From contig VGMT01000005.1 of assembly GCA_016866335.1 (NCBI GenBank), positions 1 through 64,000 on the forward strand: a stretch of DNA of 64,000 bases. Reading direction: 5' to 3'. The position numbers and the translations under genes were made by a program. Positions 1-64,000 of this stretch are shown piece after piece. The notes beneath the pieces are model-generated. The model was not told the origin of the DNA and did no database searches. It was given only the letters and a program-made list of their open reading frames with translations. Within the stretch, counting starts at the first letter, position 1. Every line of letters begins with the position of its first letter. This DNA is from Bacteroidota bacterium (GTDB taxonomy: Bacteria; Bacteroidota; Bacteroidia; CAIKAF01).

Positions 1-316
1 AAACATCGGCATAACCCGAAATGGATGCCGGGCTGGGAGGTGCCGTGGTGCAATTGCAAGCTATGGAACGCCAGCCGTTGGCGGCATAGTGAATTTCAAG
101 GCAAGAGGTGCTGGTATTGAGAATCAACAGGCCCTCTGCCGGATTTTGTATGGCGTTTCTTTGGGTGGTGCTCATGCGCGGAATCAACAAGCCCCCGTTG
201 GTTCCAGTAATGTCAAACAAAGCCGAGGCATCGGGCTGTTGGGTGTTGATGCCAACTTGTTGGGCAAGCAGGGAGCAAGATAGCAGCAAAAAGAGCAAGG
301 TAGGGCGTAGGTTCAT
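1..316 (-). CDS. Secreted protein, N-terminal part (cut by window edge)
   Basis: Reading leftwards from ATG at 316, 105 codons stay open to the window edge. The N-terminus is a clear signal peptide (MNLRPTLLFLLLSCSLLAQQ), followed by a module with the words VGINT, QPDASALFDI, LLIPRMSTTQRNAI, NPAEGLLILNTST and CLEIHYAANGW. The protein encoded at 23319-24038 has the same module with nearly the same spacing, so the two are paralogues in their N-terminal halves. The module is common at the start of exported Bacteroidota proteins and its function is not established. What follows it here is outside the window. The LLSC in the leader could also be read as a lipobox, but the AQQ after it fits signal peptidase I better. 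Confidence 0.8.
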   Translation of the reverse strand, partial: MNLRPTLLFLLLSCSLLAQQVGINTQQPDASALFDITGTNGGLLIPRMSTTQRNAIQNPAEGLLILNTSTSCLEIHYAANGWRSIACNCTTAPPSPASISGYADV

Positions 317-391
317 GGGGTTGGATTTGAAGGCTAAGGTAAGGGGAAATTGGTGAGTATGGTGAAACAGCCTCCTCCAAGGGAATTGAAT

Positions 392-1693
392 TTAATCTAC
401 CCCTAACACCCCCAACAACCCCTCCAATTTATAACCCCTGCTGCCTTTAATCAAAACTTCTCCGTTTAGAGCTGGGTTTGCCAAGGCATGCGCCTTTGCC
501 GCTTCGGTGTCCTTAAAATAAAGGGCGCAATCTGGACCAAACTCCTTTTGTTTCTCGAATTCCGAGCCAATACACCACATAAAGTCTGGGCTGAAGTCTT
601 TGGCTAAGGCCAATATGTTCTTATGTTCTTGTTCTGCGGCTTTTCCCATTTCAAGCATATCGCCCAGAATAAATCCAAAGGGCCGCTGGGCTTCGGCAAC
701 GAAACTGCGCAGGGCCGCTTCCATGCTGCTTGGGTTGGCGTTGTAGGCGTCCAATAGAATGTTCAATCCTTCTCCCTGTATGTATTGGCTGCGCATAAGC
801 TGGGGCCGGTATTCCGAAAGCCCCTGACGTATGTGTTCCTCTGAAACTCCACACCAGCGCGCCAGAGCCACAGCATGCATCATGTTTTCGCTGTTGAAAT
901 GTCCCGCCAATTGCGAAACCACAGGAGCCTCCCAATCCGACATGTGCAATCCCGCCAAATGCCCTGATTTTATGGGAACGCCTTGCCAGGCAGAGCTCTT
1001 TTCCCAGCCATATACAATGCGGTTTAGGTCTTGGCTGTCCTCCATTAAATCGGGCTGAAAATCGGGAACCAGGGCCTTGCCACCAAAAAGCCTAAGGTGT
1101 TCGTACAGTTCGGCGTTGGCCGCCCGAACGCCTTCTACACTTCCAAATCCTTCAAGGTGGTCTTTTCCGTTGTTGGTAATTAGAGCGGCTTGAGGGCTTG
1201 CTAGCCAAGCCAACGAGGCGGTTTCGCCGGCATGGTTCGCCCCAATTTCAATGATGCCCCAACGGTGTTCCGGCTTCAACATCAACAAGGTCAAGGGCAA
1301 GCCAATGTGGTTGTTCAAATTCCCCGGTGTAGCCAAGGTGGGGGCTGCCGCCGACAAACAAGCGTAGCTTAACTCTTTGGTGGTTGTTTTTCCGTTTGAT
1401 CCTCCAATGCAAATCAGGGTGGTTTTCAAGGTGTTTCGGTGAAGTTGGGCCAATTCTTGAAGGGTTTTCAACACATCGTTCACCATCCAGGTTCCGGGAA
1501 TGTGTTGCAGGGAAGGTCGGTCAACAACGGCAAGGGTGGCCCCTTGAGCCAAGGCTGCCTCGGCAAAATCGTTCCCATCAAAATTTCCTCCTTTTAGGGC
1601 AAAAAACAGGCTGCCCGGCACAATTTTCCGGGTGTCGGTGCTGATTCCATTTCCCGACAAGAAGGCGGCATACAGTTCAGACAAAGCTTTCAT
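392..1693 (-). CDS. murF: UDP-N-acetylmuramoyl-tripeptide--D-alanyl-D-alanine ligase
   Basis: MurF joins D-Ala-D-Ala to UDP-MurNAc-tripeptide using ATP, the last cytoplasmic step of peptidoglycan precursor synthesis. The 433-residue product has the Mur ligase P-loop GGSNGKTTTKE near residues 97-107, the central-domain IEIGANHAGE and NNGKDHLEGFGS stretches, and the C-terminal LLDAYNANPSSM and GDMLEMG motifs, in the usual order and length. The frame is open further up to 1741, but I chose ATG 1693 because MKALSELY matches the family start. The longer form would run into the divergent queA start. queA is read away from it with only 40 bp between the two start codons, so the short gap must hold both promoters. 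Confidence 0.95.
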   Translation of the reverse strand: MKALSELYAAFLSGNGISTDTRKIVPGSLFFALKGGNFDGNDFAEAALAQGATLAVVDRPSLQHIPGTWMVNDVLKTLQELAQLHRNTLKTTLICIGGSNGKTTTKELSYACLSAAAPTLATPGNLNNHIGLPLTLLMLKPEHRWGIIEIGANHAGETASLAWLASPQAALITNNGKDHLEGFGSVEGVRAANAELYEHLRLFGGKALVPDFQPDLMEDSQDLNRIVYGWEKSSAWQGVPIKSGHLAGLHMSDWEAPVVSQLAGHFNSENMMHAVALARWCGVSEEHIRQGLSEYRPQLMRSQYIQGEGLNILLDAYNANPSSMEAALRSFVAEAQRPFGFILGDMLEMGKAAEQEHKNILALAKDFSPDFMWCIGSEFEKQKEFGPDCALYFKDTEAAKAHALANPALNGEVLIKGSRGYKLEGLLGVLGVD

Positions 1694-1717
1694 GCCTGCA
1701 AAGTAGGAAAGCTTCCG

Positions 1718-1725
1718 TAATTTTG
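1718..1725 (+). promoter_or_regulatory. TAnnTTTG promoter box of queA
   Basis: TAATTTTG matches the Bacteroidota -7 consensus TAnnTTTG exactly and ends 8 bases before the queA ATG, implying a leader of only a few nucleotides. No convincing -33 TTG is seen at normal spacing. It lies in the 40-bp gap shared with murF. Confidence 0.5.
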
Positions 1726-1733
1726 GGCGCATT

Positions 1734-2894
1734 ATGTACACCGCAGATTTTTTTTATCCCTTAACCGAGTCGCAAATTGCCAAGCATCCTGCCCAGCCCC
1801 GCGACAGCTCAAGGCTCTTGGTGTATAAGCAGGGGTTGATTCAAGATGTAGGATTTTTGGAATTGGCGGAACAGCTGCCCTCAAACACGTTGTTGGTTAG
1901 CAACGAGTCGAAGGTAGTGGCCGCCCGCTTGTTTGCCCAACGCGAAACGGGAGCCCAGATTGAGGTTTTTTTGCTTAAACCCTGGGGCTTAACCATGGAG
2001 CAGGCGCTGGCCTCAAGCCCATCGGTGGCATGGGAAGCCCTGATTGGGAATAAAAAACGCTGGAAGGCTGGGGAAACAATTCGGCTAACCGAACTGCCCC
2101 AGGTGGAATTGGAATGGGAAGATCGTGACAAGGACCTGGTCCGGGTAAACTGGACACAAGAGTTGGGTCTAAGTATGGCCGACATTTTGGATCGGGCCGG
2201 CAGGATTCCCCTGCCTCCCTACTTGAATCGGGACGCTCAGCCCGAAGACAAAGAAAACTACCAAACCATTTTCGCCAAAAACCGGGGCAGCGTGGCCGCG
2301 CCAACCGCCTCCCTTCATTTTACCGACAGGGTGCTTGATACCTTGAAAAAGCGTGGGATTAAGCGCTGCAATGTGACGTTGCACGTGGGGGCGGGCACCT
2401 TTAAACCTGTAACGGCCGAACGCATGCTGGAGCATAAAATGCATGGAGAGGCATTTTCGGTTGGGGGAGACACCTTGCGTTGCTTAGCTGAACACGAGGG
2501 GCCGATTGTTCCTTTGGGCACAACCGCATTCAGAACCTTGGAGTCTTTGTTTTGGGTTGCTCAATCGGAACAGGTTCGGGTTCCTCAGTATCCCGACAAG
2601 GTTTTTCCCCTTAAGTTTGGCAATCGGAAATCGGCCTTTGCTGCCTTGGCCGAGCAATTTCCAAATGGTTTGGAGGGCGAGACCGAGATTTTTATTTATC
2701 CGGGGGGGCCTCTGCACGTGGCCGATGGATTGTTGACGAATTTTCACCAACCCGGCAGTTCTTTAATTATGTTGGTGGCCGCTCTGATTGGGGAGGAATG
2801 GAAAACGGTATATCAACATGCTTTGGAGTCGGGGTACCGCTTTTTGAGTTATGGAGATGCGAGTTTGCTGTGGGGGGATACGGCGGATTCGTAA
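1734..2894 (+). CDS. queA: S-adenosylmethionine:tRNA ribosyltransferase-isomerase
   Basis: QueA transfers and rearranges the ribosyl part of SAM onto preQ1-modified tRNA to make epoxyqueuosine, a step in queuosine synthesis at the wobble position. Seen in the 386-residue product: DSRLLVY near the N-terminus, GRIPLPPYL, GSVAAPTASLHFT, LHVGAGTFKPV, TNFHQPGSSLIMLVAA and the C-terminal SYGDASLLW, all family hallmarks in order. It is longer than the typical form of about 350 residues because of extra sequence in the middle, as in the long Bacteroidota QueA type. The loop reads YPGGPLHVADGLL instead of the more common YPGYxFxxVDGLL. ATG 1734 gives the expected MYTADFFYPL start. A GC-rich intergenic element follows the stop. 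Confidence 0.93.
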   Translation: MYTADFFYPLTESQIAKHPAQPRDSSRLLVYKQGLIQDVGFLELAEQLPSNTLLVSNESKVVAARLFAQRETGAQIEVFLLKPWGLTMEQALASSPSVAWEALIGNKKRWKAGETIRLTELPQVELEWEDRDKDLVRVNWTQELGLSMADILDRAGRIPLPPYLNRDAQPEDKENYQTIFAKNRGSVAAPTASLHFTDRVLDTLKKRGIKRCNVTLHVGAGTFKPVTAERMLEHKMHGEAFSVGGDTLRCLAEHEGPIVPLGTTAFRTLESLFWVAQSEQVRVPQYPDKVFPLKFGNRKSAFAALAEQFPNGLEGETEIFIYPGGPLHVADGLLTNFHQPGSSLIMLVAALIGEEWKTVYQHALESGYRFLSYGDASLLWGDTADS

Positions 2895-2907
2895 AGGCAA
2901 TGCTGTT

Positions 2908-3073
2908 TAGCCCTTGCACGGCCCGGACCCCGGATTGCGGCGGCAGACGCGCAGCGCCGGAGCTATGGGCGGCCGGCTGCGGAGGCGAACAGGGGGAGCC
3001 CCACGCAAGCCTCAGCCGCCCAAGCTGCGGAGCCAGCGGCTACAGCCAAAAGCCGGATAAGGGCCCCAAAAAA
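2908..3073 (+). repeat. GC-rich intergenic element, copy A
   Basis: A GC-rich, non-coding stretch between the convergent ends of queA and purQ. It is the first of four related copies (also 12351-12519 reversed, 25200-25364, 55741-55894). Shared marks are a central block GGCGA...GGAGCC.CACGCAAGC at 2984-3010 and a 3' end AGCCGGATAagggCCCCAAAAAA. The left half carries short complementary runs such as GCCGG/CCGGC that could pair. This copy is the most diverged in the centre (GGCGAACAGGGGGAGCCCC). See the findings for the alignment argument. Confidence 0.7.
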
Positions 3074-3078
3074 GAAAA

Positions 3079-3780
3079 TTAAAGCGAAACCAGTCCCCAA
3101 CGGCCGGCTACCGATTCCAATAAACTTCGGCCGTCGGTATTGCCCATGTTGGGGTGCATAACACGCTCAGGATGAGGCATTAATCCGCAAACATTGCCGG
3201 CAGAATTGCAAATGCCCGCGATGCGATTCGTGCTGCCGTTCGGGTTATGGTCCTCGGCCAATTCACCTTCGGGCGAACAATAGCGCAAGATAACCTGCCC
3301 GCTGTCTTCCAAGCGTTTTAGCTCGTCTTGGGGAGCAAAATACCGGCCTTCGCCATGGGCAATGGGCAGGCGAAGCACTTGGCCAACCTTCGCGTTTTGC
3401 GTCAAAATTGAATCGGTTTGCTCCACGCGCACATGCACATCTCGGCATATAAATCGGCGCTGGGTGTTGTGCAACAAGGCACCGGGCAACAAACCGGCCT
3501 CTACCAGCACCTGAAAACCGTTGCAAATTCCAATCAATGGCCGACCCGAAGCGGCATGCCGTTCCACGGCCTGCATGATGGGAGAAAATCGGGCGATGGC
3601 GCCGGAACGAAGGTAATCTCCGTAGGAAAAACCGCCGGGGAGCACCAGCACATCTACGTTTTGCGTATCGGTGTCTTTATGCCATAGCTGTATGGGTTGG
3701 GCATTGGCAAGCAGCCGGACGGCATCTGCCATGTCTTGGTCGCAGTTGGACCCAGGGAAGGTTACGATGCCCCATTTCAT
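3079..3780 (-). CDS. purQ: Phosphoribosylformylglycinamidine synthase, glutaminase subunit
   Basis: PurQ hydrolyses glutamine and passes ammonia to PurL to convert FGAR to FGAM in purine synthesis. The 233-residue product is a class I glutamine amidotransferase: VTFPGSNCDQD at the N-terminus, the nucleophile elbow IGICNGFQ with Cys86, and a C-terminal MPHPERVMHP carrying the His-Glu of the triad. Length and order fit a stand-alone PurQ, so PurL should be a separate, smaller protein elsewhere. Upstream (rightward) is the repeat-filled icd-purQ gap. A TACCTTCG sequence 8 bases before the start codon (complement of 3789-3796) is one mismatch from the TAnnTTTG promoter box. Confidence 0.95.
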   Translation of the reverse strand: MKWGIVTFPGSNCDQDMADAVRLLANAQPIQLWHKDTDTQNVDVLVLPGGFSYGDYLRSGAIARFSPIMQAVERHAASGRPLIGICNGFQVLVEAGLLPGALLHNTQRRFICRDVHVRVEQTDSILTQNAKVGQVLRLPIAHGEGRYFAPQDELKRLEDSGQVILRYCSPEGELAEDHNPNGSTNRIAGICNSAGNVCGLMPHPERVMHPNMGNTDGRSLLESVAGRWGLVSL

Positions 3781-3949
3781 GGGGCGAAGGTAGCTAGGTT
3801 TGTTTTAAATTGAAAGAGAAAGGGCGGTTTTATGGTCGTATATCATTGCTTCCGTGTTTTAGCACCCAAGCCAAACCCCATTTTCAGTAAAATCAAGGCT
3901 TGCAGAATTGCTTATGAAAAAACGGGGAAGTCAGGAGCTATCGGCGTCT

Positions 3950-4386
3950 ATGTTTTTAGCTGCCCAACAAAGAATGTATGGGGCGGGGCTTTTTGCGTCT
4001 AGGTTTTTAGCCACGAATGCACGAATGGTCGTGGCTGTGGCTTTAGCCGCCCAAGAAAGAATATATGGAGTCGGGCTTTTTGCGTCTAGGTTTTTAGCCA
4101 CGAATGCACGAATGGTCGTGGCTGTGGCTTTAGCCGCCCAAGATAGAATATTTGGAGTCGGGCGTTTTGCGTCTAGGTTTTTAGCCACGAATGCACGAAT
4201 GGTCGTGGCTGTGGCTTTAGCCGCCCAAGAAAGAATATTTGGAGTCGGGCGTTTTGCGACTAGATTATTAGCCACGAATGCCCGAATGGTTGTGGCTGTG
4301 GCTTTAGCCACTCATGCAGGGATATATGGGGCTATGCTTTTTACGTATAGGTTTTTAGCCACGAATGCACGAATGGTTGTGGCTAT
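3950..4386. repeat. 87-bp tandem repeat, about five copies
   Basis: The phrase AGCCACGAATGCACGAATGG recurs at 4009, 4096, 4183, 4270 (one change) and 4357, always exactly 87 bases apart, with a partial unit before the first. Each unit contains CCACGA...TCGTGG, a 6-bp inverted repeat around an internal direct repeat of ACGAATG. Because 87 is a multiple of three, frames on both strands stay open through the array (+ strand 3908-4441, - strand 3931-4311). I regard these as by-products. Copies 2-4 are nearly identical, the outer ones drift, which is typical of a minisatellite growing from the middle. It sits downstream of icd and upstream of purQ. Confidence 0.9.
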
Positions 4387-4393
4387 GTTGGTC

Positions 4394-4520
4394 GCCTCAA
4401 CGACAAAACATTCGTGCATCGTTAAGCTCCCTGCGGCTTAGCATCTTTGCACCAATGTAGCCTCAAAGACAAAACATTCGCGCATTCGTAGCTAAGCTAC
4501 CCGCGGCTTAGCTTCTTTGC
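4394..4520. repeat. Two-copy direct repeat beside the 87-bp array
   Basis: GCCTCAA.GACAAAACATTCG begins at 4394 and again at 4460. The two copies (4394-4450 and 4460-4520) also share GCGGCTTAGC.TCTTTGC at their ends, with small length differences. The CATTCGTGCAT core echoes the ACGAATGCACGAAT words of the neighbouring tandem array on the other strand, so both repeats may derive from the same kind of element. No gene is seen in 4521-4602. Confidence 0.7.
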
Positions 4521-4602
4521 GCAGCCTCTCGCCGAAACGATGCATTTCAATCCGAGATTTTGAAATCGGTCGCGGGCTGAATTTTAGTCGACCATGAACA
4601 GC

Positions 4603-5835
4603 TTACGCCGATAAGCGGGCCGACAATTCCATATCAATCGCGTTCAAGAATTCCTCGGTGTACAAATAGTGCTCTCCGTGGTTGACCTTGTTTCCATGGA
4701 TGCAAATGGCCAAATCTTTGGTCATTTTTCCCGATTCAATGACGTCCACGCAAACCTGTTCTAAGGTTTGGCAAAAGTGAATCAGTTCATTGTTCCCATC
4801 TAATTTTCCACGAAACTCCAAGCCTCTTGTCCATGCAAAAATCGAAGCCACCGGATTGGTCGAGGTAGGCTTGCCTTGTTGGTGCTGACGGTAGTGCCGG
4901 GTTACGGTGCCGTGGGCGGCTTCGGCCTCCATCACTTTGCCGCCGGGGGTTACCAAGGTCGATGTCATTAATCCCAAGGATCCAAAGCCCTGAGCTACCG
5001 TGTCCGACTGCACATCGCCATCGTAGTTTTTGCAGGCCCACACAAAGTTGCCGTTCATTTTTAGGGCGCTGGCCACCATGTCGTCAATCAGGCGGTGTTC
5101 GTAGTAGATACCAGCGGCCTCAAATCTCGTTTTGTAATCGGCTTGGTAAATTGCTTCGAAGATGTCTTTAAAGCGGCCGTCGTATTGCTTTAAAATGGTG
5201 TTTTTGGTTGAGAGGAACAGGGGCCATTTTTTCATCAAAGCCTGATTAAAACAAGCATGGGCAAAGCCAACAATGGACTCCTCGGTGTTGTACATGCCCA
5301 GGGCGACTCCGGCGCCTTTGAATTGGTACACTTCAAATTCTTGAGGGGCGCTGCCGTCTTCGGGGCTAAAGGTCAAGGTCAGTTTGCCGGGGCCAGAAAC
5401 CACAAAATCGGTGGCCCGGTACTGATCGCCAAAGGCATGTCGGCCAATGCAAATAGGGGCAGTCCAGTTGGGAACCAGCCTAGGTATATTCGCCGTTACA
5501 ATGGGCTCCCGAAACACAGTTCCGTCCAAAATGTTCCGAATGGTGCCGTTGGGCGATTTCCACATTTTTTTCAACCCAAACTCTTCCACCCTCTGTTCGT
5601 CGGGCGTAATGGTAGCACATTTAATGCCAACCCCGTAGGTGCGAATGGCATGGGCGGCATCGATGGTTACCTGGTCGTTGGTTTCATCGCGGTATTCAAT
5701 TCCTAAGTCGTAGTACTTTATGTCCAAATCCAAGTACGGAAGAATCAATTTTTCTTTGATGAACTTCCAGATGATGCGGGTCATTTCATCTCCGTCAAGC
5801 TCAACTACGGGATTGGCAACGCGTATTTTAGTCAT
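4603..5835 (-). CDS. icd: NADP-dependent isocitrate dehydrogenase (homodimeric, eukaryote-like type)
   Basis: Oxidatively decarboxylates isocitrate to 2-oxoglutarate with NADP in the TCA cycle. The 410-residue sequence resembles the type II enzymes (the human IDH1/IDH2 group) rather than E. coli Icd: [13 protein letters not shown] at the start, the substrate-binding run [19 protein letters not shown], the metal-binding region RLIDDMVA and [18 protein letters not shown], and the cofactor region [13 protein letters not shown] followed by [16 protein letters not shown]. Length is normal and ATG 5835 gives the usual [15 protein letters not shown] start. It is probably monocistronic, because a 70-bp gap separates it from the secreted-protein gene to the right and about 820 bp of repeats follow it. 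Confidence 0.96.
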
Positions 5836-5906
5836 AATTCAATAGGTATATATAGATGGTAGATTGGTTTATTGGGGCAAATGTGCATAAAACTGAGCGA
5901 AATTCC

Positions 5907-6929
5907 TTAATGTTGGTGCAATTGCACCCATTTTTCTACCAGCGATTGCAGGGAGGGGTAAGAGGAACAAAAGCGGGGGTCGTCAAGGGTCAAGGGCAGT
6001 CGGGTGTTTTGGGACGAGAGGGTATTGCGTAGGCGCTGAAGGGATTCGGGCGAAGGCAATTCGGCTTTATGCTGAATCAGGGATTGCAGGGCCAGTAGGC
6101 GTTCGTAGTCTTTCCAGTTTGGGTCCTTAAGTCCGTTCAACCAAAATTCGGCGGCCTGGGCCTTCGGAAGCCCGGCCGCTGCACGAATGGCCGGCAGCCT
6201 GTGTTTGTCGTGCTGGCTTTCCCAGAACGGATACAGGGTTTCTTTGGTTATGGGAATTTCCAGCAAGGCCACCCATTCCAAAGCATAGCTTTGTTGGTAA
6301 TGCAGGGTGTCTAATTCTCCGCCCATAGGCGCCGGGGGTTCCAGCAGGAAGGGCATCAATCTTTTTGAAAGGGTTTCTTGGGTGCTTTTCCAGCCATCGC
6401 TGCCGGGTTTGTGTTTTAGTAGACAGGTCCAACCGGGCAAAAAGGTAGCCCGGAAAATCCGTTCCGAGACATAAATCGGAAGGGCCGAGTGCAGGAAACC
6501 CCAGGCCACCCAGCCGGCCGAGGCGTACATTAGTCCGTTTTCGGGAGCAGGCAAGGCCAGTCGGCCCTTCCCCAAGCCTTTCACCAGCAGGTATGCCGTA
6601 TCGTTGATCAGGCGAAAGGGGGCTAAATCTCCCCTGCTGGCATCGCAGGGAGGGGCAAGAAAATAAGAAACAATTCCGGTTTTTTTGGAGCGTATTTGGG
6701 GGCCGGCAATGTGCTCCAACACCAACACCCCTTGACCTAAAGTGGGGTCAATCTTGGTCTTTTTTACCTTGATTAAACTCAAGTCGCTGCGGATTAAATC
6801 CGAAAAAAAAGAGGCCTGATAGCTGCGGCGGCTTTGGGCGTTTAGGGCGGGAACAAGCAGAAAGCCCAACAGAAAAAGAGCACATGTGGCAGAAAAATAA
6901 GACCTTTGTATCCTAGCGGTACACATCAC
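5907..6929 (-). CDS. Secreted protein of unknown function
   Basis: I do not recognise a family. The 340-residue product opens with a signal peptide (hydrophobic ALFLLGFLLVPALNAQS, likely cleaved after NA). The mature part starts RRSYQASFFSDLIRSDLSLI, has no membrane segment, and ends in a helical, HEAT-like region with spaced leucines and alanines (RAAAGLPKAQAAEFW, ERLLALQSLIQH) that is only suggestive. Two ATGs stand together at 6929 and 6926. TACCTTTA on the same strand (complement of 6934-6941), 4-7 bases before them, resembles the promoter box. It is divergent from the GT operon at 6959, leaving a 29-bp gap that must hold both promoters. Confidence 0.8.
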   Translation of the reverse strand: MMCTARIQRSYFSATCALFLLGFLLVPALNAQSRRSYQASFFSDLIRSDLSLIKVKKTKIDPTLGQGVLVLEHIAGPQIRSKKTGIVSYFLAPPCDASRGDLAPFRLINDTAYLLVKGLGKGRLALPAPENGLMYASAGWVAWGFLHSALPIYVSERIFRATFLPGWTCLLKHKPGSDGWKSTQETLSKRLMPFLLEPPAPMGGELDTLHYQQSYALEWVALLEIPITKETLYPFWESQHDKHRLPAIRAAAGLPKAQAAEFWLNGLKDPNWKDYERLLALQSLIQHKAELPSPESLQRLRNTLSSQNTRLPLTLDDPRFCSSYPSLQSLVEKWVQLHQH

Positions 6930-6958
6930 CGCATAAAGGTACGCTTATTTATACTTAG

Positions 6959-8107
6959 ATGCGGATATTGCATGTGATTCCGGAGTTGAAAATGGGGGGG
7001 GCTGAGCAATTTGCGCTCAACCTGGTTCATGGTTTGAACGAACTGCCTGGGGTAGAGAGTTTGCTGGTATATTGGGAGCCGATTTTTCAGTTTGAAGATG
7101 CCATGAAAATGCACACCCGAAAAATCAATCTTGAGTTGGATTTAGGGCTGGGACGCATCAACAAATTAAAATGGAAAGAGTGGGACAACCTGGTTCAGGA
7201 GTTTCAGCCCGATATTATTCATTCACACTTGTTTCAAGCCGAATTGGTTGCTCGAGCAAATTCCCGCCCCAACATTCGGTATTTTTCGTCGGTGCACGAC
7301 AACATGCATCAATTGAATTCTATTTGGCAGAAGAGAATACATAACATTCCAGCGGCCTTTTGGGAAAAACACCTTGCCCATTCCTATTACCGAAAAAGCC
7401 AAAACCGCTTTTTAGCCGTTTCTAAAGACACTCAAACGTACTTAAAGCGTGTTTTGCCTGCCGAACTTGCTAAAAGCGTGGACTTGGTTTACAACGGCGT
7501 TTTAACTTCAAAATTCAAGGTTCCCAAAAGGGATTTCCCCGCCCAATTTACGGCCGAAACCCCCCTAAAAATAATCAATGTAGGTAGCTTTCGCTCCTTT
7601 AAAGGACAGGCAAAGCTGATTTCTGCCTTACATACCCTTTTATTGCAAGGTTGCTTCCTGGAAGTCACCTTTTTGGGCCAAGGTCAAGAAATGCAGAACT
7701 GTATTTCATTGGCGGAAAACCTTGGAATTTCAAAACAAGTTAAATTCAAGGGAGTATTGCACGAGCTCCAGCCCGAGTATGCCCAACACCATTTGTATGT
7801 TCATGCCTCCTCTTATGAGTCGTTTGGCTTGGTCTTAATCGAGGCCTTAGCGGCAGGATTGCCCGTAATTGCCTTGGATGCAGGAGGAAATCGCGAGGTT
7901 TTGTTGGATGCCGTACCTACCCGAATGCTCCCCAACACCAGCTCGGCCGTTGAAATTGCTAAAGCCATTTTTGAATGGTATGCCCAGCCAGCCCAATTCA
8001 AGGAGGCCTCTGAACGAGCTGAAATCCTTGCTTCCTCCTTTGATTTTTCAAAGACCTTGTCGTCTATACTTTCGCTCTACCAAGCTTCCTTAAACCAACC
8101 CAAATGA
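6959..8107 (+). CDS. Glycosyltransferase family 4
   Basis: A GT4 (GT-B fold) retaining glycosyltransferase that uses a nucleotide sugar, probably on a lipid-linked or polysaccharide acceptor at the inner membrane. Visible marks in 382 residues: the N-terminal VIPELKMGGAEQFALNL (glycine-rich loop of the acceptor domain), SVHDNMHQ, INVGSFRSFKGQ at the start of the donor domain, and the C-terminal YESFGLVLIEALAAGLPVIALDAGG, containing the E-x7-E nucleotide-sugar motif. The next gene is a clear paralogue with the same HDNM and SEDTRNYL-like words and overlaps it by four bases. It heads the operon 6959-12350. Confidence 0.92.
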   Translation: MRILHVIPELKMGGAEQFALNLVHGLNELPGVESLLVYWEPIFQFEDAMKMHTRKINLELDLGLGRINKLKWKEWDNLVQEFQPDIIHSHLFQAELVARANSRPNIRYFSSVHDNMHQLNSIWQKRIHNIPAAFWEKHLAHSYYRKSQNRFLAVSKDTQTYLKRVLPAELAKSVDLVYNGVLTSKFKVPKRDFPAQFTAETPLKIINVGSFRSFKGQAKLISALHTLLLQGCFLEVTFLGQGQEMQNCISLAENLGISKQVKFKGVLHELQPEYAQHHLYVHASSYESFGLVLIEALAAGLPVIALDAGGNREVLLDAVPTRMLPNTSSAVEIAKAIFEWYAQPAQFKEASERAEILASSFDFSKTLSSILSLYQASLNQPK

Positions 8108-9243
8108 CGCTTCGGGTAGCCCATATTATTCCCCAACTAAGTCACGGCGGAGCAGAGCAACTAACCCTGAACATTCATCATGCCTTAAACAATAAAACCA
8201 AGGTACAATCCAAACTTTTTTATTTTCAACCGGTAGCCGATTACGGTCCGCCCGAACTTTTGGGCACCCAATTTTTGCCCGCCCAAGTTCAACTTCGCCT
8301 TTTTTCTGGGCTGCAAGGTCAGGTTGAGGAACTGGAAGCCGGAATTCGGGCCTATTCTCCACAGATACTTCACTGCCATTTGTATGAATCTGAACTTATT
8401 CGTGCCTGCTTTAAACCCGGACCCTGGGCCCACATTTCAACCGTTCACGACAACATGCGTCAATTGGCCCCTTCTTCATCCTTCCCACATAAGCCATATT
8501 GGATTCAACGGGCCAGCCGAACTACTTTATTTCGGTCCTTCCGCCAAACCCGCAACCACTTCCTTGCCATCTCTGAAGACACCCGGAACTACCTACAACA
8601 GGTTCTCCCCGCCGATATGCACCCCCGCATTGCCTTGCTCAAAAATGCAATCCCCCTAAATCGGTTTGCTTTTCCCGAGCGCCCCGACTGGCAACCCGGG
8701 CAAACCCTGCGCCTAATCAACGTAGGCAGCTTTGTTCCAAAAAAGAACCAGGGCTTTGCCCTAGATGTTCTGCAGGAGTTGCTCAAGTTGGGCATCGACA
8801 CTCAGCTCAGCCTCGCCGGCGACGGCCCCCTGAAAAGCCAAGTTCAGCAGCAGGCCGAAGCCAAAGGAGTACTGAACCGCTGTTCCTTTTTGGGAAACGT
8901 TCAAAACATCGAAGCCCATTACCGCCTTGCCGACCTGTACCTGCACACCGCCTGGGAAGAGCCTTTTGGATTGGTATTGGTCGAGGCCATGGCCTCCGGA
9001 CTTTCGGTCGTTGCCCTTGATGCCGGAGGCAACCGAGAGCTAATTCAGGATGGCATAAATGGACGACTGCTGCCCCGGCAAGCCTGTCCCAGCGAAGTGG
9101 CCATATCCATCCAAACCTGGATGAGCCAAGCCACCACCCAGCACAATGCCCGGAAAAAGGCCCTGGAATTTGCAGCCGATTTCGGCATGCCCGCCTACGT
9201 TGATGCGTTGCTAAATCACTATGCTCAGCTGCAACCCGCCTAA
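8104..9243 (+). CDS. Glycosyltransferase family 4
   Basis: A second GT4 enzyme, 379 residues, starting inside the stop of the previous gene (ATGA), so the two are probably translationally coupled. Marks: HIIPQLSHGGAEQLTLNI, TVHDNMRQL, LAISEDTRNYLQQVLPA, INVGSFVPKKNQ, and EEPFGLVLVEAMASGLSVVALDAGGNRELI with the E-x7-E pair. It shares many words with the upstream GT4 along its whole length, indicating a tandem duplication with later divergence. Its codon use is richer in G/C at third positions than the upstream copy. The donor and acceptor sugars cannot be read from the sequence. Confidence 0.92.
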   Translation: MTLRVAHIIPQLSHGGAEQLTLNIHHALNNKTKVQSKLFYFQPVADYGPPELLGTQFLPAQVQLRLFSGLQGQVEELEAGIRAYSPQILHCHLYESELIRACFKPGPWAHISTVHDNMRQLAPSSSFPHKPYWIQRASRTTLFRSFRQTRNHFLAISEDTRNYLQQVLPADMHPRIALLKNAIPLNRFAFPERPDWQPGQTLRLINVGSFVPKKNQGFALDVLQELLKLGIDTQLSLAGDGPLKSQVQQQAEAKGVLNRCSFLGNVQNIEAHYRLADLYLHTAWEEPFGLVLVEAMASGLSVVALDAGGNRELIQDGINGRLLPRQACPSEVAISIQTWMSQATTQHNARKKALEFAADFGMPAYVDALLNHYAQLQPA

Positions 9244-9274
9244 ACTCCGTACCTTGTAGCCAGAATCAATCAAC

Positions 9275-11122
9275 ATGTGTGGAATTGCCGGAATATGGGG
9301 CCCCGATGCCGGGGAACGCATCGAAGCCATAACGGCGGGGCTTCACCACCGCGGCCCCGACCACCAGGGGATTTTTAGGCTACCCGAAAAAAAACTAGCC
9401 TTGGGCCATCGCCGGCTTAGCATTCTTGACCTAAGTTCGGCTGGAAACCAGCCCGTTCATAGCCACTGTGGCCGGTACACCATGGTGTACAACGGCGAAG
9501 TTTACAACTATACCGAATTAAAACACCGCTTGGAAGAACGCGGCCACACTCCCTTTAAAAGCCGCTCCGACACCGAGGTCTTGCTCGAAATGTTTGCCCT
9601 GTACGGCACCGATATGCTGCCCCAATTGAATGGAATGTTTGCGGTTGGCATTTACGACCACATTGAAAACTGCCTTTGGCTCATGCGCGATCGGCTCGGA
9701 ATCAAACCCCTGTACTACGGTTCCGATGCTCGGCAGAATTTTCGGTTTGGCTCCGACCTTTCGGTGTTTTCTGACTCCCCTCCGGAACTTTGCCCGGAAT
9801 CGGTGTCGGCCTTTTTTCATCTGGGCTTTGTCCCCGGGCCCAACAGCATCCGCAAAGGGGTTTTTTCCTTGCCTCCCGGCCATGTGCTGAAGGTTCAGCA
9901 GGGCAGACCGGGCGAACCCCGGGCCTGGTGGTCGGCGCCCATGCATCGCAGTGCGCCCATTTCAGAACCCGAAGCGTTGAACCGCCTACAAGATTTGCTG
10001 GAGTCGGCCGTTGAAACCCGGCTGGTTGCCGACGTCCCCTTTGGAACCTTTTTAAGCGGCGGCATTGATTCCAGTTTGATTACTGCCCTGGCGGCCAAAA
10101 AATACGGCCCCGGCTTAAAAACCTTTTCCATCGCCATGCCGGCACAAAGCCGCAACGAATCGGTCTATGCCGAGGCGGTGGCCAAAGAACTGAAAACCCA
10201 ACATACCACCTTTAAACTGGAGGCCGACTATGCCCTGAAATGGGTGCCACGACTGCCCGAGTGGTTTGCCGAACCCTTTGCCGATTCTTCCGCCTTACCA
10301 ACCCTGGCCGTTTCGGCCCTGGCCCGCGAACAGGTCAGCATGGTTTTAACGGGCGACGGCGGCGACGAATTGTTTTGGGGCTACGGCGCCTACCGCTGGG
10401 CCGACCGACTCAGCCGTTCGCCTTGGTCAAACCCTAGCTTTCAACGCGGCATGGCCTTGGTGTTGAATTTTGGCACTGCACGCGAGCGAAGGGTGGCCCG
10501 GATGGTTGCCCCACCTCCCGCTGGCATTTCTTGGCAGGCTCAGATTTTTAGCCAAGAGCAGTACCTGTTCCGGGCCGAAGAGGTGGGCCGCCTTACCGGA
10601 AACCGACCCAGCGATCGGCTTTCAGCTTGGCGTAGTCCTCCCGTCCTTGACCTACGCTCGGCGCCCGCCCGCCAGGCTTTTTTTGACTTAATCGGCTACC
10701 TGCCCGACGACCTCTTGGTGAAAGTCGATAGGGCAACCATGGCCAACAGCCTCGAAGCCCGAGTTCCCTTGCTCGATTACAGGGTGGTGGAATTCGCCTT
10801 AGGGTTGCCCGACGAACTAAAATGGAAGAACGGCCAAGAGAAATACTTGCTTAAACAACTGCTGTACAGGCATTTGCCATCCGAACTTTTTCAAAGGCCC
10901 AAATGGGGCTTCTCGGTGCCTTTGGCTTCTTGGCTGCAAGGCGAAGGCCGGAAGCTGGTTGACCAATGGGTGGAAGACCCCGAAGCCTACCGGCACGGAT
11001 TGTTGAACATGGCCGAGGCCAAACGCCACTTAAAGCAGTTTCGCCGGGGCAACCGCATTGCCTACAACCGCGTTTGGTTGCTCTTGATTTTCAACCAATG
11101 GATGAACCACCATGCCCGATAA
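9275..11122 (+). CDS. asnB: Asparagine synthase (glutamine-hydrolysing) type amidotransferase
   Basis: 615 residues with the class II glutaminase N-terminus MCGIAGIWG (Cys2 nucleophile after Met removal), HHRGPDHQG, LGHRRLSILDLS and VYNGEVYNY, then the ATP-pyrophosphatase synthase domain with the FLSGGIDSS P-loop at about residue 261 and LTGDGGDELFWGY. Classic AsnB makes asparagine from aspartate. Members embedded among glycosyltransferases are often thought to amidate sugar acids instead. Here it lies between two GT genes and overlaps the next one by 11 bases, so a sugar-modifying role is plausible but not shown. A second gene of the same type is at 44798-46687. Confidence 0.9.
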   Translation: MCGIAGIWGPDAGERIEAITAGLHHRGPDHQGIFRLPEKKLALGHRRLSILDLSSAGNQPVHSHCGRYTMVYNGEVYNYTELKHRLEERGHTPFKSRSDTEVLLEMFALYGTDMLPQLNGMFAVGIYDHIENCLWLMRDRLGIKPLYYGSDARQNFRFGSDLSVFSDSPPELCPESVSAFFHLGFVPGPNSIRKGVFSLPPGHVLKVQQGRPGEPRAWWSAPMHRSAPISEPEALNRLQDLLESAVETRLVADVPFGTFLSGGIDSSLITALAAKKYGPGLKTFSIAMPAQSRNESVYAEAVAKELKTQHTTFKLEADYALKWVPRLPEWFAEPFADSSALPTLAVSALAREQVSMVLTGDGGDELFWGYGAYRWADRLSRSPWSNPSFQRGMALVLNFGTARERRVARMVAPPPAGISWQAQIFSQEQYLFRAEEVGRLTGNRPSDRLSAWRSPPVLDLRSAPARQAFFDLIGYLPDDLLVKVDRATMANSLEARVPLLDYRVVEFALGLPDELKWKNGQEKYLLKQLLYRHLPSELFQRPKWGFSVPLASWLQGEGRKLVDQWVEDPEAYRHGLLNMAEAKRHLKQFRRGNRIAYNRVWLLLIFNQWMNHHAR

Positions 11123-12350
11123 GCACCTGGTTTTTTTGTCGTACGACGGCCTAAGCGACCCCTTGGGCGAGGCCCAGGTTTTGCCCTACATCAAAGGGCT
11201 GGCCGCCTTAGGATGGAAATACACCCTAATCAGTTTCGAAAAGCCCGAGCTCTTTCAACAACACCGTTCCCGGCTTGAACAGGAATGTTTGGCCGCCGGA
11301 ATCGACTGGCAACCCTTGCCCTACACCAAAAAGCCACCAGTACTTTCTACCCTGTACGACCAATGGAGGCTGCGCCGCCACCTGCGTGCCTTGTACCGCC
11401 GCCGCCCTTTTCATTTGCTGCACTGCCGGGGCTACATCACCGCCCGCGAAGGTCTGCATTGGCAATCCAAGGGTGTTTTATTTTTGTTCGACATGCGGGG
11501 CTTTTTCCCCGACGAACGCGCCGATGCCGGACTTTGGAAAAAAACCCATCCGATTTTCGGAGCCGTGTACCGCTATTTCAAACAGCAAGAACGTGCCTTT
11601 TTGTCTCGGGCCGACCACATCATTAGCCTAACCGAAAAGGGCCTAAGCATTATGCAAGCCCTGCTTCCCTCGCATGGACTTAGCTTAAAGCCCTGCACGG
11701 TTATTCCCTGTTGCGCCGATTTGGACTTGTTTGACCCCGGCGCTCTTCCCGAAAACACCCGGACCGCCTGGCGGCAGGCCCGAAACCTCCCCGAATCGGC
11801 CCCTTTGCTGCTCTACGTAGGTTCGCTGGGAACCTGGTACATGCTGAACGAAATGCTCGATTTTTTTCGGGAATTCCTTGTCCTTGAACCCCAGGCTCGA
11901 TTTGTACTGGCCACCCGCGACTCGGCCAGCCCGGTTTTTAGCGGCGCCGAAGAAAGAGGAATTCCGCGGGAGCGCATACATGTGGAATCCTTTGCCCGCA
12001 AAGACTTGCCGTCGGCCATGGCCGCCGTCGATGCATCGGTATTTTTTATCCGGCTCAGCTATTCCAAGCAAGCCAGCAGTCCTACAAAACAAGGCGAATT
12101 AATGGCCATGAACGTGCCGGTATTTTGCAACACCGGGGTTGGCGACACCGACGTTTTAATTGAACGGTACAACAGCGGCATTTTAATTCCCGAGTTCAGC
12201 CCCGAAGCCTACCGCAGCGCCATTCGGCAATGGCAAAGCACCCGCGGCAGCGGCAGCGCACATTTGCGGCAGGGCGCCAAGCTCGCTTTCGCTCTGCAGA
12301 TCGGAATCGAACGCTACAACCAAGTGTATTTAAAGGTATTCAACAAATAA
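11112..12350 (+). CDS. Glycosyltransferase family 4 (PLGEAQVLPY type)
   Basis: 412 residues. The N-terminus SYDGLSDPLGEAQVLPYIKGL is typical of a GT4 subgroup common in Bacteroidota surface-sugar clusters. LHCRGYITAREGL and FDMRGFFPDERADAG complete the N-terminal domain, and LLLYVGSLGTWYMLNEML opens the donor domain. In place of a textbook E-x7-E motif it has SPTKQGELMAMNVPVFCNTGVGDTD near the end, which is normal for this subgroup. The start overlaps asnB by 11 bases. It is the last gene of the operon and is followed by the reversed intergenic element B. Confidence 0.9.
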   Translation: MPDKHLVFLSYDGLSDPLGEAQVLPYIKGLAALGWKYTLISFEKPELFQQHRSRLEQECLAAGIDWQPLPYTKKPPVLSTLYDQWRLRRHLRALYRRRPFHLLHCRGYITAREGLHWQSKGVLFLFDMRGFFPDERADAGLWKKTHPIFGAVYRYFKQQERAFLSRADHIISLTEKGLSIMQALLPSHGLSLKPCTVIPCCADLDLFDPGALPENTRTAWRQARNLPESAPLLLYVGSLGTWYMLNEMLDFFREFLVLEPQARFVLATRDSASPVFSGAEERGIPRERIHVESFARKDLPSAMAAVDASVFFIRLSYSKQASSPTKQGELMAMNVPVFCNTGVGDTDVLIERYNSGILIPEFSPEAYRSAIRQWQSTRGSGSAHLRQGAKLAFALQIGIERYNQVYLKVFNK

Positions 12351-12519
12351 GGTTTTTTTTGGTGGGCGGTAATCGGGCCTTCACCGGTTGTCCGCGGCTG
12401 TAGGTGGCGGGGCCAGCGGGCTTGCGTGGGCTCCTAAAGTCGCCTCCGCGCCACGCGGCCCCAGCACCCACAGCCTTGCGGGCAACCCGGTTCAATCCCG
12501 CCGCCGGCCGCTCACGATG
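12351..12519 (-). repeat. GC-rich intergenic element, copy B (reversed)
   Basis: Same family as 2908-3073, but on the minus strand: the T-run at 12353-12360 is the A-run of the other copies. Read on the minus strand, the core GGCGACTTTAGGAGCCCACG continues into CAAGC (12420-12444) and matches copy D almost base for base. TTGCCCGCAAGG near its 5' side can fold into a small hairpin and also appears in copy C. Positions 12520-12647, between this element and the mfd promoter box, hold nothing I can identify. Confidence 0.75.
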
Positions 12520-12647
12520 AACACCCTTTCAACCCATTTTGCGAACCAAGGCCAGTGTAATTTTTCCCAAATCCTGGAACATTTTTCCTCTAAATCCCCT
12601 TATGCAAAACAGCCCGAAATTTTAACATAACTATTGCCAAGGCTCTA

Positions 12648-12655
12648 TACCTTTG
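12648..12655 (+). promoter_or_regulatory. TAnnTTTG promoter box of mfd
   Basis: TACCTTTG is an exact match to the Bacteroidota -7 box and ends 4 bases before the mfd ATG. Transcription starting a few bases downstream would begin at or next to the start codon, giving a leaderless mRNA. Confidence 0.55.
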
Positions 12656-12659
12656 CCGA

Positions 12660-15600
12660 ATGAAAGAGACCAATCCCTGCGATGAGGTACTGAATAGCCT
12701 GAGCTCTTGGCTTAAACAACAATCCGATTGGAATCTGAGCCAACCCGGCAGAATTCGAATGGAAGGCGTAGGCGGGAGCGCCTTGGCTTTTTTGGTGGCC
12801 GCCCATTTTCGCAGTTCCAGTCGAAATCAACTGATTTTAACCCGAGACAAAGAAGCTGCCGCCTATTTAAACAACGACCTGGAAACCCTGCTTTCTTCAA
12901 AATCCAGTCTTTTTTTTCCCGAATCCTACCGCAAAGCCTACGACCAACCCGATGTGGACAACGCCAATGTTCTGCTGCGGGCCGAAGCACTAAACCGGCT
13001 TCAAGAAAAAGCCCCCCTGTGCTTGGTTACCTACCCCGAAGCCCTCAGCGAAAAGGTGGTTAGCCGAAAGCAGCTTGAATCGCGCAGCCATGCCATTGCC
13101 AAGGGCGACCGCCTTGATATGGATTTTCTGTTTGACCTGCTGGTCTCCTACGACTTTGAACGCGACGACATTGTTTACGAACCCGGACAATTCGCCCTGC
13201 GTGGGGGACTTATGGACGTGTTTTCGTTTGCCCACAACCAACCCTTTCGGCTGGAATTCGAAGGAGATTTCATTTCAGACATTCGCTTCTTTGAACCCGA
13301 AACCCAATTAAGCCAAGGTTCCGTAAGCCAGGTGGTGCTGCTTCCTTCCATTGAACAGAAAGTGGGCACCGAAGAACGCTTAACCCTGATGGATTTTATG
13401 GGAACGGCGGTCGATGCTTGGGTGTACGACGCCCGAGATGCCGCACAGCGCATGGATAAAAAATTCGAGGAGGCCGAAAAGGCATTTCAAGCCATAAACA
13501 GCCCCGTTCGCCGCGCTCAGCCCAACGAACTGGTTTGGTCGGGCAACGGTTTCTTGGCCAAAATCCATGCCCAAGCCTACTTGCAGTTCCAGGCCCCGGG
13601 CGATGCGCAAGACCGAAGAGTTGACCTTCAGGCCAAAGCCCAAACCCAGTTCAATAAAAAATACGACCTGTTTCGAGCTCATCTCGATGAATTGGCCCAA
13701 GATAAGACCCAAACCCTCTTGTTTTACGAACAAGAACCCCAGCGCGACCGCCTGATTGCCATTTTTCAAGACCAATTTGAAATAGGTCCAGACCGCCTGC
13801 CTTTTACATGGGTAAAAAAAGGTCTAAGCAATGGGTTTCGATTGCCACAACACGGCTGGGCCTGCTATACCGACCATGAATTGTTTGAGCGCTACCGACG
13901 GTTTCGGATTAAATCGAGGTACAGCAAGCAACAAGCCGTTTCCATCCGAGAGCTGTCGGAACTGCAGCCCGGTGATTTTGTTACCCATATTGACCATGGG
14001 GTGTGCCGCTTCGCCGGCTTGGAACTTCAAGAAAACGGAGGCCGACGGCAAGAGGTCATTAAACTGCTGTTTAAAGACGGCGATGCCGTTTTCGTTTCCC
14101 TGCAGCAACTGCACCGAATCAGTAGGCATTCTGGCCGCGACGGTAAGGCCCCAGCCCTGAGCAAATTAGGAAGCAACACTTGGTCAAACCTAAAATCAAA
14201 AGCCAAAGCCAGGGTCAAAGCTCTGGCCTATGACCTGTTGAAACTCTATGCCCAGAGGCAAAAGGAACGGGGACATGCCTTTGCTGCCGACAACTATATG
14301 ATGCACGAACTGGAAGGCAGCTTTCCCTTTGAAGAAACCGAAGACCAAGCCAAGGCCATCCGCGAAGTAAAGGCCGATATGGAACGAACCCGCCCCATGG
14401 ACCGGTTGGTTTGCGGCGATGTAGGCTTTGGCAAAACCGAAGTGGCCGTTCGAGCCGCATTCAAAGCCGTTTGCGACAACAAGCAGGTGGCCATACTGGT
14501 GCCCACCACCATTCTGGCCTTGCAGCACCATAAAACCTTCCAAAAACGCTTTGCCGGCTTACCCTGCAATGTCGAATACATCAACCGCTTTCGCAGCGCC
14601 GCAGAACAAAAGCAAATTCTGGCCGACCTAGCCCAGGGAAAGGTCGATGTGCTGATTGGAACCCACAAACTGTTGGGAAAAGAAGTGCAATTCAAAGACT
14701 TAGGCCTTTTGATCATTGACGAGGAACAAAAATTTGGAGTGAACGCCAAAGACAAACTCAAAACCCTTAGGGTGAACGTGGACACCCTTACCTTAACGGC
14801 CACCCCAATACCCCGAACCTTGCAGTTTTCGCTGCTGGGCGCCCGCGATTTAAGCGTAATCCGAACCCCGCCCGGAAACCGATACCCCATATTAACCGAA
14901 CTCAAAGGATTCAACGAAGAATTTATTCGCGACGCCATACAAATGGAACTGGAGCGGGGAGGACAGGTCTTCTTTTTGCACAACCGAATACAAAACCTGC
15001 CTGAAATGGCCGGCGTTTTGCAGCGATTGGTGCCCGAGGCCCGCATACGCTATGCCCATGGACAAATGGACGGTAAGGCCGTAGAAGAAATCATGCTGGA
15101 ATTTATTCGGGGCGATTTCGATGTGCTGGTTTCTACCTCCATCATCGAAAACGGCTTGGATGTGCCCAATGCCAACACCATCTTGATTCGCGAAGCTCAA
15201 AATTATGGATTAAGCGACCTGCATCAAATGCGGGGCCGGGTTGGCCGAGGAAACCGAAAAGCCTTCTGCTATCTGATTACACCCCCTTTTCATGGCCTGG
15301 CCGACGAAAGCAAACGCAGGCTTCAGGCACTCATAGAATTTTCCGATTTGGGCAGCGGATTCCACATTGCCATGAAAGATTTAGACATCCGTGGAGCTGG
15401 CGATTTGTTGGGTGCCGACCAAAGTGGCTTTGTGAATGAAATGGGCTATGAAACCTATCAGCGGGTTCTGGCCGAGGCCATTCAAGAGCTGAAAGAAGAA
15501 GCGTTCGCCGAGGAATTTAAAGAAGAAATGAACGCGCAAGATCACCGCTGGGCAGTGGATTGCCAAATCGATACCGATTTGCCCTTGCTGTTGCCTGAAA

Positions 15601-16022
15601 CCTATGTGGACAGCATGGCCGAGCGCCTCGCTTTGTACAAAGAACTGGACAGCCTGCAACAAGACCATGAAATTCCCGCTTTTGAATCCCGACTTCGGGA
15701 CCGATTTGGCCCTTTGCCGGCTCCCGCCACCAACCTTTTGCTGGCCTTAAAACTAAGACTGAAAGCGCAAAGCCTTGGTATAGAGAGGATTGTTCTTAAA
15801 AATGGGCAGCTTCAGGCGGGGTTTCCGGGGCAGGAGAGGGCCGCGTATTACAATTCCGGATTGTTTACTTCCATTTTACAGCGGTTGGCCACACGCCGAG
15901 ATGTTGAAATGAAACAGCAAAAAACCCGCCTGATGCTTCACTTTAAGAATGTGAACGACATAGCTGGCGCCTTAAAGCACTTGGATGCCCTATTGCCTCA
16001 GAACAGCGCAAACTCCGCCTAA
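12660..16022 (+). CDS. mfd: Transcription-repair coupling factor
   Basis: Mfd removes RNA polymerase stalled at DNA lesions and recruits UvrA. The 1120-residue length is normal. In order: a UvrB-like N-terminal region with LRGGLMDVFSF, the RNA polymerase-interacting domain starting at LQPGDFVTHIDHGVCRFAGL (about residue 436), then RecG-like translocase motifs: Walker A GDVGFGKTEVA near residue 585, DEEQKFG at 687, TATPIPRTLQ, STSIIENGLDVPNANT and QMRGRVGRG. The C-terminal TRCF domain is present (YVDSMAERLALYKEL). It probably heads a transcription unit with prs, whose likely start lies 29 bp beyond its stop. Confidence 0.97.
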   Translation: MKETNPCDEVLNSLSSWLKQQSDWNLSQPGRIRMEGVGGSALAFLVAAHFRSSSRNQLILTRDKEAAAYLNNDLETLLSSKSSLFFPESYRKAYDQPDVDNANVLLRAEALNRLQEKAPLCLVTYPEALSEKVVSRKQLESRSHAIAKGDRLDMDFLFDLLVSYDFERDDIVYEPGQFALRGGLMDVFSFAHNQPFRLEFEGDFISDIRFFEPETQLSQGSVSQVVLLPSIEQKVGTEERLTLMDFMGTAVDAWVYDARDAAQRMDKKFEEAEKAFQAINSPVRRAQPNELVWSGNGFLAKIHAQAYLQFQAPGDAQDRRVDLQAKAQTQFNKKYDLFRAHLDELAQDKTQTLLFYEQEPQRDRLIAIFQDQFEIGPDRLPFTWVKKGLSNGFRLPQHGWACYTDHELFERYRRFRIKSRYSKQQAVSIRELSELQPGDFVTHIDHGVCRFAGLELQENGGRRQEVIKLLFKDGDAVFVSLQQLHRISRHSGRDGKAPALSKLGSNTWSNLKSKAKARVKALAYDLLKLYAQRQKERGHAFAADNYMMHELEGSFPFEETEDQAKAIREVKADMERTRPMDRLVCGDVGFGKTEVAVRAAFKAVCDNKQVAILVPTTILALQHHKTFQKRFAGLPCNVEYINRFRSAAEQKQILADLAQGKVDVLIGTHKLLGKEVQFKDLGLLIIDEEQKFGVNAKDKLKTLRVNVDTLTLTATPIPRTLQFSLLGARDLSVIRTPPGNRYPILTELKGFNEEFIRDAIQMELERGGQVFFLHNRIQNLPEMAGVLQRLVPEARIRYAHGQMDGKAVEEIMLEFIRGDFDVLVSTSIIENGLDVPNANTILIREAQNYGLSDLHQMRGRVGRGNRKAFCYLITPPFHGLADESKRRLQALIEFSDLGSGFHIAMKDLDIRGAGDLLGADQSGFVNEMGYETYQRVLAEAIQELKEEAFAEEFKEEMNAQDHRWAVDCQIDTDLPLLLPETYVDSMAERLALYKELDSLQQDHEIPAFESRLRDRFGPLPAPATNLLLALKLRLKAQSLGIERIVLKNGQLQAGFPGQERAAYYNSGLFTSILQRLATRRDVEMKQQKTRLMLHFKNVNDIAGALKHLDALLPQNSANSA

Positions 16023-16051
16023 TATGTTCGGCAGATTTGTACCTTTATGGC

Positions 16052-16990
16052 ATGCCGGGAATGCCATTCAAACTTTTTGCCTTATCTGGAAGCCAGGAAT
16101 TGGCAAGCGAAGTCGCTGGCCGATTGGGCATTTCCTTGGGGGCCCTCTTCACCACACGCTTCAGCGATGGGGAAGTGTATGCCCGGTTTGATGAAACCAT
16201 TCGAGGCGAAACGGTGGTGTTGCTGGCTCAAATCAACCTGCCTTACCACAACCTGTTTGAGCTTTTGGTAGCGGCCGATGCAGCACGACGGTCTTCGGCC
16301 CGAGAGGTGGTAGCTGTTTTACCCTATTTGCCCCACAGCCGGCAAGAGCGCCGGGACGGGGAGCGCACCGCCGTTACCTCGCGCTTAATGGCAGAAACCA
16401 TAGAACTTTCGGGAGTAAATCGGGTGCTTACCCTTGACCTGCATTCCATGAGCATCGAGGGGTTTTTCAAAATCCCCATTGACCATTTGCAGATGAGCGC
16501 CGAGTTCGTGAAAGACATACGCGAGCAATATGGAGATGAGCCTTTGATGGTGTGCAGCCCCGACTTTGGAGGAATAAAACGAATCCGCGCTTACAAGCAA
16601 GCCCTGAACTGCGATATGGCAGTTATTCACAAAGAACGCCTAAGGCCCAACGAAGTGGACAGCATGGAAATCATAGGCGATCCCAAAGGAAAACATGTGG
16701 TGTTGATTGACGACATGACCGATACCGGGGGCACCTTGGTTGCTGCCGCCCGATTGCTCTTAGACCAGGGCGCCCTTTCCGTTCGGGCCTATTGCAGCCA
16801 CGGTGTTTTGTCGGGCGAGGCCGCGGAGCGAATACAAGCCTCGGATCTGCAAGAACTGGTATTTACCAACAGCTTACCCAACCGCCCCCAAGGGTCCAAA
16901 TTCCGGGTGCTTTCCTGCGCCCCTTTGCTGGCCCGAGCCCTAGAAAACCTTTCTAGAAACCAAAGCATTAAGACCTTAAACAACATCTGA
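16052..16990 (+). CDS. prs: Ribose-phosphate pyrophosphokinase
   Basis: Makes PRPP from ribose 5-phosphate and ATP for nucleotide, His and Trp synthesis. Seen: RFSDGEVYARF, PYLPHSRQERRDGERTA, LDLHSMSIEGFF, and the PRPP-binding loop VVLIDDMTDTGGTL. The sequence is rather diverged from the E. coli enzyme (for example PHSRQERR in place of GYARQDRR). The frame reaches a TTG at 16037, but I prefer ATG 16052. The promoter-like TACCTTTA at 16040-16047 ends 4 bases before it, the same spacing as at mfd, and ATG 16061 (MPFKLFAL) is the other candidate. The stop shares a base with the start of the next gene (TGATG). Confidence 0.92.
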   Translation: MPGMPFKLFALSGSQELASEVAGRLGISLGALFTTRFSDGEVYARFDETIRGETVVLLAQINLPYHNLFELLVAADAARRSSAREVVAVLPYLPHSRQERRDGERTAVTSRLMAETIELSGVNRVLTLDLHSMSIEGFFKIPIDHLQMSAEFVKDIREQYGDEPLMVCSPDFGGIKRIRAYKQALNCDMAVIHKERLRPNEVDSMEIIGDPKGKHVVLIDDMTDTGGTLVAAARLLLDQGALSVRAYCSHGVLSGEAAERIQASDLQELVFTNSLPNRPQGSKFRVLSCAPLLARALENLSRNQSIKTLNNI

Positions 16991-18390
16991 TGTGGGGTAA
17001 AATCATCTCGGCTACCGACCTAGTCTGGTTTGTTTTCCTTTTTTTGGTGTTTTACTGGTATGCCAACAAGGTCAGCAACCTCAACATAAAAGAAAAACCC
17101 CACTACCGGTACTTTACCCGGGCCTTGGTGTTCCGAATGTTGATGAGCTTGGTGTTTTTAGGCATTTATATTTTTTACTACGGGGGCGGAGACACCATCA
17201 ATTATTGGGAGGCCGCCAATGCCTACAACAATTTATTTACGGCCAATTTTGATAAGTTTTGGGACCTGATGACCATGAAGGTCAGCGAGAGCAACAACTA
17301 TAAATTTTGGGAATACCTGCATGGAGAAGGGGTGGTGCATGGCAACATTCACCCATCCATTTGGAAGCGGCCGGAAAACCTGTTCATTGTCCGTGCCGCT
17401 ACCTTTCCCATGATTTTAACCCGGGGTTCTATAGCTGGAACCACGGCCATTTTTGCCTTTTTTTCTTTTTTATCCATTTGGAAGATTTACCAGATTTTTT
17501 TGCATTATTTCCCGGAGCGGCACAAGGAATTGAACATATCCATTCTGCTTATGCCTTCCGTGGCATTTTGGGGTTCTGGGATTATGAAAGACACGATTAC
17601 CATGATAGGCATTGGGTTTTTTCTGGATGCCCTGTTTCGTCGTTTCGTTACCCACAAAATCGACCCCATTACCTTTTTTATTCAGGTATTTATAGGTGGC
17701 TGGCTTATTTTCAAAGCCAAGCCCTACATTCTGATTGCCATGACTCCTGGTCTGTTGGTTTGGCTCAACTTCGATACCGTAAAGCAAATCAAAAGCGTTT
17801 TAATACGCGTTGTTGTTTTGCCTACGCTAGTGTTTGGATCGTTGTTGGGGTCAACAGCTTTTTACCTTCAGGGCGGTGACCGCTTTGGAGAGTACTCGGC
17901 CGATACGGTGTTGGAAAAGGCCTCCCTGACCCAACAGGATTTGGTGCGGGATCAATACGGAGACAACAAATTTGATATTGGAGCTTTTGAGCCTACCATT
18001 CAAGGCATTATCCCTAAAATTCCCATTGCCATCAATGCATGTTTGTATCGACCCTATATTTGGGAGAGCGGTTCGCTCACCATGTTTTTTTCGGGATTGG
18101 AGAACAGCTACTTACTTCTTTGGACAATTGTTCTTCTGTTTCGAAGTAAAGTAGTGGGCTTTTTTGTTCGCATTTTTCAATATCCCCTGTTTGTTTTTTG
18201 CCTTTCGTTTTCGCTGTTTTTGGCTTTTTCCATTGGTCTAACGGCTGGAAATTTCGGGGCCATGGTTCGGTATAAAATACCTCTACTCCCATTTTTCACC
18301 TCCATGATTATGGTGCTGTCATACATGAAAATTGCCCCGGAAAAAAACAAGCTGGGGCCGGTGGTTCAGGGAGGAAAAACCAAGCGATAA
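16990..18390 (+). CDS. Polytopic inner-membrane protein, possibly a polysaccharide polymerase or GT-C-like enzyme
   Basis: 466 residues with about ten predicted membrane segments, starting with WFVFLFLVFYWYA and MLMSLVFLGIYIFYY. Loop motifs are YYGGGDTINYW, followed by a long soluble stretch (to about residue 130), and LMPSVAFWGSGIMKDT. An acidic pair after a first segment and a conserved SGxxKD loop are seen in membrane proteins near sugar-polymer genes, and my call rests on that resemblance only. It starts on the last base of the prs stop and recX follows after 2 bp. Membrane genes of this kind are unusual in a prs-recX setting. Confidence is high that it is a real membrane protein and low on function. 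Confidence 0.8.
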   Translation: MWGKIISATDLVWFVFLFLVFYWYANKVSNLNIKEKPHYRYFTRALVFRMLMSLVFLGIYIFYYGGGDTINYWEAANAYNNLFTANFDKFWDLMTMKVSESNNYKFWEYLHGEGVVHGNIHPSIWKRPENLFIVRAATFPMILTRGSIAGTTAIFAFFSFLSIWKIYQIFLHYFPERHKELNISILLMPSVAFWGSGIMKDTITMIGIGFFLDALFRRFVTHKIDPITFFIQVFIGGWLIFKAKPYILIAMTPGLLVWLNFDTVKQIKSVLIRVVVLPTLVFGSLLGSTAFYLQGGDRFGEYSADTVLEKASLTQQDLVRDQYGDNKFDIGAFEPTIQGIIPKIPIAINACLYRPYIWESGSLTMFFSGLENSYLLLWTIVLLFRSKVVGFFVRIFQYPLFVFCLSFSLFLAFSIGLTAGNFGAMVRYKIPLLPFFTSMIMVLSYMKIAPEKNKLGPVVQGGKTKR

Positions 18391-18392
18391 GT

Positions 18393-18827
18393 ATGCCAAG
18401 TTCTGAGGCTAGAGCTCAAATAATTCGATTTTGTGCCCGCAGAGAACGTTCTCAACGCGAGGTTCTGGATAAAATCAGAGAACTGCAAGCCCCAACCGAA
18501 TGGCTGGAAGAACTTAAGCAAGAAGGTTGGTGGAATCAGGAGCGTTTCGCTAAGGCCTATGCCTTTGACCATTGGAATTTACACCATTGGGGGAAACGGA
18601 AAATATCGCACAGCCTAAGGTTTCATGACGTCCCTCCAAAACTAATAGAACAAGCGCTTTCCCTTATTCCAGAGGAGGAATATTTATTGAAATTAAAAAG
18701 GATGATGCAAAAAAAAACGGGCGCAGAAAAAGACGACCTCAATCAGTATAAAATTAGGCAGCATTTTATTGGGAAGGGATATTTAATGGATGAAATTGAG
18801 CGTGTTGAAAGAGATAGGATTGAGTAG
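18393..18827 (+). CDS. recX: Regulatory protein RecX
   Basis: RecX proteins bind RecA and usually inhibit its filaments. The 144-residue product is small and helical and charged throughout, with the RecX three-helix repeats: CARRERSQREVLDKI, then WNQERFAKAYAFDHWNLHHWGKRKI and SLRFHDVPPKLIEQAL. These match the family's RS..EL..KL / fA..y...k...G..kI...L...gv pattern. recA is not next to it, which is common in this phylum. It starts 2 bp after the membrane-protein stop. Confidence 0.85.
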   Translation: MPSSEARAQIIRFCARRERSQREVLDKIRELQAPTEWLEELKQEGWWNQERFAKAYAFDHWNLHHWGKRKISHSLRFHDVPPKLIEQALSLIPEEEYLLKLKRMMQKKTGAEKDDLNQYKIRQHFIGKGYLMDEIERVERDRIE

Positions 18828-18916
18828 AGGGTGTTAGATAGGGATTCAAAAAAGGGTTGGTTTTGTTAACTTAGGCTTGGCTAGGTACAGTGGCCGAGGC
18901 TGAATTGAGATTTATT

Positions 18917-19828
18917 ATGCAAAGAAAACCTTCTATTTTGGTTTTGTTTCCTTATTTCGGTACCCTACCCGAATGGTTTGATTTGTTTCATTATACCTTG
19001 CTTCGAAATCCAAGCATTCATTTTTTGTTCTTTACCGACATCGATTTAAAGTCATTCAGGGCCCCCAATGTGGATAATATTCCCATGAGGCTGGACGAAT
19101 ATGCCCAACTTGCCAGCCTTAAGATAGGGATACCGATTGAACTAAAATCCAGCTATAAAATTTGCGATTTACGCCCCTTTTTTGGAGTGATTCACGAGGA
19201 GCACATCAAAGGCTATGATTTTTATGGGCATGGAGATGTTGACCTTCTATTTGGAGATGTGCGTTCGTTTTATTCGAATGAAATTTTGAATAAGTACGAT
19301 GTCCTTTCTACTCATGCCGATGTGCTAAGCGGTCATTTTTGTCTTTTTAGAAATATTAGATCCAATAGAGGTTTAATGCTAAAAAATATTTGTGATTTTC
19401 AAGAAAAATTGGACTGCTCCGAAAATTTGGGAATTGATGAGGGGCCTTTGCTGAAGTTGTACCAAATGGACAATCGACGTTTTACCTCATCGAAAATCCC
19501 GATTTGGAAACACATCAAAGCCGGGAGGGCCGCAAATTTATACCTTAAGGAACAATATACCACCCCATTTATTCCAAAGCCTTGGACGGATGGCAGCCTT
19601 AACTCAGGTCAACCAAGCGAATGGGTGTACCGAGATGGTCTTATTACCAACGATAGAGATATAGGCCGCAACTTTATCTATTTGCATTTTATGAATTTTA
19701 AAAGTTCAGCCTTTCGGGCAGACAACACACCCGCTCCATGGGAAGGCAAAAAAATATGCTTTGCAAAAGCGGAAGATATGAAGCGAGGGGTGTCGATTGG
19801 CCCATCGGGAATTCATCCAATTATCTAG
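18917..19828 (+). CDS. DUF6625 family protein, probable glycosyltransferase-like
   Basis: 303 residues. The N-terminus VLFPYFGTLPEWFDLF, FLFFTDIDL, the run YKICDLRPFFGVIHEEHIKG and YDFYGHGDVDLLFGDVRSF, and SGHFCLFRN match what I know of DUF6625, a family frequent in Bacteroidota capsule and LPS loci. The DVDLLFGD stretch looks like a GT-A DxD site, so a glycosyltransferase role is a fair inference although the family has no proven activity. An open GTG exists at 18890, but ATG 18917 gives the family start. The gene is AT-richer than its neighbours and lies outside the main sugar cluster, which hints at an independent acquisition. Confidence 0.8.
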   Translation: MQRKPSILVLFPYFGTLPEWFDLFHYTLLRNPSIHFLFFTDIDLKSFRAPNVDNIPMRLDEYAQLASLKIGIPIELKSSYKICDLRPFFGVIHEEHIKGYDFYGHGDVDLLFGDVRSFYSNEILNKYDVLSTHADVLSGHFCLFRNIRSNRGLMLKNICDFQEKLDCSENLGIDEGPLLKLYQMDNRRFTSSKIPIWKHIKAGRAANLYLKEQYTTPFIPKPWTDGSLNSGQPSEWVYRDGLITNDRDIGRNFIYLHFMNFKSSAFRADNTPAPWEGKKICFAKAEDMKRGVSIGPSGIHPII

Positions 19829-19837
19829 GAATTCCAT

Positions 19838-20845
19838 TTAGGCCCAATGGTCTGCCGAGTCAGCCGCACGCATAAATTTGTCGTTGAGGGCGTCGGCAAA
19901 GGGCAGGTGTTCGGGCAGCATGCGGACAAAAATTTGGGAGAATCCTGCTTGGTCGGCTTCCCGCAAACAGGCATACCATTTTCGGGCGGCTTCGTAGGGG
20001 TCTTTGTTTTCCGACAATACCCAAACCTTTACATGGGCCGGATGGACTTCGGCCAGGGGCAAAATTACGGCTACATTTGAGTCCGGTTCTGGCCAGGGTT
20101 GGTCCGCTTTTAAAATGGATAAGGGCGTCCGGGGTGCGTAATGCCTTGACAGCATGCCCGGGGCAGCGGGGTGTTCTTCGGAACGGATGCGCTCCTCGGG
20201 CAGGTAGCCCAAAACTCTTGCCAGTGCACAGCTTTCAATGCCCCCACGCCGGTACACACAGGCTTTTCCATTTTCAAATCCAACAATGGTCGATTCCAAG
20301 CCAATCTCGCAATCGCCCCCATCCAACACGTAGGGTAACTCTGGCCCAAAGGCCTCGCGTACGTGCAGGGCTTTTGTGGGACTAATGTAGCCAAATAGAT
20401 TGGCCGAAGGGGCCGCCAAGGGAAAGTCAAGCATATCCAACAGCGCCAAGGCCAAGGGGTGCCGGGGCATGCGCAGCCCCACTCGGTCTAAGCCCGATGT
20501 AACCAACCCGGGAATGCGTTCGGTTTTGGGCAGCAATAGGGTTAGTGGCCCTGGCCAAAAGGCGGACATCAGGGCCTGTGCTTCCGATGGAATTTCGCGA
20601 ACCCAGTCCTGCAAGGGTGATTTTTGCCCTACATGAACAATCAAGGGGTCAAAATCGGGCCGTTTTTTGGCTTTGAAAACCCGGGCCACCGCTTCTGCGT
20701 CCAAAGCATTGGCGGCCATTCCATACACGGTTTCGGTAGGCATTCCCACCGGCAATCCTTGCCGCAAATACCGGGCAGCTAAGCCCAGGTCGGTTCCTAT
20801 ACTGGGAGCAGTCCCTTCTTTTTCTAAATTTGGTTTATTGGGCAT
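19838..20845 (-). CDS. sua5: L-threonylcarbamoyladenylate synthase (Sua5 type)
   Basis: Makes threonylcarbamoyl-AMP from threonine, bicarbonate and ATP for the t6A37 modification of ANN-decoding tRNAs. The YrdC domain shows MPTETVYGMAANA, FKAKKRPDFDPLIVHV, VGLRMPRHPLAL and APSANLFGYISPT. At 335 residues it carries the extra C-terminal Sua5 domain (HYAPRTPLSIL onwards) that short TsaC proteins lack. It is read left from 20845 and its start overlaps the pheT stop by 11 bases, so the two tRNA-related genes form an operon. The C-terminus nearly abuts the convergent DUF6625 gene (9 bp). Confidence 0.93.
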   Translation of the reverse strand: MPNKPNLEKEGTAPSIGTDLGLAARYLRQGLPVGMPTETVYGMAANALDAEAVARVFKAKKRPDFDPLIVHVGQKSPLQDWVREIPSEAQALMSAFWPGPLTLLLPKTERIPGLVTSGLDRVGLRMPRHPLALALLDMLDFPLAAPSANLFGYISPTKALHVREAFGPELPYVLDGGDCEIGLESTIVGFENGKACVYRRGGIESCALARVLGYLPEERIRSEEHPAAPGMLSRHYAPRTPLSILKADQPWPEPDSNVAVILPLAEVHPAHVKVWVLSENKDPYEAARKWYACLREADQAGFSQIFVRMLPEHLPFADALNDKFMRAADSADHWA

Positions 20846-23276
20846 CGCGCAGGCGGCAGTTCAGCGTGGAAAGACCATCTAAAATTCGGCCAATGGCCGC
20901 ATCTGCATCGGTGTCGCGCAGGGTCTTTTCGGGGTCGGCAAAGGTTAGAGCCACCGCCAAAGACCGGAATCCTTCGGAAATGCCCTTGCCTTGGTACACA
21001 TCAAAGAGCTGGCAATCTCGAAGCAAGGCGCCTCCTTGCTTTCGAATCAAGGTTTCCATTTTAGCATAGGCTAGGCTTTCGGGAGCCAGCAAGGCCAAAT
21101 CCCGTTGAATGGAAGGGAACCTGGGCAAGGCGGCAAAGGGCTTTTTGCTTGCCGACTTGAAGGCCGCGCAGGCCGTACGGTTGAGTTCTAAAAACCAAAT
21201 GGGGGTTTTGATGTCCATGGTTTTTAGCAAAGCAGGGTCAACTAAGCCCATTGAAAGCAAGGGCGCTTGGGGCTCTTTCATGTAGGCAATCCAGCCATAG
21301 CCCGGCCAAGGTAGGGGATGTTCTGAACTCCATCGCGGCGACAATCCTAGTTGACGCATAAGGTCTTCGCCCCAGGCTTTTAATTCGTAAATGCCTTGTT
21401 CTTTTTGGGTGCTGTTCCAATGCTCGGCCAAAGCCTTTCCCGACATCATAAGCCCTAAGCGTTCTTCTTCACGGAAGCTCTGGCCGTCTGTCAGGTAGGC
21501 CCGCCCAAATTCAAAAACCCTCCAATCCAGGTTGCGCTGCTGTACGTTTCGGGCGGCATTTTGAAGCATAGAACCCAACAGGCCCGGCCTTAAGGTGTCC
21601 AATTCTTTGCTTAATGGATTTTCAAGGCTAGCGGTTTGTTCGGCCAAAGAGGGGTAGGTTTTCAACGCCAGCTCTTGGGAGTGCATGGACAGAGAAATGG
21701 ATTCGTTCCAGCCATTTTGCCGCAGGCGTTCCGAGATGCGAACGCGGGACAGGTCTTCGTTCCCCGAATGTTCAGTGTTGATGCTCAAAGCCATTTTCCC
21801 GGTTACGGGAATGCGGTCCAGTCCATAAATCCGTAAGACTTCCTCTGCCACATCGGCGGGTCTTGATACATCGGGCCGGTAGCCGGGAACTTTAAGCCTC
21901 CAGATGCTGTGCCTTTCCATAGCGCCTTCAAATCCAAGTGCAGATAGAATTTCGGCGGCCTCATTGGGAGGTATTTCTACTCCGGCAACCCGATTCAGGT
22001 AGCGTTGGTCCACATCCACAAAGCGTGGAGCAGGAAGCCCTTTGCTTAGGATATCTACTTCGTCGCCTTCGATTTCGCCTCCGCCAAGTTCCAAAATAAG
22101 CCTGGCCGCCACCCTTAGTGCGGTTAGGGTAATGCTGGGGTCGCAGCCCCGTTCAAAGCGGAAGGAGGCATCGGTATGCAGGCCGTGCCGTTTGGCGGTT
22201 TGCCGAACGCGAACTGGGTCAAACCAGGCGGCTTCAATAAAAATCCGGCTGCTGTTGCCCGTTATTCCACTGTGTTTGCCACCAAATACACCCGCCAGGC
22301 ATACGGCTTTTTCTGCATCGGCAATAACCAGGTCTTGGCTGTTCAGCTCGCGTTCTACCTCGTCTAGGGTGGTTAGGGTTTCTTTGGGAAAGGCCGAACG
22401 AATCTGTATGCTGTTTCCTTTTAGCTTGTCGGCATCAAAGGTGTGCAGGGGCAAGCCGAGCATGTACATAACATAATTGCTTACATCTACCACGTTGTTT
22501 TGGGGTTTAATGCCCAAGGATTTCAATCGGTCGGCCAATTGGCTTGGCGATTCGCGCACCTGAACGCCGCGAAGGGTGATGCCAGAGTACCTTCCGCAGC
22601 CGGATTCGTCCTCGATGATAGGTGCAATTCCCCGCCCCGGCCCGCTCAGGGGTAAAAAGGCGCGCGGAAATTCGGGCATGGCCCAAGATTCGCCTTCAGA
22701 AACGGCCTTGGCCACCAAATCGCGGCAGGCCCCCAAATGGCTAGCCCCATCAACCCGATTGGGGGTTATGTTGATGGTGAGGATTTCATCGCTTTTTAAG
22801 TGCAAGAATTCTGCGGCCGATTGACCTATGGGGGCATGTTCGTCAAGCACCAAAATGCCTTCGTGGCTGGAACCCAATCCAAGTTCGTCTTCGGCGCAAA
22901 TCATGCCGGCGGAATCTTCTCCACGAATTTTCGAAGCCTTAATGGTAAGCGGGCTTCCGTCTTTGGGCTGGAGCGTGGCTCCCGGCAGGGCCACCAGCAC
23001 TTTTTGACCAGCGGCCACATTCGATGCTCCGCACACAATTTGCCGGGGAGCTTCCTCTCCGGTATCCACCATACAAACCGAAAGGCGATCGGCATTGGGG
23101 TGGGGCTTCCGTTCTAAAACCAATCCCACACAGACGCCCACCAGGCCGCCGGGAATGGCCTCGACCTTTTCGCGTTCTTCCACTTCAAGGCCGGTCGAGG
23201 TGAGTCGGTCGGCTACCTCGTCGGCAGAAAGTTCTTTGTTTAGCAGTTCATTGATCCAGGCGACCGATAGTTTCAT
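20835..23276 (-). CDS. pheT: Phenylalanine--tRNA ligase beta subunit
   Basis: The beta chain of the heterotetrameric PheRS, which charges tRNA-Phe and edits mischarged Tyr. The 813 residues contain the N-terminal MKLSVAWINELL, the tRNA-binding OB domain with HPNADRLSVCMVDTG and IVCGASNVAAGQKV, the B3/B4 editing region (MYMLGLPLHTFDADKL), the B5 DNA-binding-like domain, the catalytic-like core (SLENPLSKELDTLRPGLLGSM) and the C-terminal FDX-ACB domain (FPSIQRDLALL...ALTFADPEKTL). Length is normal. pheS is not adjacent, as is common in Bacteroidota. It leads the pheT-sua5 operon, with a TATTTTTG promoter box 16 bases upstream. Confidence 0.96.
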   Translation of the reverse strand: MKLSVAWINELLNKELSADEVADRLTSTGLEVEEREKVEAIPGGLVGVCVGLVLERKPHPNADRLSVCMVDTGEEAPRQIVCGASNVAAGQKVLVALPGATLQPKDGSPLTIKASKIRGEDSAGMICAEDELGLGSSHEGILVLDEHAPIGQSAAEFLHLKSDEILTINITPNRVDGASHLGACRDLVAKAVSEGESWAMPEFPRAFLPLSGPGRGIAPIIEDESGCGRYSGITLRGVQVRESPSQLADRLKSLGIKPQNNVVDVSNYVMYMLGLPLHTFDADKLKGNSIQIRSAFPKETLTTLDEVERELNSQDLVIADAEKAVCLAGVFGGKHSGITGNSSRIFIEAAWFDPVRVRQTAKRHGLHTDASFRFERGCDPSITLTALRVAARLILELGGGEIEGDEVDILSKGLPAPRFVDVDQRYLNRVAGVEIPPNEAAEILSALGFEGAMERHSIWRLKVPGYRPDVSRPADVAEEVLRIYGLDRIPVTGKMALSINTEHSGNEDLSRVRISERLRQNGWNESISLSMHSQELALKTYPSLAEQTASLENPLSKELDTLRPGLLGSMLQNAARNVQQRNLDWRVFEFGRAYLTDGQSFREEERLGLMMSGKALAEHWNSTQKEQGIYELKAWGEDLMRQLGLSPRWSSEHPLPWPGYGWIAYMKEPQAPLLSMGLVDPALLKTMDIKTPIWFLELNRTACAAFKSASKKPFAALPRFPSIQRDLALLAPESLAYAKMETLIRKQGGALLRDCQLFDVYQGKGISEGFRSLAVALTFADPEKTLRDTDADAAIGRILDGLSTLNCRLRDAQ

Positions 23277-23292
23277 TTGGCAGAAATATCTG

Positions 23293-23300
23293 CAAAAATA
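23293..23300 (-). promoter_or_regulatory. TAnnTTTG promoter box of pheT
   Basis: On the minus strand this is TATTTTTG, an exact match to the Bacteroidota -7 box, 16 bases before the pheT ATG at 23276. The next gene upstream ends only about 20 bases away, so pheT has its own promoter in a 42-bp gap. Confidence 0.45.
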
Positions 23301-23318
23301 GGAAATGCCAGAGGATTC

Positions 23319-24038
23319 TTAGAAATCGCGCACAGCCCGTACCCGAACGCTGTTGTTGCTGCGGGAAATGGTGGTTTGGGAAGCGTTTGAAAAATTAAGG
23401 GTCCAGCCCGGTATGGGCAGGCTGTTGTCTTGGCAACTGCTGCTCCAGTAGGTTGAAGCGGCAAAGTTTCCCAAACCCGCCAAATGCAGATTCTGATACA
23501 TCAAATTGAGTTCGTATCGGCTGGGCATGCGCCAATCGGTAAATTCTTTGCCGGCATTGTTGTGGTTGTTGGGGTTGGAATAGGCGTCGTCGGCCAAGCC
23601 GTAATTGATGCCGGCAGATTGGTCTTGAAGCGCAGCGACCAGGCCGTGGTCGCCGGCGGTATTGACATAAAATACAATTCCCCCGCCCCACAATTCGCCT
23701 ACAAAATGACCGCCACCACCACCACCGCCGCCACCGCCAGGGCTGACACCCGTTCCGGTGTCTGACAAGCAAATCCAGGTAGGCAATTGGGGCGTGCCCT
23801 CGTTGATTTCAAGGCAATGGGTGTCGGTGTTGTACAAGACCAAACCTTCGGCGGGTAGTACAATTCCATTGCGTTGGGCCGTGCTGAGGCGGGGAGGAAG
23901 GAAACCTTGAGAGGGACTTGCAACCTCAAGCGCCGCCGAAGGGTCTGGATTGGCGGTTTGAATGCCAACGGATTGAGAAAAAAGAGCCGAAGCAGAAAGC
24001 AACCCGGACCAAAGAATACTATGAAATACGAACCTCAT
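23319..24038 (-). CDS. Secreted protein with C-terminal DUF1566 (Lcl_C) domain
   Basis: 239 residues. A signal peptide (ILWSGLLSASALFSQS) is followed by the module VGIQTANPDPSAALEV, PPRLSTAQRNGI, PAEGLVLYNTDTHCLEI, closely related to the cut-off gene at 1-316. A run of ten glycines then links to a C-terminal domain with GGGIVFYVN, DWRMPSRYELNLMYQN, YWSSSCQDNS and VRAVRDF. This is the DUF1566 / Lcl_C pattern found in exported, C-type-lectin-like domains. The glycine run is coded by a GGC/GGT-rich tract near 23711-23740 that could slip in replication. Function is unknown, and binding of a surface ligand is only a guess. Confidence 0.85.
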   Translation of the reverse strand: MRFVFHSILWSGLLSASALFSQSVGIQTANPDPSAALEVASPSQGFLPPRLSTAQRNGIVLPAEGLVLYNTDTHCLEINEGTPQLPTWICLSDTGTGVSPGGGGGGGGGGHFVGELWGGGIVFYVNTAGDHGLVAALQDQSAGINYGLADDAYSNPNNHNNAGKEFTDWRMPSRYELNLMYQNLHLAGLGNFAASTYWSSSCQDNSLPIPGWTLNFSNASQTTISRSNNSVRVRAVRDF

Positions 24039-24155
24039 GAAAAATAAAATTGAATCTGTGGGGTTAAAAGTACATTTTCAAGCGGGAGTCTGAAAATTGT
24101 TTGTTGGAAATTCTAAAAAAAGAGGGGTACATGTACCTAAATTACAAGACCTATT

Positions 24156-24163
24156 TACTTTTG
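24156..24163 (+). promoter_or_regulatory. TAnnTTTG promoter box of the desaturase gene
   Basis: TACTTTTG matches the -7 box and lies 17 bases before ATG 24181. It falls inside the frame that would be used by the non-ATG start at 24097, which supports choosing ATG 24181. Confidence 0.4.
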
Positions 24164-24180
24164 AACAAAGATTTTTCGAC

Positions 24181-25167
24181 ATGAAGCTACGATACTCTGC
24201 CGACCGAAGGTCTTTGGCTTTCTTAGCCCTTTATTATGCCTTGTTTTTAGGTAGTTGGCTGTATTTTTTGCCCCAGTTTTCGGTTTTGGGGTTTGAATTT
24301 TGGCCACAGAACCATGCTTGGTTGTTTGTTTTGGCTGTGGTTTTATTGGGCGCGTTGAACTTTATGGTGGCTATTACGATTCACAACAGCATCCATTGTC
24401 CCATTTTTGTAGAAAAGCATTGGAACAAGTGGCATCGGGTAGCCTTGACCTTGGCCTTTGGGGCCCCAGCGTCCGGCTACGTTCCTGGGCACAACCTTAG
24501 CCACCACAAGCATTTGCAAACAGCCAAAGACAATACCCGTACCCATAAAATGCGGTTTCGTTGGAATTTTTTAAATCAGCTCTTGTTTTTCTTTATAATG
24601 ATTCCGGGCATATTGCGAACCGAAGGCCGGTTTGCCCGTGAAATTGGCCCCAAGAAGCCAAGTTGGTTTAAGCAATACCGCTTAGAAATTTGGTTGTCTT
24701 GGGTTTGGAAACTCGTTTTTTTAGCCTGGAATTGGAAGCTGGCCCTTTGGCTCCTTGTTTTGCCGAACCTGTATGCCGTTTGGGGAATTTTCGGCACCAA
24801 CTTTTGGCAGCACGACGGCTGCGACGAAAACCATCCGTACAACCACAGCCGAAATTTTGTGGGAGCTTGGTTTAATTTTTTGGTTTGCAACAACGGTTAT
24901 CATGGTGCGCACCACATGCGTCCCGCTTTGCATTGGAGTTTGTATCCTGCCTTTCATAAGGAACACATTGCAGCCCACATTCACCCGGAATTGGACCAAA
25001 AGAGCCTGCTGTTGTATTTGTGGAAAAGTTTGATTTGGCCTGGACGCAGAATAAACTACCTGGGCCAGCCTTTGCAGCTGCCGGCCAAAATGGAAGATCA
25101 AGACTGGGTAACCGAGGCAGGAAAACGGGAGCTGAGTGCAGAAGACATGGGACAGGTTACGGCCTGA
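24181..25167 (+). CDS. Membrane fatty acid desaturase / hydroxylase family protein
   Basis: A di-iron membrane enzyme that inserts a double bond or hydroxyl into lipid acyl chains (or carotenoids). The 328 residues have paired membrane helices (FLALYYALFLGSWLYFL, LFVLAVVLLGALNFMV) and three histidine boxes: HNSIH, GHNLSHHKH, and NGYHGAHHMRPALHW near the C-terminus. An additional WQHDGCDENHPYNHSRNF stretch may also bind iron. The frame is open from a TTG at 24097, but ATG 24181 follows a good promoter box and gives a normal N-terminus. The substrate cannot be told from sequence. Intergenic element C follows it. Confidence 0.88.
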   Translation: MKLRYSADRRSLAFLALYYALFLGSWLYFLPQFSVLGFEFWPQNHAWLFVLAVVLLGALNFMVAITIHNSIHCPIFVEKHWNKWHRVALTLAFGAPASGYVPGHNLSHHKHLQTAKDNTRTHKMRFRWNFLNQLLFFFIMIPGILRTEGRFAREIGPKKPSWFKQYRLEIWLSWVWKLVFLAWNWKLALWLLVLPNLYAVWGIFGTNFWQHDGCDENHPYNHSRNFVGAWFNFLVCNNGYHGAHHMRPALHWSLYPAFHKEHIAAHIHPELDQKSLLLYLWKSLIWPGRRINYLGQPLQLPAKMEDQDWVTEAGKRELSAEDMGQVTA

Positions 25168-25199
25168 AATGGATTTTCAAGTAAGAAAAACGCAAAGAT

Positions 25200-25364
25200 T
25201 GGCAAGGGGCCTGCGGGCCGGATGGAAGAAGGTTGCCCGCAAGGGGCAGCTTGAATGCTGGCGCGCGGCGGCAAGGGCGACCTTGGGAGCCACTTGCCGC
25301 CCGCTGCCGGCACCAAGCTGCGCCGCGGACAACCTCTGACAGCCGGATAACCCGCCCCAAAAAT
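25200..25364 (+). repeat. GC-rich intergenic element, copy C
   Basis: Third copy of the family, in the 315-bp gap between the desaturase and CNT genes. Core GGCGACCTTGGGAGCC at 25276-25291, TGCCCGCAAGGGGCA as a small hairpin on the left, GCCGCGGACAACC (shared exactly with copy B) and the ending AGCCGGATAacccGCCCCAAAAA. No ORF of note lies in the gap. The remainder (25365-25455) has only a second A/T-rich run. Confidence 0.75.
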
Positions 25365-25455
25365 CCCTTTCAAAAAGCTTGGGAGACGCGCGGCACAAAA
25401 CGGCTTCAATTCAACAGAAAAAGCCAGGCCGCTTTTTGAATTGTAAAATTTAGAG

Positions 25456-25463
25456 TAGGTTTG
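25456..25463 (+). promoter_or_regulatory. TAnnTTTG promoter box of the CNT gene
   Basis: TAGGTTTG, an exact match to the Bacteroidota -7 box, 19 bases before ATG 25483. Confidence 0.45.
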
Positions 25464-25482
25464 ATTTCTAAATCGTTAAATA

Positions 25483-26946
25483 ATGTTTAAGCCGCTGGTT
25501 TTCATTTTCGCTTTTTTGGCCATGGCCAATGGACTTATCGCTCAGGGAGACTCCGCCGCAACGGCTGTGGTGGCCGACACGGTACAGCAAGCCACAGAAC
25601 TTATTCAGCCCTTGGCAAAAAAAGACTTCAAGATTGAAAGCGAGGGAATGAGTTTGGCTTCGGTGCTTCGCGGAGCCATGGGTTTGCTGTTTTTAATAGC
25701 CCTTTCGGTTGTTTTTAGTACAAACCGACGGGCCATAAACTGGAGGCTGGTAACCGTGGGCGTTCTGCTGCAGGTTTTTATTGGCATTTTGGTTTTAAAG
25801 GTTTCTTTTTTTCAGGCGGGCCTAGAGTTGGTTAGTTTGGGCTTTACTCGGGTGCTTGGCTTTACCCAGTCGGGAGTTGACTTTTTGTTCAACAATATGG
25901 ATACAGGCACCATGATGCCTGCCCTAAAAAGCTTTGCCTTTGTTATTTTACCAACGGTAATTTTCTTTTCGGCATTGACCAGCCTGCTCTTCTTTTTAGG
26001 GATTTTGCAGAAAGTGGTTTTTGCCATGGCGTGGGTTATGAAACGCAGCATGGGCCTGTCGGGTCCTGAAAGTTTGGCGGCTGCCGGAAATATATTTTTA
26101 GGGCAGACCGAGGCACCGTTGCTGGTGAAACCCTACATTGCCGGAATGTCAAAGTCGGAGCTAATGTGTTTGATGTCGGGCGGTATGGCTACCGTAGCGG
26201 GCGGCGTATTGGCCGCCTACGTCCGTTTTTTGGGAGGCGGCGACCCGGCTCTGGAAATTTATTACGCCAAGCACCTAATTACAGCCAGTGTACTTTCGGC
26301 ACCAGCCGCTATTGTTGTTTCGAAAATCATTGTACCCGACCGGGAGAAGGTTCAAACCGAATTAAGCATTCCCAAAGAGAAAATCGGGGCTAATTTTTTA
26401 GAAGCCATCAGCAACGGCACAGGCGATGGTTTAAAGTTGGCCGTGAATGTGGGTGCTATGCTGCTTGTTTTTACAGCCATGGTTACCATGGTGAATTTTA
26501 TGCTTCAAAATCTGTTGGGTGAATGGACGGGGTTGAATGCCGAAATTATAGCCCTGACCGGCGGCAGCTACCAAGGTCTAAATCTTCAGTTTTTGCTGGG
26601 ATATATTGGGGCTCCCATTGCCTGGATGATCGGCGTGCCGGTAGAAGACATGGTGGCGGTAGGCCAATTGGTTGGCCAAAAAACAGTGCTGAACGAATTT
26701 TATGCCTATGTGGAATTGGCCCAAATGAAGGGTGCTGGGGCTTTTGTGCATGAAAAATCGGTGATTATGGTTACCTATATTTTATGCGGATTCAGCAATT
26801 TTGCCAGTATTGGCATCCAAATTGGAGGCATTGGCTCGCTGGCCCCTGCGCGCAGGAGCCAGCTTTCTGAACTGGGTTTTAGGGCCATGTTGGCGGGTTC
26901 GCTTGCCTGCTTGATGACCGCTGCCGTAGCGGGAATGTACTACTAA
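25483..26946 (+). CDS. CNT-family nucleoside transporter
   Basis: A concentrative (Na+ or H+ coupled) nucleoside importer in the inner membrane. The 487 residues begin with a signal-peptide-like helix (LVFIFAFLAMANGLIAQ) and a soluble stretch of about 45 residues. The CNT core follows, with VFSTNRRAINWRLV, LPTVIFFSALTSLLFFLGIL, the substrate site NIFLGQTEAPLLVKPYI (the GQTEAP motif is diagnostic), MSGGMATVAGGVLAAY and the C-terminal CGFSNFASIGIQIGGIG. The extra N-terminal extension is usual for Bacteroidota members. The threonine aldolase gene starts 5 bp after its stop, so the two are probably co-transcribed. Confidence 0.94.
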   Translation: MFKPLVFIFAFLAMANGLIAQGDSAATAVVADTVQQATELIQPLAKKDFKIESEGMSLASVLRGAMGLLFLIALSVVFSTNRRAINWRLVTVGVLLQVFIGILVLKVSFFQAGLELVSLGFTRVLGFTQSGVDFLFNNMDTGTMMPALKSFAFVILPTVIFFSALTSLLFFLGILQKVVFAMAWVMKRSMGLSGPESLAAAGNIFLGQTEAPLLVKPYIAGMSKSELMCLMSGGMATVAGGVLAAYVRFLGGGDPALEIYYAKHLITASVLSAPAAIVVSKIIVPDREKVQTELSIPKEKIGANFLEAISNGTGDGLKLAVNVGAMLLVFTAMVTMVNFMLQNLLGEWTGLNAEIIALTGGSYQGLNLQFLLGYIGAPIAWMIGVPVEDMVAVGQLVGQKTVLNEFYAYVELAQMKGAGAFVHEKSVIMVTYILCGFSNFASIGIQIGGIGSLAPARRSQLSELGFRAMLAGSLACLMTAAVAGMYY

Positions 26947-26951
26947 AAACC

Positions 26952-28004
26952 ATGCTTGTAGCCCCAGATTATGAGCAGAACTTTCCACGGGGTTTTGCCA
27001 GCGACAATTATTCAGGTGCCCACCCAGAAGTGTTGGAGGCCTTGGCTCGTGCCAGCAGGGGGCATGTTTCTTCGTACGGTTACGATCCTTTTACCCAGGC
27101 ATTAACCCAAAGGTTAAGGGAGGAATTGGGGGCCAATACAGGTATTTTCCCCGTTTTTAACGGAACTGCCGCCAATGTGTTGGGCCTGCAATCGTTGATT
27201 CGGCCCTATCAGGCGGTTCTGTGCCCCAGCAGCGCGCATTTGAACGAAGATGAATGCGGGGCACCCGAACGCTGGCTGGGCATTAAGCTGTGGGACGTTC
27301 CCACCGATGATGGGAAACTGCGCCCCGCCGATATCGAGGCCTGTTTGCATGGCAGGGGCGATGAACACCGGGTGCAGGTGGCTGCCGTTTCCATAACCCA
27401 ACCCACGGAATGGGGCACCTTGTACTCGGTGGCCGAAATACAAGCCCTTTCGGAATGCTGCCGAAAGCATGGATTGTGGTTGCACATGGATGGAGCCCGG
27501 ATTTCGAACGCGGTGGCCGCTCTGGGCCGACCACTACGCGAAATAACCGTTGATGCGGGGGTGGATGCAATGAGCTTTGGGGGAACCAAAAACGGATTGG
27601 TGTTTGGGGAATTGGTTTTAACCTTTAGGCCCGAACTCGCAAAGGAAATGCTTTTTTTTAGGAAACAAATGGGGCAGCTGCATTCGAAAATGCGCTTTAT
27701 TTCGGCTCAGTTTTTGGCTTTTTTTGAAGGCGATTTATGGTTGAAAAGCGCAGGGCATGCCAACGCCATGGCGGCGGCATTGTCGGCTGGAGCCGCTGGG
27801 CTGAAGGGCGTGGAATTGGCCTATCCTACCCAGGTGAACGGGGTTTTTGCTTGCATTCCAAAGGACTGGATTGCTCCGTTGCAGGCGCATAAGCCTTTTT
27901 ACATTTTCGACCCCGGGCGGAACATGGCCCGGTGGATGTGCAGTTTTGATACGGAGATGGGCGAGGTGGAGGAATTTTTGGAGGCGTTGAGGGGGATGGG
28001 GTAG
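26952..28004 (+). CDS. ltaE: Low-specificity L-threonine aldolase
   Basis: A PLP enzyme that splits threonine (and allo-threonine) to glycine and acetaldehyde. In 350 residues: FASDNYSGAHPEVLEAL, YGYDPFTQALTQRL, FNGTAANVLGLQSL, SSAHLNEDECGAPE, THE PLP-binding aspartate run LHMDGARISNAVAAL, and the Schiff-base lysine in SFGGTKNGLVFGE (fold type I). The length and motif order fit the family. It follows the CNT transporter by 5 bp. The functional link to nucleoside uptake is not obvious. Confidence 0.93.
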   Translation: MLVAPDYEQNFPRGFASDNYSGAHPEVLEALARASRGHVSSYGYDPFTQALTQRLREELGANTGIFPVFNGTAANVLGLQSLIRPYQAVLCPSSAHLNEDECGAPERWLGIKLWDVPTDDGKLRPADIEACLHGRGDEHRVQVAAVSITQPTEWGTLYSVAEIQALSECCRKHGLWLHMDGARISNAVAALGRPLREITVDAGVDAMSFGGTKNGLVFGELVLTFRPELAKEMLFFRKQMGQLHSKMRFISAQFLAFFEGDLWLKSAGHANAMAAALSAGAAGLKGVELAYPTQVNGVFACIPKDWIAPLQAHKPFYIFDPGRNMARWMCSFDTEMGEVEEFLEALRGMG

Positions 28005-28074
28005 GTTTTTTCTTCTTTTGATTGCTTTTTGGCTGAAGGTATGGCTTAAGGGCGCAAAATTTTAAACTACCATT

Positions 28075-29142
28075 TTGAACAAACGTATTGTAGTTACTGG
28101 TGGAGCTGGATTTGTAGGTTCCAATCTTTGCCTTCACTTAAAGAAATGCCATTCTGAATATTAAGTGGTGGCATTTGATAGCCTAAAGCGCCGGGGTTCT
28201 GAATTGAATCTAGATAGGTTGAAGCTTGGCGGAGTGGATTTTATGCATGGAGATATTCGGTGCAGGGAAGATTTCGATGCCTTGGGAGCCGCAGATGTGG
28301 TTGTAGATGCCTCGGCCGAGCCTTCTGTTTTGGTGGGTTTGGAATCGGGTGCCGATTATTTGGTGAACACCAATTTGAACGGAACCGTCCATTGTTTGAA
28401 CTACGCAAAAAAGCACCATGCCGATTTTATTTTTTTATCGACCAGCAGAGTTTATCCCATTCAAGGCTTAAATCGGATAGATTTAAAGGAAACCGACACC
28501 CGTTTTGAACTGTTGGCAGAGCAATCTCAAGCGGGTGTTTCAGAAAAGGGGATTTCGGAGTCTTTTTCATTGAAGGGCAGCCGCTCTTTGTATGGGGCTA
28601 CCAAATTGGCGGCAGAACTTTTGATTGAAGAGTATAGGGAATGGATGGGAATTCGAACCGTCATCAACCGTTTTGGAGTGGTGGCCGGCCCCTGGCAAAT
28701 GGGTAAGGTGGACCAAGGGTTTGTTGCTTTGTGGATGGCCAAGCATTTTTGGCAGAAAGAGTTGGCCTATATTGGCTATGGTGGCAGTGGAAAACAAGTT
28801 CGAGACCTGCTGCATGTACAGGATTTGGTGGAACTGATAGACCGTCAAATACAAGAAATGGATCACCTTTCGGGACACACCTTTAATGTGGGTGGGGGCA
28901 TAAAGAACACCGCATCTTTGCTAGAGATGACGGGTTATTGCCAGGAACTAACAGGGAATGCCATACCAATTAAAAAAGTGCCCGAAACCCGCACGGCCGA
29001 CGTGCCCATGTATTGCACCGACAATTCGTTGATTGGCCAAGTAATGAATTGGCAGCCACGGTTTGGGCTTGATTCCATTGTTCAAGACACCTATGGCTGG
29101 ATGAAAGAAAACCAATCGATATTAAAACCAATTTTAGCATGA
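28075..29142 (+). pseudogene. NAD-dependent sugar epimerase (CDP-paratose 2-epimerase-like) with in-frame stop
   Basis: Translating from TTG 28075 gives MNKRIVVTGGAGFVGSNLCL..., the Rossmann start of an SDR epimerase, but codon 30 is TAA (28162-28164). The same frame then continues without interruption to 29142 with VVAFDSL, HGDIRC, FIFLSTSRVYP, SLYGATKLAAELL (catalytic Tyr and Lys) and GKQVRDLLHVQDL. Total length would be 355, the same as its neighbour. One base change (GAA to TAA is the simplest) explains it. Restart at GTG 28165 or 28168, right after the stop, would give a 325-residue protein without the GxxGxxG cofactor loop. It is either a fresh nonsense mutation, a read error or, less likely, a real truncated protein. 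The next gene overlaps its end (ATGA). Confidence 0.8.
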
Positions 29143-30200
29143 ACATAGCATTAATAACAGGTTCGGCAGGACTTATTGGAGGGGAAGCCGTAGAGTTTTT
29201 CGCCGACAAATTTGATTTAATTGTTGGCATTGACAACAACATGAGAATGGCCTTTTTTGGGGCTGAGGCCTCTACGGAATGGAATCGGAACCGCTTGCAA
29301 GCCAGCTATTCCAATTACAGGCATGAAACGGCCGACATCCGAGATGTTGAATCCTTGGGGCGTTTGTTTTCTGAACTGGGTTCCGACATTAAATTGGTGG
29401 TGCATACCGCCGCACAGCCTAGCCACGATTGGGCGGCAAAAGAACCCTTCACCGACTTTAGCGTCAATGCCAATGGCACGTTGAATTTGTTGGAAATGAC
29501 TAGACAGCACTGCCCCGAAGCGGTGTTTATTTTCACTTCGACTAATAAAGTGTACGGAGACAGCCCCAACCGCTTGCCGCTTATTGAACTGGAGAAGCGC
29601 TGGGAAATTGAGGCTACTCACCCCTTTTTTATGGAAGGCATCGACGAGCAGATGAGCATCGACCATTGCCTGCATTCCTTGTTTGGTGCTTCAAAGGTGG
29701 CGGCCGATGTGTTGGTGCAAGAGTATGGACGGTATTTTGGAATGAAAACAGGAGTGTTTCGTGGGGGATGCCTAACTGGCCCCAACCATTCGGGAACCAT
29801 GCTGCATGGATTTTTGGCCTACCTAATGAAGTGCGCCGTTCAAGGAACCCACTATACTATATTTGGCTACAAAGGAAAGCAGGTAAGGGACAACATTCAC
29901 AGCCACGATTTGGTGAATATGTTTTGGCACTTTTACCAAAATCCCCGCATGGGCGAGGTGTACAATGCCGGCGGGGGCCGATTTTCAAATTGTTCCATGA
30001 TCGAGGCCATTGAATTGTGCGAAGCCATTACCAGCAAACCCATGTCGTACAGCTATAAGGACAGCAATCGAATTGGCGACCACATTTGGTGGATCAGCGA
30101 CGTTTCCAAGTTCAAGTCCCACTATCCGGAATGGCATTGGAAATACAATGTTGAAGACATCTTACGTCAAATGCATCAGGCCATGACGGCCGCTCGGTAA
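29139..30200 (+). CDS. NAD-dependent epimerase/dehydratase, CDP-paratose 2-epimerase-like
   Basis: An extended SDR of 353 residues, probably acting on a nucleotide sugar. Seen: the Rossmann loop [10 protein letters not shown] (residues 7-16), [28 protein letters not shown], and [20 protein letters not shown]. The position of the SDR catalytic tyrosine is phenylalanine: [11 protein letters not shown], with Phe182 and Lys186. My recollection is that this SLFGASK form recurs in relatives, so it may be a subfamily trait rather than damage. It lies between another epimerase gene and a GT2, overlapping the former (ATGA) and 4 bp from the latter, so the three genes form a sugar-module operon. Confidence 0.88.
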
Positions 30201-30204
30201 TCCT

Positions 30205-30936
30205 ATGAAATTAAGCGTTGTTATACCGGCCTACAACGAAGCCGAATCCTTGCCCGAAACACTCCGGTCGCTATTTTCTACGTTGACACGCGAGCAGATT
30301 CCACATGAATTGTTGGTGGTAAACGACAACTCAAAAGACACCACAGAAGCTGTTTTGCAAAGTTTGGCAGAGGAAATGCCCAGCTTGGCATGGGTAAAAA
30401 ACAGTGGGCCCAATGGGTTTGGTTATGCCGTAAGGTATGGACTTGAGCGCTACTCTGGGGATTGTGTTGCTGTTTTTATGGCCGATATGTCGGATTCGCC
30501 CGAAGATTTGGTTTTGTTTTATCAGAAACTTGCGGAAGGCTACGATTGTGTCTTTGGAAGCCGCTTCAAAAAAGGAGGAAAGGTTATAGACTATCCGGCA
30601 CACAAACTTTGGATAAACAGGTTTGCCAACACCTTGGTGCGGGTTACGTTTGGTTATACGTACAACGACACCACCAATGCCTTTAAATTGTACCGCCGAG
30701 AAACCATGGAGGGGCTAAAACCCTTTTTGTCGCCCCACTTTAACTTAACCCTGGAGCTGCCATTGAAGGCCATTGTTCGAGGCTACACCTATGCGGTAGT
30801 GCCTAATTCTTGGACCAACCGAAAACACGGGGTGTCCAAATTGAAAATTCGAGAAATGGGGAGCAGGTATTTTTTCATAATGATGTACTGTTTTATTGAA
30901 AAGTATTTTTCGCGGGGCGACTTTAAAAAGAAATAG
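30205..30936 (+). CDS. Glycosyltransferase family 2 (dolichyl-phosphate-mannose-synthase-like)
   Basis: 243 residues with VVIPAYNEAESLPETLRSL, ELLVVNDNSKDTTE, the DxD region FMADMSDSPED, and FGSRFKKGGKVIDYP. These are marks of the GT2 group that moves sugars from nucleotides to polyprenyl phosphate. NDTTNAFKLYRRETMEGL follows, and the C-terminus (RKHGVSKLKIREMGSRY) lacks membrane helices beyond a short hydrophobic FFIMMYCFI. It follows the two epimerase-like genes by 4 bp, so it probably uses the sugar they make. I cannot name the sugar. Confidence 0.9.
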   Translation: MKLSVVIPAYNEAESLPETLRSLFSTLTREQIPHELLVVNDNSKDTTEAVLQSLAEEMPSLAWVKNSGPNGFGYAVRYGLERYSGDCVAVFMADMSDSPEDLVLFYQKLAEGYDCVFGSRFKKGGKVIDYPAHKLWINRFANTLVRVTFGYTYNDTTNAFKLYRRETMEGLKPFLSPHFNLTLELPLKAIVRGYTYAVVPNSWTNRKHGVSKLKIREMGSRYFFIMMYCFIEKYFSRGDFKKK

Positions 30937-30980
30937 CTTTTAGTCCGTTCGGTTGTGTTCGGAATGCCCGTACAAAAAAC

Positions 30981-30988
30981 TACCTTTG
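30981..30988 (+). promoter_or_regulatory. TAnnTTTG promoter box of the T9SS cargo gene
   Basis: TACCTTTG, exact -7 consensus, 16 bases before ATG 31005. A TTG at 30953-30955 lies 25 bases upstream, slightly longer than the usual -33 spacing. Confidence 0.5.
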
Positions 30989-31004
30989 AAGTAAACCCGC
31001 CCCG

Positions 31005-33161
31005 ATGAAACTCCGTTTTGCTTTTGTTTTTTTTCTTTTTTTGGCAAGTTTTTGTGGCCCGCTTTTTTCTCAATCCGTCGGCCAACAACGCTCCATAGCT
31101 CTTAGCTCAGCCCCGGAACCGGGAGGAGGCCTGCGCCTAACCTGGAAAATTCCACCGGGCAGCCATACCGGCTTTTCTGTGCGCAAGAAAGACTGCGCTC
31201 AGGCCGCCTATTCCAATGTGTTGGCCACACTTCAAGCCACCGATACCACCTGGGTGGACGCCTCGGCGCCTCAAGGTTCTTGCACCGATTATGTGCTGCA
31301 AGCGCTGGGCAACAGCCTGAATCCCAGCGCCACCATCAGTGCCGTTCTCGATTACTTTCCTGCTTTGCCGGGAGGCATTGCCTTGGTGCTCGATACAGGG
31401 CTGATGGCCTCTCAGGATGCCCGAATTCAACGCTGGATTGTGGATCTTCAAAAGGAGGGCTGGTCTGTTTTTGTTTTGCCAACCCATGCTCAGGCTAGTC
31501 CTACATCGGTGCGTCAAGGATTGCAGGCCTTGCGCTTGGCCCACCCCCAAATTAGTCAAGCCGCCTTAATGGGGCGTGTTCCCGTACCCTACAGCGGAGA
31601 TATTTATCCCGATGGGCATACCGACCACCGAGGAGCTTGGCCGGCAGACGGATATTACGGCGATCTGGATGGGTTTTGGTCGGACCAATCGGTAAACAGC
31701 GTTACCGCTAGCCAAACCCGAAACCACAATGTGCCCGGCGATGGGAAATTCGACCCCTCCATGCTGCCCTCGGACTTGGATTTGGCCGTGGGCCGCATGG
31801 ATTTTTCAGATATGGGCTCTTTTGGGGGGCACAAAGAACTGCTGGAAAGGTACTTGGATAAAAACCATGCCTTCCGTTCCGGCGACTGGAATCTGCCCGA
31901 AATCGGCATTGTGGACGACAACTTCCCCTCCTTTCAAGAAGGTTTTGCCGCCCCCGCTTGGAGGGGATTTTATCCTATTTTTGGATTGCAAGGCCTTCAA
32001 GAATCCGACTTTTTCGGAACGGGGAATGCAAATGGGGCCTTGATTGGATATGGCTGTGGAGCAGGATCGTACCAAAGCTGTTCCGGAGTAGGAACTTCCG
32101 CTCAGTTTGCCGCCGACAGCCTAAAAACCCCCTTCAACCTCTTGTTTGGCTCTTACTTCGGCGATTGGGACAATGCCAATGCTTTTTTGCGTGCGCCTTT
32201 AGCCTCTCGCGGCATGGGCCTAATTAATATGTGGGCAGGACGACCCTACTATTATTTACATCCCTTGGCGGCAGGGGCTACCTGGGGCCAAATGTATAAA
32301 GCCAGCGTAAATGTGCCCTCCTATTCGTTTGGAAATGCGGTAGGGCAGCGGGGGGTGCACACCGCCTTGATGGGCGACCCCAGTTTGGTTTTGTTCCCGA
32401 GGAAAGAGTCGGCCGATGTTCAGGCCCAACTGGACTGCGACAGCCTGCGTTTAAGCTGGCCCAATGTGAGCATTGCTTGGCCGGAATTCGTAGAATTCGC
32501 TTGGGCAAGCGACAGCCTGTCGCCCTTGCAGCTGATATCGAGGCAGCCTTTTGCAAACGGGCATTGGACCATGGCATTGCCTTCCGATACCGGTCGGCTG
32601 TTTAGCCGGCTTTTATTTAAACGGCCTACCGGCTCTGGGTATTTTTACCAGTTTGGTCCGGGGGATTGGTTCCCCGTTTCAACCCAACGACTTAGCCTCA
32701 GCCTGGACAGCTTATGGGCGGAGTCGGCCTCGGGGGCCTGCGATGCCGGCATAGCCCTTTCGGTTTTTGGGGGTCAAGCGCCTTATCAGATTGCCTGGGT
32801 TCAGGTGCCGGGCGGTCAAACCGGAACGGGGAATTCCGGGCTTTGCCCCGGAAATTACGTGTTAACGGTAACCGATGCAGGGGGTTGTTCCCGCAGCAGC
32901 GACACCCTGTTGCTGCCAGGGTTTAACACCATGGAAACGGATCAAGCCGAAAGCAATGGATTGTACCCAAACCCCAGCCAAGGAAAAGTTTGGCTAAAGG
33001 GCGGATTTGCGGGCCAGCCTTTTGTTTTGATGGATGTTCAAGGGCGGGAATGCCTAAGAGGGGTTTTGGGGGCCGAGACCGAATTGGATTTGCAGGGCTT
33101 GGCGCCGGGTTGGTATGGGTTAAGGGTGGGGGATTTGGTGTTTAAGGTTTTGAGAAAATAA
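31005..33161 (+). CDS. Large secreted protein with T9SS sorting domain, gingipain-like fold suspected
   Basis: 718 residues. Signal peptide FAFVFFLFLASFCGPLFSQS. The C-terminal 80 residues are a type IX secretion (type A) sorting domain: NGLYPNPSQGKVWLKG, VLMDVQGRECLRG, LDLQGLAPGWYGLRV, ending VLRK. Before it is a SprB-like repeat (GQAPYQIAWVQ...GNYVLTVTDAGGC). The N-terminal half has an Fn3-like stretch and then words recalling peptidase C25 (gingipain) proteins: QAALMGRVPVPYSGDIYPDG, DHRGAWPADGYYGDLDGFW, DLAVGRMDFSDM, GYGCGAGSYQSC and FGSYFGDWDNANAFLRAPLA. The usual HG of the active site is not visible (GYGCGAGS there), so catalysis is uncertain. It is monocistronic by position. Confidence 0.85.
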   Translation: MKLRFAFVFFLFLASFCGPLFSQSVGQQRSIALSSAPEPGGGLRLTWKIPPGSHTGFSVRKKDCAQAAYSNVLATLQATDTTWVDASAPQGSCTDYVLQALGNSLNPSATISAVLDYFPALPGGIALVLDTGLMASQDARIQRWIVDLQKEGWSVFVLPTHAQASPTSVRQGLQALRLAHPQISQAALMGRVPVPYSGDIYPDGHTDHRGAWPADGYYGDLDGFWSDQSVNSVTASQTRNHNVPGDGKFDPSMLPSDLDLAVGRMDFSDMGSFGGHKELLERYLDKNHAFRSGDWNLPEIGIVDDNFPSFQEGFAAPAWRGFYPIFGLQGLQESDFFGTGNANGALIGYGCGAGSYQSCSGVGTSAQFAADSLKTPFNLLFGSYFGDWDNANAFLRAPLASRGMGLINMWAGRPYYYLHPLAAGATWGQMYKASVNVPSYSFGNAVGQRGVHTALMGDPSLVLFPRKESADVQAQLDCDSLRLSWPNVSIAWPEFVEFAWASDSLSPLQLISRQPFANGHWTMALPSDTGRLFSRLLFKRPTGSGYFYQFGPGDWFPVSTQRLSLSLDSLWAESASGACDAGIALSVFGGQAPYQIAWVQVPGGQTGTGNSGLCPGNYVLTVTDAGGCSRSSDTLLLPGFNTMETDQAESNGLYPNPSQGKVWLKGGFAGQPFVLMDVQGRECLRGVLGAETELDLQGLAPGWYGLRVGDLVFKVLRK

Positions 33162-33170
33162 AAGGAGAAT

Positions 33171-33803
33171 ATGGATTTGGTGGTAGTGACGCCGGTGTAC
33201 AACGATTGGGAGAGCTTTGGCTTGCCTGATGGGGGAATTGGCGGGGGTAAAACCCACGGGAGCCCACTGGTCGGTGTATGCAGTCAACGACGGCTCTAGT
33301 CAGCTCCCCGAAACCATAGCTATTCCAGAAGGACTTTCCCTGAACATCCTACACCTTTCAATGAACTTGGGGCATCAGCGTGCCATCAACATTGGCTTGT
33401 GCTACCTGCTTGAAAGCCAGCCAAACTGGGAACAGGTGTTGATAATGGACTCTGACGGAGAAGATCGGCCCCAAGACATTGCCTCATTGATGGAAAAGTA
33501 CAATGGAAAAACCCTTGTTTTTGCAGAACGCAGAAAGCGGTCGGAGGGTTGGGCGTTTAAAGCTTTTTATGCGGCTTATCGAACGGCCTTTAAGGTGTTG
33601 ACGGGAAAATTTTCGGCGCTGCCCATAGCCGCATGCCCCGGCAACCCTAAACTAATTTCCAAAACTGGGTAGATGCCGTGGCAGATGGCCGCATTCGGTA
33701 TTGGGTTGGGAGAAGTCTGCCGGATAGCCTGTATGGGGCGCCCTGGGCAGGTAAATTTGTTGAAATTCAACAGGGGGTTTGGGAGAGACCGATTAAAAAT
33801 TAA
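33171..33803 (+). pseudogene. Glycosyltransferase family 2, frameshifted twice
   Basis: ATG 33171 reads MDLVVVTPVYNDWESFG, a GT2 start, then the frame runs off into GLPDGGIGGGK. The GT2 sequence resumes one frame over at 33217-33672 (CLMGELAGVKPTG, YAVNDGSSQLPE, NLGHQRAINIGLCY, MDSDGEDRPQDI, AERRKRSEGWAFKAFYAAYR). It breaks again near 33655, where NPKL should lead into FQNWVDAVADGRIRYW in the third segment, which ends at TAA 33803 (VWERPIKN). Two indels within about 450 bp of a recognisable GT2 mean a decayed gene or low-quality sequence. The LTGKFSALP junction also seems to lack a few residues. Confidence 0.8.
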
Positions 33804-33868
33804 ACCTAAAATTGTGTAAGGGATTAGAATTGACTTGAAGGTTGGCCTAAGCCACCAATAAATTCAAC

Positions 33869-33876
33869 TACCTTTG
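33869..33876 (+). promoter_or_regulatory. TAnnTTTG promoter box of the first Wzm/Wzt operon
   Basis: TACCTTTG, exact -7 consensus, 22 bases before ATG 33899. TTG at 33842-33844 is 24 bases upstream and may be the -33 element. This is the likely promoter of the run 33899-38012. Confidence 0.55.
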
Positions 33877-33898
33877 TGCCGGACACCGGAAAAACAGA

Positions 33899-34765
33899 AT
33901 GAACTCATTTCAGCGCATTTCAGACGATTACTGGGATCGGATTCTTCGGCCTCGAAGCCCCTGGTGGAAACTCCCTGTACGCGAAATTTGGGAATACCGC
34001 GACCTAATTCTACTGCTGTTCCGCCGCGATTTGATTGCAGTTTATAAGCAAACCGTGCTCGGGCCCATTTGGTTTTTTGTGGGTCCTTTGTTTACGGTAG
34101 CGGTGTACACCTTGGTGTTTGGACGGGTGGCCAAACTGCCCTCCGACGGGCTTCCTCCCCCCTTGTTTTACATGTCGGGCATTTTGCTTTGGTCTTTCTT
34201 CTCCTCAAATTTAACGGCAATTACGGGCAGTTTGGTTCAAAATGCTTCGCTCTTTGGTAAGGTGTACTTTCCTCGTTTGGTTGTGCCGCTCTCCATTTTA
34301 ATGTCAAGTTTGGTAAAATTGGGTATTCAAGCATTGATGCTTCTGCTCTTATTGGGTTATTTTGTGCTGAATACGGATTTTTCCTGGAAGCCAGGACTAT
34401 CGCTGTGCTTGCTGCCTTTTTTGTTGCTCCTTTTGTCTGCAACGGCCTTGGGTTTGGGACTTGTGTTTGCTTCTTTTTCCACCCGCTACCGCGATTTAAA
34501 TCACTTAGTTGGGTTTGGAATGCTCTTGCTTATGTATGCCAGCCCAGTCATTTATCCCGCTTCTTTTGTACCAGCATCGCTTCAGCCGTTTTTTGCCCTA
34601 AACCCCATCGCCCCCATCTTAGAAGCATTCAAATCGGGGCTGTTTGGTCTGCCCTTTTCCCTGTGGACAGGCTTGGCTTACAGCTCTGCCTTTGCCCTGT
34701 TTACTTTGGTTTTAGGATTGATGGCTTTTCAAAGGGTTGAAGGCCGGTTTGTAGATTACATTTAG
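33899..34765 (+). CDS. wzm: ABC-2 type polysaccharide exporter permease (Wzm-like)
   Basis: The membrane half of an ABC exporter that moves undecaprenyl-linked O-antigen or teichoic-acid-like polymers across the inner membrane. In 288 residues: an amphipathic N-terminus (PWWKLPVREIWEYRDLILLL), the signature FRRDLIAVYKQTVLGPIWFFVGP, and six membrane helices including FTVAVYTLVFGRV, IQALMLLLLLGYFV and LSATALGLGLVFASF. The TRYRDL motif and LLMYASPVIYPAS follow. The ATPase gene starts 3 bp after its stop. A second Wzm with the same motifs is at 39599-40423. Confidence 0.93.
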   Translation: MNSFQRISDDYWDRILRPRSPWWKLPVREIWEYRDLILLLFRRDLIAVYKQTVLGPIWFFVGPLFTVAVYTLVFGRVAKLPSDGLPPPLFYMSGILLWSFFSSNLTAITGSLVQNASLFGKVYFPRLVVPLSILMSSLVKLGIQALMLLLLLGYFVLNTDFSWKPGLSLCLLPFLLLLLSATALGLGLVFASFSTRYRDLNHLVGFGMLLLMYASPVIYPASFVPASLQPFFALNPIAPILEAFKSGLFGLPFSLWTGLAYSSAFALFTLVLGLMAFQRVEGRFVDYI

Positions 34766-34768
34766 AGT

Positions 34769-35977
34769 ATGGGCGCCGCGCTGTTTGTCGACAATTTGAG
34801 CAAAGAATACCGCTTGGGTCAACAAAACGCTAGGCGTTGGCTGGGCAATGCCATGCTCTCGGCCAAGCAGAATCCAGAAACCCTTATCAAGGCTTTAGAT
34901 GGTGTGTCTTTCGGTGTTGAACAGGGCGAGGTTTTGGGCATTATGGGCAGAAACGGAGCAGGAAAAAGCACCTTGTTAAAACTCCTTTCCCGTATTACAG
35001 CCCCCAGTTCAGGTCAAATCAAGCAAAAGGGCAGAATGGCCAGTTTGCTTGAGGTGGGCACCGGCTTTCACCCGGATTTAACCGGCCGCGAAAACGTGTT
35101 CCTAAATGGGGCCATACTCGGCATGCGAAAAGCCGAAGTGCGGCAACGGTTGGACGAAATTGTTGACTTTGCAGGCGTCTCAGCCTTTTTAGATACGCCT
35201 GTAAAACGCTATTCTTCAGGCATGTATGTGCGGCTTGCCTTTGCAGTGGCCGCCCACCTTGACCCCGAAATTCTAATCATCGACGAGGTTTTGGCGGTGG
35301 GCGACGCTGAGTTTCAAAAAAAGTGCGTTGATAAAATGAAAAGCGCTTCGGCAGGACAAGGCAAAACCATTTTGTTTGTTTCCCACAACTTGGCTTTTGT
35401 TCAAGCTCTATGCCCCAGAGCCATTTTGCTTGAGAAAGGTCAATTAAAGGCCGATGGACCTACTGCAGATGTTATTCAGCATTACATTCAAGGGGGCCAA
35501 TCTGCTCAGTCCTCGTTGACACGAAAAGGCACCCTGCAGGCGGAATTGCACAGCCGGCAGATGTACAACGAACATGGTCAACCCGCAGCCTTGATTCAAC
35601 AAGGGCAACCCTGTTCCTTTGTGCTGGAGTACCATGCTAAACAGTCTTTGGAACAAGTGGGTGTTGCCCTTGGTTTTAACGACATGGGCGGGCAGCGGAT
35701 CTTATCGGTTTGGTCCGAATTTCAACAGCAACGCTTTTCGTTTAAACCCGGCATGAACACCATACGAATCACCTTGCCCGCCATGAAGCTGATGCCTGCC
35801 AATTACACGTTGATTTCGTACCTTACTTCCAACGGCTTGGTGGTTGAGGAGGTGGAGGATGTTCAACAGCTCCTGGTGGTAGCCCCTGCATTAAAAGAAG
35901 GCTTTGCCGCCCCTTCCTTAAACCAAGGTGTTTTTAACGACGAGGCCACAATTCTACTAGAAACCCCAAATACATGA
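34769..35977 (+). CDS. wzt: Polysaccharide ABC exporter ATPase with C-terminal Wzt domain
   Basis: Energises the Wzm channel encoded just upstream. Walker A GRNGAGKST (residues 60-68), the signature RYSSGMYVRLAF, Walker B ILIIDEVLAVGD and the switch SHNLAF are intact. The 402-residue length includes about 160 C-terminal residues beyond the ATPase (from about 245), with EYHAKQSLEQVGVALGFND and INTIRITLPAMKLMPANYTL-like beta-rich text. This is the Wzt carbohydrate-binding domain, which in known systems recognises the polymer's terminal modification before export. Its stop overlaps the FkbM gene start (ATGA). Confidence 0.93.
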   Translation: MGAALFVDNLSKEYRLGQQNARRWLGNAMLSAKQNPETLIKALDGVSFGVEQGEVLGIMGRNGAGKSTLLKLLSRITAPSSGQIKQKGRMASLLEVGTGFHPDLTGRENVFLNGAILGMRKAEVRQRLDEIVDFAGVSAFLDTPVKRYSSGMYVRLAFAVAAHLDPEILIIDEVLAVGDAEFQKKCVDKMKSASAGQGKTILFVSHNLAFVQALCPRAILLEKGQLKADGPTADVIQHYIQGGQSAQSSLTRKGTLQAELHSRQMYNEHGQPAALIQQGQPCSFVLEYHAKQSLEQVGVALGFNDMGGQRILSVWSEFQQQRFSFKPGMNTIRITLPAMKLMPANYTLISYLTSNGLVVEEVEDVQQLLVVAPALKEGFAAPSLNQGVFNDEATILLETPNT

Positions 35978-36888
35978 GCCCTTTGGACTTGCATCTGGTC
36001 GATTTTCTGCTGCACCACCTGCGGATGTATCGGAATTGGCGCAGCATGAAACCCCAGCACTTCAAACAATGGAAACAACGCTATGTGTTTGAATTGCAGT
36101 TCGGGAATAAAGACCAAATTCCGTTTTCCCTTCCGGGGGGCATTCAAATCATGTTGGAAAAAAACAACCAGCTTTCGTTCGCTATTTATCAGGGTTTCGA
36201 AGAAGATGAGCTTGCTTTTGTTCAAGATTTTTTGCAGCCTGGAATGGGTTTTTTAGACATTGGAGCCAATGTGGGCCTATTCTCTTTGCACGCCGCCAAA
36301 ATCCTAAATGGTTCCGCTCCGTGCATAGCAGTAGAACCCGCCTCTAAAACCCGTCAAAAACTCGAAGAAAACCTCGCCCTAAATCACCTTAAACAGGTTC
36401 AAATTTTACCTTTGGCTTTTTCCGACACCCAAGGAGAATTGCCCTTGCTGTTGGCCGAAGACGGTTTCGATGCTTTCCATTCTTTTGCCCAGCCTTTTAT
36501 GGGCGGTCAAATTGGACAGGAAATGGTGCAAACCCAAACCCTCGATAACTGGACCCAAGATAACCCTGAATTGGCAGCATCCATTCGCTTGGTAAAGTTG
36601 GACGTTGAGGGCTGGGAAGTCAAGGTGCTGAAAGGGGCAGCCAATTGGCTGGCTCAACCCAATGCGCCCATTTTGTTGGTTGAATTTACAGAAGCCAATG
36701 CCAGGCAAGCAGGGCATTCCTGTGTGGAACTGTCAGAATCCCTTTTCCAACTTGGCTATACTTTGTTCCGCTATCAGCCAAAAACCAAAACCCTACTGCC
36801 TGAGCCCCCAGGAAAAACCTACGACTACTGCAATTTGTTGGCCATTAAGGATCCAAACCAAGTTCGTGAACAATTGAATGCCAAATGA
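35974..36888 (+). CDS. FkbM family methyltransferase
   Basis: SAM-dependent O-methyltransferase, 304 residues. Motif I is FLDIGANVGLFSLHAAKI, followed by AVEPASKTRQKLEENLALN and, near the C-terminus, the FkbM mark VKLDVEGWEVKVLKGA. In polysaccharide loci with a Wzt domain, terminal methylation can serve as the chain-length and export signal. The position directly after wzm-wzt, with ATGA overlaps on both sides, fits such a role but does not prove it. The acceptor is unknown. Confidence 0.9.
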   Translation: MSPLDLHLVDFLLHHLRMYRNWRSMKPQHFKQWKQRYVFELQFGNKDQIPFSLPGGIQIMLEKNNQLSFAIYQGFEEDELAFVQDFLQPGMGFLDIGANVGLFSLHAAKILNGSAPCIAVEPASKTRQKLEENLALNHLKQVQILPLAFSDTQGELPLLLAEDGFDAFHSFAQPFMGGQIGQEMVQTQTLDNWTQDNPELAASIRLVKLDVEGWEVKVLKGAANWLAQPNAPILLVEFTEANARQAGHSCVELSESLFQLGYTLFRYQPKTKTLLPEPPGKTYDYCNLLAIKDPNQVREQLNAK

Positions 36889-38012
36889 GTTTTTCGCCGA
36901 CCTTACCTCCACCTCTGGGCTTTGAACAACTTTTAAACGAAGAAGCCTTTCACATCGAATACGACTCCAGTTTGGCCTGGCCTCAAATCAGCATTGTGGT
37001 TCCCAGCTTTCAGCAGGGCCGATTTTTAGAAACAACCCTACGCAGCCTTTTTCTTCAAGCCTACCCAAACCTTCAAGTTGTTCTAATTGACGGGGGCAGC
37101 ACCGATGAAACCCTGAAGGTCATAGAACATTATTCCAGCCTTCTTTCTTTTTGGGTTTCAGAGCCCGACCAAGGTCAAAGCGACGCGTTAAACAAAGGCA
37201 TTGCCCAATGCACAGGACACGTTTTTAATTGGTTGAATTCCGACGACTGGCTCGAACCCGGCGCCCTTCACCTAATAGGAAGCCAGTTTCTTGACTCCAG
37301 TGTTTTGGCATTCACCACCCGGGCCAACATCATCAAATCCAACAAATTGGATTACATCAATTCCGCCTGCGCCCTTTTTTCCTCACTTTGGGATACCGCC
37401 TCGGTAAGAGGCTTGAATCAGCAAGGATTGTTTTACCGGATGGATTGCATCCGTAGCTTAAACGGGGTGGACCCCTTGTACCACTATTCCATGGATTTGG
37501 ATTTATGGATTCGTTTTTTGCTGAGCTTTGGGCAAAAAGGAGTACGCAGTTCCGATGCAGTAACGGCCAACTTTCGCTTTCATGCAAACTCCAAAAGCGA
37601 GATCGAAGGCTGGGGCCCCGGATCGGCAAGCGACCTAGAAACCAAGGCCATGCGCATTCGCTTTGCCAATGCCTTTGCCCCCGAATTCTTACCCGCCATG
37701 AAAAAGGCATATCCCGATTTTGCCCCAGCCCTTTTAGAAAAGGCCCCCCATTCCAAGCTTGATGCGGCGGTGGTTAGAACCTGGCTAAGCCACCTTTTGT
37801 TTGGTCAAGCACAACGGGCCTTTTTTGAAAATGAAATTCAAACGGTACAAGAACGCTTGCAGGGATGGAACCCCGGGCATTTGCCAAAATCTATGCAACG
37901 AGACTATTTTGCCTATCAAAGTGCAGGAAAATCAATGTTGAAAAGGGCGGCAAACTCCTTGAAGGGCAGGCTATACAACCTGATACCTGTTCCGAAATCC
38001 AATCTTGAATAA
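36885..38012 (+). CDS. Glycosyltransferase family 2
   Basis: 375 residues with the GT-A nucleotide-binding start ISIVVPSFQQGRFLETTLRSL, VVLIDGGSTDETL, the loop SEPDQGQSDALNKGIAQCTG, and the DxD region WLNSDDWLEPGALHLIG. The second half has RANIIKSNKLDYI and YSMDLDLWIRFLL. The same DQGQS..NKG..WLNSDD pattern recurs in the GT2 gene at 50694, so the two are close relatives. It starts in the stop of the FkbM gene (ATGA) and ends the first export operon. The next gene is convergent. Confidence 0.92.
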   Translation: MSFSPTLPPPLGFEQLLNEEAFHIEYDSSLAWPQISIVVPSFQQGRFLETTLRSLFLQAYPNLQVVLIDGGSTDETLKVIEHYSSLLSFWVSEPDQGQSDALNKGIAQCTGHVFNWLNSDDWLEPGALHLIGSQFLDSSVLAFTTRANIIKSNKLDYINSACALFSSLWDTASVRGLNQQGLFYRMDCIRSLNGVDPLYHYSMDLDLWIRFLLSFGQKGVRSSDAVTANFRFHANSKSEIEGWGPGSASDLETKAMRIRFANAFAPEFLPAMKKAYPDFAPALLEKAPHSKLDAAVVRTWLSHLLFGQAQRAFFENEIQTVQERLQGWNPGHLPKSMQRDYFAYQSAGKSMLKRAANSLKGRLYNLIPVPKSNLE

Positions 38013-38049
38013 TGTGCCTAAATGCAGGATGCCGTTTTTTGGAGGTTGA

Positions 38050-38736
38050 TTACTCCGGGAAAGATCCCACATGCATCAAAGCGTCTAAAACGCTAAGCCC
38101 TGGAACAAAAGGGTTCCTAAATTGAGGATAAACTGGATGAACAAAGGGCGAAAATACCACCTCGATGTCTGCACGGCGAAAGGCCTCTAAATCTAAGTAC
38201 TGCCTTGAACCGCCGCTCCCCGCTAGGTAACGGCTTGCCCCCAGGCTTTTGCACAATTCAATTAAAAGTTCTGATTTTTGAGGCCGGTTCGGTGTGTTTT
38301 CAATTAGGTCTGAAGAGCGGACCAACTTAGGTTCCCAGCCCAGAGCCGAACACACAGATTCAATCCCGTTTATGTTGAAATCGGCCAAGTTCATAGAAGG
38401 ATAATGAAAAATGGTCTCGACCAGGGGCCAAATCTGCCTTTTAAAAGGAGCTCGGGCATAATGTTGAGCCAACGATTTCAGGTGCTTTTCTGTATGGTTC
38501 CCAGCCAAAATTTCTTCCTCTTTTATTTGCTTTGCCCCTGTTTTTTTTATTGGCAGGCTTAAAAATCCTGGTTGGCTGCCCAATAAAACGCGGGTGCGGT
38601 GTGTTATAGCAGAAGCGCCCCCGGTTGAAAGCGGAACGGAATCAAGGAAGACAAACACATCCGATTGCCGGATTTTGTAAAAATAACCCAACCAGGGAAG
38701 AAAATTGGGTTGATGAATGGCACAGGCAACCGACAT
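38050..38736 (-). CDS. wbqC: WbqC family protein
   Basis: 228 residues with the family's N-terminal AIHQPNFLPWLGYFYKI, FVFLDSVPL, THRTRVLL and the internal GSGGSRQYLDLEAF. WbqC-like proteins occur in O-antigen loci of many bacteria. The biochemical role is unsettled, and a link to amino-sugar modification or to acyl transfer has been suggested. It is read against its neighbours and convergent with the GT2 at 36885-38012, 37 bp apart, with no clear hairpin terminator in the gap. Confidence 0.85.
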   Translation of the reverse strand: MSVACAIHQPNFLPWLGYFYKIRQSDVFVFLDSVPLSTGGASAITHRTRVLLGSQPGFLSLPIKKTGAKQIKEEEILAGNHTEKHLKSLAQHYARAPFKRQIWPLVETIFHYPSMNLADFNINGIESVCSALGWEPKLVRSSDLIENTPNRPQKSELLIELCKSLGASRYLAGSGGSRQYLDLEAFRRADIEVVFSPFVHPVYPQFRNPFVPGLSVLDALMHVGSFPE

Positions 38737-38764
38737 GGTATGGAATAGATTTACCCTTTAGGGA

Positions 38765-38908
38765 TTATTCCTGCACCATGAATTTGCTGAGGCCAACCTG
38801 ATCTCCCTGAATTAAAGGCTTGTACAAAACAAGTTGTTGGCTGTAAGAAGAACGAAGTCCAAAAACCGACACAGCCAAGATGCACAATAGGCGAAAACAA
38901 AGTTTCAT
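38765..38908 (-). CDS. Small secreted peptide or N-terminal gene scrap (47 aa)
   Basis: ATG 38908 opens a 47-codon frame ending with TAA at 38765-38767. The first 24 residues are a good signal peptide (KLCFRLLCILAVSVFGL..SYSQQ). Only about 22 residues follow (LVLYKPLIQGDQVGLSKFMV). Exported products in this window share the AQ/SQ ending of the leader. It may be a real small exported peptide, or the 5' end of a larger secreted protein lost in a rearrangement. Its neighbour on the same strand is wbqC, 28 bp downstream. Confidence 0.45.
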   Translation of the reverse strand: MKLCFRLLCILAVSVFGLRSSYSQQLVLYKPLIQGDQVGLSKFMVQE

Positions 38909-38976
38909 CGTTGCTTTAAATTTGTACTCAAAGTTAAGAAAGTAAATTCAAGCACAATTTTATTTCACAAAATGAG

Positions 38977-38984
38977 TAATTTTG
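38977..38984 (+). promoter_or_regulatory. TAnnTTTG promoter box of the winged-helix regulator gene
   Basis: TAATTTTG, exact -7 consensus, 9 bases before ATG 38994. It overlaps the TTG at 38982 that would extend the ORF, which supports the ATG as the true start and a near-leaderless mRNA. Confidence 0.5.
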
Positions 38985-38993
38985 TTGCTCAAT

Positions 38994-39524
38994 ATGATTG
39001 AAGGCATTATCAGTTCCAAAACCCGAATCCGGCTGTTGGTCAAGTTCTTCTTGAACCCTGCTGTTACTGCCTACCTGCGGGAAATCGCTACTGAATTCGG
39101 GGAAAGTACCAACGGAATACGTGTGGAACTAAACCGGCTGAGCGAAGCAGGGCTTTTGGAATCGGCAGCCGAAGGCAAAACCATTCGATACAAAGCCAAC
39201 CATGGGCATCCCCTTTTTCCGGAACTGAAAGCCATCGTTGGCAAATATACCGGATTGGATGCCTTGGCTCAGCAGGTTTTTCAGCGTCTAGGCGACCTCC
39301 AAGCAGCCTATTTGGTGGGCGATTATGCCCAAGGAAAAGACAGCGGCATCATTGATGTGGTGCTGGTGGGCAAGGTGGACGAATCGGCCCTAAGCCAACT
39401 GGTTCAAAAAGCCGAAGCCCTGATTTCCCGCAGGATTCGCTGCTTAACCGTTAGTCCGAAGGAATGGCAAGCCTTGCTGGACAAACGAACCTTTGAACGG
39501 CCCATGTTGGCCTGGTCGGCCTAA
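38994..39524 (+). CDS. Winged-helix regulator with nucleotidyltransferase-like domain
   Basis: 176 residues. The first 75 form an ArsR-like winged helix (SSKTRIRLLVKFFLNP, YLREIATEFGESTNGIRVEL, GLLESAAEGKTIRYKAN). The rest resembles a minimal nucleotidyltransferase fold with YLVGDYAQGKDSGIIDVVLVG, although the GS and DxD catalytic residues are degenerate. From memory, proteins of this make-up often stand just before Wzm genes or capsule loci in Bacteroidota, so it probably regulates the following cluster. The Wzm start is 74 bp downstream (30 bp by a non-ATG start at 39554). Confidence 0.75.
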   Translation: MIEGIISSKTRIRLLVKFFLNPAVTAYLREIATEFGESTNGIRVELNRLSEAGLLESAAEGKTIRYKANHGHPLFPELKAIVGKYTGLDALAQQVFQRLGDLQAAYLVGDYAQGKDSGIIDVVLVGKVDESALSQLVQKAEALISRRIRCLTVSPKEWQALLDKRTFERPMLAWSA

Positions 39525-39598
39525 GTTTTGCCGGCCTTTTTTAACCTGCCCTTTTGTTCCAATACATGGGACTCAAAGGGCGAAGCTGTGCAACACGC

Positions 39599-40423
39599 AT
39601 GTATAAAATAGAACCCCACCCCCCTTGGTATAAGCTCAACCTGAAGGAGCTTTGGACCTACCGCGATTTGATTTTGATTTTTGTGCGCCGGGACATAGTT
39701 GCTATGTACAAGCAAACCATTTTAGGCCCCCTTTGGTTTTTCTTGGCCCCCCTGTTCACGGTCTTAACCTTTACCTTGGTGTTTAACCGCATTGCCGGGC
39801 TTAGCACCGACGGTTTGCCGGCTCCCCTGTTCTACCTGACGGGCACCACCCTTTGGAATTATTTTCAGCAGAGTTTTTTAGGGGCTTCCGGCACCTTTGT
39901 TTCCAATGCCCAACTCTTCGGCAAGGTTTATTTTCCTAGGCTTGCCGCCCCCTTGGCCTTGGTCGTTTCCAACCTGTTTAAGTTCTTTATTCAATTTGGA
40001 ATGCTGATGGTTTTTTGGACCTATTATTGGCAGCAAGGCCTTGTTTCCCCATCAATTAAAATGCTGTATTTGCCCTTGTTTTTGGTCTTGATGGCTATGC
40101 TGGCCTTGGGAGTAGGGCTGTTGGTGTCGTCCCTGACCACCAAGTACCGAGATTTAAGCCATTTTTTGGGTTTTGGGGTTACCTTGCTTATGTACGCCAG
40201 CCCGGTCATCTATTCCATGAATCAGGTGCCGCCTCAATATCAGGTTTTGGTGAATTGGAATCCTCTGGCCCCTGTGCTTGAGGGGTTCCGATATTGCCTG
40301 ACAGGGGCCGGGAAATTGTCTTGGTCCGGGCTGGGATTCAGCACCCTCATCGCCCTGCTCTTGCTAACGTTCGGAGCCTTCATGTTTAACCGGACCGAAA
40401 AAACCTTTATGGATACCGTATGA
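39599..40423 (+). CDS. wzm: ABC-2 type polysaccharide exporter permease, second copy
   Basis: Second Wzm. Seen: LKELWTYRDLILIFVRRDIVAMYKQ... then LGPLWFFLAPLFTVLTF, SNAQLFGKVYFPRLAAPLA, TTKYRDLSHFLGFG and LLMYASPVIYSMN, with six membrane helices. The frame is open from a TTG at 39554. ATG 39566 and ATG 39599 are candidates, and I chose 39599 because MYKIEPHPPWYKLN matches the family's usual start (274 residues). It is clearly homologous to 33899-34765 but well diverged. It is followed, in an ATGA overlap, by only the first codons of an ATPase gene, so its ATPase partner must be encoded elsewhere, most simply at 53880. Confidence 0.9.
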   Translation: MYKIEPHPPWYKLNLKELWTYRDLILIFVRRDIVAMYKQTILGPLWFFLAPLFTVLTFTLVFNRIAGLSTDGLPAPLFYLTGTTLWNYFQQSFLGASGTFVSNAQLFGKVYFPRLAAPLALVVSNLFKFFIQFGMLMVFWTYYWQQGLVSPSIKMLYLPLFLVLMAMLALGVGLLVSSLTTKYRDLSHFLGFGVTLLMYASPVIYSMNQVPPQYQVLVNWNPLAPVLEGFRYCLTGAGKLSWSGLGFSTLIALLLLTFGAFMFNRTEKTFMDTV

Positions 40424-40518
40424 AGCCCGCTTTAAAAATAGAAGGAGTTTCCAAGCAATACCCCTTAGGCAGGGTAGGGGCTTCCAGTTTGAGGGACGAT
40501 GTGCAGCGGCAGTGTTGA
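40420..40518 (+). pseudogene. 5' remnant of a Wzt ATPase gene
   Basis: ATG 40420 overlaps the Wzm stop (ATGA) and opens 32 codons, MKPALKIEGVSKQYPLGRVG followed by ASSLRDDVQ, then TGA at 40516-40518. The N-terminus of the full-length ATPase at 53880 aligns residue for residue (MKPALKISNLSKQYRLGSVG then ESSLKDDVM), but at least a dozen shared amino acids use different codons. This is therefore a diverged homologue, not a recent copy. Everything from before Walker A onwards is missing. The TGA overlaps the TTG start of the aminotransferase gene, so the scrap may now act as a coupled leader ORF. Confidence 0.85.
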
Positions 40519-41597
40519 AAAAAATTAACGTTACCTCCCCATTTCAACCACCAAAGCATGATGTGTTGGCCAAATTAGAACAGATTTTTCAAAAGCGCCA
40601 ATACACCAACCACGGTCCGCTCTACACGGAATTGAACCAGCTTTTGGAATCTAGGTCCTCCTTGCATCATGCCTACGTTTCCAACGGCACCATCTCTCTG
40701 CAATTGCTCTTAAAATCCTTGGGCTGTTCTGGCGAGGTTGTTACCACCCCTTTTTCGTACGTGGCCACCACCAATGCCATTCTTTGGGAAGGCGGCACGC
40801 CCGTTTTCGCGGATGTTGACCCTAAGACCTGCAACGCAGATCCTGAAGCAGTGGAACGGGCAATTGGCCCCAACACCAAAGGCTTGCTATTAACCCATGT
40901 GTATGGAATCCCTTGCGATGTGGAGGCCCTCGAAAAAATAGCCGAAAGGCATGGAATTTGGTTGGTTTTTGATGCCGCCCACGCTTTTGATGTTAAGTTC
41001 AAAGGCAGATCTTTGTATTCCTATGGCACCGCTGCTTCTGCCAGCTACCACGCCACCAAAATTTTCCATACCGTTGAGGGCGGCGGGGTGTATTCCAAAG
41101 ACCAGGAATTAATGAGGGCCGTTCGGCAGGGGATGAACTTTGGACATACCAGCCCAGAAACCTTCGACCGCCCGGGCATTAACGCCAAAAATTCAGAATT
41201 CCATGCGGCCATGGGACTTTGCATTCTTCCCCACATGCCCGATATCATTGCCCGGCGCAAAGCCTTGTCAGAATGCTACGACGCTCAAATTCCTAAGGGG
41301 CTCAGCCGCCCCATTCTGCCCGAGGAAACGGAATACAACTACGCTTACTATCCTGTTTTTTTCCAAAATCAGGACGCATTGTTGCAGACCAAAGCCGCAT
41401 TGGAACAGGCAGGAATTGGCACCCGCCGGTACTTTTACCCCTCTCTAAACACCCTTCCTTATTTAAGCGAAACCCAAGCTTGCCCAGTTTCAGAAGAGCT
41501 CAGCAGCAGGGTGCTTTGCCTCCCCCTGTATCCCGATTTAAGCGTCCTTGAACAGGAATACATTTTAGACCATTTACATCGCAATTTTACGGAATGA
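40515..41597 (+). CDS. DegT/DnrJ/EryC1/StrS sugar aminotransferase
   Basis: A PLP enzyme that aminates a keto-sugar nucleotide. Seen in about 360 residues: VSNGTISLQLLLKSLG, TTPFSYVATTNAILWEGGTPVFADVD, THVYGIPCDVEAL, VFDAAHAFDV, and the Schiff-base lysine in SYHATKIFHTVEGGG. No ATG is available. I chose TTG 40515 (MKKINVTSPF, the family start), which overlaps the remnant's stop as TTGA. GTG 40512 is the alternative. It is coupled (ATGA) to a formyltransferase, so the product is probably an N-formylamino sugar such as a 4-amino-4,6-dideoxyhexose derivative. The dehydratase that supplies the keto-sugar is not in this window. Confidence 0.88.
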   Translation: MKKINVTSPFQPPKHDVLAKLEQIFQKRQYTNHGPLYTELNQLLESRSSLHHAYVSNGTISLQLLLKSLGCSGEVVTTPFSYVATTNAILWEGGTPVFADVDPKTCNADPEAVERAIGPNTKGLLLTHVYGIPCDVEALEKIAERHGIWLVFDAAHAFDVKFKGRSLYSYGTAASASYHATKIFHTVEGGGVYSKDQELMRAVRQGMNFGHTSPETFDRPGINAKNSEFHAAMGLCILPHMPDIIARRKALSECYDAQIPKGLSRPILPEETEYNYAYYPVFFQNQDALLQTKAALEQAGIGTRRYFYPSLNTLPYLSETQACPVSEELSSRVLCLPLYPDLSVLEQEYILDHLHRNFTE

Positions 41598-42322
41598 ATG
41601 CACCTGTTTTATTGGTCCTCACCGACAACCTGCAAATGCTGGGCGAGTTCAGAACCCGTGCGGTACATCACCGACACACCCACTTTCATTATGCCTTTAG
41701 CCCCGAAAACGAGCAAGCCGAAGAGTTCATTCGCAGGGGCTGTTTCCCATTGAACGTGCATAAGGACCTTGAGCAAATTCTGCGCGATTATACCAAGGTG
41801 CTTTCCATCCACAGCAAGCAGGTTTTTCCGGCCAAGCTGGTCAACACCTTGCCCTGCTACAACTTGCATCCCGGCCTTAACCCTTACAACCGAGGCTGGT
41901 CGCCTCAGGTTTTTTCCATTTTAAACAAGCTGCCACTGGGAGCCACCTTGCACGAAATGGTGGAAAAGGTGGATGCGGGCCCCATAATTGATCAGATAGA
42001 GGTTAAGGTGGAGTCTTGGGACACCTCTGAAACCGCCTATGCAAAGGTCATTGCTGCCGAATGTCAATTGCTGGACATCCATTTAGGTTCTATTCTGAAT
42101 TCAAGCTATTCCGCACGTGCGCCCCACAAAAAAGGCAATTTCAACACGCTGTCTAGTTTTCAAGCTTTGATGCCTCTGGATTTGAATGAAACAGCCACCT
42201 TCGGAGCATGCATAGACCGCTTGCGGGCTTTGAGCCACCCACCCTATTGGAATGCCTATTTTATTGATGGAGATGGCCGAAAGGTGTTTGTTCGGGTTGA
42301 GACCTTTGTGGAAGAGGAATAG
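41594..42322 (+). CDS. Sugar N-formyltransferase (dTDP-4-amino-4,6-dideoxyglucose formyltransferase-like)
   Basis: Transfers a formyl group from N10-formyl-tetrahydrofolate to an amino-sugar nucleotide. The 242-residue sequence has NLHPGLNPYNRGWSPQVF and GATLHEMVEKVDAGPII, with the formyltransferase triad at Asn90, His92 and Asp127. The family resemblance is to VioF/FdtF-type enzymes of O-antigen loci. The C-terminal half (NETATFGACIDRLRAL, PPYWNAYFID) is the usual accessory region. It overlaps the aminotransferase stop by four bases, which makes the pair a biosynthetic unit. Confidence 0.88.
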   Translation: MNAPVLLVLTDNLQMLGEFRTRAVHHRHTHFHYAFSPENEQAEEFIRRGCFPLNVHKDLEQILRDYTKVLSIHSKQVFPAKLVNTLPCYNLHPGLNPYNRGWSPQVFSILNKLPLGATLHEMVEKVDAGPIIDQIEVKVESWDTSETAYAKVIAAECQLLDIHLGSILNSSYSARAPHKKGNFNTLSSFQALMPLDLNETATFGACIDRLRALSHPPYWNAYFIDGDGRKVFVRVETFVEEE

Positions 42323-42379
42323 GAGGATTTATGCCACTAGAAAGGCAATTAAACCCCACAAGAAAATCCAAAATATTTC

Positions 42380-43585
42380 GTGAACGACCCCAAACCTGTA
42401 TCTGTTGCGGTTTTGTCTTTGTTCTCGCATGCCCTGTACTCAGACAAAATAAAAGTCATCGGCGGAGCAGAGCGTAGGGCTTATTATTGGTTGCGTCTGT
42501 TGCAGGAATCAGGCTTTTCGGTTTCGGCGGTTTTGGCTCATCAAGAATCTATTGCCAAAGATTTTAAATCCCGCTTAAGCGCCCCTTGGCCCTTGTATGA
42601 AAATCCCAAATACAGGTTTGACGGGCATATTGTTCGAGCAAAAGGGGCCGGCTCTGGCCTGATGCCGCGCCTTAGAGACAAGATCTTTTCGCTTTTAAAC
42701 AGACCTCTTCCCAATGCTGCAGAACAAAATGCCCGGTTGGGCACTGCGGTGTACCATCGTATTGAGGCGGATGCCTACCTGGCTTTTGGATTGACCAATG
42801 CCGCCAACGAACTGGCACGATTTTGTGCGGCACAGGGCAAGCAATTTATTGTCAGTATTGCCCATGAGGTGGATTTCGATTTTTTAGAGCAGCCCGAAGG
42901 AAAAGACGCTTACGACAGCAAACGGGAACTGAAAGCAGAAACCTTGGCTTTGGCAACCTTTGTCGTGGCTCAAACACCTGCACAGGCCCAAACACTAAAG
43001 CAGATTGGCCTTCCTAGTTCAAAAATCAAGCTTGTTCTTAACCCCATCCCGGTATTGGCATTGGCAGAGCAAAACCAAGGGAAACGGGTGTTGTGGATTG
43101 GTAAATCAGATGCCAATAAAAACCCGAAGGCGGTGTTGGAGCTTTCGAAGCGCCTTCCTCAACTGGAATTTTGTTTGATTTTTGGGGGCGATTTTGATGC
43201 AAGGCAAGGCGCTGAATTTCAGGACCAAAAGAACATTCAGATTGTATCGGGGGTGCCTCCACACCGTATGCGCTCCTACTATTTGGATTCTTTTTGCTTG
43301 CTTTCAACGGCGTTTGCAGAGGGATTCCCCAACACCTTTCTGGAGGCCTGGGAAGCCGGCACCCCTGTCGCTTCGCTGCATGTGGACCCCGAAAACCTGC
43401 TCAGCCAAAATGGACTAGGGTTTATGGCTTCAGGAAATGCAGAAGCCCTTGCTGCGAAATTGATGGAATGGGCCCAATGTCCCGTTGCTACACAAGAAAT
43501 AGGACAAAGAGGCCGTAGGTACATTGAAACCCACCACAATCCAGAGCAGATTCGAATTCAATTGGAACAGATGTTTAAGGTTTGA
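42380..43585 (+). CDS. Glycosyltransferase family 4
   Basis: 401 residues, starting at GTG 42380. N-terminal SLFSHALYSDKIKVIGGAER carries the glycine-rich acceptor-domain loop. VLWIGKSDANKNPKAVLEL opens the donor domain, and FAEGFPNTFLEAWEAGTPVASLHVD holds the E-x7-E motif, extended by the uncommon SLHVDPENL. The next gene has the same architecture and shares WIGK.D.NKNPKA and PNTFLEA....P..SLHVDP, so the two are tandem paralogues. Their junction is TTGA. Confidence 0.9.
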   Translation: MNDPKPVSVAVLSLFSHALYSDKIKVIGGAERRAYYWLRLLQESGFSVSAVLAHQESIAKDFKSRLSAPWPLYENPKYRFDGHIVRAKGAGSGLMPRLRDKIFSLLNRPLPNAAEQNARLGTAVYHRIEADAYLAFGLTNAANELARFCAAQGKQFIVSIAHEVDFDFLEQPEGKDAYDSKRELKAETLALATFVVAQTPAQAQTLKQIGLPSSKIKLVLNPIPVLALAEQNQGKRVLWIGKSDANKNPKAVLELSKRLPQLEFCLIFGGDFDARQGAEFQDQKNIQIVSGVPPHRMRSYYLDSFCLLSTAFAEGFPNTFLEAWEAGTPVASLHVDPENLLSQNGLGFMASGNAEALAAKLMEWAQCPVATQEIGQRGRRYIETHHNPEQIRIQLEQMFKV

Positions 43586-44793
43586 GCCAAAGAGTCCACA
43601 TCGGCATCTATTCCCTGTTCGCTCAAAATGCATTGAGGTCTAGCCATGACCGGCTGGGTGGAGCCGAAAAGCGGAGTGTGTTGTTTGCAACCATGTTGGC
43701 CGAAGCGGGAATTCTGACAGGAATGCTCATGGCCGATCCCGGGTATTTTGGACGGATGAGCCAAACTAAATCAGGCATAGTGCCCTTGTACCACCCAAAG
43801 TATGGGCTAAGAACCCAAGGCATTCAAGTACGAAAACCGGTTTTTCGGTCCAGCCTTTGGGCCAAACTGCAAGATAAATTAAGAAATACGATTGGCCTAC
43901 CGATAATGAACACCCCTGAAAAGGCTAAAAAGGCCGCATTTGCCCCTTTTTACAAGGCAGGAGCAAGCCTTTGGGTAGGCTTGTCTTTGAACGATTCCAT
44001 GTTGGAATTGGCAGAATTTTGCCAAGAAGCCGAAAGTACATTTTTATTGGGTTTAGCAGGAAATGTAGATTTGGATTTCATCTTTGAGCCCAATGGGCGA
44101 GACATGTACGGGGCCAGTCGGGAAAAAAAGAGGAAAACCATGGAATTGGCATCTGCGGTTTTGGTTCAAAATCGGTTTCAAGAGCAAACCCTTAGGTACT
44201 GTTTCCCCGCTAAACCCATATATGCATTGCCCAATCCCATTGTGGTTCCGAATGTGTTTAGGGAACCTCCTTTACGGTCGGGCGCTCTTTGGATTGGTAA
44301 AATGGATTCCAACAAAAACCCCAAGGCTTTGCTTCGCCTTGCTGCAAAATTGCCTCAGCTAACCATCAGCATGATTGCCAACCCGGCGGAACTTGAATTG
44401 GAACAGGAGGTGCTTCAAAATTTGCCGCCCAACATTCAGCTAATTCGCTCCGTTCCCTATAAAGAAACCCAGGCATTGATGGCCAAGGCACAGGTGCATT
44501 TGAGCACCTCATTCCAAGAAGGGTTCCCCAACACCTTTTTGGAGGCGGCTGTGGCAAAAACGCCTACGGTTTCTTTGCATGTGGATCCCGACGGTCGAAT
44601 GAAAGAAGGCCTATTTGGCTTTTGTGCCAACGGAGACGAAGACCTCTATGCCGAGCTGGTTTCTCTTGCCCTTCAGCGAAGCCAGCAGGTAGAATCTATG
44701 ATGGATGCCAGCTGGAACCATGTTCAGGAAAACCATGCCTACGAACGCATAAAACAGCGCTGGATTGAAACTGTTAAAACCCTAACCCAATAG
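43582..44793 (+). CDS. Glycosyltransferase family 4
   Basis: 403 residues, the tandem paralogue of the preceding GT4. IGIYSLFAQNALRSSHDRLG then GAEKRSVLFATML at the N-terminus, ALWIGKMDSNKNPKALLRL in the middle and FQEGFPNTFLEAAVAKTPTVSLHVD at the end. No ATG lies near the start. TTG 43582 overlaps the previous stop (TTGA) and gives a normal N-terminus, so translational coupling is likely. AsnB follows 4 bp after its stop. Confidence 0.9.
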   Translation: MSQRVHIGIYSLFAQNALRSSHDRLGGAEKRSVLFATMLAEAGILTGMLMADPGYFGRMSQTKSGIVPLYHPKYGLRTQGIQVRKPVFRSSLWAKLQDKLRNTIGLPIMNTPEKAKKAAFAPFYKAGASLWVGLSLNDSMLELAEFCQEAESTFLLGLAGNVDLDFIFEPNGRDMYGASREKKRKTMELASAVLVQNRFQEQTLRYCFPAKPIYALPNPIVVPNVFREPPLRSGALWIGKMDSNKNPKALLRLAAKLPQLTISMIANPAELELEQEVLQNLPPNIQLIRSVPYKETQALMAKAQVHLSTSFQEGFPNTFLEAAVAKTPTVSLHVDPDGRMKEGLFGFCANGDEDLYAELVSLALQRSQQVESMMDASWNHVQENHAYERIKQRWIETVKTLTQ

Positions 44794-44797
44794 CCTT

Positions 44798-46687
44798 ATG
44801 TGTGGAATAGCAGGAATAGTATGGCCCGGAAAATCCCCCATTCCTTTTGTGGAAACGGCCTTAGCGATGCAACGGCACCGAGGGCCCGATGGAGAAGGGC
44901 ATTTGGTTGTTGGAGATACCGCCTTGGTTCACAGCCGGCTTTCTATATTGGATTTAAAGGGGGGGCAGCAACCGATGGAATCTGCCCGTTTCGCGGTGGT
45001 GTTTAATGGAGAGATTTACAATTACCTTGAGCTTAAAAAGGAATTGGAGTCCAAAGGGTTAAGGTTCCAAACAAATTCAGACACCGAAGTGATTCTTTTG
45101 GGATTTGAGCAATGGGGACTTAACCTGTTTGGCAGGCTTCGAGGTATGTTTGCCTTGGCCATCACCAATAAAAAAACAGGCCGGCTGACCTTGGCAAGGG
45201 ATCCGTTCGGAATAAAGCCCCTGCATTATTTTGCACCCTCAACCGGCTTTGCCTTTTCCAGCGAAATTCGAACCTTATCCACCTGTTTTGGTTCCCTAAT
45301 TTCGATTGATCCACAGGCCGTTTACGCTTTTTTAAACCTGCAGTTTGTTCCCAGTCCGTTCAGTATTTTTAAAGAAATTAAAAAACTGGAGGCCGGGCAG
45401 TTTTTGGAGGTTTCTTCCCAGGGGCAAATCGAAAATTCCGGTTTTTTCTTTACCCTATCTGAACCGAGCAGTACTCTTCGGCCAAGCGACCTGAGCTATG
45501 AGGAAGCATTGAAACAAACCGCACATGTAATTCGTGAATCTGTTCAAGCACACATGTTGGCAGATGTGGAAGTGGGTACTTTTTTGTCGGGAGGCATAGA
45601 TTCAACCTTGATTACCCGCTATGCTACGGAGGTTTCACCGGGGCAAATTAACAGTTTTTCCATTGGGTTTTCTGCCAAGGGCTACGATGAATCTGCCTAT
45701 GCTCAAGCGGCAGCATTGAAGTTGGGAACCCGGCACCACCAATGGACGGTAGATGGCATTTCAGAATGGGATGTTCAGGAGATGGTTCGGGCCTACGGCG
45801 AGCCTTTTGGCGACAGTTCGGCCATACCGACCTATTTGGTTTCAAAGCTGGCTGCCCAGCATGTAAAGGTCGCCTTGACGGGCGACGGGGGCGACGAATT
45901 GTTCTTCGGTTATCAGCGGTATGGGGCTTGGTGGCAAAAAGTACAGCGTTTCTCAGATCATTCTGCCCTGAAAAAAACCTATGTGAAATCGATGCGCAGG
46001 ATATTCCCCGCACGGTATGGCCCTATGTCGGGCGAACCCCGGCCAAACCTATGGATTAAAAGCATTCAATTGCTGGGTCAACAGGACCTGAATCAATGGA
46101 TATCGGAACCCTTAAGCCCAAGCTTATTCGAGGTGTTCAAAAACATGGAACGTTTTTTTGATAAACAGCAGCACCGAAACCCGATGGATATTGCTCGTTG
46201 GGCCGAATTGAGGTATTACTTAAGGGAGGATATTTTAACCAAAGTGGACATTGCTTCCATGCGCAACAGCTTAGAAACCCGCCCCCCATTGGTGGACCCC
46301 AAAATTTGGGATTGGGCCAAACAATTGCCACAAGAATGCCTGTTTTCTGTTGAATCTGCACCCTTTGGATTTACAGGGAAACGCATAATTAAAGACCTTT
46401 TAGCGGACATGTTTCCTGAAGATTTTATTCATCGCCCCAAAATGGGTTTTGGAATTCCAATGCAGGAATGGATCAATGAAGGGCCACTGACCGCTCTATT
46501 TATGTCGTCTTTGCATGATTCAGGCAGCGGGTTGAAAGATTGGTTGGACCTGAACCAGGTTAAAATTTGGCATGAAACGCAGAAAAAATCAGGCCGTTTT
46601 GATGTTTCAGGTCAATGGGGTTTGCTTGTGCTTTCAGTATGGCTAAACCAATACAGTTCAAGTTCGGCACCTTCGTTTTATTCCTAA
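44798..46687 (+). CDS. asnB: Asparagine synthase type amidotransferase, second copy
   Basis: 629 residues with the class II glutaminase start MCGIAGIVWPG (Cys2), QRHRGPDGEG, HSRLSILDLKGG, VFNGEIYNY, the synthase P-loop FLSGGIDST at about residue 264 and LTGDGGDELFFGYQRY. It is a true homologue of the copy at 9275 but not a recent duplicate. Lying in the middle of a GT run it may amidate a uronic acid or other sugar rather than make free asparagine, although both enzymes would look alike. It is 4 bp after the GT4 and 12 bp before a GT2. Confidence 0.88.
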   Translation: MCGIAGIVWPGKSPIPFVETALAMQRHRGPDGEGHLVVGDTALVHSRLSILDLKGGQQPMESARFAVVFNGEIYNYLELKKELESKGLRFQTNSDTEVILLGFEQWGLNLFGRLRGMFALAITNKKTGRLTLARDPFGIKPLHYFAPSTGFAFSSEIRTLSTCFGSLISIDPQAVYAFLNLQFVPSPFSIFKEIKKLEAGQFLEVSSQGQIENSGFFFTLSEPSSTLRPSDLSYEEALKQTAHVIRESVQAHMLADVEVGTFLSGGIDSTLITRYATEVSPGQINSFSIGFSAKGYDESAYAQAAALKLGTRHHQWTVDGISEWDVQEMVRAYGEPFGDSSAIPTYLVSKLAAQHVKVALTGDGGDELFFGYQRYGAWWQKVQRFSDHSALKKTYVKSMRRIFPARYGPMSGEPRPNLWIKSIQLLGQQDLNQWISEPLSPSLFEVFKNMERFFDKQQHRNPMDIARWAELRYYLREDILTKVDIASMRNSLETRPPLVDPKIWDWAKQLPQECLFSVESAPFGFTGKRIIKDLLADMFPEDFIHRPKMGFGIPMQEWINEGPLTALFMSSLHDSGSGLKDWLDLNQVKIWHETQKKSGRFDVSGQWGLLVLSVWLNQYSSSSAPSFYS

Positions 46688-46699
46688 GCCTTCCCCAAA

Positions 46700-47638
46700 A
46701 TGATTGCTGTTTCTGTTGTGGTTCTTTGTTTTAACCAATCTGAGTTTATATTGGATTGCCTCAGGGGCATTGCTCAGCAGAAGGGCGATTTCCAAATGGA
46801 ATTGATCATTAGCGATGATGCCTCAACCGACAATACTCCTGAACTCATTCAGAATTGGGCTCAGGAGTATTTTCCGCAAGCCCGCCTGTTATTTAGGAGG
46901 AAAAATGGGGGTGTAGCATTCAATTGGCTAGACACCATTTCCCTGGCCACAGGAAAATACATTGCTTTGTGCGAAGGCGATGATTTTTGGACAGACCCAA
47001 ACAAGCTGCAACGTCAAATTCAAGCATTGGAATACCAGCCTGACGCCAGCCTATGCTGGCATGAGGTTGAGGTGTTGGAGCTAGGGGTCATCCGCAGATA
47101 CCCCTATGCACCACTAAATATGGAAAGGTCGGGCATTAAGGAGGCCATATTAGATCATTCCATCCCAACTTGCAGCATGGTTTTCAAGAACCTATCGCCA
47201 TGGAATTGGCCCAATTTCTTTTTTAAGGCCTTCAGCATTGATGTATTGGTTCAATTTCACATTCTAAGCCAGGGTGATGCCATTAAACTAGAGGGAAAGT
47301 TGGCCGTGTACCGGCAGCATCCGGGGGGGGTATCGAAACAGAAAAACAGATTTTGGTTGGCTGCGTTGAACCGAATGGAAATGCTAAGGAAATTCGATGT
47401 ACATACCCAAGGCAAGTACAGGCCCTTTATTCAATCGTATATTTTGCGTCAAGCAACCCTACTCTGGAAGTTTCCCGAACTCCCTTGGTTTAGCTTGCGC
47501 CGATATCACCTAGCCCAGTTCCTTTGGTTTGCCCAGAAGCCAGCCAGCTGGAAAGAAAAAAAGGCATGGTTTTATACCCTGTTTTTACCTAAAATCTACG
47601 AAAGATATTTGCTATGGAGGCAATCCACAAGCCATTAG
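46700..47638 (+). CDS. Glycosyltransferase family 2
   Basis: 312 residues with VSVVVLCFNQSEFILDCLRG, LIISDDASTDNTPELI, and ALCEGDDFWTDPNKLQRQI, a GT2 subgroup that uses EGDD for the metal site. The middle (LDHSIPTCSMVFKNL, KLEGKLAVYRQHPGGV) is also typical. The C-terminal 80 residues are basic and aromatic (FSLRRYHLAQFLWF, KEKKAWFYTLFLPK), suggesting membrane attachment. It overlaps the next gene by 25 bases. Confidence 0.9.
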   Translation: MIAVSVVVLCFNQSEFILDCLRGIAQQKGDFQMELIISDDASTDNTPELIQNWAQEYFPQARLLFRRKNGGVAFNWLDTISLATGKYIALCEGDDFWTDPNKLQRQIQALEYQPDASLCWHEVEVLELGVIRRYPYAPLNMERSGIKEAILDHSIPTCSMVFKNLSPWNWPNFFFKAFSIDVLVQFHILSQGDAIKLEGKLAVYRQHPGGVSKQKNRFWLAALNRMEMLRKFDVHTQGKYRPFIQSYILRQATLLWKFPELPWFSLRRYHLAQFLWFAQKPASWKEKKAWFYTLFLPKIYERYLLWRQSTSH

Positions 47639-48537
47639 CAGGTCAGCGCTTTGCTTTGGTAGGGGGCAGTGGGTTTATTGGGCTTGCTTTAGCCCAAAGG
47701 CTTAAAAGCCAAGGGGCAGAATGCCTGTTGATTGATCCTTGCGAGCCTGCATTCAAAACGGGTTGTACTTGGGTATCGGTTCCATCTGACAGGAAGGCTT
47801 GGTCGGAGGTCCTCAACCCCGTCGATGTATGCATCTATTTGCAATGCTCAACCCTGCCTAAATCCTCATTCCACAATCCCATGTTGGAATTGCAAGGGAA
47901 CGAAAGGCCCCTTTTGGAATTGCTGCCCTTGTTGCTGGAAAACCAAATTAAATTGGTCTATTTTTCGAGTGGAGGGGCGATTTACGGAGAAATTGAAAGG
48001 GGGCAAGCCGATGAAGACCAACCCCTAAAACCAATAAGCCCCTATGGGGTTGGGAAGAAAAATGCAGAGGCCTGGGTCGATTGGTTTTGTTTACAAGGCT
48101 TATCTGCCTTGGTTATCCGGCCTTCTACCGTATATGGTTTGGGGCAAGGAGAGCGCAGCACCCAAGGTGTTGTGCTGGCGATGCTGCATTCAGCAAAAAG
48201 GCGGCAATCCTTTGGTTTGCAGGGTGGCGGAGAACAGATTAAGGACTTTTTATTTTTGGATGACCTGGTTGATTTTGTTGAACTGGCCTTAGAAAAAAAA
48301 CTGCAGGGAATCTACAATGTAAGCTCAGGGGAAGCAGTATCACTGAAGACCGTTCTTGAATTGGTTGAAAAAAACACCGGGATACCATTGAAAATACATG
48401 ACCACCCCTTACATCCCTCGGATGTCAGGCGCATGAGTTTAAATTCACGAAAAGCGAAAGGGGTAGGCTGGAAGGCGAAAACAACCTTGGAGGAGGGAGT
48501 AAAAATGCTATGGAAGGGAATTCTGGAAAGAGACTGA
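47614..48537 (+). CDS. NAD-dependent epimerase/dehydratase (extended SDR)
   Basis: 307 residues. Rossmann loop LVGGSGFIGLALA, active-site serine region YFSSGGAIYGE, catalytic SPYGVGKKNAEAW (Tyr and Lys present), then RPSTVYGLGQGER and KDFLFLDDLVDFVELAL. It is a sugar-nucleotide epimerase or dehydratase by family, and the substrate cannot be told. Its start lies 25 bases inside the preceding GT2 and its end overlaps the following GT4 by 28 bases, which is unusual packing even for this cluster. A start at ATG 47614 is the only one that keeps the first beta strand. Confidence 0.87.
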   Translation: MEAIHKPLAGQRFALVGGSGFIGLALAQRLKSQGAECLLIDPCEPAFKTGCTWVSVPSDRKAWSEVLNPVDVCIYLQCSTLPKSSFHNPMLELQGNERPLLELLPLLLENQIKLVYFSSGGAIYGEIERGQADEDQPLKPISPYGVGKKNAEAWVDWFCLQGLSALVIRPSTVYGLGQGERSTQGVVLAMLHSAKRRQSFGLQGGGEQIKDFLFLDDLVDFVELALEKKLQGIYNVSSGEAVSLKTVLELVEKNTGIPLKIHDHPLHPSDVRRMSLNSRKAKGVGWKAKTTLEEGVKMLWKGILERD

Positions 48538-49754
48538 AGCCAGGTGTTTTGTATTTGGTCAACGACCTTCAGGCCGGGGGGGCTGAAATGTTTTTAAAGC
48601 GGCTGGGAGAGGGCCTAAGCAAGCATTTCCAACCCTTTATCGGAATTCTAGACAAACAGAATTCACAAGATGAGTTTAGCCAATTTTTCTTTGAAGGAGG
48701 CTGTTGGACGGAGTTCCCATTGTACCGTTATAATGAAGAATCTCTGAGGAATTGGTTGTATTGGAAAGCAAACGCAGCGATGGGTTTGTTTGGAAAGAAG
48801 ATGGTGTATGAGGAATTAAGGAAAGGGGATGAAGAAAAGGTGTGGCGGCAACGAATTAAAACGCACAACATAGTTTTGGTCAACAGCAACAGTGCAGCGA
48901 CAGATGCTTTTGTTGCAAAGAAAATAAAACCCAATATTAATCTACCTTGGGTAATGACCCAACATAGTTCATACAATAAAGTACGCTGGAATAAATATTC
49001 CTCCGAACTCGAATTTATTGAACAAGTTTCGGCAGTTTTAAGATTGCCCGAGGCCATTCTATATACGGCCGAGGAAAATCTAGAAATTTATCAGCATGTT
49101 GCACTTTCCCCGCACACCCGAATCAAAAAGATTTATTTGGGGCATGAGCCTGACCCAGATGTTCCAGAAAAAGCCCTGCAAACCCAACCGTTAAAACTGT
49201 CCATGATGGCCAGGGGAATTCCTGAAAAAGGCTGGGAACAAGCCCTAAAAGCCGTTGAAATTTTGAATGCCGATGCAATTCAGGTTGAGTTTCAAGCCAT
49301 TTATGCCCCCAGCGAATACATGGACGCCCTCCAAGATAAGTACGCGCATGTGCAGGGTATTCATTGGCGGGGTTATGTTCCAAATCCTGCTTCTATTTTG
49401 GCGGAGTCTCATGCCACGCTGCTGCCTTCCTATTTTCAAGAAAGCCTCCCCTATGCCGTTACCGAAAGTTTGGCCTATGGAACACCCGTTATTACCTTGC
49501 CTGTGGCCGAAATTCCCATGATGTTGAAAACGGATTTGGGCTTGGCGGGGCAACTTTTGCAGGCCGATTCAAACGGGACAGCGAATATCCATAGTTTGGT
49601 AAAGGCCATTCAACGCTACATAGACAACCCAGAGCAATGCAGGGAACACAGCACGCGCGCCCGCCAGGCTTTCGCCGAAAAGTTTAGCTTGCAAACCTGC
49701 CTGAACGAATACAAAGCGGTTTTCGATGCATTAACTCAAGCTACACCTGCCTGA
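48510..49754 (+). CDS. Glycosyltransferase family 4
   Basis: 414 residues. YLVNDLQAGGAEMFLKRL is the acceptor loop, MTQHSSYNKVRW lies in the middle, KLSMMARGIPEKGWEQALKA opens the donor domain, and FQESLPYAVTESLAYGTPVI carries the E-x7-E motif. The sequence from 48650 to 49100 is noticeably AT-richer than the rest of the gene. It overlaps the SDR gene by 28 bases. The stop shares a base with the next start (TGATG). Confidence 0.9.
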   Translation: MEGNSGKRLKPGVLYLVNDLQAGGAEMFLKRLGEGLSKHFQPFIGILDKQNSQDEFSQFFFEGGCWTEFPLYRYNEESLRNWLYWKANAAMGLFGKKMVYEELRKGDEEKVWRQRIKTHNIVLVNSNSAATDAFVAKKIKPNINLPWVMTQHSSYNKVRWNKYSSELEFIEQVSAVLRLPEAILYTAEENLEIYQHVALSPHTRIKKIYLGHEPDPDVPEKALQTQPLKLSMMARGIPEKGWEQALKAVEILNADAIQVEFQAIYAPSEYMDALQDKYAHVQGIHWRGYVPNPASILAESHATLLPSYFQESLPYAVTESLAYGTPVITLPVAEIPMMLKTDLGLAGQLLQADSNGTANIHSLVKAIQRYIDNPEQCREHSTRARQAFAEKFSLQTCLNEYKAVFDALTQATPA

Positions 49755-50668
49755 TGCATAGCACAGTTGGGCCTGAAATTTGCCTGGTTTTAACTTGCTT
49801 TAAAGAGGCGGAATTGCTCAACCGTGCAGTTGATTCAATCTTGGCGCAAACCAACCCACACTTCAAAACGCTTATAGTATTTGATGCTGGCGACGAAGCC
49901 ACTCAAAATCTGGCACGCAAACATGCCCGTGAGCACGGATTTCAGTTGATTGAACATTCACAGAACCAAGGCCTGTCGGCCGCCCGGAACACTGGATTTG
50001 CTCATGCGGCAGATTGGGTTATGCCCCTTGATGCGGACGACGCCTTACCCTCGACGGCGGTGGCAGACCTGCGGGCAGCCATTCATCGCTTCCCAGAATC
50101 CGATTTTTTCTTTGGAAATTACAGGATCGTACGCAGCGAAACCGATCAGCAGAGCACCGATTGCAGTTCAATTGCCGAGGGCGAACAGCATGGTGGAACC
50201 CTAAATCCATTCAAACTTACGGAGCACTGGTCTTTGTTGGGAACAAGCCCCTGCCGTAAAAAGGTATGGGAATCTGTGGGGGGCTATGATTTAGCTTTTA
50301 CCAATACCGTCCAAGACCTTGATTTTTGGAGAAGGGTGTTGTTGAGTGGAGCTCAGGGACGTTGGATAAATCGAGAAATGTACCATTGGTATAGAACTGA
50401 AACGGGAATGAACGCTTCCGTCAAAGAAGAAGATTTGTTGCCTTTGCGGATAAAAAGTTTGCCTTTTTACGAAAAATTCAACCCTGCGCTTGCCAAACAT
50501 TATGCCGATTACTTGTATAGGTATTTCAGCCATAAACGGCTTCGTGAACCCCTTGTCGGCTTACTGAAGGCACATCCCCATTTGTTTAATATTCAAGAAA
50601 GGGTTTTGGCCTATGCCATGCCTGTAAAGCCTCTGTATTCCTTGCTTTATCGTTTGTTTAAGCATTAA
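49754..50668 (+). CDS. Glycosyltransferase family 2
   Basis: 304 residues with EICLVLTCFKEAELLNRAVD, LIVFDAGDEATQNLA, GLSAARNTGFAHAADWVMPL then DADDAL (the DxD site), and a second half with LLGTSPCRKKVWESVGGYDL and TNTVQDLDFWRRVLLSG. The AARNxG...PLDADD and GGYD motifs define the common O-antigen GT2 type also seen at 55903. It starts in the stop of the GT4 gene. Confidence 0.9.
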   Translation: MHSTVGPEICLVLTCFKEAELLNRAVDSILAQTNPHFKTLIVFDAGDEATQNLARKHAREHGFQLIEHSQNQGLSAARNTGFAHAADWVMPLDADDALPSTAVADLRAAIHRFPESDFFFGNYRIVRSETDQQSTDCSSIAEGEQHGGTLNPFKLTEHWSLLGTSPCRKKVWESVGGYDLAFTNTVQDLDFWRRVLLSGAQGRWINREMYHWYRTETGMNASVKEEDLLPLRIKSLPFYEKFNPALAKHYADYLYRYFSHKRLREPLVGLLKAHPHLFNIQERVLAYAMPVKPLYSLLYRLFKH

Positions 50669-50693
50669 CTACGGCCAGGAAAGCAAGAAACCC

Positions 50694-51692
50694 ATGCAAG
50701 GCTATCCCAAAATATCTTTGGTAACCCCCTCCTTCAATCAAGGAAAATACCTGGAACAGACCATAGATTCGGTGCTAAATCAAGGTTACCCCGCCCTTGA
50801 ATACATGGTAATGGACGGAGGAAGTGCCGACGGAAGCCTAGACATCATAAAAAGGCATGCCGGGCACTTGCATGCCTGGGAGTCGGGGCCAGATGGGGGG
50901 CAAAGTCAAGCCATAAATAAGGGGTTGATGCGCAGCACGGGCGATCTGGTGGGCTGGTTAAATTCCGACGATTTTTTGGAGCCGGGAGCACTGTTTGCCT
51001 GGGCAGAAGCGTTTAAAAGTGCCCCCGAAGCCCTGGCGGTTTGCGGAAAAGTAAAGGTGTGGGACGAGGACCGTTTTTCTCACCTTCGGGAACCCTCATA
51101 CCTTGGCGAAACAAGAGCCGAAACCTTGTCAAAAGCAAACATCAATCAAGAGGGAACCCTTTTTAATGGCCCTCGCGTTAGAGCTCTAGGTGGGGTTCAC
51201 CCCGCATTTCAGTATGCCATGGATTTAGAATTGTGGTTTAGCCTATTGCTCGAATCCCCTGAAGCTCCACTACTTAAAATTGAAAATACGGTTTCGAATT
51301 TCAGACGCCACCCTCAGGCAAAATCGAGCATTCAAGCCCAAATGCCGGCAGGCAAGTCCAACATGTTTGCCGAACGGCTTCTTATTATACAGGCCTTGTC
51401 AGAAATTGGCAATCGGGATTCAAAGTCAGATTTGTTCTTAGCCGCAGGTCTAACAAAACCGTTCCCATATTCCTTAAGGGTTCCCGTTTTTGTTCCGCTT
51501 GCCCAAGAAATTACATCCGGCTTTGTTTTTCAACACAGCCTGTATTTAGAAGACATGGGTTCGAGCAAAGTTTTGCTCCGTTGGCTTTTAAGGAGCAAAA
51601 GGTCTTGGAACAAAGCCCAAATGTCAGACTACCGCTTTTTATTGAAAAAGGGTATCATCGACATTGTGTTTGGGCGCCCTTTAAAAGGTTGA
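50694..51692 (+). CDS. Glycosyltransferase family 2
   Basis: 332 residues with ISLVTPSFNQGKYLEQTIDS, YMVMDGGSADGSLDII, SGPDGGQSQAINKGL and GWLNSDDFLEPGALFAW. It is a close relative of the GT2 at 36885 in the first domain (the GQS..NKG..WLNSDD..EPGA string is shared). The second domain has INQEGTLFNGPRVRALGGVH and QYAMDLELWFSLLLE. Its stop overlaps the next start as TTGA. Confidence 0.91.
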   Translation: MQGYPKISLVTPSFNQGKYLEQTIDSVLNQGYPALEYMVMDGGSADGSLDIIKRHAGHLHAWESGPDGGQSQAINKGLMRSTGDLVGWLNSDDFLEPGALFAWAEAFKSAPEALAVCGKVKVWDEDRFSHLREPSYLGETRAETLSKANINQEGTLFNGPRVRALGGVHPAFQYAMDLELWFSLLLESPEAPLLKIENTVSNFRRHPQAKSSIQAQMPAGKSNMFAERLLIIQALSEIGNRDSKSDLFLAAGLTKPFPYSLRVPVFVPLAQEITSGFVFQHSLYLEDMGSSKVLLRWLLRSKRSWNKAQMSDYRFLLKKGIIDIVFGRPLKG

Positions 51693-52807
51693 CAAAAGTG
51701 CACCCCAGGTTGTTTTTTTGGATGTTAATATTAAAGCCCAAATGGTTGGCCTGGTGGTTGGCGGGAAAAGAAAGCGAGGGGCTAACCTACGACAACAGCC
51801 CCCCAGAAGGACCAATATTAGCCGAGGCCGAAACCTTGGGGTATAAGCCTTTTGGAATATCCGATAAGAACCTGCCTTCAAAAACCAGAAACGTTCAGGC
51901 TCATAAATACCACGCCGCCTTGGTTTTTTCAGAGGGCTTTTGGATAAGTCGTAAAGGCTTGGGACGGATAGGACTAAAGCACCCTTCCGAGACCAAAACC
52001 CTTAATGGTTTTTACGTTTTGGAAGCAAGGCTCAAAAGAAAAGTACGCCGTATTCATAGCGGGGTTTTGCTGTACAACCGTTGGTCAAGGAACAATTATT
52101 ACCATTGGATGACCGAAACCCTGCCTAGGATAAGGGTATGGTCTGTTAGGCCAGAGGCGGCAAATTATCCCTTGCTAATTCCAAGCTCCTTCCCAGACTT
52201 TTGCCTTGAAAGCATAAAGGCAATGGCTCCACACCTTCCGGTTTTTACCTTCTCGGGCGAATTAGAACTCCTATTGGTTCAGCGTCTTTTTTTTATTTCT
52301 GAACCTTGGGCCGACATCCCAAGTAAAAATTTATTAAGAAAAACCATCGCAGGTCTTTATTCAAACGTTGAATTTAACAGCAAGCCTGATTTTAAACTTG
52401 TTTTTGCCCTTCGAAAGGTTGGGCTTTCTAGATCTATTTTAAACATTTCAGAGGTTAGGGATGCCCTTTCCGCAATCCCAGTATACTATGTTGATTTTGA
52501 CAGTCTGTCTTTTCGTGAGCAACTTTTATTGATTAGAGGAGCAAGGGGCTTGGTTGGATTTCATGGAGCGAATTTGACCAATCTGATGTTTTTGCCAGAA
52601 GGAGGGCATGTGGTTGAAATTAGCTTCCCATTTTTGCAGGCCTCACCTTGGAACCGATTTTGCTACCAACATTTGGCGCAGGCCTGTGGCTTAGATTACA
52701 CTTTGTTTTTGAATGCCAATACCACAGAAGAGAGCATGGATGGCCCCGTATGGCTGGACGGGCCTAAATTGGCATCGGTTTTGGCTTCAAGATTGCAAAA
52801 TGCTTGA
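51689..52807 (+). CDS. Glycosyltransferase family 61
   Basis: 372 residues from TTG 51689. The family's mark is NYYHWMTETLPRIRVW, then EPWADIPSKNLLRK and the C-terminal GLVGFHGANLTNLMFLPEGG with the conserved HGANLTN. GT61 enzymes include xylosyl- and GlcNAc-transferases. The specificity here is unknown. The frame is open from ATG 51581 inside the preceding GT2, but those residues look unlike the family. TTG 51689 overlaps the GT2 stop exactly as at 43582 and 40515, so I prefer it. Sequence is AT-rich relative to the cluster mean. Confidence 0.85.
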   Translation: MTKVHPRLFFWMLILKPKWLAWWLAGKESEGLTYDNSPPEGPILAEAETLGYKPFGISDKNLPSKTRNVQAHKYHAALVFSEGFWISRKGLGRIGLKHPSETKTLNGFYVLEARLKRKVRRIHSGVLLYNRWSRNNYYHWMTETLPRIRVWSVRPEAANYPLLIPSSFPDFCLESIKAMAPHLPVFTFSGELELLLVQRLFFISEPWADIPSKNLLRKTIAGLYSNVEFNSKPDFKLVFALRKVGLSRSILNISEVRDALSAIPVYYVDFDSLSFREQLLLIRGARGLVGFHGANLTNLMFLPEGGHVVEISFPFLQASPWNRFCYQHLAQACGLDYTLFLNANTTEESMDGPVWLDGPKLASVLASRLQNA

Positions 52808-53756
52808 ACCTTTTTTTTCAATTGTCATCCCATTTTACAACCGAGCTGCGACATTAAGCCGAGCTATTGGGTCGGTACAAGCACAAACATTTTCAAACTG
52901 GGAACTAATATTGGTTGACGACGCTTCTACCGATGGTTCGCTTTCGATTGCTGCATTGGCGGCCCAAGCCGACCAACGCATTCGGGTGTTCGCAAATACG
53001 GTCAACCAGGAGCGTTGCCGCAGCAGAAATAGAGGAATAAAAGAGGCCAAAGGTAAATATGTTTGTTTTTTGGACAGCGACGACTACCACCTACCTGAAC
53101 ACTTGAGCTTTTTGTATAATCATTTGCATAATCTGGGTTATCCCGAGGCATTTTTATTTACAAAAGCATGGAATGAAGATGCACAGGGGAATACCGAAGA
53201 GAGATTCTGCCCTGATTTTAATGGAATTGATCCATACAGGTATTTTATTTTATATACCGTTAATCCTCAAAGGTGGTGTGTGCATGCCCGCATTTTTAAA
53301 GAGGTTCAATTTGAACCTGAAATTCCCATTTGCGAAGATATGGATACCGCCTTGCGTATTTTGAACCGAGGTACGCCCATTTACGAAATGAAAGAAAGGA
53401 CAACCGTGTACGTAGCCTATCCAGATAGCTTTACTTGGGGCGATCCCCAAAAATGGCAAAGAGAGCTGGATGCCCTACATTCCATCTTCGCCCGGAAGGA
53501 GTTTCAATCTAAATTACCCACGGACGCTTGCCGCCTTCGCAAAAGCGCTTGCTACTACCATTTAGCAATTGAAAGCTGGAAGCAAAAAAAGCCTGTTGAT
53601 TTTTATAAACGAGCGTTTTTGTCTTTTATATTGTGTCCGAATGGGTACAACGGAAAAACAAACAAACAACTTTTGGTTATGGCCCTGTATGTTTTTCCGG
53701 GCATAGGGCCGGTACTGCAAAAAACAGTGAAACTTGCAAAGGCCGCTCACGCTTAA
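52800..53756 (+). CDS. Glycosyltransferase family 2
   Basis: 318 residues from ATG 52800: MLEPFFSIVIPFYNRAATL, LILVDDASTDGSLSIAAL, CRSRNRGIKEAKGKYVCFLD then SDDY. The frame runs up to 52713, but that part overlaps the GT61 gene and lacks GT2 features. The 52800 start overlaps the GT61 stop by 8 bases. It has the same VIPFYNRxxTL...VDDxSxDGS...CFLDSDD build as the GT2 at 60662. It is the last gene before a 123-bp gap in which I see only A/T-rich sequence. Confidence 0.9.
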   Translation: MLEPFFSIVIPFYNRAATLSRAIGSVQAQTFSNWELILVDDASTDGSLSIAALAAQADQRIRVFANTVNQERCRSRNRGIKEAKGKYVCFLDSDDYHLPEHLSFLYNHLHNLGYPEAFLFTKAWNEDAQGNTEERFCPDFNGIDPYRYFILYTVNPQRWCVHARIFKEVQFEPEIPICEDMDTALRILNRGTPIYEMKERTTVYVAYPDSFTWGDPQKWQRELDALHSIFARKEFQSKLPTDACRLRKSACYYHLAIESWKQKKPVDFYKRAFLSFILCPNGYNGKTNKQLLVMALYVFPGIGPVLQKTVKLAKAAHA

Positions 53757-53879
53757 CCAGAGTCCCGCTGCGGCCTTGGTTCATTTTTAAATGAATTGAT
53801 AAAATTGACAGCCCAATCAAAAAACAACTAAAATCACCCCATCACCTTTAAGCCTTCCAGAAATAAGGCATTTAAATAA

Positions 53880-55160
53880 ATGAAACCTGCATTAAAAATT
53901 TCTAATCTATCAAAACAATACAGATTGGGGTCAGTTGGGGAATCAAGCTTAAAAGATGATGTGATGCAGCTTTGGGCCAGAATCCAAGGTGCACCCAATC
54001 CCTTTTTAAATAAGGGTGATCGCAACGACCGAAGCATTAGAGGGGAGGATGCATATGTTTGGGCTTTAAAAGACATCAACTTAACTGTTAATCCAGGTGA
54101 AATTTTGGGCCTGATAGGAAAAAACGGCGCAGGAAAAAGTACCCTTTTGAAAATTCTAAGCCGAATTACCGCTCCCAGTACAGGTAAAATTGAAGTCAAT
54201 GGGCGCATGGCATCTTTGCTGGAAGTAGGTACCGGTTTTCACCCTGAATTAACGGGTCGGGAAAACATTTATTTAAATGGGGCAATTTTAGGCATGCGCA
54301 GGACTGAAATCAACCGAAAGTTGGACGAGATTATTGAATTTTCTGGGGTGGAAAGGTACATTGACACTCCCGTAAAACGCTACAGCAGTGGAATGTACGT
54401 TCGTTTGGCTTTTGCCGTGGCAGCCCATTTAGAACCCGAAATTTTGGTGGTTGATGAGGTGTTGGCGGTTGGGGATATCGAATTTCAAAAAAAATGCCTC
54501 CAAAAAATGGATTCGGTTGCATCGGCCCAAGGAAGAACTATTTTGCTGGTAACCCACAACATGCGCGCACTTGCCAGCATTTGCAAAAAGGCAGTTGTAC
54601 TTGAACAAGGTACGATTCGATTTGTTGGCTCAGCTCCTGAAGCCGTTTCAATATATGAAAAATCCAGTATCTCGATACCTCAAAATGCCCTGGCTGAATG
54701 TTATGTTGAAGGACTTTTTCGGGTTTTGGATGTTTCTATTTACAACCTACCCCCAAAACAAGGCTATGCAGGTGTTTTGCTCGACAACGCACCCATACAA
54801 ATTGCGTTGAGGTTCGAACTGCTCGACAGCCGCCCAGAACAGTTTACCCTGATGTTTCATCTCTTGGATGTCAACTCGAATGCCGTGTTTTCTTTTTCGC
54901 CAACCTACTTTGATTCTATGGTGTTTATTCAAGGCCGGCAGGAACTGAAATGCACAATACCTTCAGAGTTTCTAAATTCAGGAACCTACAGTATTCTGCT
55001 TTTGCTTATGAAAAACGAAACAACCCCTCTATTAAGAACGGAAAATCTCCTGTATTTTGATTTGATTCCAGGGGGGCGACCGTTGGGGAAAAACGACATC
55101 GCCCAGCCAGGCCATGTACGGCCTAAATTCGACTGGGATTTAACTGCCGACTTAATCTAA
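53880..55160 (+). CDS. wzt: Polysaccharide ABC exporter ATPase with Wzt domain, orphan copy
   Basis: 426 residues. Walker A GKNGAGKST (residues 80-88), RYSSGMYVRLAFAVAAH, Walker B EILVVDEVLAVGD, THNMRAL switch, then about 170 C-terminal residues (FRVLDVSIYNLPPKQG, LRFELLDSRPEQFTLMFHLL) of the polymer-binding Wzt type. Compared with the copy at 34769 the ATPase core is close, but the N-terminal 70 residues and the C-terminal domain differ, so the two systems probably export different polymers. No Wzm is adjacent. The nearest unpaired one is 39599-40423, whose own ATPase gene is reduced to a scrap that resembles this protein's first 30 residues. Confidence 0.92.
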   Translation: MKPALKISNLSKQYRLGSVGESSLKDDVMQLWARIQGAPNPFLNKGDRNDRSIRGEDAYVWALKDINLTVNPGEILGLIGKNGAGKSTLLKILSRITAPSTGKIEVNGRMASLLEVGTGFHPELTGRENIYLNGAILGMRRTEINRKLDEIIEFSGVERYIDTPVKRYSSGMYVRLAFAVAAHLEPEILVVDEVLAVGDIEFQKKCLQKMDSVASAQGRTILLVTHNMRALASICKKAVVLEQGTIRFVGSAPEAVSIYEKSSISIPQNALAECYVEGLFRVLDVSIYNLPPKQGYAGVLLDNAPIQIALRFELLDSRPEQFTLMFHLLDVNSNAVFSFSPTYFDSMVFIQGRQELKCTIPSEFLNSGTYSILLLLMKNETTPLLRTENLLYFDLIPGGRPLGKNDIAQPGHVRPKFDWDLTADLI

Positions 55161-55212
55161 ATTTAGCTTGCTTGGAGGTGAATTAATTTTCTGCCAATCT
55201 CATCTAAAACCA

Positions 55213-55743
55213 ATGCCCCCCCTCAAGGTTGTATTACCTGAACCCCATTTTGTTGATCCCGATGTGTTGGGATTTGTCAACAAATATCCCTCTTACCAGC
55301 TACCCCAACCAAGAATGTCAACCGAGTCAAACGTGTTCGTTTCCCATTACGGGTTGGTTTCAAAATACGGTTGGCTAAACAGGCACTGCATGCCCAACCT
55401 GTTCCCGCCCAACGACATTTCTCAATTTTGGTCTTTTCAAAAAAAAGTTGCCTTTCAAGAAGCCGTTTGCCGATTCGGCAGCAGCCTTAAAGTGAAAAAC
55501 CTGGGACCAGCGCATTCCTATCTGCTGATTCACCACAAATGGTTCGGGTATTTTTTTTGGATGACCTGCTACATGCCCCGGTTGCTTATTTGCATTGTTG
55601 GGCCTCCCCCCGAAATTGGAGTACTAATTTCGTTGTGGCAACAAAGCGTAGGGCTCATTTTATCTATCCCGCTTGGTTTGTATGGCACTTGGCGCAACAG
55701 AGCATTTTTTACATTTCGAAGTATAATAACCGCTTCCCGACCC
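55213..55743 (+). pseudogene. Glycosyltransferase family 61, frameshifted and truncated
   Basis: The frame 55213 onwards aligns with the N-terminal half of the intact GT61 at 58947: FVDPDVLGFVNKYPSY, NVFVSHYGLVSKYGW and then SYLLIHHKWFGYFFWMT..YMPRLL against YLLVHSPWFSYYFWITECLPRIL. Near 55585 the sense continues in another frame as YLHCWASPRNWSTN and HFIYPAWFVWHLAQQSIFYI. It stops where the GC-rich element D begins at 55741, so the C-terminal half with the GT61 end motif is gone. One frameshift plus truncation marks a dead gene. Confidence 0.8.
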
Positions 55744-55894
55744 TAGCGCCCCCGATTGCAGTGGAAAGCCCGCAGGGCTTGGGCGGCAGGGACGGGCAGC
55801 GGGCGTAGGCGACTTTAGGAGCCCACGCAGCGCTCCCCGGCCCCCGACCAAGACCGAGGACTTGCAACGGAAAGCGGGATAGGCGCCCAAAAAA
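55741..55894 (+). repeat. GC-rich intergenic element, copy D
   Basis: Fourth and most regular copy. It runs CCCTAGCGCCCCCGATTGCA, then GTGGAAAGCCCGCAGGGCTT (AGCCC-GCA-GGGCT hairpin at 55767-55779), the core GGCGACTTTAGGAGCCCACG at 55808-55827, and ends TTGCAACGGAAAGCGGGATA then GGCGCCCAAAAAA. The opening GATTGCAGTGGAAAGC and the closing TTGCAACGGAAAGC resemble each other. It directly abuts the broken end of the GT61 pseudogene. Similar phrases are widespread in Bacteroidota intergenic DNA as I recall them. Confidence 0.75.
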
Positions 55895-55902
55895 CAAAGC
55901 CA

Positions 55903-56697
55903 ATGTTTAGTATGCCATCGGTAACGGTTGTTGTTCCTTGTTTTAATGCAGGTGGACTGCTGCAAGAAACGCTGAATAGCATTTTGCCTGCGCTGGACCA
56001 GGGCATGGAGGTGGTGGTGGTAAACGATGGGTCGACCGACCTTGAAACCTTAACAATTCTGCAAAATATAGACCCTAGAATGCGGGTGATGCATACCCCC
56101 AATCGAGGTCTAGCAGCAGCAAGAAACACGGGCATACGCGCAGCAAAAGGACGCTACATTTTCCCTTTGGATGCCGACGATTTGGCTCACCTTCCATTCT
56201 TAAATTCTGCCCAAACCCTGCTTGATGCTAAGCCCGATTTCGATATTGTGGCAGGCGATTATGAAAAATTTGGAGCGGAACAGGGGCGCGTACATTGCCG
56301 CTGGGATCCCGCGCGTCAATGGTATGTGAATGGAATTACCGCCAGCTGCATGTTTAGAAAATCGGTTTGGGAAACCTCCGGCGGATACGACGAAACCATG
56401 AACGAGGGCTATGAAGATTGGGAGTTTTGGTTGTCCGCATTGGCCTCAGGCAAAAAAGTGGTAAAATTAGATGAGCTTGCTTTTTTTTACCGCATACGGC
56501 CAAACAGTATGGTTCGAAGTATGACCTCGACACAGCATGAACGCTTGCTGGCCTACATGCACCAAAAACACCATGCTGCGTTTTTGAAGCAATACATAGG
56601 GCAGATAAACGCTTTGCAAGCGCTTCGAACCGATTACCGATTGCTGGGTCAGGCCATGCTGAGCTTAGTTATGCGCAAATTGGGATTGAGAAAATGA
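55903..56697 (+). CDS. Glycosyltransferase family 2
   Basis: 264 residues with VTVVVPCFNAGGLLQETLNS, EVVVVNDGSTDLETL, NRGLAAARNTGIRAAKGRY, FPLDADDLAHLPF and GGYDETMNEGYEDWEFWLSA, a standard O-antigen GT2. ATG 55912 (MPSVTVVV) is an alternative start with the same domain. It begins 9 bases after intergenic element D, so element D is its immediate 5' neighbour. Its stop overlaps the start of the 37-codon ORF (ATGA). Confidence 0.92.
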   Translation: MFSMPSVTVVVPCFNAGGLLQETLNSILPALDQGMEVVVVNDGSTDLETLTILQNIDPRMRVMHTPNRGLAAARNTGIRAAKGRYIFPLDADDLAHLPFLNSAQTLLDAKPDFDIVAGDYEKFGAEQGRVHCRWDPARQWYVNGITASCMFRKSVWETSGGYDETMNEGYEDWEFWLSALASGKKVVKLDELAFFYRIRPNSMVRSMTSTQHERLLAYMHQKHHAAFLKQYIGQINALQALRTDYRLLGQAMLSLVMRKLGLRK

Positions 56698-56807
56698 GCA
56701 GAATGGAAGATCCGCTTAGCCCAATGGGCTTACAGAATTTCCTAGGTTGGGATGAAAAGCAGAAATACAGCCGAACCGTGATTCTGCTCAACAATATGCA
56801 ACCGTGA
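56694..56807 (+). CDS. Small ORF of 37 codons between two GT2 genes
   Basis: ATG 56694 overlaps the preceding GT2 stop (ATGA) and TGA 56805-56807 overlaps the next GT2's GTG start (GTGA). The peptide is MSRMEDPLSPMGLQNFLGWD then EKQKYSRTVILLNNMQP. I do not recognise it, and it has no signal or membrane segment. Both junctions being four-base overlaps is what one expects of a translated, coupled gene. Alternatives are a decayed gene scrap or a coincidence that gives the GT2 at 56804 a ribosome feed. Confidence 0.45.
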   Translation: MSRMEDPLSPMGLQNFLGWDEKQKYSRTVILLNNMQP

Positions 56808-57775
56808 AGGTCGCCGTCGTTGTGTTGAACTGGAATAAGTCGGCCCTAACGCTTCGGGCTGTGCATTCGCTGTTGGCTTCGGTTGCCAAGGCCAAGCTTT
56901 GGGTGGTGGTGGTGGACAACCACAGCGCCAATTCAGAACGCCAAGCCTTGGAAAAGGGCTTGCCGGCCCAGGTGGTTTACATTCCATCTAAAGAAAACCT
57001 AGGTTATGCCGCGGGCAATCGCTTGGGGGTAGATTGGGCCTTACAGCAGGGGGCCGATGCAATCTGGATTTTGAACAACGATGCCTATGTGCACCCCGAC
57101 ACACTTTCTTTGCTGCTGCAGGGGGTGGAGCGCTGGAAAGACCCGGCGATTTTTTCGCATACCACCCTGATAAGCGAAAATCCCGATCGAATTCACTATT
57201 CGGGCAGCTATGGGCCAGAGGAAAGTCCCGACCCCGGCTTTCCTTACGACCGCCGAAAGGGAGAATTGCTGTCCGATTGCAAAAACGCCTTGAAAGACAA
57301 GCCCGCGACCATATTTGGGCATTCCTTGTTTATACCCACGGGCATTATTCAAGCCCATGGCTTTATGGACCCCGACTTCTTTTTGTATTTTGAGGAAACG
57401 GAATACTTGTGGAGGTTGCGGAGGCAGGGGGTAGAGACGGTCTATTTGGCCGAGCCAGTTTGCGTGCACGAGGGCACGGCATCAAAAAAAGATGCGTCGG
57501 GCGCCGTGGATGCCGAAATAGCCCGTGTTCTAGGCTATTACTACGAACGCAACCGCTGGTATTTCTTGCGCCTGAAAGGCAAGGCCAAGCGGGCAGATGT
57601 GGTGCGCCGTGCAGGAGGAATAGGGGCCTTGGCCCTGTATTTTATGAGGAATTTCAAACCGCCTAAACCAGAGCAGGCTCGAACCTTGTATTATCAAAAC
57701 CTGGCCATGTGGCATGCTTGGTGGGGAGTGCGGGGGAGGAAGGTTTTGCCACAACCCAGTGTTGTTCTTTATTAA
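56804..57775 (+). CDS. Glycosyltransferase family 2 (rhamnosyltransferase-like)
   Basis: 323 residues from GTG 56804: VAVVVLNWNKSALTLRAVHS, VVVDNHSANSERQAL, NLGYAAGNRLGVDWAL, WILNNDAYVHPDTLSLL and DFFLYFEETEYLWRLRRQG. The NLGYAAGN...LNNDA...EE pattern is the WcaA/RfbF-like GT2 group, many of which are rhamnosyl- or galactofuranosyltransferases. This is an inference from family only. It starts in the stop of the 37-codon ORF and ends directly before the next gene (no gap). Confidence 0.9.
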   Translation: MKVAVVVLNWNKSALTLRAVHSLLASVAKAKLWVVVVDNHSANSERQALEKGLPAQVVYIPSKENLGYAAGNRLGVDWALQQGADAIWILNNDAYVHPDTLSLLLQGVERWKDPAIFSHTTLISENPDRIHYSGSYGPEESPDPGFPYDRRKGELLSDCKNALKDKPATIFGHSLFIPTGIIQAHGFMDPDFFLYFEETEYLWRLRRQGVETVYLAEPVCVHEGTASKKDASGAVDAEIARVLGYYYERNRWYFLRLKGKAKRADVVRRAGGIGALALYFMRNFKPPKPEQARTLYYQNLAMWHAWWGVRGRKVLPQPSVVLY

Positions 57776-58900
57776 ATGACTTTTATGGCGGCTCCAACCA
57801 TTGTAATTCTAATACCCTCCTTAACTTTAGGAGGTGCCGAAAAGCAAGCTTTATTGTTGGCTCAGAGCTTGGTTCGGCATAACGTGGGCAAGCCCATTGT
57901 GGTTGGAATTGGCAAGCCGGGTCAATTAGAGGGTAAATTAAAAGAGAAAGGCATAGAAGGAATATCCCTAAATATGGGTTTTGGGTTCCAGCTATCTAGG
58001 CGAAAAATGTGGATGAGGGCTTGGCAATTCAGAAGGAAAATCAGGGCCTTAAATCCAGACCTGGTTGTTCCGCTTACGTTTTGGCCAAATGTATTGGGCG
58101 CATTTTCATGCTTAGGTCCAGGTTCTGCCGTTTGCATGTGGAATCAACGCTCTGTGGAGGCCACTTTGGCCTACTCTTTATTGGAACGCTTATCTAAACA
58201 TTCGGTTGCTTTGTATTCAGGCAATAGTCAAACCACGGCAGCCTTTATTCAACAGCGTCACCATTTGCCATCAAGAAATAAGGTAACCGTTTTACCCAAC
58301 CTAATCTCAACCGAATCGTTTGGGCACGAAATAGGAATTTTGAAATCCAACAACGGCCCCCGAGTTCTAATGATGGCCAATTTTTTCCCCGGCAAACGGC
58401 AAGACTTGGTTCTAAAAGGCCTAAAAATCTGGGAAGATACCCACCCCGATAAGGGTATAGAATTGGTTTTTTCAGGAAAAGCTCCTGGGGGGTATTTCGT
58501 TGAACAAATTAAGGCCTTGGCATTTGATTTAAACCTAAAATCAAAGGTTGCATTCTGCCAATTTTCATCGTTGGAAGAGGCTTTGGAAATGGGCATAGAT
58601 ATAGGATTGCTGGCTACCGATTCAGAAGGGTATTCCAACAGCATTATGGAGTATATGGAAGCAGGACTGCCCGTTTTGGTTTCAGATATTCCTGCCAATC
58701 GTGAGGTCTTGGGCGCTCAATTAGATAATCAGTTGTTTGGCCCAAGCCCCGAAGAGTTTGCCTCCGCCCTTCAAAATTTAATCGAAAAAAAGGAAAGTTG
58801 GAGCTCTATGGGGCAAGCGAATAGAGCAGATTTGCTGGCTCGACATTGGGAAAAAGCAGAACAAACATGGATTCAAACCATCCAGAATGTACTTAAATAA
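57776..58900 (+). CDS. Glycosyltransferase family 4
   Basis: 374 residues with VILIPSLTLGGAEKQALLLA, VVPLTFWPNVLGAF, CMWNQRSVEATL, RVLMMANFFPGKRQDLVLKG at the donor domain, and EGYSNSIMEYMEAGLPVLVS with the E-x7-E region. ATG 57776 follows the previous stop with no gap. ATG 57785 is a second option. The text is AT-richer than its neighbours, especially 57900-58700. Confidence 0.9.
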   Translation: MTFMAAPTIVILIPSLTLGGAEKQALLLAQSLVRHNVGKPIVVGIGKPGQLEGKLKEKGIEGISLNMGFGFQLSRRKMWMRAWQFRRKIRALNPDLVVPLTFWPNVLGAFSCLGPGSAVCMWNQRSVEATLAYSLLERLSKHSVALYSGNSQTTAAFIQQRHHLPSRNKVTVLPNLISTESFGHEIGILKSNNGPRVLMMANFFPGKRQDLVLKGLKIWEDTHPDKGIELVFSGKAPGGYFVEQIKALAFDLNLKSKVAFCQFSSLEEALEMGIDIGLLATDSEGYSNSIMEYMEAGLPVLVSDIPANREVLGAQLDNQLFGPSPEEFASALQNLIEKKESWSSMGQANRADLLARHWEKAEQTWIQTIQNVLK

Positions 58901-58946
58901 GCCTTGCATGCATTGCGGCGACCAACACATCTGATTCTAAACTTAA

Positions 58947-59993
58947 ATGGAATTTGAATTTCGTCTGCCGGTTAATTTTCAACCTGAATGGGCACACCTT
59001 TTCAAAAAAGACGAGCGTTACAAGAGCGTAAATTTAGGTGTAAAGCATCTAAGAAATGCCTTTGTTTCAGAAGAAGGCCACGTAATTAAAAACGGGTTGC
59101 TGGTCCCGGGGTCGGCACCCAACATCGGTTTTTCTAATTACGACACCAGCCATTATTTTGACCATTGGCGCACAGGTTTTGAACAAGCACTGGTAAGTAA
59201 GTTTGGGCGAAGCCTACAGCGCATCAATTTAGATGCTTCTAAACAGTATTTGCTGGTTCATTCGCCCTGGTTCAGCTACTATTTTTGGATTACGGAATGC
59301 TTACCTCGGATTTTAGCGGTGAAAGAAAGGCATTCAGAGCTTCACCTTATTTATCCGGAAGTATGGGATTCCATTCCCTTTGTGGTCGATTCTTTGGAGC
59401 TTTTCCCCGATTTGCGGAGGGAGCGCATTCCCAATCATTTCCACATGAAGGTCCCCAATTTAATTATGCCCGAAGTGAAGCCTTGGACACCGATGTTTAT
59501 ACCCGACCAAGCCCGAGAGGTTCGCGATTTGCTTTTAAACTGGGCAAAAGACACCCCTTCTAAATTTGGCCCCAAAATATACCTATCAAGGGAACGTTCT
59601 GCCCGCAAAAAGTTTAGCAACGAAGACCTTGCCTTTCAGACCTTAAAGGAGCGCGGCTTTTCTTCGGTGTTTTTAGAAGAACTGCCTTTTAAAGAACAAA
59701 TTGCCACCCTTCGTGATGCACAAGAAATGGTAGCCATAACTGGGGCAGGAACCATAAATGCCATGTTTATGCCGCCCGAAGCAACCCTATTTGACATCAC
59801 AAACCAAGATTACCTGCACCGAAAACAATACAAGTTTCATTTTTTCAAAATGTGCAGATTTTTGAACATTCGGTATGCTGTTTTGTTTGCCCAACCCGAA
59901 AGAGATCCCTTGGTTGACCACTACAGCAAGCAGAATCTTACCTTTGACCCTGAGGCTTTTTCGATTATGTATAAACAGGTGAGTCAATTATGA
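58947..59993 (+). CDS. Glycosyltransferase family 61
   Basis: 348 residues. Marks are YLLVHSPWFSYYFWITECLP then RIL (the family's YxHW-TE-LPR region with FW in place of HW), LIMPEVKPWTPMFIP, IYLSRERSARKKFSNEDL and the C-terminal AITGAGTINAMFMPPEATLF. The usual HGAxLTN is GAGTINA here, so one of the conserved residues differs from the copy at 51689. The pseudogene at 55213 is its broken relative. It is coupled to the PIG-L gene (ATGA). Confidence 0.86.
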   Translation: MEFEFRLPVNFQPEWAHLFKKDERYKSVNLGVKHLRNAFVSEEGHVIKNGLLVPGSAPNIGFSNYDTSHYFDHWRTGFEQALVSKFGRSLQRINLDASKQYLLVHSPWFSYYFWITECLPRILAVKERHSELHLIYPEVWDSIPFVVDSLELFPDLRRERIPNHFHMKVPNLIMPEVKPWTPMFIPDQAREVRDLLLNWAKDTPSKFGPKIYLSRERSARKKFSNEDLAFQTLKERGFSSVFLEELPFKEQIATLRDAQEMVAITGAGTINAMFMPPEATLFDITNQDYLHRKQYKFHFFKMCRFLNIRYAVLFAQPERDPLVDHYSKQNLTFDPEAFSIMYKQVSQL

Positions 59994-60628
59994 TATCGTT
60001 ATCTCCAACTCGAATTTTAGTTCTGGCTCCCCATACCGATGATGGGGAATTGGGCTGTGGAGGCAGCATTGCCCGATTGGTTGAAGAGGGGCATGAAGTG
60101 AAGTGCGTTGCTTTTTCCATCGCCGAAGACTCTCTGCCACCGGGCTTTGAGAAGGATGCTCTGGCGCATGAATTTAAACTAGCCATGACGGAGTTGGGGC
60201 TTCAACCAAACAACATTCATTATCACCGTTTTAAGGTTCGGCATTTTCCTGAATTCCGGCAACAAATTCTACAAACTTTGATTGAAATTCGGGGCGAATT
60301 CCGCCCCGATGTAGTTTTTCTGCCCAGTTTGAACGACATTCATCAAGACCATCAGGTTGTTGCCAATGAAGGATTAAGGGCGTTTAAAAAATCTTCCATT
60401 TTGGGCTATGAAATGCCGTGGAACAACATCGTTTTTGAAACGCGCTGCTTTGTGCAACTGCAAGAACGGCATGTGGAAAAAAAAATACGTGCCTTGCGGC
60501 ACTATAAAACCCAACAGCACCGCTCGTATTTAAGCGAAGATTTTATCAGAGGTTTAGCCAAAACCCGCGGCACTCAATTCGAATCAGACTTTGCCGAAGC
60601 TTTTGAGGTAATTCGTTGGATTGTATAA
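59990..60628 (+). CDS. PIG-L/LmbE family deacetylase
   Basis: 212 residues. Zinc-site motif APHTDDGELGCGGSI (the AHPDD-type loop), FLPSLNDIHQDHQVVA (His of the second metal motif), and NPxxHxDH-like spacing. These enzymes remove acetyl groups from GlcNAc-containing or similar substrates. In this locus it probably makes a free amino sugar, which could then be modified. It starts in the stop of the GT61 gene and precedes a GT2 by 33 bp. Confidence 0.9.
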   Translation: MISLSPTRILVLAPHTDDGELGCGGSIARLVEEGHEVKCVAFSIAEDSLPPGFEKDALAHEFKLAMTELGLQPNNIHYHRFKVRHFPEFRQQILQTLIEIRGEFRPDVVFLPSLNDIHQDHQVVANEGLRAFKKSSILGYEMPWNNIVFETRCFVQLQERHVEKKIRALRHYKTQQHRSYLSEDFIRGLAKTRGTQFESDFAEAFEVIRWIV

Positions 60629-60661
60629 AGGACGGCCAATTCCAACCTATCCCTTCTTTTT

Positions 60662-61618
60662 TTGACTGATACCATTTTGATTCCCGCTCCCACCCAGAAC
60701 GAAAATTTGCCCTTGTTTTCGATTGTCATCCCCATTTACAACCGGGAACATTTGATGGACGAAACCGTACAATCGGTTTGCAATCAAATTTACCCGCACT
60801 GGGAATGCATTTTGGTGGACGACGGTTCAAGCGATGGCAGCTGGAAGGTTATTCAGGATTGGGTCAGCAAAGACGCCCGAATACGGGGTTTGCAGCAAGA
60901 AAATAAGGAACGCTCGGCCGCACGAAATTTCGGAGCCAAGCATGCCCAGGGCGATTGGCTTTGTTTTTTAGACAGCGACGATTGTTATTTACCCGGTTTT
61001 CTTGGCCATCTTGCCGCACAGATTCAATCAAACTCGAATCCTCCGGCCTTGTGGATTTCAGATTTCTTTTTGTGGGACGGGGAACACAGCCGGCCCTCTC
61101 ATGTTCCGCCCCCCACCCAACCTTTGGCCGATTGGATTTGCCGATACCCCGTTACACCTTCGCGCGTTTGCGTTCAAACCACGGCCTTTGCGCACTTCCA
61201 ATTTCGAGAAGACATTGTGATTGTGGAAGACACCGTTTTGTGGGTTCAGCTGCTCAATCGCTTTCGACTGGGATACCTGCCCCAGCCTTTGATGCAGTAT
61301 CGAATCCACGACGGCAATTCTGTTCACAGCTCAAGTCGGGCAGTGTTTAAGCGCTGGCAAGGGCTTAAGGCGTTTTTTAAAACCCCTGAGGCTCGGTTGA
61401 TTTCCCCAAAACTTCGGCGATTTATGTTGGCCGATGTGCTGTTTAAAATGGCAGAATGGGAGGCCAATCAAGGAAACAAATGGACCGCCGCAGGCTACTT
61501 TCTGAGTTCGCTGAGGCAGCAAGCAGCTAATCGGCACACGCCCGCCAGGTTGTTTGGCATGCTTGGATTGATTCCCGGATTTCATCGGTTTTGGACCCTA
61601 GTAAAGGCAAAGAACTAA
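60662..61618 (+). CDS. Glycosyltransferase family 2
   Basis: 318 residues from TTG 60662: FSIVIPIYNREHLMDETVQS, ILVDDGSSDGSWKVI, ERSAARNFGAKHAQGDWLCF then LDSDDC, and EDIVIVEDTVLWVQLLNRF. No ATG gives a complete first strand, so a TTG start is likely. The C-terminus (AGYFLSSLRQQAANRHTPAR) is amphipathic. The stop TAA shares its last base with the ATG of the giant fusion gene. Confidence 0.9.
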   Translation: MTDTILIPAPTQNENLPLFSIVIPIYNREHLMDETVQSVCNQIYPHWECILVDDGSSDGSWKVIQDWVSKDARIRGLQQENKERSAARNFGAKHAQGDWLCFLDSDDCYLPGFLGHLAAQIQSNSNPPALWISDFFLWDGEHSRPSHVPPPTQPLADWICRYPVTPSRVCVQTTAFAHFQFREDIVIVEDTVLWVQLLNRFRLGYLPQPLMQYRIHDGNSVHSSSRAVFKRWQGLKAFFKTPEARLISPKLRRFMLADVLFKMAEWEANQGNKWTAAGYFLSSLRQQAANRHTPARLFGMLGLIPGFHRFWTLVKAKN

Positions 61619-64000
61619 TGGCAAAACGCTTGGCGGTTTTTGTAGAAGACTATCCCTATTCCACGGGCGAGCCTTTTTTTCATGCCGAGTTGAAGGAGCT
61701 GATTCCTCAATTCGATGAAATACGGGTGGTTTGCAAGCATGCTGTGACCCGCCGAAAATCTCCCCCCGATTTTGCATTGCCGGCGGGGGTAGAACTTATT
61801 GAACTAAAATCGCTTGCAAGCACCTGGTCAAAAGTGCTTAGTCTGGTTTGGGTTTTGGTTTCGGGCCGCTGGTTTTCCATAATCAAGGATCTACGCAGAA
61901 CGAAAACGCCCCTAAATGTGTACACCCTTAAGGTGGCTTTGGCCTACATGGAGTCGGCGGCGCGCATGGAAAGGGAATTGGCCCAAGCGTGGAAAGGGCC
62001 CCTGAAAGGCTGGGTTTGGTACAGCTACTGGTGCGACGATGCCGCTTATTTGTTGGCCCAATGGCAAAAAAAAGGCAAGATTGACCGCAGTTTTTGTAGG
62101 GTGCACAACACAGATGTGTACATGGAAAGGCATCCTTTTTCCTATTTGCCTTTCCGAAAATTTATTCATGAACAACTGAGCGGAATCTTGGCCATTTCAG
62201 AACATGCCCGCCGCTACCTTTGGGTTCAAACGCCCAGGGCTTCTTCCCGCATTTTGCTGAGTCGATTGGGTGTCCCCAGCCAAGTAGCCATTCCGGCGGC
62301 CAATGGCCATCCTTTTCGGCTGCTTTCTCTGTCAAATATATCTCCGGTGAAAAACCTGGAGGGATTGATGCTGGCTCTCTCCCAATGGGATGGCCCAGAC
62401 ATGGAATGGCATCATTTCGGCTCGGCCTCCAATGCCCAATACGGGATCGAAATCCAGCAAAAGATGCAGGATTTGGCTATAGCCAATCCGCGAATACAGG
62501 TTCATGCCCATGGTTTTGTTCCCCCCGCTGAAATGATGCAGCGCATTCGGGCCTTGCAGCCCCATGCCCTAATCAATACCAGTTTTTTCGAAGGGATTCC
62601 CGTAAGCATGATGGAGGGGAGTTCTTTGGGGATTCCTGTTTTGGGCCCAGAAATCTGCGGAGTTCCTGAACTGGTACTCGATGGGGTTTCTGGATTTTTA
62701 TTGAATCCAAATCAGCCCGAATCCATACTCCAAGCGCTAAAAAGGCTGCTGGCTCTGAATGCAGCAGATTACAAAGCCCTGCGCAAGGGCAGTTGGCAGA
62801 CACAACGCAGAATCTTTCAGGACCGTTCAAATTTCAGGCAACTGGTTTCGCAATTGAAGGGAGAAGAAGCCCCACAGAGTGTGTTTGAAGGAGCGTCGGC
62901 AGATGTTGGGGTTTTGTCGGTAGGCACAGGAAATGTCGGGGTTTGGCTGGATTTTTTTCAAGCCGAAGGCATCAAGGCTATGCCTGTTTCAGAACCCAGC
63001 CAAATTCAGGGATGCAAGGGGTTGGTTTTGCCGGGGGTCGGGCACTTTGACGCGGCCATGCGCCGGCTAAACGAGCCCGAATTCCGAAAAGCCTTAGAAG
63101 GGCATTTCCAGGCAAACAAACCGGTTTTGGGCGTTTGCTTGGGTATGCAATGCCTTATGCAAGGCAGCGAGGAGGGGCAAGAGCCGGGATTGGGCTGGAT
63201 TCCCGGCAAGGTCATTTCCCTGAAAAGCCAGGCGGAAAAGCAAGGCGAACCTTGGCCCCATGTGGGTTGGAAGGCGGTTGTTTCGGCTCAGGGTACGGAC
63301 CTGGGCAGGTTCTATTTTACGCATGGATATGCCTGCGCACCAAATGAAGCGGATAGCATAAGCCATACGGCAGCTTTAGGCGCAGATCGGCTGGTGGTTG
63401 GGCTTCGAAAAGGACAGGTTTGGGGATTTCAATTTCATCCTGAAAAAAGCCATGGCCGTGGTCGGGTTTTGCTTCGGGAATGGCTTCGGGAAGCTGGGTT
63501 TTCGGTCAGGCCCGAACCGGCACCAATTGCCCCAACTACAAAAGAAGCCCCCAAAATCGATTCCCGCACCCTCTTTCTTCTGGTTCGGGATTTCCCTTTT
63601 GGAGTGTGTGAACCCTATTTGGCCGCCGAACTGCACGTTTTGGCTCCCCGTTTCCAAAAGGTGGTTTTGCTGGCCTACCATCCAGGGCCCCGTTCCGAGC
63701 GGCCCCTGTTTGAGCTCCCACCCAACGTAGAAACCATAGATGTGTCGTCGGGTATGCGTTTGCCCAACAAAGTAAAGGCCGTATTGAAGTCGGGTTTGCC
63801 CCACCGATTGGGGCGTTTGCTTGGGGATCATCCCGGGCCACATTGGCTGGGCTTAAAAACAGCATTGGCCTACGAAGCCATGGCTTCTACTTTGCAAGGC
63901 AATGTGATGCGGGTTCTAGAGGAAAGAGGGCTGGATGCACGAATGGGAATTTGGTATGCCTATTGGACCGACCATGCCGCCTACCTATTGGCTCTTTGGA
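61618..64000 (+). CDS. Tripartite fusion: GT4 - HisH glutamine amidotransferase - GT4 (cut by window edge)
   Basis: One frame, ATG 61618 to the edge, 794 residues with no stop. Residues 1-415 are a complete GT4 (VFVEDYPYSTGEPFFHAEL, SNISPVKNLEGLMLAL, NTSFFEGIPVSMMEGSSLGI, VPELVLDGVSGFLL). Residues 429-628 are a HisH-type glutamine amidotransferase (VLPGVGHFDAAM, GVCLGMQ with Cys507, YFTHGYA, FQFHPEKSHGRGR with His607 and Glu609). A proline-rich linker follows (about 629-645). From 646 a second GT4 begins (LFLLVRDFPFGVCEPYLAAEL) whose WYAYWTDHAAYLLALW repeats the first GT4's WYSYWCDDAAYLLAQW, 645 residues later. HisH makes ammonia from glutamine, normally for HisF. The fusion suggests a sugar-amidating role. 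The gene starts on the stop of the GT2 before it. Confidence 0.85.
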   Translation, partial: MAKRLAVFVEDYPYSTGEPFFHAELKELIPQFDEIRVVCKHAVTRRKSPPDFALPAGVELIELKSLASTWSKVLSLVWVLVSGRWFSIIKDLRRTKTPLNVYTLKVALAYMESAARMERELAQAWKGPLKGWVWYSYWCDDAAYLLAQWQKKGKIDRSFCRVHNTDVYMERHPFSYLPFRKFIHEQLSGILAISEHARRYLWVQTPRASSRILLSRLGVPSQVAIPAANGHPFRLLSLSNISPVKNLEGLMLALSQWDGPDMEWHHFGSASNAQYGIEIQQKMQDLAIANPRIQVHAHGFVPPAEMMQRIRALQPHALINTSFFEGIPVSMMEGSSLGIPVLGPEICGVPELVLDGVSGFLLNPNQPESILQALKRLLALNAADYKALRKGSWQTQRRIFQDRSNFRQLVSQLKGEEAPQSVFEGASADVGVLSVGTGNVGVWLDFFQAEGIKAMPVSEPSQIQGCKGLVLPGVGHFDAAMRRLNEPEFRKALEGHFQANKPVLGVCLGMQCLMQGSEEGQEPGLGWIPGKVISLKSQAEKQGEPWPHVGWKAVVSAQGTDLGRFYFTHGYACAPNEADSISHTAALGADRLVVGLRKGQVWGFQFHPEKSHGRGRVLLREWLREAGFSVRPEPAPIAPTTKEAPKIDSRTLFLLVRDFPFGVCEPYLAAELHVLAPRFQKVVLLAYHPGPRSERPLFELPPNVETIDVSSGMRLPNKVKAVLKSGLPHRLGRLLGDHPGPHWLGLKTALAYEAMASTLQGNVMRVLEERGLDARMGIWYAYWTDHAAYLLALW

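Follow-up and report, generated by a model that had tools for sequence, protein, structure and literature searches.

A HisH2-type glutaminase domain within a GT4 glycosyltransferase of freshwater Bacteroidota and its putative link to sugar amidination

Why a HisH-type glutaminase is encoded in the middle of a glycosyltransferase gene is the question raised by a polysaccharide locus of uncultured freshwater Bacteroidota, the group that hosts this fusion. The analyzed window comprises positions 1–64,000 of contig C5 (113,961 bases), which belongs to a draft genome of 2.45 Mb in 62 contigs with 99% completeness. The earlier note on the window had described a frame open from the ATG at 61618 through 794 codons and containing a GT4 glycosyltransferase, a HisH-like domain, and the beginning of a second GT4. 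Translation reproduced this frame up to the window edge, and reading of the contig past position 64,000 supplied the rest of the second GT4 and the end of the gene at 64803, which gives a protein of 1061 residues. The hisF- and wbpG-like genes forecast beyond the edge were located exactly there, as genes of a HisF2 protein followed by a WbuX/WbpG-type amidotransferase (Table 1). The start codon of the fused gene overlaps the stop codon of the preceding GT2 gene (TAATG), and its own stop codon overlaps the start of the HisF2 gene (ATGA); thus, the fused gene is part of a tightly packed gene run.

Table 1. Coordinates of the fused gene, its domains, and neighboring genes (contig numbering; the window ends at position 64,000).
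Feature	Position	Strand	Remarks
DegT-type sugar aminotransferase	40512..41597	+	same polysaccharide locus
dTDP-4-amino-4,6-dideoxyglucose N-formyltransferase	41594..42322	+	NF005755, above cut-off here
PIG-L/BshB1-like de-N-acetylase	59990..60628	+	same gene run
GT2 glycosyltransferase	60662..61618	+	directly upstream; stop overlaps start of fused gene
Fused gene GT4-HisH-GT4	61618..64000, on to 64803	+	translation, contig reading
First GT4 domain	61624..62856	+	residues 3–413; GT-B fold, motif E325-x7-E333
Linker 1	62857..62898	+	residues ~414–427; variable; low pLDDT at 422–425
HisH2-type glutaminase domain	62899..63498	+	residues 428–627; profile, tree, alignment, predicted structure
HisH catalytic codons	63136–63138, 63436–63438, 63442–63444	+	Cys507, His607, Glu609; alignment
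Linker 2	63499..63564	+	residues ~628–649; Pro-rich in this species, variable
Second GT4 domain	63565..64000, on to 64800	+	continues outside the window; EGVPVSLME motif in C-terminal half
HisF2	64800–65528	+	beyond the window; ATGA overlap with fused gene
WbuX/WbpG-type amidotransferase	65537–66640	+	beyond the window; 8 bases after HisF2
Double glycosyltransferase	66637–69222	+	beyond the window

Pfam recognized two Glycos_transf_1 domains in the full protein with a class-I glutamine amidotransferase domain between them. The NCBIfam HisH model TIGR01855, which does not separate HisH from HisH2, scored 150.1 bits over residues 430–623 (cut-off 105.4), and the same part was similar to the HisH of T. 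maritima (1gpw_B, E 1.5e-27). The AlphaFold model of residues 1–632 (79 related rows) had a mean pLDDT of 92.4 and contained a GT-B fold over residues 1–417, with Z ~32 against GT4 enzymes (BshA and others), and a HisH fold over residues 428–627, which matched 7ac8_F with Z 27.7 and an rmsd of 1.9 Å over 192 residues. The model of the whole 1061-residue chain, based on five sequences, reached a pLDDT of 56.8, too poor for use in domain placement. The proposed three-part composition was confirmed. The two GT4 domains, which had been called homologous, were 38% identical, and the GT4 signature E-x7-E was present in both; the second copy was assigned by its sequence alone. The proposed triad Cys507/His607/Glu609 aligned with the catalytic triad of canonical HisH. 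The oxyanion strand and the PGVG and HPEKS stretches were kept as well, and the forms GTGN, THGY, and GWK, earlier termed diverged, turned out to be substitutions outside the triad.

On the phylogenetic tree of HisH, referenced with 12 histidine-operon sequences (clade support 100/99), the fused domains formed one clade (99/89) inside HisH2 and apart from the histidine-operon HisH, which settled the suggested grouping with HisH2-type proteins in its favor. The fused clade was sister to the HisH2 of genome G056 (99/91), where GT4, HisH, HisF2, and WbuX are four consecutive separate genes; the GT4 tree showed the same relationship with weaker support (81/88). Tree and alignment together identify the kind of glutaminase found in acetamidino systems, namely HisH2-type with a Cys-His-Glu triad.

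The second component of such systems was found in the WbuX/WbpG-type protein, an N-acetyl sugar amidotransferase, which exceeded the cut-off of TIGR03573 (253.3 versus 203.2 bits) and contained the PP-loop and the cysteine motif (SGGTDS and CSSC...CSIC) in its translation. A comparison with solved structures gave no match for it at E 0.001, although the structure of LpNASAT (8WEX) exists; thus, WbuX is weakly similar to LpNASAT by sequence. For LpNASAT, PMC10607449 indicates a crystal structure and a little-known function. The HisF2 protein scored below the cut-offs of the curated models for HisF2/WbuZ/AglZ-type barrels: its best match, NF038364, gave 243.6 bits (E 1.9e-72, cut-off 310), and TIGR03572 gave 198.2 bits (cut-off 299.7). 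It is a diverged relative, still encoded beside WbuX, and the system is classed as a variant for this reason. In the alignment, HisF2 keeps the residues at R5, E46, K99, and E167 (T. maritima numbering), positions that line the ammonia gate. A HisH2-type glutaminase, HisF2, and a WbuX-type amidotransferase likewise lie side by side in the polysaccharide loci of P. aeruginosa O5 (WbpG/HisH2/HisF2) and E. coli O145 (WbuX/WbuY/WbuZ). In those systems HisH is a separate small protein, whereas here it occupies the middle of a 1061-residue glycosyltransferase.

In the acetamidino system, HisH2 releases ammonia and HisF2 conducts it. The reading that we favor, and consider probable, is that the gene encodes a glycosyltransferase joined to the glutaminase subunit of a system that amidates N-acyl sugars, with the GT4 passing on the amidated sugar. 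The HisH domain would hydrolyze glutamine and release ammonia, and HisF2 would dock on HisH and conduct the ammonia through its barrel without the histidine reaction. WbuX would use ATP to activate the sugar's N-acyl group and convert it, by adding the ammonia, to an amidino (acetamidino-type) group. Transfer of the amidated sugar onto a growing O-antigen-like polysaccharide would fall to the tethered GT4, and the ABC transporters present in the locus would export the product. The parts and the pathway are well supported. The roles of HisH, HisF2, and WbuX follow from the known acetamidino system, whereas the use of the amidated sugar by the GT4 is deduced from the fusions; the complex with HisF2 and WbuX, the order of the steps, and the identity of the sugar are also what we infer. 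The roles of WbpG and WbuX in acetamidino-sugar systems are reviewed in PMC10607449. The arrangement suggests that the making of a positively charged amidine sugar and its attachment to a surface polysaccharide may take place in one complex.

Further evidence for this reading comes from other genomes. In ten of them, WbuX is the fusion partner of this GT4 subfamily; seven belong to the class survey, and three are MAG records (L034, L038, and L039) in which HisH2 and HisF2 are separate genes near the fusion; in further genomes the GT4 gene adjoins separate WbuX, HisH2, and HisF2 genes. These genomes share the link between this GT4 subfamily and this amidating module; they differ in that the fused partner is WbuX rather than HisH, or in that there is no fusion, and a second GT4 is missing. 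The GT4 tree required at least two origins (two or three) for the fusions to WbuX, separate from the HisH-fusion clade. The GT4 gave a strong match in 38 genomes, and in 22 of these it was fused to, or lay within ~6 kb of, one or more module genes (HisH2, HisF2, or WbuX). No module gene was seen near the GT4 in the other 16, some of them on short contigs; thus, the subfamily is not always tied to amidination. WbuX was present in 30 of 38 GT4-bearing genomes versus 112 of the 357 without the GT4 (Fisher p 1.5e-8; the 395 genomes are not independent, and relatedness was uncorrected). The link of this GT4 subfamily to amidination is thus general, and the strongest argument that the parts work together is the presence of two different seams joining one GT4 subfamily with two subunits of one system. 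The earlier note had proposed that the protein may couple ammonia release to sugar transfer or tie two consecutive transfers to an amidating step. The tie to an amidating step fits the GT4-WbuX fusions and the GT4 neighbors. Consumption of ammonia by the transferase itself found no support. HisF2 and WbuX are the products of separate downstream genes, so that they most likely receive the ammonia, and the GT4 is most likely associated with the amidated sugar instead of with ammonia as such.

A search of 60 relatives for strong HisH matches lying in long frames yielded such frames in this genus only, with 1080 and 1118 residues in two further species and 664 residues in another two. The search for other proteins with GT4 and amidotransferase domains in the same order, as proposed earlier, thus returned both three-domain and two-domain relatives: three species of the genus (G000, G001, and G003) carry GT4-HisH-GT4, two (G002 and G005) carry GT4-HisH, and in a sixth species the contig breaks within the first GT4. 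HisF2 and WbuX directly follow the fusion in all five members with complete genes. The GT4-HisH part of the four other species was 91, 64, 40, and 39% identical to this protein. A class-wide search of 395 genomes added one GT4-HisH fusion in another, distant family (G136), where HisF2 again comes after it, and a phylum-wide draw of 395 genomes yielded no additional one. In the comparison of G000 with G001, the GT4, HisH, and GT4 domains gave dN/dS values of 0.15, 0.08, and 0.14, as opposed to 0.44 and 0.37 for the two linkers; the low domain values indicate purifying selection on each of the three domains.

A single event, the loss of a stop codon in an operon already ordered GT4-HisH-HisF2-WbuX, most likely gave rise to the fusion, which most likely reached two separate families via transfer or loss elsewhere. 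A plain operon fusion is an alternative that we regard as unlikely: the stop between genes of an old operon would have been lost, the fusion would fix the expression ratio, and there would be neither channeling nor coupling of amidation to transfer. Separate adjacent genes in the same order are indeed found in G056, in G426, a remote lineage of the phylum-wide draw where all four genes follow one another, and in G087, where GT4 directly precedes HisH and the HisH ATG comes immediately after the GT4 stop. The variable sequence of the linkers also agrees with a plain operon fusion. However, chance loss of a stop does not favor the independent fusion of the same GT4 subfamily to WbuX, another subunit, and the HisH fusion has persisted down to ~40% identity.

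The reading of a glutaminase-bearing glycosyltransferase can be extended, tentatively, to a single amidating-glycosylating machine, which we consider possible but doubtful. HisF2 and WbuX would sit on HisH, ammonia, the amidated sugar, and its transfer would proceed along one complex, and the WbuX-fused GT4s elsewhere would form this machine too, covalently joined at another point. If so, the cell would at no time contain free amidino sugar nucleotide. The opposite order, in which the GT4 adds an ordinary N-acyl sugar to a lipid-linked glycan and HisH, HisF2, and WbuX amidate it in place, seems to us quite improbable. According to PMC10607449, the group arises on the O-chain or on the O-unit's first sugar, and a fusion could keep a glycan close to the amidating enzyme just as well as a nucleotide sugar. 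Against it, no membrane or glycan-binding domain was recognized in WbuX by Pfam or NCBIfam; otherwise the data fit both orders of steps equally. The stage at which WbpG-type enzymes act, on the sugar nucleotide or on the lipid-linked glycan, is a poorly known point that these fusions make testable, as they do physical coupling of ammonia supply to sugar transfer, and the covalent seam offers a handle for capturing the complex.

A role of the HisH domain in histidine biosynthesis, or a dead and structural one, is very improbable. The score above the cut-off of the histidine model TIGR01855 and several unusual residues around the triad could speak for it. The domain shares the HisH fold and triad with imidazole glycerol phosphate synthase (HisH-HisF; fused as HIS7 in eukaryotes), a HisF relative is encoded next door, and the tunnel gate residues are kept. 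Unlike in that enzyme, the domain lies on the HisH2 side of the tree and is fused to glycosyltransferases, not to HisF, and HisF2 has Gly at the position of the catalytic Asp11 (CLDIK is replaced by VLGIL). Histidinol dehydrogenase (hisD) was not found in the 99% complete genome, whose only other strong HisH (contig C38) is located beside another WbuX and HisF2; thus, the HisH and HisF copies of this genome do not serve histidine synthesis. The histidine role is rejected by the missing hisD and the HisH2 placement, and a dead domain disagrees with the conserved triad and with dN/dS of 0.08–0.16. An assembly or binning artifact, conceivable for a draft of 62 contigs, can be dismissed, since the frame is intact in separate assemblies of five other genomes, the three-domain architecture recurs at 91% and 64% identity, and a two-domain form lies on a 1.57 Mb contig.

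No report of a GT-HisH or GT-HisH-GT protein was found in the open-access literature, as far as its texts were available, which is not proof of novelty. The available part of a survey of his genes in Bacteroidota (PMC8305728) reports extra hisH2/hisF2 pairs in three strains and mentions hisIE, hisNB, and hisHF/HIS7 fusions, but none between hisH and a glycosyltransferase. The chemistry is already known; the architecture and the GT4 link appear to be a new form. Two kinds of fusion and the gene neighborhood tie this GT4 subfamily to acetamidino-type sugars, so that such transferases become predictable in Bacteroidota.

Regarding the sugar, the pair of aminotransferase and N-formyltransferase genes is present in the locus of all five species of the genus and need not supply the amidated sugar. 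The NeuB homologs and the single UDP-GlcNAc 2-epimerase-type gene of this genome are on contigs other than that of the locus; therefore, neither a nonulosonate route nor a WbpI/FnlC route is linked to it. In G002 and G005, genes of a WecE-type aminotransferase, a GNAT, and a polysaccharide deacetylase (CE4-type) were observed next to the fusion. The GNAT and deacetylase genes recall, by likeness only, the Wbp/Vim linking-sugar pathway (VimA/VimE/VimF) of T9SS Bacteroidota, for which PMC7468200 lists the glycosyltransferase VimF, a deacetylase, a GNAT-like transferase, and an amidotransferase. That amidotransferase, WbpS, is of the asparagine-synthase type and forms a uronamide from a carboxylate, and the pathway as described there has no HisH, HisF, or WbuX part.

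The C-terminal GT4 domains formed one clade adjoining the N-terminal ones. In the three GT4-HisH-GT4 species, doubling also affects the glycosyltransferase gene that lies downstream of WbuX, whose product has 861–880 versus 430–431 residues. This suggests a joint lengthening of the glycan, in which the second GT4 added behind HisH and the doubled downstream glycosyltransferase probably serve for further sugars of a longer repeat.

The glycosyltransferase gene downstream of the GT4-HisH-GT4 fusion was double in exactly the three species in which the fusion carries a second GT4, and it was single in both species whose fusion is without one.

An aminotransferase and N-formyltransferase pair was found in the same polysaccharide locus of five genus members, and an N-formyl group might be a candidate target of the amidation. 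The two permeases and two ATPases of this locus in the window suggest that it is possibly served by two export systems. In G002 and G005, which have the GT4-HisH form, two genes near the fusion recall vimA and vimE of the T9SS linking-sugar pathway, although this is a resemblance only. The coordinates are listed below.

Features of the fusion neighbourhoods, the polysaccharide locus and the second module set
Feature	Location	Remark
Double glycosyltransferase downstream of the fusion	L004:6637-9222	contig 66637-69222
Two ABC-2 permeases and two Wzt-type ATPases	window 33899-35977, 39554-40423, 53880-55160	one polysaccharide locus
Aminotransferase and N-formyltransferase pair	window 40512-42322	for a 4-formamido-4,6-dideoxy sugar
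Genes for a GNAT and a CE4-type deacetylase, close to the fusion	L024:11046-12979	G002/G005
Second WbuX-HisH-HisF2 set of G000	C38:909-3400 (L111)	separate genes

The HisH of the second set in G000, the genome studied here, formed a very long branch on the HisH tree, and its WbuX scored low on a model built from other WbuX proteins. Histidinol dehydrogenase was not found in the G000 genome, which is 99% complete; therefore, the organism is probably auxotrophic for histidine and retains its two HisH/HisF pairs to amidate sugars.

In other Bacteroidota, WbuX had many different N-terminal fusion partners (loci L102-L110), namely a GT2 (L109), an asparagine-synthase-type enzyme (L103), a hexapeptide-repeat protein (L106), part of a GT4 (L110), and regions of ~300-370 aa without a recognised domain (L102, L104, and L107); L105 and L108 were also counted among these fusions.

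Two MAG contigs, L031 and L038, both titled Chryseobacterium gleum, carried quite different versions of the module. L031 agreed in both length and match position with a contig of G104, a survey genome that goes together with G136; therefore, these titles may be unreliable.
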